Positions 1 through 33,769 of a stretch of 33,769 bases of DNA are shown here, one piece after another. How positions within the stretch are numbered: position 1 is the first letter of the stretch; each line of letters opens with the position of its first letter. The position numbers were made by a program, and so were the translations under genes. Source of the stretch: Chitinophagaceae bacterium (GTDB lineage Bacteria; Bacteroidota; Bacteroidia; Chitinophagales; Chitinophagaceae); assembly GCA_014379515.1 (NCBI GenBank), contig JACMLR010000310.1, positions 1-33,769 on the forward strand, in the 5' to 3' direction. The notes below the pieces were generated by a model that had not been told where the DNA came from, made no database searches, and saw only the letters and a list, made by a program, of their open reading frames with translations.

Positions 1-367
1 AGTCGTCTTTGGACACAGCCGCTGATTCATTTGCTTTGCGATCGTACTGACAACATGCATGCAGATTATTATAAGCTTCTTCCGGAGCCGTCAGGTCCTT
101 TGTGTCATAGCCGGCGGCTGCTATTGCTTGTTGAATTTTCTGAGCGTTCGACTTCTTTGCGTTGTAGCTAACTGATAATATTTTTGTATCGGTATTCCAG
201 TCTGCAGTTGAAGCACCTGCCTTTGTTGCCGCAGTTTCAATCGTTTTTTTGCACATGCCACAATTGCCCCAAACTTTGATGGTATCCTTTTTTGCTGTTT
301 GAGCAATGCTCAAATTACCTAATGTACATACGAATGCTATTGTTAGCAGGATAGATTGCGTTTTCAT
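1..367 (-). CDS. Secreted heavy-metal-associated (HMA-like) domain protein, 3' part truncated by window edge
   Basis: Reverse-strand reading from ATG at 367 gives MKTQSILLTIAFVCTLGNLSIAQTAKKDTIKVWGNCGMCKKTIETAATKAGASTADWNTDTKILSVSYNAKKSNAQKIQQAIAAAGYDTKDLTAPEEAYNNLHACCQYDRK..., with a signal peptide and an HMA-type CGMCKKTIE metal-binding motif. It is open to position 1, so it is absent from the ORF track. Confidence 0.88.
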   Translation of the reverse strand, partial: MKTQSILLTIAFVCTLGNLSIAQTAKKDTIKVWGNCGMCKKTIETAATKAGASTADWNTDTKILSVSYNAKKSNAQKIQQAIAAAGYDTKDLTAPEEAYNNLHACCQYDRKANESAAVSKDD

Positions 368-431
368 TAATCAGTTTTTTAAATAAAAGAAAATAAATGC
401 CTTTCGGTTCATCGACCATGAAGGAAAGGAA

Positions 432-848
432 TCAAATTCTGAAAACGCAATTATGTAAGTAGACTTCGTTAACCCTTGGATCGGGTGGAGAGTGATATTG
501 AAGAGATAAATAGGACAGCAAACCGGGTGTTGCTGAAAAGTCTGTCAATAATGAAGGCAGTAGTGCAGGAGCCTGAAAAAAATCAATTGAAATCTTTGCT
601 AGTTGATGATCCCCGTCAAGCTTTACAAATTTGTATTCCGTTTCGCAACAGCCTTTTTTTTCTTTCATGCCGCATTTGCCGCAAGTCTCTTCCTCACCAT
701 GTCCATACTCAACGGATGAAAGACTCCCCATACAGTAGTGGACATTTACCATCACGCCGCAGGCAATGGTCATGTACAACACTGATAATATGGTAACCGT
801 GATTTTTTTCACTGCTGCAAAGATAGTGTTGAGGTCGATGAATTGCAA
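432..848 (-). CDS. HYC_CC_PP family protein (small Cys-rich exported protein of Bacteroidetes)
   Basis: 138-aa ORF with N-terminal hydrophobic segment and the family's signature: HYCMGSL ... CGKCGMKEKKGCCETEYKFVKL ... SPPDPRV. Confidence 0.85.
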   Translation of the reverse strand: MQFIDLNTIFAAVKKITVTILSVLYMTIACGVMVNVHYCMGSLSSVEYGHGEEETCGKCGMKEKKGCCETEYKFVKLDGDHQLAKISIDFFQAPALLPSLLTDFSATPGLLSYLSLQYHSPPDPRVNEVYLHNCVFRI

Positions 849-862
849 TAGCTGATTGTCAA

Positions 863-2920
863 TCAGTTCACAAAACTCCAGAAGATACCTAACCTCATTT
901 GAAGTCCTGGGGTTGGATAATTTGGAGCAACAATGTTGTTTTTCGAGAATCCGCCGTTTTTGATATCGACTGCATTGAGATTCTCGGCGCGGACATAGGC
1001 CGTGAAAGCCTTGATTCTAAAGTGCACGTAAGCAGCGATTTCGGGTCGGCGAAGTGAGATTTGAACAGTATCCTGGTAAAAAAATTGACCCTGTAGTGGC
1101 GAGTAATTATTTGCCTTGTAAGGGGTAAAATACCTGAACTCAAGTCCGGTACTGATGCGCAAATTGCGGAAACCGAAATTTCCATCGTATGCTAGCTGAT
1201 TCCGCGTATAAATTAGGGGTAGGTTGAGTTCAGCATTGCCAGCTTTTTGTTGGAACATTACCCAGGTTCTCCAGTGAAAGCCTTTCTTTCCCAGGAGAAA
1301 ATCCTTCTCCACTGTCACCCGAAGTACATTAAACAGAGAACTAGCCTGGGCAACCTCGTAGAAATTTCGCAGGTAAGTATAATTGCTGAGCAGATAATAG
1401 CTCCCGCTGATGACTAATCGCTGTTTAGGTCGTTCAAGCGCAGCATAAATATGGGTTGTATTTTCTTTGTTAAGATTTTTCGCCTGGTCGAAATAGAAAC
1501 TACTTATGCTATTGAAAACGAACGACGGAGTTCGATTCACATTTTCGAAACCGACACGCAAATAACCAAGTTTTTCAGAGAGTAAGCGTTGTAAACTTAA
1601 ATGTGCGTTGTAATCACCCGCATTTAAACCGCTGAGGTAAAAACTTCCATAAGCTTCAATGTCCCATTTGCGGTTTCTTGTTTTGTTTCGATACTCGCCA
1701 TGAAGCCAAAGATTGGTGTATGATTTTTTTACGAGTCCCGTATCAAAATCACCTTTCAATACCTGGAAGGACGCTCCTACTTTAATAAACTGTTGAGAAT
1801 TTTTTGCATCGGGGAATTGATAGATCGAAAAATCATTTATAAGTTCTTTCCAGAAATCCTGCCGAACGAATGAATCTTTTAGGGGAGAGAAATTAAATTT
1901 ATAATTGTCATTATAATAAGCGCTGTCGGCATCGAAATCTTTAAAACGATACTTGTATGTACTATATCGAATGCTGTGTTCAAATCGAACCCGCGGATAG
2001 AACAATGGAATGATGGTTGAATCATTGACTACGATTGAATCTTTTTGACCGAGATCGTATTGTTGCCGCAAGAAGTAAGAGGCATTCGTAAAAGTAGTTC
2101 CCGTTGCTATATCGGTTGAAAATGGATTTCGATTAGCCAATTGCGATCCACCAATCTGTGTTGGAATATTAAAACGACTATCCAAATAGCTTGAACTGTC
2201 GAGGTAATTTGCTTCTGATGATATTCCACCGTTGTCGCCAGAGCCAAGTTTATTGGCGACGATGATGAAGAAATTTGAATACCGTTTATTTTTCGATTGA
2301 TACCACGAGGTGAGCCGATAACTGTTATGACTTGTATTTTGATTTTGAAATATTCCGGGAGAATTGATGAGCCGGTATTGTATGGATGCGTTCCAGTTGG
2401 GTTTGATATTTTGCGTATGAAGGATATTGATCAATTGCTCTAGACCTGTACCAACCATATAACCAATTTCGGAATAAGGTCGGGTTGTATTGAAAAATCG
2501 CGTTTCGTCAATGGTAAAGTTATAAGGGTCGTAAGCGTGAAAGCCATGATCCCAACCTGCTTCCATAATAGGATGAAAGCGGCGATTTTCGACCGCGTTC
2601 CCCAAATTGCCAAGTGTAATGGCATACCAGGGAATCGGAAACTTCCGGGTGAAATCGACAATGGAAGAATCAAATAGTTGAAGTCGGCTGGAATCCAGGT
2701 ATCGAAACCGGATCGTGATTGAATCTTCCAAACCGGTACGATGCTGAAGACTGTCTTGGGTACCTAAGCTGCCTGCCGATCGCATACGACCTGATGCGCC
2801 CTGGATCGCGCGAACAGGATTTTGCGCATGCAACTGACTGCTGATAGCAGCCATTCCCAGGATCCCAATAACAACTATGTAAATTTTCTTCAACAAACGG
2901 ATGTGCTTACGTCTAAACAA
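863..2920 (-). CDS. Putative porin (Porin_10-like outer-membrane beta-barrel)
   Basis: 685-aa ORF with signal peptide (..AISSQLHAQNPV), alternating aromatic/polar beta-strand pattern and conserved features of Bacteroidetes putative porins (ITLGNLGNAVENRRF, HAYDPYNF, RPYSEIGYMVG). Confidence 0.82.
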   Translation of the reverse strand: MFRRKHIRLLKKIYIVVIGILGMAAISSQLHAQNPVRAIQGASGRMRSAGSLGTQDSLQHRTGLEDSITIRFRYLDSSRLQLFDSSIVDFTRKFPIPWYAITLGNLGNAVENRRFHPIMEAGWDHGFHAYDPYNFTIDETRFFNTTRPYSEIGYMVGTGLEQLINILHTQNIKPNWNASIQYRLINSPGIFQNQNTSHNSYRLTSWYQSKNKRYSNFFIIVANKLGSGDNGGISSEANYLDSSSYLDSRFNIPTQIGGSQLANRNPFSTDIATGTTFTNASYFLRQQYDLGQKDSIVVNDSTIIPLFYPRVRFEHSIRYSTYKYRFKDFDADSAYYNDNYKFNFSPLKDSFVRQDFWKELINDFSIYQFPDAKNSQQFIKVGASFQVLKGDFDTGLVKKSYTNLWLHGEYRNKTRNRKWDIEAYGSFYLSGLNAGDYNAHLSLQRLLSEKLGYLRVGFENVNRTPSFVFNSISSFYFDQAKNLNKENTTHIYAALERPKQRLVISGSYYLLSNYTYLRNFYEVAQASSLFNVLRVTVEKDFLLGKKGFHWRTWVMFQQKAGNAELNLPLIYTRNQLAYDGNFGFRNLRISTGLEFRYFTPYKANNYSPLQGQFFYQDTVQISLRRPEIAAYVHFRIKAFTAYVRAENLNAVDIKNGGFSKNNIVAPNYPTPGLQMRLGIFWSFVN

Positions 2921-2974
2921 CGAAAATAAATGATTATAGGTCGGTTGCGGTTACCGTAACGTTAAAGTGAACGA

Positions 2975-3793
2975 TCAAATTTCTGCAATCAACTCTTTGA
3001 ATAATATCGACAATTTTGGCTCGGCATTTTTAGCTGCACGCAACACTTCTTCATGTGTAATTGTTTCCTGGTGACCAATACCCAGATCAGTAATTACACT
3101 GATTGCAAAAACAGGAAGCCCCATATGTACCGCCACGATATTCTCCTGCACCGTACTCATTCCAACTGCATCGGCCCCCAACAAATGGATCATCTTATAT
3201 TCCGCTTTTGTTTCAAAGGTTGGACCAGTCACAACAAAATATACTCCCTCATGAACCGGGATTTGTTGCTTATTCGCTATTGCCTTCGCTTTTGCAATTA
3301 ATGATTTTGAATAAGGCTCACTCATATCAGGGAAACGCGGACCAAGTTGCTCGATATTTTTTCCAATTAATGGATTGAGAGTTCCGAAACTTATATGATC
3401 ATTGATGATCATCAGATCGCCCACCTTATGCGCGGGATTTACTCCGCCAGCCGCATTTGAAAGCAACAGCACTTTGATCCCCAGAAATTTCATTAGTCGA
3501 ATCGGGAAGGTGATCGCTTCAACACTATAACCTTCATAAAAATGGAAGCGGCCTGCCATTGCCACAACACGCTTTCCACTAAGCTTTCCAAAAATGAGCT
3601 TCCCTTTGTGTCCTTCAACTGTTGATGTTGGAAAATGCGGGATGTCCCTATAATCCAGTTCTTTTTCGATTTCGATCTGGCTGGCGAAATCGCCAAGGCC
3701 ACTTCCGAGAACGATTCCTGCAACAGGTTCGTGCGGGTATTGCTTGCGGATAAAGGCAGTAGTTTCGTTTAATTGCGCAATCAGGTCAGCCAT
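2975..3793 (-). CDS. punA: Purine-nucleoside phosphorylase (PNP/MTAP family, PunA-like)
   Basis: 272 aa with GIVLGSGLGDF, MAGRFHFYEGYS, LLSNAAGGVN and VTGPTFETKAEYKM..GADAVGMSTVQENIVA motifs. Confidence 0.95.
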   Translation of the reverse strand: MADLIAQLNETTAFIRKQYPHEPVAGIVLGSGLGDFASQIEIEKELDYRDIPHFPTSTVEGHKGKLIFGKLSGKRVVAMAGRFHFYEGYSVEAITFPIRLMKFLGIKVLLLSNAAGGVNPAHKVGDLMIINDHISFGTLNPLIGKNIEQLGPRFPDMSEPYSKSLIAKAKAIANKQQIPVHEGVYFVVTGPTFETKAEYKMIHLLGADAVGMSTVQENIVAVHMGLPVFAISVITDLGIGHQETITHEEVLRAAKNAEPKLSILFKELIAEI

Positions 3794-3917
3794 ATGCTTG
3801 TAGTCGGAGTTTTTTTAAAACCCGCGCAAATATACGCTCGTTTTTCATAGAACCTTTTTAGCCAGATGAGCATTAAATAATGTGGAAACTAGCTATTATA
3901 TTTACCGGCACTAATAA

Positions 3918-5849
3918 ATGAAATCACTTCTTCTTACAAGCTTTATCCTTCTTTCACTTATTCATCCGGCAAAGGCACAACTTTGTACCGGCAGTTTGGG
4001 GGATGCCGTCGTAAATATCAATTTCGGAACAGGTACCGTTTTAGGGCCACCATTGCCTGGTGCCACCACTACTTACAATCACAGTTTTACGAGCTGTCCA
4101 AATGACGGACAGTATTCAGTCGTTAATTCAACTTCCAATTGTTTTTCCAACTCCTGGCATAGTCTTCCACAAGATCATACACCCACGGATGCAGATGGAT
4201 ATTTTATGCTGATCAATGCATCATTTCAACCGGGTGATTTTTACCTTGATACGATTCGCGGGCTTTGCCCAAATACCAGTTATGAATTTGCTGCGTGGAT
4301 CGCGAACGTGTTACGACCTGGATCGTGCAACAGCAACGGTATTCGTCCAAACCTGACGTTCCGAATCGAAGATCTCAATGGAAATGTTTTGACAACTTAT
4401 AACACCGGTGATATTATTTCAGGTAACACAGGAGAGTGGAATCAATATGGTTTGTTTTTTCAAACACCGCTTGGAATTCCGGATGTCGTTATTCGCCTCA
4501 CCAACAATGCACCCGGTGGATGTGGGAATGACCTTGCATTGGATGACATCACGTTTCGACCATGCGGACCAAAGGTGGATGCATCCGTAATTGTTACGGG
4601 CACTCCTGAACTATTTGCTTGTGAGAACGAAGCAAAAGATTTCATGCTATCGGCCACCTATTCGCAGGGAGTATATATTAGCCCCTCCTTCCAATGGCAG
4701 GAGAGCCTGGACAATGGTATTACCTGGTCGGATGTGCCTGGTGCAAATTCCAACAATTACTTACGGCCTGCGAGCGGACTTGGCGTATTTCTTTACCGCA
4801 TGTTGATTGCCGATGGAGGAGTGAACATAACACTAGTCACCTGCAGGTTGTCATCGAATACCGTTCGAATTGAAGTGGTTCAGCCGAACGTAGTGATCCC
4901 ACCCACATTTACGGGTTGTTTCGGAACTGATATCGCGTTAAGTGCAAGTGGCGGTGTGTCTTATTCGTGGGTCGGACCTAATAATTACGATAGCAAAATT
5001 CAAGGTGCGGTGATTACAAATGCCAACTTGAGTGACGCGGGCTGGTATAAAGTGACTATAACAGATACGCACGGTTGTACAGATCAGGACTCCACCACAT
5101 TGATAGTAAATCCCGCACCAACAACACAAGTTGTGGCAACAACTTCAGTTTGTGAAGGCGCTTCGACAAACATCCAGGCAAGTGGAGGCTTACGATATTT
5201 ATGGACACCTGCTTCCGGACTTTCATCCGATACAGTATCCAATCCGGTGGTTGCTCCTGTTGATACAACTTTATACACCGTGTATTCTTTTAATGAGTAC
5301 GGATGTTTCGATACAGCCAATACCCTCGTATACGTTTGGAAAAAACCGCTAGCCAATGCGGGGCCCGATAAGAAAATGACATCCGGTTACAGTGTAAAAC
5401 TGGATGGCCAAATTGCTGGTTCGGATATCGCCTATTATTGGACACCGACCTTCAACATTTCCAATCCCCTAATTCTTACACCGCTTGTTAATCCTGCAAA
5501 TAGCGCGATCTACACACTTCACGCAGAATCTACTCATGGCTGCGGAACGGCCACCGACGATGTGTTCATCAAAGTTTATGAGAAGATGCTAATCCCAAAT
5601 GTTTTTTCTCCGAATGGGGATGGGATCAACGATCGCTGGGTAATCGAGCCGCTGGATTTCTTCGCCAGTTCGGTCACAGAGATCTTCAATCGCTATGGGC
5701 AACGGGTCTACCGGAGTGTCGGTTACAACAATGCCTGGGATGGTACAATGAACAATCAGCCACTCCCTGTCGGTACCTATTATTATGTAATCGACCTAAA
5801 AATGCCGAATGAGCCTCTGCGAAGCGGCTCAGTAACCATAATACGGTAA
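3918..5849 (+). CDS. Secreted multidomain adhesin-like protein with T9SS type B (gliding motility-associated/CHU) C-terminal domain
   Basis: 643 aa with signal peptide (..HPAKAQLCTG), Ig/PKD-like repeats and C-terminal IPNVFSPNGDGINDRWVI...TEIFNRYGQRVYRS..NNAWDGTMNNQPLPVGTYYYVIDLK. Confidence 0.92.
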   Translation: MKSLLLTSFILLSLIHPAKAQLCTGSLGDAVVNINFGTGTVLGPPLPGATTTYNHSFTSCPNDGQYSVVNSTSNCFSNSWHSLPQDHTPTDADGYFMLINASFQPGDFYLDTIRGLCPNTSYEFAAWIANVLRPGSCNSNGIRPNLTFRIEDLNGNVLTTYNTGDIISGNTGEWNQYGLFFQTPLGIPDVVIRLTNNAPGGCGNDLALDDITFRPCGPKVDASVIVTGTPELFACENEAKDFMLSATYSQGVYISPSFQWQESLDNGITWSDVPGANSNNYLRPASGLGVFLYRMLIADGGVNITLVTCRLSSNTVRIEVVQPNVVIPPTFTGCFGTDIALSASGGVSYSWVGPNNYDSKIQGAVITNANLSDAGWYKVTITDTHGCTDQDSTTLIVNPAPTTQVVATTSVCEGASTNIQASGGLRYLWTPASGLSSDTVSNPVVAPVDTTLYTVYSFNEYGCFDTANTLVYVWKKPLANAGPDKKMTSGYSVKLDGQIAGSDIAYYWTPTFNISNPLILTPLVNPANSAIYTLHAESTHGCGTATDDVFIKVYEKMLIPNVFSPNGDGINDRWVIEPLDFFASSVTEIFNRYGQRVYRSVGYNNAWDGTMNNQPLPVGTYYYVIDLKMPNEPLRSGSVTIIR

Positions 5850-5871
5850 CCCATTTCGACGTTATAGGTGC

Positions 5872-6603
5872 ATGAAAAAACCCCTGCTCGTACTGGCAAT
5901 CACAGCTACAGCCATGTTCGTGATGGGGTGGGTCGGGCACCGGGTGTTTAGTAATTCTGAAGCGGCGAACCAGGAAGTGTCATTATCGATGCGCTCTGCC
6001 GACACAATTGCAATAAATTTACAGGAACCCCTTCAACAAATAATTTCGTCTGAAACCTACGCCCAGGCTGATAAAACAGATACACTTAACAAGTTTACAG
6101 CTCAGCCTGTTGAATCGTCCAACAATCAACAAATCCCGATTGCTTCGGGGCCTGTTGTAAATGAAGATCATGCAAGCGCTGAAACGGAAAATGATGAAAT
6201 AATCAAACATCGGTTCAACCCGATTAAGCGTTTTGTGAACTTCAAAGTGAAGGTTGAAAAGATCAAAAAGAAACCTTTAAAACTAAATTATTCTACAAGC
6301 AAATTTGCAAAGTTATACCGGGCAGCTACCCTGCTGGCAGTGAAACAGGGTGTCGATTTTGGAGGAGCTTATGCGTTTGCTTCTATTCCTTGCGGGCTTG
6401 GATGTTACTCAAGTACATTGACGGATATGAGGAATGGGAAAGTGTACGACGGCCCGCACGCTTCATTTGGCTATGAATTTAAGACAGATAGCAAACTGCT
6501 CATCGTTAATCCGCCCTCGGCCGATGGATTCTATGAGGCCTGCGAAGATTGCGAGCCACAACTATGGCTTTGGACTGGTAAGGGTTTTAAAAAAATACAG
6601 TAA
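5872..6603 (+). CDS. Hypothetical membrane-anchored protein with C-terminal Cys-containing conserved domain
   Basis: 243-aa ORF; N-terminal hydrophobic anchor, basic linker, then GVDFGGAYAFASIPCGLGCYSSTLTDMRNGKVY...SKLLIVNPP...CEDCEPQLWLWTGKGFKKI. Starts 22 bp after the preceding gene on the same strand. Confidence 0.8.
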   Translation: MKKPLLVLAITATAMFVMGWVGHRVFSNSEAANQEVSLSMRSADTIAINLQEPLQQIISSETYAQADKTDTLNKFTAQPVESSNNQQIPIASGPVVNEDHASAETENDEIIKHRFNPIKRFVNFKVKVEKIKKKPLKLNYSTSKFAKLYRAATLLAVKQGVDFGGAYAFASIPCGLGCYSSTLTDMRNGKVYDGPHASFGYEFKTDSKLLIVNPPSADGFYEACEDCEPQLWLWTGKGFKKIQ

Positions 6604-7410
6604 TCACTTCGTGGGATATGCGAAAAAATCGCAGGAGCTTTCATCACACAATAGTTTTCGCAATACAGGATCTTTCAATACCTCTTTATAATCCATCCAT
6701 CGATTATCAATCTTAATTTTTCGGTAAACGAGGCGGATACCGTGACTGTAATCCACATACCAGTTTACATGTCCTGTATACAATGGTTGAATCGCCTTTC
6801 CGTCCAATTTATGCCAGCCATAAATCGCGACACGATTCGGTTTTGGATCTGCTGAAACCTTCTCGGAGATTACCACATCTTTTTTTATTCCTGCAGTCAG
6901 TCCTTTCCTGTTCTTCCGTTGTCCCTCGATGATCAGATGATGATGCCAGAAGATAAGTGCGCTATCGCGATTTGCATACAATGGTACAGGCTCAAGTTTG
7001 ATGGTTGCCTGACTGTAAATATCGTCAACCATTTTTCGAGTTGGCAGAAAGCATTGAAAGGTGTCAGCAATGCGCTGCGCAGTCATAGGTGTCAAAGGAA
7101 TTCTTGCCCAGTCCGCATCGCTCCCGATTGATAAATAATCGGGAGAAACATAATAAACCGCTTTAATCGTTTTATTGCCGTTCGTGAGAACGACTGTAAT
7201 CGGAACAAATTTTCGAAGAAAGCCTGGAATATTTCCTTTCACGATCTCATCAAACAAAATGAGTTCTCGCTGGTCCCATTTCATTGCTCCGATTTGACGA
7301 AATAATTCGGTAGCACCCGTGGCATTGGGCGAAGGGTTTTTTGCTGGTAAATGAAACCCCGTGTTGCAAGAAGCAAGTGCGATCATCGCTATCAGGAAGA
7401 ATCGTTGCAT
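6604..7410 (-). CDS. Hypothetical lipoprotein
   Basis: The ORF track extends to 7653, but the likely start is the internal ATG at 7410 giving MQRFFLIAMIALASCNTGFHLPA (lipobox-like LASC). Conserved-looking C-terminus HVNWYVDYSHGIRLVYRKI. The upstream extension would overlap the start of lpdA. Confidence 0.78.
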   Translation of the reverse strand: MQRFFLIAMIALASCNTGFHLPAKNPSPNATGATELFRQIGAMKWDQRELILFDEIVKGNIPGFLRKFVPITVVLTNGNKTIKAVYYVSPDYLSIGSDADWARIPLTPMTAQRIADTFQCFLPTRKMVDDIYSQATIKLEPVPLYANRDSALIFWHHHLIIEGQRKNRKGLTAGIKKDVVISEKVSADPKPNRVAIYGWHKLDGKAIQPLYTGHVNWYVDYSHGIRLVYRKIKIDNRWMDYKEVLKDPVLRKLLCDESSCDFFAYPTK

Positions 7411-7584
7411 CGTTAAAAATAGCAAATCCGTTGTCACGGTTGATAGAAATGGCGAGCTACCGACTGATCTGGATGTCAATGCATTTGCATGAAGGCACTT
7501 TACGCTGTTTTGGCGATTTGCCGCTGGTGAAGTAGCTTCGCACGTCCTAAACATCAGCAATAAAACACTAAATAATACTATACT

Positions 7585-8988
7585 ATGGCCTACGATGTAG
7601 TTGTTCTTGGCAGTGGCCCTGGCGGGTATGTAGCAGCAATCCGCGCATCGCAATTGGGTTTTAAAACGGCAATTATTGAAAAAGAAAGTCTTGGTGGCGT
7701 TTGTCTTAACTGGGGTTGTATTCCAACAAAAGCATTATTGAAAAGCGCGCAGGTTTTTGAGTATATCAAACACGCAAAAGATTTTGGGATCGAAGCAACT
7801 GGGCAACCACAGTTCGAGTCGGTCATTAAACGAAGCCGTGGTGTTGCAGATAAAATGAGCAAGGGCGTGCAGTTTTTGATGAAAAAGAATAAGATTGATG
7901 TAGTTATGGGGTTTGGTAAACTGAAAGGCAAAGGTCAAATTGAAGTAACATCAGCAGATGGCAAGAAGCAAACAGTTGAAGGAAAGCATATCATCATAGC
8001 AACGGGTGCAAGAAGTCGCCAGCTGCCATCAATGCCAATTGATGGCAAAAAAATAATCGGTTATCGTGAAGCGATGGTATTACCAGAGCAACCGAAATCG
8101 ATGATTGTTGTTGGTAGTGGTGCTATCGGTGTTGAGTTCGGTTATTTTTACAGCAGCCTTGGAACAAAAGTTACTATCGTTGAATTTCTTCCGCGTATCG
8201 TTCCGGTAGAGGATGAAGAAATTTCTAAAGAACTTGAAAAAAGTTTTAAGAAAAAAGGGATCGACATAATGACGAATGCTGAAGTGACTTCTGTTGATAC
8301 CAGTGGTAACGGTGTAAAAGCAAAAGTGAAAACAGCGAATGGTGAAATTATTTTGGAAGCAGATGTGCTCCTAAGTGCAATTGGTGTGGCTGCAAACATC
8401 GAAGGGATTGGTCTCGAAGAAACCGGCGTAAAAACAGACAAAGGCCGGATTACAGTTGATAAATTTTATCAAACAAATATTCCAGGAATCTATTCAATTG
8501 GTGATTGTTCTCCTGGCCAGGCTTTGGCGCACGTCGCAAGCAAAGAAGGAATTATTTGCTCAGAGAACATCGGTTACAACGAAAAGAAATACAATCATCA
8601 ACCAGAGCCTTTGGATTATGGTAATGTACCGGGCTGCACGTATTGTGTACCAGAAATTGCGTCCGTTGGCTTTACAGAAAAACAAGCGAAAGATGCCGGT
8701 TATGAAATAAAAGTTGGCAAGTTTCCATTGAGCGCTTCTGGAAAAGCGTCTGCTGCAGGGCATACCGAAGGATTTGTAAAAGTAATCTTCGATGCGAAAT
8801 ACGGTGAGTGGCTTGGAACACATATGATCGGCTACAATGTTACAGAAGTGATTGTACAAACGGTAACTGCTCGTAAACTTGAAACAACCTATCATGAAGT
8901 ATTGAACAGCATTCATCCGCATCCAACAATTAGCGAAAGCGTGAAAGATGCGATTGAAGTTGCATATGGTGAAGCAATTCATCTATAA
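7585..8988 (+). CDS. lpdA: Dihydrolipoyl dehydrogenase (E3)
   Basis: 467 aa: N-terminal FAD motif VVLGSGPGGYVAAIRA, redox motif GGVCLNWGCIPTKALLK, NAD motif VVGSGAIGVEFG, C-terminal HPHPTISE. Confidence 0.98.
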   Translation: MAYDVVVLGSGPGGYVAAIRASQLGFKTAIIEKESLGGVCLNWGCIPTKALLKSAQVFEYIKHAKDFGIEATGQPQFESVIKRSRGVADKMSKGVQFLMKKNKIDVVMGFGKLKGKGQIEVTSADGKKQTVEGKHIIIATGARSRQLPSMPIDGKKIIGYREAMVLPEQPKSMIVVGSGAIGVEFGYFYSSLGTKVTIVEFLPRIVPVEDEEISKELEKSFKKKGIDIMTNAEVTSVDTSGNGVKAKVKTANGEIILEADVLLSAIGVAANIEGIGLEETGVKTDKGRITVDKFYQTNIPGIYSIGDCSPGQALAHVASKEGIICSENIGYNEKKYNHQPEPLDYGNVPGCTYCVPEIASVGFTEKQAKDAGYEIKVGKFPLSASGKASAAGHTEGFVKVIFDAKYGEWLGTHMIGYNVTEVIVQTVTARKLETTYHEVLNSIHPHPTISESVKDAIEVAYGEAIHL

Positions 8989-9008
8989 TTAATACAATCA
9001 ATATTGCA

Positions 9009-9034
9009 GGCCCGCAACATGCGGGCCTTTTTTA
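9009..9034 (+). terminator. Rho-independent terminator downstream of lpdA
   Basis: GGCCCGC-AACAT-GCGGGCC (7-bp GC-rich stem, 5-nt loop) followed by TTTTTATTT, 20 bp after the lpdA stop. Confidence 0.9.
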
Positions 9035-9096
9035 TTTAATAATCGGCACAAAAAAAGGATGAATTACTTCATCCCCTTCTACGCAGTTGGTTTGGG

Positions 9097-10365
9097 TTAT
9101 GGTGTGGTTACACCGGTTGCTTTAAGCAACTTATATGGTTTTCCTTGTTTGCCAGCTTTTAGAAAATACATCCCCGCATTTAATGATTGGATGTTGATCG
9201 TTGTCAACGTTGCCGTGATCTTTACTTGCGACACTTGTTGTCCAAGATGATTATGAATCGTTATGAATTGCCCGATTAAATTTTCGCATTTGCTGATATC
9301 AACCGTTACAGCATTCACAGCGGGATTTGGATACATACGAATCGCGATGTCCGCCGCAGGTGCTACCGGCGCAACTTCCGGTAATGGAATCCCTGTTGCT
9401 CCATTGGACGACAATAAGGCATTGTGTGCGCCGCCCTTTGCAAACGATGCACGCATTTTATCACGTTGCCCGTTGGTAAACATATTCATGCATTCATCAT
9501 TGGTCAAATCCATGAAATTGTTGTACATGTTACCCAATGGAAGGTTACTACAGGTTGAAATCACACCAGTGGGACAACCTCTTGTTGCATTTCCTTGTTG
9601 CGGTGTATCATCAACCCCATCACTGCCACAAAACTGATCTCCCCAGATATGCCGGAGACCCATCCAGTGACCCAATTCGTGAACAGCAGTACGGCCTTTG
9701 GTATAAGGTGCTTGTACGGTTCCCGCATTTCCAAAGGCTGTATATCGAACTACAATACCATCCCGAAGTTTATCCGCACCAATTACGCTGGAATAGCCAA
9801 TGATTCCAGCCGACAGGTTTCCCACCCAGATATTCAGGTATCGATCACTATCCCACGCATCATCACCGCCCGCATTGGAAAACTTGATTTTATCATCCAT
9901 CCCAAAACTAATCGACGAGGTTTGTTTGCGAACAATACCGCTGGTAGCATACCCTTGCGGATTTACTGATGCCAAAACAAATTCAATATGAACATCGCTG
10001 GCGGCACTGCGAAACCGAAGTGGGATTTGTGCAGTATCCTTATGAACGAGTCGAAAATCATTATTCAAGACTGATATCTGGGACATTATCTGTTCATTGG
10101 AAATATTTTGTTCCCCTTTATTGAAGAGAATATGAACGACAACCGGGATGCGAATAACGCTTAAACTTCCAGATCCGATTGCACCGGAAATAACTTCAGA
10201 ATTGAATGAACCTGAACCAGCCAGCGGTTGCTGCATGCGATATAAGATGGAGGGATCACGTCGGGTTTCCTGTTGTTCATACTCCAGTGATACGCAGGTC
10301 GACTGCGCGAATCCATGAAGTGAACAAAATAACGTCAAGGCAAAGGCAAGTAAAACTGATTTCAT
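9097..10365 (-). CDS. M43 (pappalysin/cytophagalysin-like) zinc metalloprotease with T9SS type A C-terminal sorting domain
   Basis: 422 aa; signal peptide (..SLHGFAQSTC), zinc motif HELGHWMGLRH, Met-turn region NNFMDLTNDECMNMFTNGQRDKMRA, C-terminal MYPNPAVNAVTVDIS...LNAGMYFLKAG. Confidence 0.94.
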   Translation of the reverse strand: MKSVLLAFALTLFCSLHGFAQSTCVSLEYEQQETRRDPSILYRMQQPLAGSGSFNSEVISGAIGSGSLSVIRIPVVVHILFNKGEQNISNEQIMSQISVLNNDFRLVHKDTAQIPLRFRSAASDVHIEFVLASVNPQGYATSGIVRKQTSSISFGMDDKIKFSNAGGDDAWDSDRYLNIWVGNLSAGIIGYSSVIGADKLRDGIVVRYTAFGNAGTVQAPYTKGRTAVHELGHWMGLRHIWGDQFCGSDGVDDTPQQGNATRGCPTGVISTCSNLPLGNMYNNFMDLTNDECMNMFTNGQRDKMRASFAKGGAHNALLSSNGATGIPLPEVAPVAPAADIAIRMYPNPAVNAVTVDISKCENLIGQFITIHNHLGQQVSQVKITATLTTINIQSLNAGMYFLKAGKQGKPYKLLKATGVTTP

Positions 10366-10720
10366 TGTAACTGCTTCTTTTGTGGCGGTTACATAGGTAA
10401 TTGCTTTGCTTTCCGTAGGATTGAGAACGAGGAATGAGGCCGTAAATAATTACAGGAATGACTGCAGGTAAGGGCAGTTTATTTCATTGTGGGGTACAGA
10501 TCAAATGATCAGAAAAACAAAAAAGTACAAAGGGGATGATTAACGCTAGTTATGGAAAGAGCCGCCGGAGTAGGGTAAGTGGCGGTAGTCAAACGATAAG
10601 CTGCTGTAAAACAATAAAAAATATTCTGGAAATCAAAATCCATTGACAAAATTTTATCAACGATTCCGGAAACTACCCCGTTTCAACCCCTATTTTTGTT
10701 GACAATACATACTAACTATT

Positions 10721-11539
10721 ATGAAATTTCCTGCCGTATTTATCCTAGCATTCGCAATTCTTAACGCGTGCAATGGCAATAACCAGGGGCAGGGTGAACC
10801 GATAGTTACCCCGCCAGAGTCGATCCCACCCGTAATTGGCTACTCAATCATCAAAACTTACCCGCACGACACCAGTTACTTTACTGAAGGGCTCGAATTT
10901 TTTAATGATCAGTTGCTTGAAAGTTCCGGCGGCGATACCGATGCGAGCCCATACCCGTCCGCTGCTGGCATTGCTAACTTACAAACCGGGAAAGTCGATA
11001 CGCGGATTCTTCTTGATCGGGCTATTTACTTTGGAGAAGGGATTACCGTATTCAATAACCAATTGTATATGTTAACCTGGAAAAACCGAAAGGTTTTTGT
11101 ACACGATGCGCTGACATTTAAACGAATTAAAGAGTTTCAAACTCCTACCGAAGAAGCCTGGGGATTGACGCATGATAGCACCAACTTAATTATGAGTAAC
11201 GGCTCAAACAGCCTTCACTTCCTGAATCCTGAAACATTACAGGTAACAAATATTGTTGGAGTGATTGATAACAATGGGCCTGTGTCAAACATCAATGAGC
11301 TCGAATACGTGAATGGATTTATCTATGCCAATCAATGGTTGACGCCGTTCATTTTGAAAATAGATGCAAAAAGTGGAAAGGTTGTCGGCCGTATTAATAT
11401 GGACTCAATCAACCAGGAAATTACTAACAAATATCCCGCTTCGCGCGAAATGAATGGAATTGCATTCAACGCAAAAAGCCAAACATTTTTTATTACAGGA
11501 AAAAAATGGCCATTTATCTACGAGATAAAATTGCAGTAA
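10721..11539 (+). CDS. Glutaminyl-peptide cyclotransferase (glutamine cyclotransferase), lipoprotein
   Basis: 272 aa; lipobox FAILNAC, then IIKTYPHDTSYFTEGLEFFNDQLLESSG, ITVFNNQLYMLTWKNRKVFVHD, EAWGLTHDSTNLIMSNGSNSLHFLNPETLQV, NELEYVNGFIYANQWLT and EMNGIAFN, typical of the plant/bacterial QC beta-propeller family. Confidence 0.93.
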   Translation: MKFPAVFILAFAILNACNGNNQGQGEPIVTPPESIPPVIGYSIIKTYPHDTSYFTEGLEFFNDQLLESSGGDTDASPYPSAAGIANLQTGKVDTRILLDRAIYFGEGITVFNNQLYMLTWKNRKVFVHDALTFKRIKEFQTPTEEAWGLTHDSTNLIMSNGSNSLHFLNPETLQVTNIVGVIDNNGPVSNINELEYVNGFIYANQWLTPFILKIDAKSGKVVGRINMDSINQEITNKYPASREMNGIAFNAKSQTFFITGKKWPFIYEIKLQ

Positions 11540-11546
11540 ACCGTTC

Positions 11547-12446
11547 TCAACTTTTTGAGATGACATAAATAAGTGAACTACACACCGATTTATTCGTAGC
11601 TGCCCTTAGGTTGGATTGGAATCCGCGAAATACTCCGCTAACAAAACCCTCTTTACCTGTTTTGTATTTTTCACTGAGCATGCTTACATAAAAACTATCG
11701 AACCACATCGGTTTGATGGAATCGAGTTGTAGCTCATTGTGCCGCAACAATTGTTTCATCGATGCAGGTGAGAAATGATAAAGGTGTCGGGGTACATCAT
11801 ATGCAGCCCAAAACTTTCCATAAAATTCTGCATCGCCAGAAGTATAGTTGGGAACGGCTATAAAAATCTTCCCTCCTGCTTTCACCAACTTTCGGAGTTG
11901 AACGATATAAGTCTGAAGTTGATGCACATGTTCGAGCACATGCCACATAGTAATCGCATCAAAACTTTCCGCAGGCAACTCAAACAAATGATTGGTTGAC
12001 AATAATGATAAGCCGTGATTTTTATTTGCAACTATTCGTGCTTGCTCATCCGGCTCAAGCCCGGTGACGCGCCAACCGGCAGATTTCATAAAGGCTGAAA
12101 ACGCACCAGTACCGGCACCAACGTCAAGCAGGCTTCCGGAGTTCAGACCGGTTGCCGACTGAATCAGCGATGACTTTTGCTTTAATGTTATTTTTCTGAC
12201 GGAATGATAAAGCCGATTGATGATTCCTTTATTCGTATCGGTGTGAGAGATATAATTTTCCGATTGATAATATCGTCCGATTGATTGCTGATCCGGAACA
12301 TGTTGAGTAAAACGCAATGTGCAATCCGCACAATCCCAAAGCTGAAAGTTTTCGTTGGAAACGGAATAGTCTGTTACGGTTATACTATTGCTGATCGCAG
12401 TGCTTCCACAAACGGGGCAATGGGTGTAGGTAATCAGGTTACTCAT
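11547..12446 (-). CDS. Class I SAM-dependent methyltransferase with N-terminal zinc-ribbon-like motif
   Basis: 299 aa; N-terminal CPVCG...CADC, SAM motif LLDVGAGTGAFSAFMKSAGWRVTGLEPD, and FDAITMWHVLEHVHQLQ. Confidence 0.92.
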   Translation of the reverse strand: MSNLITYTHCPVCGSTAISNSITVTDYSVSNENFQLWDCADCTLRFTQHVPDQQSIGRYYQSENYISHTDTNKGIINRLYHSVRKITLKQKSSLIQSATGLNSGSLLDVGAGTGAFSAFMKSAGWRVTGLEPDEQARIVANKNHGLSLLSTNHLFELPAESFDAITMWHVLEHVHQLQTYIVQLRKLVKAGGKIFIAVPNYTSGDAEFYGKFWAAYDVPRHLYHFSPASMKQLLRHNELQLDSIKPMWFDSFYVSMLSEKYKTGKEGFVSGVFRGFQSNLRAATNKSVCSSLIYVISKS

Positions 12447-12480
12447 TGATAAAAAGAGGAATTGCAGGTTAGTGAGTAAA

Positions 12481-13101
12481 TCACCGGGAAATGCTGGTTT
12501 TGTTTTGATTTCCTAACGATGAAATAGAAAACCCGTTTGTATAGAAATGGAAGAAAAGGATTATTAATGCAATGGCAACAATTATAATTGCGAATATCCA
12601 CCACCGGCTTCTTTCGCGTAGCGGTTCCTCATGAATCACATCCACTGCCTGATCGTTGGTTAATTCTCGATCACCAACTAACACCGTATGTTTTGCCTGG
12701 CTTCTAATTACACGCACGGCAGCCACGGGTTGAAGATATGCTGGCACTTGTTTTTCCGCCTCAAAAACGATATCACCAGAATGATCTTTGTGTAAAAGTC
12801 CTACCCCTTCCAACCTGATTGGATTATCTGTTCTGATTCGATTCCGCAGTTCATACGCCCACTCATTGTACCAGCGAATGGCTTCATAATCCGCCATATC
12901 GCGCTGTAGTGCTAAATAGGTAAAAAAATCTTTATCGGGAGCATCGAAATATTTGTCGAATCGATAATGATATGAAGGAGGCAGCAATTGTTTGTTAACG
13001 AAATCGCTTTGCGCGGGTACGCGCTCAATGAAGATCGTTCCGAGTCCGGGTATACTCAAACTTTTATGCTGCAAAAGATAATTGTACAATGCACCATTCA
13101 T
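12481..13101 (-). CDS. HU-CCDC81-like domain protein with a single C-terminal transmembrane helix
   Basis: Likely start is ATG at 13101 (MNGALYNYLLQHKSLSIPGLGTIFIERVPAQSDF...). The N-terminal LSIPGLGTIFIER and the LLPPSYHYRFDKY region resemble Bacteroidetes HU-CCDC81 domains. TM helix RWWIFAIIIVAIALIILFFHFY, then a ~20-aa tail. Confidence 0.65.
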   Translation of the reverse strand: MNGALYNYLLQHKSLSIPGLGTIFIERVPAQSDFVNKQLLPPSYHYRFDKYFDAPDKDFFTYLALQRDMADYEAIRWYNEWAYELRNRIRTDNPIRLEGVGLLHKDHSGDIVFEAEKQVPAYLQPVAAVRVIRSQAKHTVLVGDRELTNDQAVDVIHEEPLRERSRWWIFAIIIVAIALIILFFHFYTNGFSISSLGNQNKTSISR

Positions 13102-13205
13102 AGCTGCGAAGCAACAGGTTTTTAATGTATCGGCAAAATTAAAACTGAGTACGAGGGTCAATCAATTTGGAGCCTCAGAGACAAGTTCCATTGGAGAGCG
13201 GCTAT

Positions 13206-14855
13206 TTATTTACGTTGATTGAAGGAATATGTTATTCCTCCGAGAATGTTGAAACCAAAAGTTTCGTACTGGTGCCAGCGTTCGTATTTATTATTGAGGA
13301 TGTTATTTAACTGTATCCAAAGATTGAAGTTCTTAGTGATTCGGAATTCAGCACCGGTATTTAGATCGAAGCCGGTTTCTCCTTTGTAAGCTTCTCCATT
13401 TTCACCCTGGTATTGCGCGCCATCCCATGCCCAAAGATCGGCACGCAGCCAAAGATCTTTTAGTAACTGCCATCGAACTCCTGCGTTTAATTCTAGCGGA
13501 ATCATACCCCAGGCCTTCTTTTCGCGTTGCAATTTGGTGAATTGATTAAAGTTTAATGAAGCTGAGGCAGAGAATTGTTCTCCCTGTGTGTATTCAACTT
13601 CTCCATGCAACTGAAGCACCTCCATGCGAGGTTCGTATTTGATGAGGAAAGTTTTACCGTCGATCGTATCGTTGACGAACAATGGCGTGTTTCTGAATTG
13701 CTGGAAGCCCACTTTGGCAGAGTAAGAAAAGTGATTGCTTACAGAACCTTTGAATCCTGCATAACGTTCCTGTACCCGTGTATTAAACAAGGAGTCAGGT
13801 TGCGCAAGCCATGGATTGATACCGGCAAAACGCTGATAACTTCCTTTATTATAATATCCGATCCAACCGAGCTGAAACGTAAAGCGTTGATCATTGGTGG
13901 TGATGTCTGCCATTACATTTGGTAACATCGTAAATACCTTATTATCCCATGATGGTCGCAAACCACCATGAATATAGACGTTTGGCGTTTTTAATAACAC
14001 CGCGGGAGAGATATAATAAAGATTGTTTTGCCGCGTAAATTTTGCATTGCCACCAACCTGGTAGGACGTCAGATCCGCTGTTGCACCGAGAGTGAATGCA
14101 AACATCTTTCCGAATGTTTTTTCCAGTGGCAGATCAAGAACACTATTCGATTCGTTGCCCTTGTTCGATTTATTGTCAGAAAACACACTCACGCGCAACG
14201 ACGGATGATAAGTAAGGCCAAATTCAGTAGGAATTGTATTTCGCAAATGGACAACTCCCTCAATGGTTTGAAAATTCTGCTTCAGGTCTTTTTTCTCAAA
14301 TGGAAGCGTCTCCGGTCGGAAACCATAGAGATAATAATTGTCGCTTACAAAACCCAATTTACCATTCCATTCAAGATGTTTTGGTGTTATATACGTGGCA
14401 GCAGCACCCACTTTTGTCAAACTGTGCTTTTGAAATTTGAGGTCTCCATTTGATGTATAGTGTTCAGCAAACACATTAAAATAAGTCGACTTTCCATCGC
14501 CGAAACTGAACCCTGCCTTGATATATGGCAAGTGAACGTTACCAACGCCGACTTTTATAAAATTGCTGTATTGCCATGCGTTCAGTGAATCAATACTAAG
14601 TGCTACTGGTTTTAGTTCCGCAGGTTGGTAAGCGAAAAAAAGATTCTGCGATGGGATATTATAATTGAGGGTTGGTCTGCTGCTATCTACAACAGGTGGT
14701 GCGGCGTTGAAATTTATTTTTGATGCTTCGCGAAGCACAGGCTTAAATGTCGAAGTGATATCGATACTTTTTTTACGCGTTGTATCCTGTGCCTGTGATT
14801 GGCTGGCGGCAACGAGTATCGCTAATATCAACAATATCTTTCCGGAATTTTTCAT
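13206..14855 (-). CDS. Outer-membrane beta-barrel protein, TonB-dependent-receptor-like but without an evident plug domain
   Basis: Likely start is ATG at 14855 (MKNSGKILLILAILVAASQSQAQDTTRKKSIDITSTFKPVLREASKINFNAAPPVVD). The mature part is mostly alternating beta-strand pattern, ending FNLWIQLNNILNNKYERWHQYETFGFNILGGITYSF. Confidence 0.8.
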   Translation of the reverse strand: MKNSGKILLILAILVAASQSQAQDTTRKKSIDITSTFKPVLREASKINFNAAPPVVDSSRPTLNYNIPSQNLFFAYQPAELKPVALSIDSLNAWQYSNFIKVGVGNVHLPYIKAGFSFGDGKSTYFNVFAEHYTSNGDLKFQKHSLTKVGAAATYITPKHLEWNGKLGFVSDNYYLYGFRPETLPFEKKDLKQNFQTIEGVVHLRNTIPTEFGLTYHPSLRVSVFSDNKSNKGNESNSVLDLPLEKTFGKMFAFTLGATADLTSYQVGGNAKFTRQNNLYYISPAVLLKTPNVYIHGGLRPSWDNKVFTMLPNVMADITTNDQRFTFQLGWIGYYNKGSYQRFAGINPWLAQPDSLFNTRVQERYAGFKGSVSNHFSYSAKVGFQQFRNTPLFVNDTIDGKTFLIKYEPRMEVLQLHGEVEYTQGEQFSASASLNFNQFTKLQREKKAWGMIPLELNAGVRWQLLKDLWLRADLWAWDGAQYQGENGEAYKGETGFDLNTGAEFRITKNFNLWIQLNNILNNKYERWHQYETFGFNILGGITYSFNQRK

Positions 14856-14907
14856 TTTTATTCTCTGATTGTAGTCTGTCCTAAATTCAGTAAAATCCAC
14901 GCACTAA

Positions 14908-17900
14908 TTATTGATTGCTGTTTTCAACTTTACTACCTTTCTTTTCCTCTTCTTCAGTAAGTTTTAATTTACGCTCGGCTTCCTGACGAAGATCCTCAAG
15001 TTTTGCATTTTCAATTACGCTTTGGTAAGTTGCTTTTGCATTGAAGAAATCATTTTGTTTAAAATAAACATCACCCAACAAGATATAAGCTTTTGTAACC
15101 CAGAGTTCATAGGAGCCAGCTTTATTGACGACTTCAAACGCTGCTTTTTCTGCATCCGGGAAACGATTCTGAATGAAAAAGAGGTTTGCAATTTCATATC
15201 GCGCTTCTGCACCATACGCTGCTTTGCTAAGTGCAACCACATTTCTGTACGCCGTGATTGCTTCGTTATACTGCCCTCCTGCCTGGTGCGACCGTGCGAT
15301 AGCGAGATTGGCAAGCACTTTATCATCGGTTCCAATTCCTTTCTGACTTAAGAGGTCTTTCGCATTTTCCGTTGCGTCCGACCATTTTTGCAATTGAAAC
15401 TGGCTTCTCAGTAAACCACGCATTGCCTCCAGTTTTGTTTCTTGTGACGTTGCAAACTCCTTCAGTTTACCAAAATACTTTTCAGCCTTCTGGTAATTTT
15501 TGAGGTCAAAGAAATTTAACCGCGCGGCATTAAGCAATGATTTTTCACCAAACTTATTTGGAACGCGATCCGATAATACTTCATACCCACTGGCGGCTTT
15601 TACCCAATCCTTTTGATTAAAATAAATTTCGCTCTTATAATATAATGCCTCGAGTGAGTGCTTGCCTTGCGGGAATTTTTCCAGGTATTCTTCAAACTCT
15701 TTTGCTGCTGCAGGGAAGTTGCCATTGTTAAATTGGACTTCGGCTTCCTGGTACGCAAGTTCTTCTTCCTGGTTAGTGGAAATCTCCTTCCCCATGCTCC
15801 GGGCAAAGCTGACATATTCGCCTGTTCTGCCCTCTTCAACATAAATTACTTTGGCATTATCCAGTGCCTCTTCGGCTTCCGGTGAATTTGGAAACTGTTG
15901 AAGCAATGCCGAGTACTGCTTAAGTGCCTCTGCATTATTCTCCAGGTTGAAATATGCAATTCCCAGTCTTAGAAAAGCGCGGGGCTTCAACGAAGAGTTT
16001 GGATCAGAAATGACATTTTTCAAAAATGGAATCGATTCGCGATACTGCTCATTCGCCAAATAGCTACCGGCAATTTCCATATTGGCGTCTGGTATGAGAC
16101 TGCTTGTTGGATACTTGCGACTGATACCGGTCAGCATATTGATTTTTTCCTTGCTGCTTGAGATACCGGCGATCATTGCATTTTGAAAGGTGGCGTAATC
16201 GGATGATGGCCACGAAAACTCAAGCACTTTATCATACATGCTTTTCGCCTTCTTGTAATCACGATTCATATAGTGACAATCGGCAATTCGCAAGTATGCA
16301 TCTTGCTCGAGTGACGGAGAATTTATCCGGGGTGTTGTCACAAGTTGTTCGAAGAATCCAAGAGCCTGGCGATAGTTTTCTTTTTTGATGAAGCTATATC
16401 CAAGATTATATTTTGCATGGTTCGGCGAGACTTCACCATTGGAAGCGGTCGTCTTGAGGTAGTCAAAGAAATATCGGATAGCATCATCGGTTTTACCAAG
16501 CCTGTAAGCAATCTCACCTTTCCAGAATTGAACGAAGGGTAAAACCGATTCATTATCTGGAAGCGTTTCGGCGCGCGTCAGTAATTCATTAGCGGTTACC
16601 AGCAACCCATCATTGACCATTTCCGTGGCGCGGCCATATAATATTCTTGGATACAATTTGCGGGCAAGTGGCGACGGAGATTTTAATCCTTCAATCAATG
16701 CTAGAGCGTCCTTGTAATTGTTTGTGTTTGCTAATACACCAACTAATAACTCACGAGCTTCTGTATTGTATTCGGATTGCGGATATTTATTCAGAAATTT
16801 TTCCAGTTCGGTAAGTGCTACATCCTGGTACCCGAGTTCGTAAGATAATTTTGCATAATTGTACATCGAGACCTGGCGCTGTGCATCATTGCTGCTATTA
16901 GCAGAACAAAAAAGAAACGCGTTTCGTGCGTTTGCTTTTTGACCGGTTTTAAGATATGCATCTCCCAACAGGTACATTGAATTCTGAGCAAGCGAATCTT
17001 CTTTGCCACCAAGCTGTTTAAATCCGGCAATAGCCTTGTTCCAATTTTTTGCATCGTAATAGCAATAAGAAACTTCGTAGAGATCTTCGCGGGTTACTTT
17101 GTCGGCTTTCGCAATATAGCTTTCGAGGTATGGAAGTGCTTTTGCATAATTCTTCTGAAGAAAATAGCCATGGCCAACGAGCTGCTGCATTTCCTTCTCG
17201 TAAGACAGGTTACCGCGCTTTAGCTTGTTTTCTGCATAATCAAATGCGGCTTTCTTATCATTGCCCATGTAATAAATGACAGAGATGTAATAGGGCGCAA
17301 CTTTGCCATACTCGGGATGATCCTCGACAACTTTGAACGCATCCAGTGCTTCTTTATACTGCTTATCATAGAATGCAATGAAGCCGTAATAATAATTTGC
17401 TTCCGCATTATTCGGATCACTTTTCGCAACACGAATTTCATTTAATAGTGGCTTTGCGCGATCATATCGTTGAACGGTGAAATAAGAATACCCCTGGTGA
17501 AATTTTTTATCTGCTATTTCGCGGTTGCTGAGATTATCGATACTTACCTGATCGTAGAGGTCAATCGCCTTTGCAAAATCTGCGGATCGAAAATAATACT
17601 CGGCAAGATGGAAGCTCATCATTTGAACTCGTGCTTCATTATCTTCCAAACCAATGAAGTCTTCTGCTTTTCTTCTCGCCCCTTCTTCATTTTGTTTTAG
17701 TCCGCAAACAACCGTGTAGTATTTTAATTCCTGGTATTCGATCGCATTATTGCTCCGATCGGTTTCGCGTTGCTGGAGCTCAAGATCTTTCAGAATTGGG
17801 TATGCCAGGCTGTACTGCTCCCGTTGAAAATATTCTTTCGCTTGTTTGAATGAACCTTCAGGGTCAGTAAAAAAACGCGTTTGTTGCGCGAAGAGAGAGA

Positions 17901-17946
17901 AAGAAGTGAGACCAAGAATCGTTATAATGAGCGCTGCTTTTTTCAT
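14908..17946 (-). CDS. Large exported tetratricopeptide-repeat protein
   Basis: 1012 aa; signal peptide (..TSFSLFAQQTRFF) and many TPR-like repeats, e.g. AEANYYYGFIAFYDKQYKEALDAFKVV and PRAFLRLGIAYFNLENNAEALKQYSALLQQFPNSPEAEEAL. Confidence 0.93.
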   Translation of the reverse strand: MKKAALIITILGLTSFSLFAQQTRFFTDPEGSFKQAKEYFQREQYSLAYPILKDLELQQRETDRSNNAIEYQELKYYTVVCGLKQNEEGARRKAEDFIGLEDNEARVQMMSFHLAEYYFRSADFAKAIDLYDQVSIDNLSNREIADKKFHQGYSYFTVQRYDRAKPLLNEIRVAKSDPNNAEANYYYGFIAFYDKQYKEALDAFKVVEDHPEYGKVAPYYISVIYYMGNDKKAAFDYAENKLKRGNLSYEKEMQQLVGHGYFLQKNYAKALPYLESYIAKADKVTREDLYEVSYCYYDAKNWNKAIAGFKQLGGKEDSLAQNSMYLLGDAYLKTGQKANARNAFLFCSANSSNDAQRQVSMYNYAKLSYELGYQDVALTELEKFLNKYPQSEYNTEARELLVGVLANTNNYKDALALIEGLKSPSPLARKLYPRILYGRATEMVNDGLLVTANELLTRAETLPDNESVLPFVQFWKGEIAYRLGKTDDAIRYFFDYLKTTASNGEVSPNHAKYNLGYSFIKKENYRQALGFFEQLVTTPRINSPSLEQDAYLRIADCHYMNRDYKKAKSMYDKVLEFSWPSSDYATFQNAMIAGISSSKEKINMLTGISRKYPTSSLIPDANMEIAGSYLANEQYRESIPFLKNVISDPNSSLKPRAFLRLGIAYFNLENNAEALKQYSALLQQFPNSPEAEEALDNAKVIYVEEGRTGEYVSFARSMGKEISTNQEEELAYQEAEVQFNNGNFPAAAKEFEEYLEKFPQGKHSLEALYYKSEIYFNQKDWVKAASGYEVLSDRVPNKFGEKSLLNAARLNFFDLKNYQKAEKYFGKLKEFATSQETKLEAMRGLLRSQFQLQKWSDATENAKDLLSQKGIGTDDKVLANLAIARSHQAGGQYNEAITAYRNVVALSKAAYGAEARYEIANLFFIQNRFPDAEKAAFEVVNKAGSYELWVTKAYILLGDVYFKQNDFFNAKATYQSVIENAKLEDLRQEAERKLKLTEEEEKKGSKVENSNQ

Positions 17947-18106
17947 TCCGAATTTCCTTAGTGTGGGGTTAACGAGCTAAAGTTTGAGATTATTTTATTG
18001 ACAACCAATTATCGTTCCAAACAACTGTGGATAAGTGGGTCAATTAACATTTCTTTTCAATAGAAAATGCAAAAATGGAAATCATATTTTTGAAAAAAAA
18101 TTTGTG

Positions 18107-18514
18107 ATGAAGCGTTTTCTTTCGACTAACTATAGTGACACTGCATTCAATATTGCGTTACTTATTTTACGCGCTGGAATGGGTGTTTTATTGTTTCCTT
18201 ATGGCTATCAGAAACTAGTTCATTTCGCTGATCGAAAGAATACTTTTACCAACTTCCTGGGTATGGGATCTACTATCAGTTTGTCATTGGTAATATTTGC
18301 TGAAGTCATTTGCGCGGGTCTGTTGATTATTGGATTATTCAGCCGGTTTGCTTCGTTAGTATTAGTGATTCTCACTGCGGTTATTGTTTTCAAAATAGAT
18401 AAGGGTGATATATTCGGCAAAGGAGAAGACGCCATGCTTTACCTTCTTGGATTCTTTACGGTGTTACTGGTTGGCCCTGGGAAATACAGTACCGATGCAG
18501 CAATGGGCAGATAA
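18107..18514 (+). CDS. DoxX family membrane protein
   Basis: Likely start is ATG at 18107 (MKRFLSTNYSDTAFNIALLILRAGMGVLLFPYGYQKLVHF). Four predicted hydrophobic helices; LRAGMGVLLFPYGYQKL is DoxX-like. Confidence 0.87.
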   Translation: MKRFLSTNYSDTAFNIALLILRAGMGVLLFPYGYQKLVHFADRKNTFTNFLGMGSTISLSLVIFAEVICAGLLIIGLFSRFASLVLVILTAVIVFKIDKGDIFGKGEDAMLYLLGFFTVLLVGPGKYSTDAAMGR

Positions 18515-18563
18515 TTAACAAATAGATTTGTTATTTTGAAATTGGTGGCGACTGTACAACCAA

Positions 18564-18998
18564 TCAAACTCTATTGATATCAGGCTTCCATTTAGAAATA
18601 GATTTTTTAATATCCTGGCTTCTCATTTTTTTCTCTGCCGCTTCGGTTGCGAGAGCTACGAATTCCTCATCAGCGGCAAAACGCAACGCGATAATTTGAG
18701 AAGTGCGAAGACGTTTATCGAGTACACGACCAGTCAGCACGAAATGTCGCAGGTTTTCCTCCGCACGGATTGCCCGGTCTTGTGCTTTCAGGGCAAATTG
18801 ACGGGCATGCAAAAAGATGCTTACAAGGATCAATCCCGTTAATAAAAAAAGTACTGCAGGATAACTGTCTTTTGTGTAGGTCTGATAGAGATAATAACTG
18901 CTTCCCGCTAAAAGTGCGAGTATTCCAATGGCGGTTAAAATGTGCCATGTGCCGACAAAGCGTCGATGATTTTTGTAAGTTTGTTTGGGCATACGCAA
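18564..18998 (-). CDS. DUF6526-like family protein
   Basis: 144 aa; QTYKNHRRFVGTWH N-terminus, two TM segments, then QDRAIRAEENLRHFVLTGRVLDKRLRTSQIIALRFAADEEFVAL. Confidence 0.75.
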   Translation of the reverse strand: MRMPKQTYKNHRRFVGTWHILTAIGILALLAGSSYYLYQTYTKDSYPAVLFLLTGLILVSIFLHARQFALKAQDRAIRAEENLRHFVLTGRVLDKRLRTSQIIALRFAADEEFVALATEAAEKKMRSQDIKKSISKWKPDINRV

Positions 18999-19024
18999 TC
19001 GTTTAGGTGAAAACGAATTTCGGT

Positions 19025-20404
19025 TTATTTCAACTCATCAAGTACTTTATACAATTTTTGTACAACGCTGCCCGAACTTCCATTGTAGTTATTAACGATG
19101 ATCGAGAAGCTGTACATTTTACCATTGCTTGCTTTGTGATACCCTGCAAAACTTCTTACGCCTCCAATTGACCCGCTTTTCATCTTCATACCGTTATAGA
19201 CAGGAAGTGCATTATAAAAAGAATTAAACCATGCCCGCTTCAATGCATACTGCAAAACCGTTGCCAGCGCGGTTGAGGTGATTCTGTTTTGCGGGGATAG
19301 CCCGCTCCCATCCAACACCGCGACTGCCCCAGGCGGTACATTAACGGAAATCAGATGCGCTTTCATGGCTCTTGTGCCAACCTCAGTATGTGCCGAATCT
19401 GCGTTCCGGTAACCAATCGTTTTCAGAAGAGCTTCGCCATAAAGGTTAATACTTTTTCGGAGGAAATAAAAAATAATCGAGTCGAGTTTTGGAGATTGAT
19501 GTTCGTAGATCACCTTTGCTCCTTTCAGGAGGTCTGCTTCAACCTTTCCGACAGCAGTAACCGAATTTCCACGACCGACCCAATGCCGCACCAATTCAGC
19601 TATCATAAACATACGGCCATCCGGCACAGCACCACTAATAACAAAGTCCCTTTCGTTTGGCGGTATTGTACCCTTTAGAATATAGACGGAGTCTGCAGTT
19701 GGTAAATAGATATAGGCATTGTCACCCGATCCGGGCTTCCCAACCTTCAAATGATTTTGGTACTTCGGTAGTCCAGGCTCAGACCGGATTGATACAGGTC
19801 CGCCAACTATTTTGTCGGAGCTGAGATGCAGGTCGTATTGATTTTCACGCCAGTTAATATTCCATGACCCTGCTCCATAATAATTTCCAATGTCATCTAT
19901 CATCCATGTTCCTGGTACTGCAACAGGATCATAATGCTGATCGTCGAGGTAACCCACCATTAATGAACTGCTGGTCGGCATTGCGACGTCGAGGGCGGAG
20001 AATAACCGCGCGGGCTTTGTTGATTCGAAACGCCAACTGCCGAGTGTTGGATCACCGCTGCCTAACACGTAAAGGGCAGTTGTCGTTGCATTTATTTTGC
20101 GAGTTAAGAATTTCGTAGTGTAATTAAATTGGACTCCCAGTAAGTCAAAAGCGGTTACAGCTGTCAGTATCTTTTGTGTACTTGCCGCCGCGAGGCCAAC
20201 GTTTCCATTTCGATCAAACAATACCTTTCCTGTTTGCTGATCAATGACAGTCATTCCAACGATCGCATATTTGAATTGGTCGTCGCGCATCAACTTTTCA
20301 TACGCAGCAGATAAGCGCGGAGCGATTGACTGCGAAGCAACAGACGCAGTGAAACACAGCAACATCAACATAAAGGAAATTCTCATAATATTTATGGATG
20401 ACAA
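19025..20404 (-). CDS. dacB: D-alanyl-D-alanine carboxypeptidase/endopeptidase (PBP4, S13 family)
   Basis: 459 aa; SxxK ASTQKI, ALYVLGSGDPTL, SGLSPQNRIT (SxN region) and KSGSIGGVRSFAGY (KTG-like). Confidence 0.93.
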   Translation of the reverse strand: MSSINIMRISFMLMLLCFTASVASQSIAPRLSAAYEKLMRDDQFKYAIVGMTVIDQQTGKVLFDRNGNVGLAAASTQKILTAVTAFDLLGVQFNYTTKFLTRKINATTTALYVLGSGDPTLGSWRFESTKPARLFSALDVAMPTSSSLMVGYLDDQHYDPVAVPGTWMIDDIGNYYGAGSWNINWRENQYDLHLSSDKIVGGPVSIRSEPGLPKYQNHLKVGKPGSGDNAYIYLPTADSVYILKGTIPPNERDFVISGAVPDGRMFMIAELVRHWVGRGNSVTAVGKVEADLLKGAKVIYEHQSPKLDSIIFYFLRKSINLYGEALLKTIGYRNADSAHTEVGTRAMKAHLISVNVPPGAVAVLDGSGLSPQNRITSTALATVLQYALKRAWFNSFYNALPVYNGMKMKSGSIGGVRSFAGYHKASNGKMYSFSIIVNNYNGSSGSVVQKLYKVLDELK

Positions 20405-20470
20405 TTATTCAACAGTAATTATTCATTCGATTCGATGGTTGTACCTTGCGCAAGAATAATACTTTTTCTC

Positions 20471-21724
20471 ATGCAACCAGTACTTGCAAGCATCATTACA
20501 ATTGGAGATGAATTATTGATCGGCCAGACCATCGATACCAATAGTGCATGGATGGCCCAGGAACTCAATAAAGTAGGTATCGCGGTTCATCGTCGGCTCG
20601 CGATTGGTGATGTGTGGAAGGATATTTGGGAATCACTTAATGAAGAAAGCCGACTCTCTAAGATTATACTCATAACAGGTGGACTCGGGCCAACCGCCGA
20701 CGACATAACGAAGCCCCTTCTTTGTCAATACTTCGGTGGAAAATTAGTCGTGAACGAGGCCGCGTTAGTCAATGTAACCAGCATTTTTGAACGATTGAAC
20801 CGGCCCTTGTTGGAACGAAATTTAAAACAAGCAGAAGTTCCGGATGTATGTACGGTCATCCAAAACCGGCGCGGTACAGCACCAGGAATGATGTTTGAAA
20901 AGGACGGTGTCATTTTCGTATCAATGCCCGGGGTTCCAAATGAAATGAAAGGGATGATGACGGCAGATGTATTACCGTTACTCGCCGGAAGATTTAACCT
21001 CAATCCCATTGTTCACCGGACACTTGTTACAGCAGGTATCGGCGAATCGTTCCTCGCAGAAAGAATTAAGGAATTTGAAGACAGTCTTCCTTCCAATATC
21101 AAACTTGCCTATTTGCCGAATTATGGAATGGTAAAGCTTCGGTTAAGCGCCACCGGGAATGATAATAAAACAATCGCTGAACTCGAAGCTTTATTTGATA
21201 TGCTGAAGCAACAGGTTGCCGATGTGATGGTAATTGATGAAGACATTTCTCTTCAGGAAGCCGTAGGAAGATTGCTTAGCTCACATGGTAAGTCGATGGG
21301 AACTGCCGAAAGCTGTACCGGTGGCTATATTGCACATTTGCTAACGGGCGTATCTGGAGCAAGTAATTATTTTAAAGGCTCCATTGTCAGTTATTCGAAC
21401 GACATCAAGCAACATCTCCTGGACGTATCTGCTCAAACGCTCACCACGGTGGGTGCGGTAAGTGAAGACACGGTAATTCAAATGGTGAAGGGAGCTCTCC
21501 ATCAATTAAAAACGGACTATATAGTAGCAACATCCGGTATTATGGGACCGAGAGGTGGCAGTTCCGAAAAACCAGTTGGCACCGTGTGGATTGCAGTGGG
21601 AAATAAAAATCGGATTCGCACACATCATTTTCATTTCCGGTTCGATCGGCAGCGCAATATGGACATGACGGCTCAAAACGCATTGAATATGTTGCGAAAA
21701 TTTATAATCGAAATGGAGCAGTGA
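20471..21724 (+). CDS. cinA: CinA family protein (competence/damage-inducible; NMN deamidase-related)
   Basis: Likely start is ATG at 20471 (MQPVLASIITIGDELLIGQTIDTNSAWMAQEL). GGLGPTADDITK (MoaB/MogA-like) plus C-terminal TAESCTGGYIAHLLTGVSGASNYFKGSIVSYSNDIK and SGIMGPRGGSSEKPVGTVWIAV. Confidence 0.96.
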   Translation: MQPVLASIITIGDELLIGQTIDTNSAWMAQELNKVGIAVHRRLAIGDVWKDIWESLNEESRLSKIILITGGLGPTADDITKPLLCQYFGGKLVVNEAALVNVTSIFERLNRPLLERNLKQAEVPDVCTVIQNRRGTAPGMMFEKDGVIFVSMPGVPNEMKGMMTADVLPLLAGRFNLNPIVHRTLVTAGIGESFLAERIKEFEDSLPSNIKLAYLPNYGMVKLRLSATGNDNKTIAELEALFDMLKQQVADVMVIDEDISLQEAVGRLLSSHGKSMGTAESCTGGYIAHLLTGVSGASNYFKGSIVSYSNDIKQHLLDVSAQTLTTVGAVSEDTVIQMVKGALHQLKTDYIVATSGIMGPRGGSSEKPVGTVWIAVGNKNRIRTHHFHFRFDRQRNMDMTAQNALNMLRKFIIEMEQ

Positions 21725-21821
21725 TTCAACTAACGATTGTTGGCAAATCATTACCTTTGGCGCTTTCCGCAAGACGGGAATGCATTTTTAGATTCAACCA
21801 TTATTTAAACATCTTTTCTAT

Positions 21822-23183
21822 ATGGCTCTTGTTGATCTCGTAATGCCGAAAATGGGTGAAAGCATCATGGAAGCAACCATACTTAAATGGTTGAAACAAC
21901 CTGGTGAAACAATCAAGATGGACGAAACGTTGCTCGAAATCGCAACAGACAAAGTGGATAGCGAAGTTCCATCTACAACGGCCGGTGTTCTGGATTCTGT
22001 GTTATTTAATGTAAATGATGTTGTTCCCGTTGGGGCCGTTATTGCGCGGATCAACACAGAGGCAACTGCTGAAGCTTCCAATAATAACACACCTACTTCT
22101 CCAACAACTCGTCAACCTGAAGCTCAATTAGCAGACGTCGTCTCCTCTTCTCCTACAGTGCATCACAATTATTCCACTGAAAGTGCAACGCGACCGAGCA
22201 ATGGTACAACAAAGTTTTATTCACCGTTGGTATTGAATATTGCGCAAAGTGAAGGTGTTAGCATGGGTGAACTGGAGCAAATTGATGGAACCGGGAATGA
22301 CGGTCGGGTAACAAAAAAAGATATCCTCGAATATGTCAGTAATAAGAAATCTGGCAAACGTGGTGATGTCCAGGTTTCAACGTCATCTGTACAACAATAT
22401 AAGCGACCAGCTTCGACAGAAACATTGAATGTTGAAAGCAACGAGCAAATGGTGCCTGCAAAAACGTATTCCGGCAATGTTGAGATTATAGAAATGGATC
22501 GCATGCGCAAGCTCATCGCGAAGCATATGGTCGATAGCAAACATACCAGTCCACACGTTACAAGTTTCACCGAAGCGGATGTTACCAATCTGGTTTTGTG
22601 GCGTGAAAGAGTTAAAAAGGATTTTGAGAAAAGAGAGAACGAGAAAATCACATTTACTCCTTTGTTTATAGAAGCTATTGTGCGTTGCATTAAAAAATAC
22701 CCCTGGCTTAACAGCAGCATCGATGGCGACAAGCTCGTAGTAAAAAAAGATATCAATATGGGAATGGCGACCGCGCTGCCAAGCGGCAACCTGATCGTCC
22801 CGGTCATTAAAAATGCAGATCAACTAAATCTAGTTGGGTTAACGAAACAGGTCAATAACCTGGCTAGTGCAGCGAGAAATAACAAACTTCGGCCAGACGA
22901 TACAAGCGGCGGCACATTTACTTTAACAAACGTCGGCAGCTTCGGCAGTTTGATGGGTACACCGATTATAAATCAACCGCAGGTTGCGATCCTCGCCGTG
23001 GGCGCAATCAAAAAACGCCCGGTTGTAATAGAGACTGAACAGGGCGATTCGATTGCTATCCGCCATATGATGTATCTGAGTATGAGCTACGATCATCGCA
23101 TCATTGACGGTGCACTTGGTGCAACATTCCTCAATGCCGTTGCAAAAGAACTCGAGAATTTTGATGGAAACCGCGAAGTGTAA
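21822..23183 (+). CDS. Dihydrolipoamide acyltransferase (E2) of a 2-oxo acid dehydrogenase complex
   Basis: 453 aa; one lipoyl domain (ATDKVDSEVPST), peripheral subunit-binding domain (FYSPLVLNIAQSEGVSMGELEQIDGTGNDGRVTKKDI), catalytic domain ending YDHRIIDGALGATFL. Confidence 0.96.
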   Translation: MALVDLVMPKMGESIMEATILKWLKQPGETIKMDETLLEIATDKVDSEVPSTTAGVLDSVLFNVNDVVPVGAVIARINTEATAEASNNNTPTSPTTRQPEAQLADVVSSSPTVHHNYSTESATRPSNGTTKFYSPLVLNIAQSEGVSMGELEQIDGTGNDGRVTKKDILEYVSNKKSGKRGDVQVSTSSVQQYKRPASTETLNVESNEQMVPAKTYSGNVEIIEMDRMRKLIAKHMVDSKHTSPHVTSFTEADVTNLVLWRERVKKDFEKRENEKITFTPLFIEAIVRCIKKYPWLNSSIDGDKLVVKKDINMGMATALPSGNLIVPVIKNADQLNLVGLTKQVNNLASAARNNKLRPDDTSGGTFTLTNVGSFGSLMGTPIINQPQVAILAVGAIKKRPVVIETEQGDSIAIRHMMYLSMSYDHRIIDGALGATFLNAVAKELENFDGNREV

Positions 23184-23201
23184 TTTTTTATCGAGACCGA
23201 T

Positions 23202-23693
23202 TTAGTTACCGTAAGTTTTTATGTTCACTGTAGACTTTTTTCCTTTCACTTTTATCACGAAAAGTTTGTTGTAAACGGAATCGTGGAGATCGCCCGGCAC
23301 GACCTTATTTCCTGCCAAACCGTTGACGAGATTGTCGACGGTATTGCTATGGCCAACAACGAGTGTATTCTTTTGCAATGTTTTTAGTTTGGAGATAAAT
23401 ATAGAATCCGGCACCGGGCCGTATTTTTCAATCGCCAACTTAAAATGATCGGCCGTCGGTTGAGCAGTGCTCATTGTCCGGATCGTCGGCGTGGAATAAA
23501 TATGTGCAATTTTCTTATTGCCCAATAACTCTTTCAATGTTTCAGCCCTCTGCTTTCCTTTCTCATTCAATGACACATCGCTGCTCATATTTGCCGATTG
23601 GGTCGCTTTTTCAGCATGCCGCACAACATAATAAGTATGACCGCACGACGTTAAAAAAAGAAGTATTGATAAATATAGAAAAGAGAGTTTCAT
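23202..23693 (-). CDS. Histidine phosphatase family lipoprotein (SixA/phosphoglycerate mutase-like)
   Basis: 163 aa; lipobox LFLTSC, YYVVRHAEKA active-site motif, LNEKGKQRAETLKELL and VVGHSNTVDNLVNGL. Confidence 0.92.
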   Translation of the reverse strand: MKLSFLYLSILLFLTSCGHTYYVVRHAEKATQSANMSSDVSLNEKGKQRAETLKELLGNKKIAHIYSTPTIRTMSTAQPTADHFKLAIEKYGPVPDSIFISKLKTLQKNTLVVGHSNTVDNLVNGLAGNKVVPGDLHDSVYNKLFVIKVKGKKSTVNIKTYGN

Positions 23694-23779
23694 AACTTAA
23701 CAAATTTTGTCGAAATTACAATTAAACGGCACTGATCCTGAATAGTCTTTATTAATTGACAAATTAAATCGACTGAGCT

Positions 23780-24499
23780 ATGAAGACATTATCCGAAACC
23801 TGGTTTGCAGATGGATATATTGATTTTGAGTTAAAGAAGTACACGCTCCTCGCCTATCTCCAGGAAATCAACAGGCAGTTTAATGAAAACAAATTGTACC
23901 CTCAGTTGTCAGACGTCATCTTTCACTACAACAACCTCGTCGCCTTTAAAGAAAACAAGAAATTTTTACAGGATCAATTTCCAAAAAAGTTTTCCGGAAT
24001 TCAGTTGCAAAAACTTGAATTGTTATACGAGCAAATCATCGAAGACGATGAACTGATGCGCGAGCTGGAAGATATTATTCTATTTTCTGCCGAGACAATG
24101 AAAAAAACAATAACAAGCGGCACAGAAATTTATGAATTTGTAGAAGACAAACTTAACATCTATCCAATTGGTCTTTTACCAATCGAAATAAACGAAGGTT
24201 ATTTTTTCCTCAGCGAAGGATCTTATCGTGATACGCGTGTGTATCAATATCGCTTAAGCTTCTTCGAAAAACGAGATGAAAAATATCGCTCTATTAAAAC
24301 AGAGTATGTTGGGCAGTATGAGCGTAGTATTGTCAATACCTACGAAGGCATAAAGCTCGACCTTATCCGGAACCGAAAAGTTCTTCCCAATCCTGCAGTC
24401 TATTCAATAGAAACTGATTTGAGTTTCCCCGTTGATGAAACATTGTTACCAATTGCGAAAAGAACGCTCGTGCGGTATATTTCATCGAAGGCAGCGTGA
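23780..24499 (+). CDS. Conserved hypothetical protein
   Basis: 239-aa ORF MKTLSETWFADGYIDFELKKYTLLAYLQEINRQFNENKLYPQLSDVIFHYNN..., soluble, no recognised domain. Unopposed by any better ORF. Confidence 0.85.
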   Translation: MKTLSETWFADGYIDFELKKYTLLAYLQEINRQFNENKLYPQLSDVIFHYNNLVAFKENKKFLQDQFPKKFSGIQLQKLELLYEQIIEDDELMRELEDIILFSAETMKKTITSGTEIYEFVEDKLNIYPIGLLPIEINEGYFFLSEGSYRDTRVYQYRLSFFEKRDEKYRSIKTEYVGQYERSIVNTYEGIKLDLIRNRKVLPNPAVYSIETDLSFPVDETLLPIAKRTLVRYISSKAA

Positions 24500-24528
24500 T
24501 ATTGCAACAGTGTGTGCAGTATGGAGAT

Positions 24529-24596
24529 TAGAATATCGAATATAGAATGTAGCTGTTGCGCGTCCAGCGACATTCTATATTCTATATTCTATATTC
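24529..24596. repeat. Intergenic palindrome built on 7-bp (ATTCTAT) repeats
   Basis: Left arm GAATATCGAATATAGAATGT (24531-24550) is the reverse complement of ACATTCTATATTCTATATTC (24570-24589) with one mismatch. The inner GCTG...CAGC can also pair. The right arm continues as a period-7 tract (ATTCTAT)3ATTC to 24596. Confidence 0.85.
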
Positions 24597-24600
24597 AGAA

Positions 24601-27549
24601 CTAGAAAGCCTTTTTCTCTGCGGAAGTTTCCGTCCCCCACTCTATTCCTTTTACAGTTGCAGGAACACCATCGGTAATCCATTTCGCTGGTGGCGCACCT
24701 TTCAGGTGATAGTCAAAAAATTGCGAAAGTCGAATCGAGAGATCTTTCCTGTTTCTTCTTTCAACCAGGTTATGATCTTCATCATTGTACTGGAGCATCC
24801 ATACTTTCTTATTGAGTCTCCGGAGTGCAGTGAAATATTCAATTCCCTGGTACCAGGGAACTGCACCATCTTTATCGTTGTGCATGATCAGTATGGGCGT
24901 TGTTACTTTATCTGCAGTAAACAGTGGTGAGTTCTTAATGTACAAATCGCGTTTCTGCCATAACGTTCCACCAATCCGGCTTTGAGAGTGTTCATATTGG
25001 AATTGACGGTTCAAGCCGCTACCCCAGCGGATTCCACCATAAGCACTGGTCATATTGGCTACTGGCGCACCCGCACCGGCGGCTGCAAACATTTTTGTAC
25101 GGGTAACTAAATATGCAACCTGGTAACCACCCCAACTTTGACCCTGGATAGCCATCTTCGTGCTGTCTACATATGGCAACTTTGATAAAACCTTTGCGGC
25201 AGAAACAACAGAATTGTATGCGCTTTCACCCGGGTTTCCATCTTTATAATAAATGTTCGGATCAAACACCAGGTACCCGTTGCTAACGAAGTAAGGGATA
25301 TTGATGGTTGAAGCACTTGGCGCGGGTGTACGATAGTTATACAATCCATCCGCGTCGCGTTCGTAGAAATAAAATATGACAGGATATTTTTTCTTGGGAT
25401 CGAAGTTCTCCGGTTTGAACAATAAACCTTCTGATTCTTTTCCGTCAAACATTTTCCATTTTACTAATTCCGCACTCAGCCAATTGTAGTCTTTTTGTTG
25501 TTGGGCGATGTCTGTAAGTTTATTAAACTCTTTCAGATCTCCTGTCCAGAAAAGTTCAGATTCATTGATATTGGATTTCTGAACGATGAAGCGATCACTT
25601 TTCTTTGCTTTGATAACACTATTGAACGAAGCTGGAAGTGAATTGATTTGAACCGGTTTCACTTTCTTCGCGAGGTCGAGTGTATAGAAACCCTCATACT
25701 TTGTAGAGAAATTGAACGAGCGTAATAACACCTGCTCACCATCTTTGATAAAACGATTCTCGTTATCAGTGCGAACATATCTCAACTCAGCTTTCGTTGC
25801 CCGGCCGATACCATGAGTAATGTTTACAGGCGCCGATTTTCCTTGCGGATCAACTTCCCATATATCGTATTTGTCGTAGATTAAAACAGTCTGGTCGTTC
25901 TCCGTCCATGATGGTGCGCCGTGTGGTGGCGGATCATCCGGGTGATCATCTTCCTCATCCCACAAAGGAAACTTGATGTCTTTGCTGATGTTGGTCGACA
26001 CGCCGGATTCAACATTGTAAGTGAAATAATTCTTTGCTTTCCAATCGTACCAAAGAACAAACCTGCCTTTCGGCGAAATCGAATAAAAGGCACGTAGCTT
26101 ATCAGAAACTTTTTTTCTCGAGCCATCTTTGGTAGAGATAAGATATGCGGTTTGCCTTGCGAAACCTTCCCACTGGGCAGAAACACGACTGTCTTTGCTT
26201 GATGTTGCCATCACAAAATCCGCGTTGCCTTCATCGGCCAGGGATACATTTTCTGCATCTTCTGCGCCAAGTGTAACAGGCCTGGAATCGGTACCATTAA
26301 AAACGGCGAGGTAACTGCGGCGCAGTTCCTGGGAGGCGTTCACCAATTGCTGCGGTTGCAGATAATCGTCATTGTAATGCCATACATCCAATCGGGCAGT
26401 TTCAAAATCAACGAGGGTCGTATCCTTTGGTTTACGAATTTGTGTTAGTCCAAAAAATAATTTATTTCCATTTTGACTGAACTGGTTATTATAATCCGGG
26501 CTAACAGTTAATCCCTTTACAACTCCATCGGTATTTCTATCTGCACGAAGAGTCGCACTGTCATTGCCTGCTTTGAAATAATAAAGTTTATAAAATTTGG
26601 TGAGTGCTTTTACTGCGCTATCCCGTTCGGCAACGAAAGCCAACTGTGTACCTGCCTCATCGATTGCATAACTTTTCGCGTCATTGAATTTCCTGAAGAT
26701 AGTGTCGCTCTTTCCGTTGCTGGTACTAACCCAAACCAATGCTGCCTGGCTCAGTGTATCACTGTTTTTGCGCGTCGTCTCTATCAATAAAACATTGCCG
26801 GGTTCGCTAAAGAAATACTCGGCAACCAAGGGATACTTCTTTTCTTCTTTTGTAACGAGATTATACAATATCAATTCAGTTCCTTCTTCAACTGGGTCAG
26901 TCGGTTTCGTCGCCGGCTTGACATCCTTTTTCGGTGCCTGCAAAACGGTTAGACCTTTAATCTTTGCCTCATTTGCTTTGTTCCGAATGCTATCTACAAC
27001 GCGCATAAGGCTGTCTGCCATGCGCGTCAGGTTGTTCAATTGCGTAAGTGAATCCAATGCAGCTTTCGGTTTTCCTGGTTCAGAAAGGGCTTTCTCGAGA
27101 TGATAAGCGATCCAAACGCCATCGCCTTTTTCTGGTGTTTTAAAGTTTTTTACTCTTGGAATTTTGCGGACGCTGTCCAGCCCCAATTCCATAATACCGA
27201 GCGTATCCTTCGGCATTTCGTCGGGACGCTTCTTTTTTATTCTTGCATCACGCGTGTCCTTAAATGCAGGACGAATTTTAAATACCAGGTATTTGTTATT
27301 TTCTGAAAATCGGGGAAGGTAACCGCGCGGAATTTCTTTTTTAAAACTGTTATCGAGTCCATGAATATACATGGTTCCATCACCTTCTTGCGGGTTGATG
27401 CTATAGACGACCCATTTGCCGTCACTGCTGATACTCCGTTCCCCTGCACTTTTCCAGCCATCATAAACGCTATGTTCAAGCGGTTTTTTTTGTGCGAGTA
27501 AAATAGCAGGTAGAAATAGCGCAACGGCCAGCTGCAATACATTTTTCAT
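24601..27549 (-). CDS. S9 family peptidase (prolyl oligopeptidase family), secreted
   Basis: Likely start is ATG at 27549 (MKNVLQLAVALFLPAILLAQKKPLEHSVYDGWK). Nucleophile elbow GQSWGGYQVAYL, acid region MHNDKDGAVPWYQG, histidine region NDEDHNLVERRNRKD. Confidence 0.94.
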   Translation of the reverse strand: MKNVLQLAVALFLPAILLAQKKPLEHSVYDGWKSAGERSISSDGKWVVYSINPQEGDGTMYIHGLDNSFKKEIPRGYLPRFSENNKYLVFKIRPAFKDTRDARIKKKRPDEMPKDTLGIMELGLDSVRKIPRVKNFKTPEKGDGVWIAYHLEKALSEPGKPKAALDSLTQLNNLTRMADSLMRVVDSIRNKANEAKIKGLTVLQAPKKDVKPATKPTDPVEEGTELILYNLVTKEEKKYPLVAEYFFSEPGNVLLIETTRKNSDTLSQAALVWVSTSNGKSDTIFRKFNDAKSYAIDEAGTQLAFVAERDSAVKALTKFYKLYYFKAGNDSATLRADRNTDGVVKGLTVSPDYNNQFSQNGNKLFFGLTQIRKPKDTTLVDFETARLDVWHYNDDYLQPQQLVNASQELRRSYLAVFNGTDSRPVTLGAEDAENVSLADEGNADFVMATSSKDSRVSAQWEGFARQTAYLISTKDGSRKKVSDKLRAFYSISPKGRFVLWYDWKAKNYFTYNVESGVSTNISKDIKFPLWDEEDDHPDDPPPHGAPSWTENDQTVLIYDKYDIWEVDPQGKSAPVNITHGIGRATKAELRYVRTDNENRFIKDGEQVLLRSFNFSTKYEGFYTLDLAKKVKPVQINSLPASFNSVIKAKKSDRFIVQKSNINESELFWTGDLKEFNKLTDIAQQQKDYNWLSAELVKWKMFDGKESEGLLFKPENFDPKKKYPVIFYFYERDADGLYNYRTPAPSASTINIPYFVSNGYLVFDPNIYYKDGNPGESAYNSVVSAAKVLSKLPYVDSTKMAIQGQSWGGYQVAYLVTRTKMFAAAGAGAPVANMTSAYGGIRWGSGLNRQFQYEHSQSRIGGTLWQKRDLYIKNSPLFTADKVTTPILIMHNDKDGAVPWYQGIEYFTALRRLNKKVWMLQYNDEDHNLVERRNRKDLSIRLSQFFDYHLKGAPPAKWITDGVPATVKGIEWGTETSAEKKAF

Positions 27550-27607
27550 TCCAGTAGTTTTTGGTAGCTTGAAGATAACGCATGAAGCTGCTACACGGAA
27601 TTTTTTA

Positions 27608-28504
27608 CTAATTGTTTTGATGAATGGCAGATGGATTTTTCCGATCGCGATAAACGCGGATGGTTTGCAGTACAACGGCGAGTAAAATCAGGCTCAATCC
27701 TGCATAAAAGCCACCAGTGAGCAGTTCATTTTCCTGGTAAACGAGGAAGGCCAGAATGATTCCATAAACCGGCTCGAGGTTATAGGTTAGGTTAACGGTA
27801 AACGCGGAGATCTTTTTTAAGGCATTCGCGGAAAGTTGAAATGCCCAAACAGAACATAGCCACGCGAGGATCAAAAGCCATCCCCAGTCGGATGATGTTG
27901 GAAAAAAATAATTTGTTGGAAACAAATAGACATAAACAGGCATCAACACCGTAAGCGCCAACAACCCGCCGGTGAGTTCATAGGTCATTAATGTTTCTGT
28001 ATTCATTCGCTTCACAAAAATGCCGTTGCAGATCGGGAAAATCGATCCTAAAAAAGCGGAAACCAGTCCAACAAGGATCCCGGTTTTGTACGCGGGATCG
28101 AAATGAAAGATGATGAAAATCCCCGCCATCACTAAGAGGCCAAGTAATAATTCGACAGCGCGAAATTTTCTGCCTGTAATGAGTGGTTCGAGAATCGCAG
28201 TAAAAAAACCGACCGCAGAAAAACAAACAAGTGCAACGGACACGGTTGAATATTTGATCGAAGCAAAAAAAGTCACCCAATGCAGAGAAGCAATTACGCC
28301 AACACCAGCAACCTTCATGATGTCTTTTTTACTAAGCCGATGCAGCTTCTTCATCAATGCAAATAAAATCCACATCGTGACGGCGCTGATAAGTAATCTC
28401 CACCACACAAGTAATGCTGCATTAAGTTCAATAAGACGACCTAAGATTCCGGTCAACCCGGCAAGAAAAACAGCAAGATGAAGTTGGATGAAGGCTTTCC
28501 GCAT
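27608..28504 (-). CDS. DMT family (EamA-domain) transporter
   Basis: 298 aa with ~10 hydrophobic segments and two EamA-like halves (ASLHWVTFFASIKYSTVSVALVCFSAVGFFTAILEPLI; NLTYNLEPVYGIILAFLVYQENEL). Confidence 0.94.
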   Translation of the reverse strand: MRKAFIQLHLAVFLAGLTGILGRLIELNAALLVWWRLLISAVTMWILFALMKKLHRLSKKDIMKVAGVGVIASLHWVTFFASIKYSTVSVALVCFSAVGFFTAILEPLITGRKFRAVELLLGLLVMAGIFIIFHFDPAYKTGILVGLVSAFLGSIFPICNGIFVKRMNTETLMTYELTGGLLALTVLMPVYVYLFPTNYFFPTSSDWGWLLILAWLCSVWAFQLSANALKKISAFTVNLTYNLEPVYGIILAFLVYQENELLTGGFYAGLSLILLAVVLQTIRVYRDRKNPSAIHQNN

Positions 28505-28531
28505 AGAAGCGGCAAAGATGGGTAAAAAGGA

Positions 28532-29326
28532 TCACTTACTTTTAGCAAGTACCTCATCGCGGGAGACGGACGGAAAAGCACTGCCCGTATTTTTTACACG
28601 ATTGTTGTAATCCTTGAACAAGCTATACCAGCGCAATTTCAGAACGCCGAGAATGCCTTCTTTCACAATTCCCTTATGCATTTTCGAAACACCGTATTTG
28701 CGATCTTCAAAAATGATTGGAACTTCTTTGATTTTGAAACCGAGTTTCCAGGCAGCAAATTTCATTTCAATTTGAAACGCATATCCCAAAAATGTTATCT
28801 CATCGAGATTAATTGATTCGAGCACCTCCCGTTTGTAACAAACAAAACCTGCAGTAGTATCTTTTATAGGGATCCAGGTAATGATGCGTGTATAAAGCGA
28901 CCCTCCCTGGGAAAGTATGCGTCGGTCTCTTGGCCAGTTGATTGTACCTCCACCTTTCACGTAGCGGGAACCAATAGCCATATCCGCACCATCAACCTGA
29001 CAAGCTTCATAAAGACGACGCAAATCAAATGGGTTGTGCGAGAAGTCTGCATCCATCTCAAAAATAAAGTGGTACCCTTTTGCAAGTGACCATTTGAAAC
29101 CATGGATGTACGCAGTACCCAGTCCAAGTTTTCCTTTTCGTTCTTCCAAAAATAATTGTTCGGGAAATTTTTGTTGAAGGTCTTTTACGATGCCTGCAGT
29201 ATCATCTGGAGAGCCATCGTCTATTACGAGTATATGAAACTGCTGCTCCAAGGAAAAAATTGTCTCGATGATTTTGGCAATATTTTCCCTTTCGTTGTAA
29301 GTAGGTATGATCACGATCTTTTCCAA
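28532..29326 (-). CDS. Polyprenol monophosphomannose synthase-like GT2 glycosyltransferase
   Basis: 264 aa; IIPTYNERENIAKII, LVIDDGSPDDTAGIV, FEMDADFSHNP, AIGSRYVKGGGTINWPRDRRILSQGGSLYTR, DTTAGFVCYKREVL. Confidence 0.95.
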   Translation of the reverse strand: MEKIVIIPTYNERENIAKIIETIFSLEQQFHILVIDDGSPDDTAGIVKDLQQKFPEQLFLEERKGKLGLGTAYIHGFKWSLAKGYHFIFEMDADFSHNPFDLRRLYEACQVDGADMAIGSRYVKGGGTINWPRDRRILSQGGSLYTRIITWIPIKDTTAGFVCYKREVLESINLDEITFLGYAFQIEMKFAAWKLGFKIKEVPIIFEDRKYGVSKMHKGIVKEGILGVLKLRWYSLFKDYNNRVKNTGSAFPSVSRDEVLAKSK

Positions 29327-29404
29327 AAGCCAGGCCTAATGTTAGATACCGAAAATAAGGTTTTTAAAAGTCTTCAATGTGCACATAATATGAACCTATG
29401 AAAT

Positions 29405-30172
29405 TTATTCCTTCTTTAACAACGTGCGATTTAAAATTTCAGTGAGCTTCTGTTTTGTATGCAGCGGAAAATCGCCCTTCATCATCCAATCGTAATATTG
29501 CGGTTCCGCTTTTAGTACATCTGCGACTGATCTTCCCTTATGTTTTCCGAAGTTGAATACTTCGACACCTTTCTCCATACCAAACCTGCGGGCAAAGTCA
29601 ACAAGATCTTCTTCACCTGTAACTTTTAAAACTGTTTCAACGCTAGTCCCTAGTTGGGGATATTTCAGTAGTTGTGCCTGTAAAATTTCCCATGTGGCGG
29701 ATGCATCAACTTCAGCACTATGCGCACCATCTAAATTTTTATTGCAATAAAAACGATAGGCGGCTGACAAGGTGCGTTGTTCCATCATATGAAAGATCTT
29801 CTGCACATCAACCAGCTTTCGTCCATTTAAATCGAATGGCAAACCCGCCCGGATAAATTCTTCCGCAAGCATCGGTATATCGAAGCGGTTGGAGTTATAC
29901 CCTCCTAAATCACAATTCTCAATAAACTGCTTTACTTCATTGGAAACCTGTTTAAAAGTTGGGGCATCTTTCACCATTTCGTCCGTGATTCCGTGGATGT
30001 CACTTGACGTTTTGGGAATGGGCATTTCCGGATTGATCAGCTTTCTTTTGACAACCTGAGTTCCGTCTGGCGAGATTTTGACGATTGCAAGTTCCAGAAT
30101 GCGATCGATACCAAGGTTAATACCAGTCGTTTCAAGATCAATAAAAGCAAGGGATCTGTTTAATTGGAGCAT
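29405..30172 (-). CDS. DnaQ-like 3'-5' exonuclease with ExoX-like C-terminal domain
   Basis: Likely start is ATG at 30172 (MLQLNRSLAFIDLETTGINLGIDRILELAIVKI). ExoI motif DLETTG, GGYNSNRFDIPML, HSAEVDASATWEI, C-terminal FNFGKHKGRSVADVLKAEPQYYDWMMKGDFP. Confidence 0.93.
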   Translation of the reverse strand: MLQLNRSLAFIDLETTGINLGIDRILELAIVKISPDGTQVVKRKLINPEMPIPKTSSDIHGITDEMVKDAPTFKQVSNEVKQFIENCDLGGYNSNRFDIPMLAEEFIRAGLPFDLNGRKLVDVQKIFHMMEQRTLSAAYRFYCNKNLDGAHSAEVDASATWEILQAQLLKYPQLGTSVETVLKVTGEEDLVDFARRFGMEKGVEVFNFGKHKGRSVADVLKAEPQYYDWMMKGDFPLHTKQKLTEILNRTLLKKE

Positions 30173-30475
30173 GTCAGGAAGATAAGATAACGAACAATGA
30201 TTAAGGTGTCGGGCGCAAATGTAAGGATTCCTTTTAGCTATCACTTGAAAGCGAAGCACCTAAAGCACCATCATTTAGCAAAAAAAAGCATTTCTTGCCA
30301 GTGGGCGACTTGCATAAGCGGGATTTTATGCTTTACTTTGATTTGGTATTTATCCAATCCCTCCGAAAATTCTCCCCCTTTAACACAAGATTGATCCGCC
30401 TCCTTTGAATTACCTGGTGATCGCAAGACCTTTTTTGATCCATCAGGCTTATTTCAAATTCATAAATACCACAAA

Positions 30476-30613
30476 ATGAAAAGAACATTTGTATTAGTTG
30501 CTGTTTTAATGATTGTAGTTACGACTATCACCTCATGCGCTTCTTCAAAAGGAATGTCAAAAGGCGGTTGCAAAGGAACTCAGGGCTTTGTTGGATACGG
30601 CGCTAAACGCTAA
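30476..30613 (+). CDS. Small (45-aa) lipoprotein, not in the supplied ORF track
   Basis: ATG at 30476 to TAA at 30611-30613 encodes MKRTFVLVAVLMIVVTTITSCASSKGMSKGGCKGTQGFVGYGAKR, with a clear lipoprotein signal (ITSC) and a short Gly/Cys-rich mature peptide. A strong terminator follows 24 bp later. Confidence 0.82.
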   Translation: MKRTFVLVAVLMIVVTTITSCASSKGMSKGGCKGTQGFVGYGAKR

Positions 30614-30637
30614 CCCTTTTCCCATAAGTCATTGTCG

Positions 30638-30662
30638 AGGTTGCCATGGCAACCTTTTTTTA
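30638..30662 (+). terminator. Rho-independent terminator after the 45-aa lipoprotein gene
   Basis: Perfect palindrome AGGTTGCCATGGCAACCT followed by a T-run (TTTTTTTATT). Confidence 0.85.
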
Positions 30663-30728
30663 TTGGCATAATAGCTGGTATAGAACTAATAATAATCAGC
30701 ATTGTTATCCTTTTAAAGCGGACCTATC

Positions 30729-31073
30729 ATGAATTGGATTAGTCTTACAACAGCAGAACAACTTGAAGAAATCAAGGAGAAATCAAAATCAACCCCTCAA
30801 TTGATTTTCAAACATAGCATTCGGTGCGGTACCAGTGCGATGGTAAAAAACAGGCTTGATACGGGCACTGCTCCTTCGACGATCGACTTCTACTATCTTG
30901 ATCTGATTAATTACCGTGCTATATCCAACCAGGTGGCCGATGAATTCATGGTATCTCACGAATCACCACAAATCCTGTTGATCAGCAACGGTGAATGTGT
31001 GTATGATGAAAGTCATATCGGCATTAAAATGCGCGACATTGAACAAAAAGCGTCGGAACTAATTCGACAATAG
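30729..31073 (+). CDS. YtxJ-like bacillithiol-system (monothiol bacilliredoxin-like) protein
   Basis: 114 aa; LIFKHSIRCGTSAMVKNRLD, FYYLDLINYRAISNQVADEFMVSHESPQILLISNGECVYDESHIGI, i.e. a thioredoxin-like fold with a single-Cys RCGTS site as in the YtxJ family. Confidence 0.9.
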   Translation: MNWISLTTAEQLEEIKEKSKSTPQLIFKHSIRCGTSAMVKNRLDTGTAPSTIDFYYLDLINYRAISNQVADEFMVSHESPQILLISNGECVYDESHIGIKMRDIEQKASELIRQ

Positions 31074-31089
31074 ATGAGGAAAATCAATT

Positions 31090-31947
31090 CTATTTTTTAG
31101 GATAATAGAACAGGTTGACAGAAGATGCGAATCCTTTCTCGCTCAGCGTAAAAAATCCACCTTTCAACGCAAACGCGATTGCCTCTCCCAATGGCTCTTG
31201 TTTATAACCTAACGTGGTTGATTTTGATTTGAGGGCATCGGCTACAGTTTGTCCGGCAGTTCGTCTATAGTATTGAATGGCCATGTAAGTTTTTATCAGC
31301 AGCTCGCTTCCATTTGCAGAGATAGCCGCACTTACAACACCGGCATACGGCAACGTTCCAACCAATTCAGCAACTGCAATTGTGGTAGTACTGAATGGAT
31401 CTTTCAATACGTATATCCGCGATGGCATGTCACGCTTAGTAATGATGTAAATGTTTTTGCTGATGGGATCAACTATAAAACCTTCGGCGTCGTGTGGGCC
31501 ATCAGGATAGCTAAAAGAAATTTTTTCGATAGTACGAACAGTATCAGTGGTAGCTGTTGGCTCATCAAATCGGTAAAAGGCATAGTCGGTAAAAACCCTG
31601 CCGTTATCGCCAATCTCACCAATATAAATTTTGCCATTGCTAAGCGCGATGTCTTCCCAATCGCGATTCGTAGCTCCGGCAATATGGACGGTGTTTTTAA
31701 CGGTACCATCGTGACTGAGCAAATGCAACTGAGGAGGATTGCCACTGTCCTCTTCGACCCAGATATGGCCTGGATTCTTTTTACTGTCGGCAATGCCCGA
31801 CCCTTCATTGATGATTGGGGTAACCAGTTTGGAAACAGGCACGGTGTCGTAAATAAGCACAATAGGTTCGGCTACTGCCTTCCCGGTACAGGCTGGGAGA
31901 AGAAACGGCAACGCGAAAGCTGCAGCGCACACGAGTATTTTTCTCAA
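31090..31947 (-). CDS. Predicted beta-propeller-like lipoprotein, function unknown
   Basis: 285 aa; lipobox-like FLLPAC; repeated strand-rich segments (GSGIADSKKNPGHIWVEEDSGNPPQLHLLSHDG, NRDWEDIALSNGKIYIGEIGDN, PHDAEGFIVDPISKNIYIITKRD). Confidence 0.85.
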   Translation of the reverse strand: MRKILVCAAAFALPFLLPACTGKAVAEPIVLIYDTVPVSKLVTPIINEGSGIADSKKNPGHIWVEEDSGNPPQLHLLSHDGTVKNTVHIAGATNRDWEDIALSNGKIYIGEIGDNGRVFTDYAFYRFDEPTATTDTVRTIEKISFSYPDGPHDAEGFIVDPISKNIYIITKRDMPSRIYVLKDPFSTTTIAVAELVGTLPYAGVVSAAISANGSELLIKTYMAIQYYRRTAGQTVADALKSKSTTLGYKQEPLGEAIAFALKGGFFTLSEKGFASSVNLFYYPKK

Positions 31948-31991
31948 GTAGATGAGGTTTTATTAATGCAGCGAAGGTAATCGATCCTTAG

Positions 31992-33296
31992 TTATTCGAT
32001 TTTTATGAGTTGCATGCGGGGAACAAACAAATGCATCACCAGCCATGCAAATAAATAAGCAAGCCCGCAAATAACGAACATGATGAGATAGCCCTGTTGA
32101 ATATCACCGAGTGCTTTATAGTGATCAAACAGGTACCCGGCAGATTTGGAAACAACGATCCCGCCTAGTCCACCAGCCATACCACCGATACCGGTGACTG
32201 ATCCAACTGCAGCTTTTGGAAACATATCGGATACTGTTGTAAAGATGTTTGCACTCCATGCCTGGTGAGCTGCGGCGGCAAATCCAATGACACCGATGGC
32301 AAACCACATGCTCGTATTGCCGAACAACTGTGCAGTAACTACCGGTAAGGCGCAAACGGCATATATGAGCATGGACGTTTTTCTTGCCTTAAACACCGGC
32401 ATTCCATTCTTGATTAGTTTCATCGGAAGCCAGCCACCTAAAATACTACCGACAGCGGCAATCGTGTACACGAGGGCAATTGGAATGGATAGATCATCTT
32501 TCGTAAGGCCGTAGCCTGCTTTTAAAAATTTTGGCAACCAAAAAAGATAGAACCACCAGATTCCATCGGTCAAAAATTTGCCGAGTGCGAACGCCCATGT
32601 TTGTTTGTAGCCAAGTAAACGGCCCCAGCCGATTGGTTTCCCTGGTGCGGCCGCTTCAGCAGCCTGTTCGTCAACATCACTGTGGATATAATCATATTCC
32701 GCTTTTGATAACCTCTTTTGCTTGCGTGGGATTTCATATAACCAAAACCAGAAGATCAGCCATATCAATCCAATCGCCCCGGTAATAAAAAATGCAGAAC
32801 GCCATCCCCATGCCTGCGCGATATATGGCACAGTTAATGGCGCGATAATGGCTCCAATATTTGCCCCGGAATTGAAGATGCCCGTTGCAAGCGCACGTTC
32901 TCTTTTTGGAAACCATTCGGCAACAGTTTTTATTGCTGCAGGAAAGTTTCCGGATTCAGTTACACCGAGCGCTGCGCGTGCAACGAAGAATCCAGTTGTG
33001 GTTCGGATCAGCGCGTGACCCATTGCCGCCACACTCCAGAGAATCAACGATAACGCATAGCCGATCTTCGTTCCAAGTTTATCGATGATACGGCCCATAC
33101 CAAACATTGCTATGGCATACGACAACTGGAAAGCAACAGTGATATTTGCATAATCCGTTTCAGTCCATTTAAATTCGGGTGTCAGGTAATCCTCAACAAC
33201 AAGGGAAATGACTTGCCTGTCGAGATAGTTGATGGTTGTCGCGAAAAAAACCAATCCACAAATCGTCCACCTGTATTTTCCTACGGCTGTTTGCAT
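31992..33296 (-). CDS. MFS transporter, hexuronate/anion:cation symporter-like (ExuT/glucarate type)
   Basis: 434 aa, ~12 TM segments; RWTICGLVFFATTINYLDRQVISLV, GVTESGNFPAAIKTVAEWFPKRERALATGIFNSGANIGAIIAP. Confidence 0.93.
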   Translation of the reverse strand: MQTAVGKYRWTICGLVFFATTINYLDRQVISLVVEDYLTPEFKWTETDYANITVAFQLSYAIAMFGMGRIIDKLGTKIGYALSLILWSVAAMGHALIRTTTGFFVARAALGVTESGNFPAAIKTVAEWFPKRERALATGIFNSGANIGAIIAPLTVPYIAQAWGWRSAFFITGAIGLIWLIFWFWLYEIPRKQKRLSKAEYDYIHSDVDEQAAEAAAPGKPIGWGRLLGYKQTWAFALGKFLTDGIWWFYLFWLPKFLKAGYGLTKDDLSIPIALVYTIAAVGSILGGWLPMKLIKNGMPVFKARKTSMLIYAVCALPVVTAQLFGNTSMWFAIGVIGFAAAAHQAWSANIFTTVSDMFPKAAVGSVTGIGGMAGGLGGIVVSKSAGYLFDHYKALGDIQQGYLIMFVICGLAYLFAWLVMHLFVPRMQLIKIE

Positions 33297-33337
33297 GTTG
33301 AAGTTTTAGTTCCCTTGCGGGATATGTGAATCCGTCG

Positions 33338-33769
33338 TTAGCGAATGGTCTTGATGAGGTCTAATAAACTGGCAGTATTATTACGCAAAAGGTCATACTT
33401 GCCATCGAGCACTATATCGGTCGTTATCAGGTTCGATCCAATGCCAACACCTATGGCACCTGCACGAAACCAATTGGAAATGTTTTCTTTTGTGGGCTCC
33501 ACTCCCCCTGTCACTAAAAAGTCGATTCCACTGAATAAAGGAAGTACTGCCTTTAAAAAATGCGGGCCGAGAACGTTTCCGGGGAATAATTTTATGAGAT
33601 CACACCCGGCGCGAAGCGCAACATGAATTTCGGTTGGTGTCATGCATCCAGGAATCCACAGTCTTTCGCGTTTCGTGGCAACAGAAGCAACCGCGCCTTC
33701 AAATACCGGACTAATAAGAATATCTGCCCCGGAGTCAACAAATTTCATAGCTTCTGTGCCTGTAGTAAT
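33338..33769 (-). CDS. 2-dehydro-3-deoxy-phosphogluconate (KDPG)/4-hydroxy-2-oxoglutarate aldolase, N-terminus beyond window edge
   Basis: The reverse frame stays open to the window end (ITTGTEAMKFVDSGADILISPVFEGAV...WIPGCMTPTEIHVALRAGCDLIKLFPGNVLGPHFLKAVLPLFSGIDFLVTGGVEPTKENISNWFRAGAIGVGIGS). The ATG at 33748 in the track is internal. Confidence 0.94.
   Translation of the reverse strand: MTTGTEAMKFVDSGADILISPVFEGAVASVATKRERLWIPGCMTPTEIHVALRAGCDLIKLFPGNVLGPHFLKAVLPLFSGIDFLVTGGVEPTKENISNWFRAGAIGVGIGSNLITTDIVLDGKYDLLRNNTASLLDLIKTIR

Follow-up and report, generated by a model that had tools for sequence, protein, structure and literature searches.

How the outer membrane is tethered and constricted in Bacteroidota without tol-pal is an open question, in a phylum that is dominant in the gut and in the environment. 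The Tol-Pal system of Proteobacteria comprises TolQ, TolR, TolA, TolB, Pal and CpoB. A 2025 survey finds no identifiable tol-pal locus in Bacteroidetes, proposes PorE for outer-membrane tethering in these bacteria, and suggests that further outer-membrane-stabilising systems are still to be found (PMC12204202). Here we ask whether three neighbouring genes could belong to such a system. They lie in the window, by which we mean the whole stretch of 33,769 nucleotides analysed, from a Chitinophagaceae metagenome assembly near the named relatives Niastella, Pseudoflavitalea and UBA3961.

The open reading frames of the window place a TPR gene, a barrel gene and an HU-CCDC81-type gene in tandem on the minus strand. 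The TPR gene (14908-17946) starts at an ATG and encodes 1012 aa, with a MKKAALIITILGLTSFSLFAQQ signal peptide and Pfam TPR repeats. The barrel ORF spans 13206-14900, with 549 aa encoded from the preferred ATG at 14855 (13206..14855), and the HU-CCDC81-type ORF spans 12481-13161, with 206 aa from the preferred ATG at 13101 (12481..13101); taking these two starts gives intergenic gaps of 52 bp and 104 bp. The initial annotation had described three consecutive minus-strand genes with these lengths and gaps, encoding a signal-peptide TPR protein, a plug-less outer-membrane beta-barrel, and a protein with an HU-CCDC81-like N-terminus and one C-terminal transmembrane (TM) helix. The ORF coordinates agree with the arrangement, and the Pfam matches and AlphaFold2 models described below bear out all three proteins. 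It had missed a SAM methyltransferase gene (11547-12446, minus strand) that lies 34 bp downstream of the HU gene and is probably co-transcribed with the three-gene cluster. The methyltransferase adjoins the HU gene in 27/38 family loci and is not adjacent to it outside the family, and we rule it out as a core component because its adjacency is limited in this way. One Flavobacteriaceae-like genome, in which HU and barrel are unlinked, has a close-looking homologue (L138:3-755) at a distance of about 4.5 kb from its HU-SPOR gene. Two further proteins of the window are likely to be T9SS cargo: an M43 metalloprotease carrying a Por_Secre_tail domain (9097-10365) and a CHU_C-domain protein of 643 aa (3918-5849). 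The window also encodes a prolyl-oligopeptidase-family (S9) protein of 1024 aa (24601-27675) and a Porin_10 outer-membrane protein (863-2920).

The barrel protein matches no Pfam family above cut-off, and the plug domain (PF07715) gives no match up to E 0.1. Its AlphaFold2 model (mean pLDDT 86, with most of residues 96-549 above 90) has no plug and about 21-22 strands by DSSP, which fits a TonB-dependent transporter barrel of the 22-strand type. The Foldseek matches listed for it are all TonB-dependent transporters, including BtuB (E=1.6e-16, TM about 0.63-0.65), and a profile search matches the C-terminal barrel of PfeA (E=2.6e-7). A single-sequence search finds no solved homologue of the whole barrel, and the profile gives C-terminal barrels of TonB-dependent transporters only. 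By this model, the protein has the barrel of a TonB-dependent transporter but lacks the plug, and it illustrates the reuse of this barrel type in plug-less form. Its fold and strand number rule out the BAM subunit BamG, which in Bacteroidota BAM complexes is a 14-strand FadL-like barrel (PMC12578637, PMC12611786). Residues 1-95 are disordered in the model. Within them, residues 24-95 (14571..14786, minus strand; pLDDT about 50 or less over most) form a predicted periplasmic tail, and these roughly 70 disordered residues stand in place of the missing plug. TonB boxes occupy the N-terminal tail position of TonB-dependent transporters, and that is the position of this tail. Aligned tails share a phylum-conserved pattern around IDITSTFKPVLREASKI. 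By eye, the tails of deep relatives begin in a TonB-box-like way (ELPDFVITG, LPEFIVTG, EEIVVTTA); those of most of the class begin with a pattern like VxVxxxYxPxLxxAxKI, and the tail in the window, with IDITSTF, diverges from the TonB-box-like forms.

The 206-aa protein carries both HU-CCDC81 domains (PF18174/PF18175) in tandem and correctly ordered, with Pfam matches below the curated cut-offs to HU-CCDC81_bac_1 at residues 8-50 (E=0.0018) and to HU-CCDC81_bac_2 at residues 62-118 (E=2.2e-5). The second HU-CCDC81-like domain, which we delimit as residues 57-118 (12748..12933, minus strand), also finds HU folds in Foldseek. Orthologues give stronger matches, to HU-CCDC81_bac_2 in 17/18 and to HU-CCDC81_bac_1 in 11/18. 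The AlphaFold2 model shows HU-like folds and one helix, and HU structures are among its Foldseek matches. The best of all matches is to a sea urchin sperm doublet microtubule (8snb, chain 1K, E 4.6e-3, 141 columns), in a chain that is perhaps CCDC81 itself. The helix, at residues 167-189 (12535..12603, minus strand), is the predicted TM helix; RERSR precedes it, and by the positive-inside rule the HU domains would therefore be cytoplasmic. About 17 residues follow the helix, and there is no C-terminal SPOR domain. As SPOR is present in order-level HU relatives (L147, L158, L160-L163, L165), and in deeper ones too, its absence here indicates a loss. The stretch that joins the HU domains to the TM helix contains a strongly conserved segment, AVRVIRxxAxHTVLVGDRE (residues 130-150; 12652-12714, minus strand), with the Chitinophagaceae consensus AERVIRxxAxHxxLVGDxExT. 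AlphaFold2 models it as a beta hairpin at low confidence, and it may have come to stand in for SPOR, or it may bind a partner. Our literature search, with preprints and most subscription papers outside its scope, found no papers on HU-CCDC81.

The TPR protein is predicted from its signal peptide to be exported and periplasmic, and Pfam places TPRs along its whole length. It has BamD/YbgF-like repeats and a weak match to TPR_Slam, and its PDB matches are generic or designed TPRs only. We rule out that it is PorW/SprE (NCBIfam NF052312, 67.5 bits against a cut-off of 250); other named TPR families score far below their cut-offs or give generic repeat matches only.

Do these three proteins belong together? 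The barrel is found in 57/61 genomes of the family and order, once in each, with one copy split over two contigs. Among family and order loci with enough flank, the TPR gene lies directly upstream of the barrel in 61/61 and the HU gene directly downstream in 59/60, an arrangement that is thus not due to chance. Farther out, a barrel profile matches 71/74 genomes of the class and 125/297 of a phylum sample. We took 80 regions from the order, class and phylum and assigned their gene order with profiles, anchored on the barrel; three regions (L105, L176, L184) were left out, as we judged the barrel to be absent there or the match to be an ordinary TonB receptor. The remaining 77 loci span 33 families, many of them outside the class (beyond Chitinophagaceae, clades are named by inference from their gene content). 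The TPR gene is adjacent upstream of the barrel in 68 of the 77, an HU and/or SPOR protein is adjacent downstream in 52, and the TPR-barrel pair stands alone in 23. As a control, the family-level neighbours DoxX, PBP4-type peptidase, DUF6526 and glutamine cyclotransferase appear in 0/40 regions outside the family. In an independent PF18175 scan, 35 genomes have an HU match no more than 3 kb from the barrel, where about 0.2 would be expected; this count is not to be read as a probability since the genomes are related, though their families are diverse. The initial annotation had proposed one envelope module, with its fate hanging on co-location beyond close relatives; the barrel-anchored gene order, reaching 33 families, supports it.

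In 30 of the 77 loci, from 10 families, TolQ/ExbB and TolR/ExbD genes follow, usually with a TonB-like gene. The fullest order is TPR, barrel, HU/SPOR membrane protein, TolQ/ExbB, TolR/ExbD and usually a TonB-like protein, and it occurs in Sphingobacteriales- and Cytophagales-type loci (L071-L074, L088-L092) and in deep families (L096-L102, L167-L172, L174, L175, L178, L180-L182, L185, L186). Some full-type loci are without one member: TPR is unlinked in families f41 and f43, and L101 has no SPOR. In L072, FolC comes next after the operon. Pfam matches among operon members include MotA_ExbB, ExbD, SPOR and TonB_C, and the ExbB genes of L072 and L099 have TolQ as their top named match. The TonB-like protein has a membrane helix and a long linker, with TonB_C in L099 and a C-terminus similar by sequence in others.

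Where the operon is incomplete, its parts are found elsewhere. Chitinophagaceae genomes mostly have two ExbB-type genes, of about 290 aa and about 240 aa. The shorter one, beside ExbD, nests among the operon ExbBs at 100/97 in the ExbB tree, and that of the window genome, on another contig (G000:C306), falls in the same clade. The group of about 290 aa, far from the operon clade, we take to be the Ton-system ExbB. No TonB-like gene is seen beside the relocated motor in Chitinophagaceae. A TolQ-type ExbB is present in 14/14 genomes checked, including those in which only TPR and barrel are linked, and a full-length TPR orthologue is present elsewhere in genomes where the gene has left the barrel locus; the component set is therefore far more conserved than its linkage. 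In Flavobacteriaceae-like, Weeksellaceae-like and Bacteroidales-like genomes, only TPR and barrel are linked and HU-SPOR lies elsewhere; in some clades, the TPR-barrel pair may thus act without HU and motor. In Flavobacteriaceae-like genomes (L139:3942-4505, L141:4985-5593), the HU-CCDC81/SPOR gene adjoins what by sequence is an apparent acyl-CoA thioesterase; Tol-Pal operons also encode a thioesterase, YbgC. From the wide linkage, motor included, we infer that the window carries a reduced form of an old TPR-barrel-HU/SPOR-TolQ-TolR-TonB operon. The envelope-spanning system of the initial annotation stands, but it had been proposed without an energy source; the wider comparison adds a TolQ/ExbB-TolR/ExbD motor, a TonB-like protein, and a periplasmic SPOR domain on the HU protein.

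What, then, would the system do? Building on the gene set and order, domain make-up, predicted folds and orthology of the unlinked motor given above, we see about an even chance that this three-gene cluster represents, in Chitinophagaceae, an ancient trans-envelope system that extends across the Bacteroidota and acts in the manner of Tol-Pal but is distinct from it. Powered by the proton-motive force, the TolQR-type motor would drive the TonB-like arm, and the arm would pull on the outer membrane through the exposed N-terminal tail of the barrel, the long TPR solenoid, or both. The HU/SPOR protein would connect the system with the cytoplasm, and forms that have SPOR would also connect it with denuded septal peptidoglycan. 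Most probably, the system would serve to keep the outer membrane attached and to pull it inwards as the cell divides. In the lineage of the window, the operon would have split, with TPR, barrel and HU staying together, SPOR disappearing and the TolQ/TolR pair relocating to a different locus; without SPOR, a septal role would be weakened in this clade. More tentatively, at somewhat less than even odds, the operon may be an unrecognised functional replacement of Tol-Pal across Bacteroidota and related lineages, driven by the proton-motive force, gripping the outer membrane via barrel and TPR, and linked by HU/SPOR to septal peptidoglycan and cytoplasm. The 2025 survey does not mention SPOR and we found no passage in it on this locus (PMC12204202); preprints or subscription papers may hold an earlier description.

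A wide plug-less barrel is unnecessary for a simple tether and favours a transport role. As it seems more than a tether would call for, the main rival is an energised pore for export or insertion at the outer membrane, in which the barrel would be the channel, the TPR protein of about 1000 aa the substrate receptor, and the TolQR-TonB motor would open it for surface lipoproteins, polysaccharide or lipid. The transporter architecture without a plug suits such a pore, as does the conservation of TPR and barrel as the most frequent pair (68/77), a pairing that recalls Slam through the weak TPR_Slam match. We nevertheless find it unlikely, as the cluster has no conserved substrate gene next to it, a link to the cell cycle or peptidoglycan accounts better for the SPOR and HU domains, and so wide a pore would need gating by an unseen partner.

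Alternatively, TPR and barrel could form a housekeeping complex for the assembly or stabilisation of outer-membrane proteins, with HU/SPOR and motor merely frequent neighbours in a growth operon. The published Bacteroidota BAM has BamG and not this barrel (PMC12578637, PMC12611786). The 23 pair-only loci, where the two stay linked with HU, SPOR and motor elsewhere, would agree with such a complex, and so would the BamD/YbgF-like repeats; linkage with SPOR and TolQR recurs in deep families from both sides of the phylum, which makes such a complex improbable in our judgement. A part in type IX secretion or gliding is very improbable, for although the window encodes T9SS cargo and the TPR protein weakly matches PorW/SprE, that score is far below its cut-off (67.5 against 250), the cluster also occurs in deep families of the phylum, and the motor here is of TolQR type whereas GldLM is the T9SS motor.

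The proposed Tol-like system can be set against several known ones. Like other HU-CCDC81 proteins of Bacteroidetes, the one in the window has tandem HU-like domains and a TM helix; it differs in scoring below the Pfam cut-offs and in having no SPOR, which most relatives carry. Orphan HU-CCDC81/SPOR proteins thereby gain conserved partners in TPR, barrel and motor. The Agl-Glt gliding machinery of Myxococcus xanthus, compared by its description, also combines a proton-motive-force motor and TonB-like arm with periplasmic TPR proteins and outer-membrane beta proteins, but without HU/SPOR, and it is not conserved in Bacteroidetes (PMC3169522). PorE is likewise a candidate for the missing Tol-Pal role, but as a proposed CpoB-TolB-Pal fusion tether it is a single lipoprotein with a peptidoglycan-binding domain and no motor linkage described (PMC12204202). 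With TonB-ExbB-ExbD and its transporters, the system shares the barrel fold, the tail in TonB-box position and, in deep members, an ExbBD-type motor and TonB_C. It differs in the missing plug, in an ExbB of the TolQ-type clade, apart from the ExbB of about 290 aa in the same genomes, and in its fixed TPR and HU/SPOR partners and mostly single copy. TolB (TolB_N, PF04052) is detected in 1/42 genomes, with positive controls matched, and by eye and Pfam no OmpA-type lipoprotein gene for Pal lies between or beside the operon genes in selected loci; with TolB absent from 41/42 genomes and no Pal gene in the operons, the system is not a member of Tol-Pal. In place of TolB and Pal, its outer-membrane partner is a plug-less transporter-type barrel; the TPR protein is roughly four times as large as CpoB, and an HU/SPOR membrane protein is added. 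It shares with Tol-Pal the TolQ/TolR-type motor genes, a putative TonB/TolA-like arm, a periplasmic TPR protein, the operon organisation and the envelope-spanning layout. Being conserved, mostly single-copy and equipped with a motor of its own, the locus is a concrete, testable candidate for a Tol-like role.
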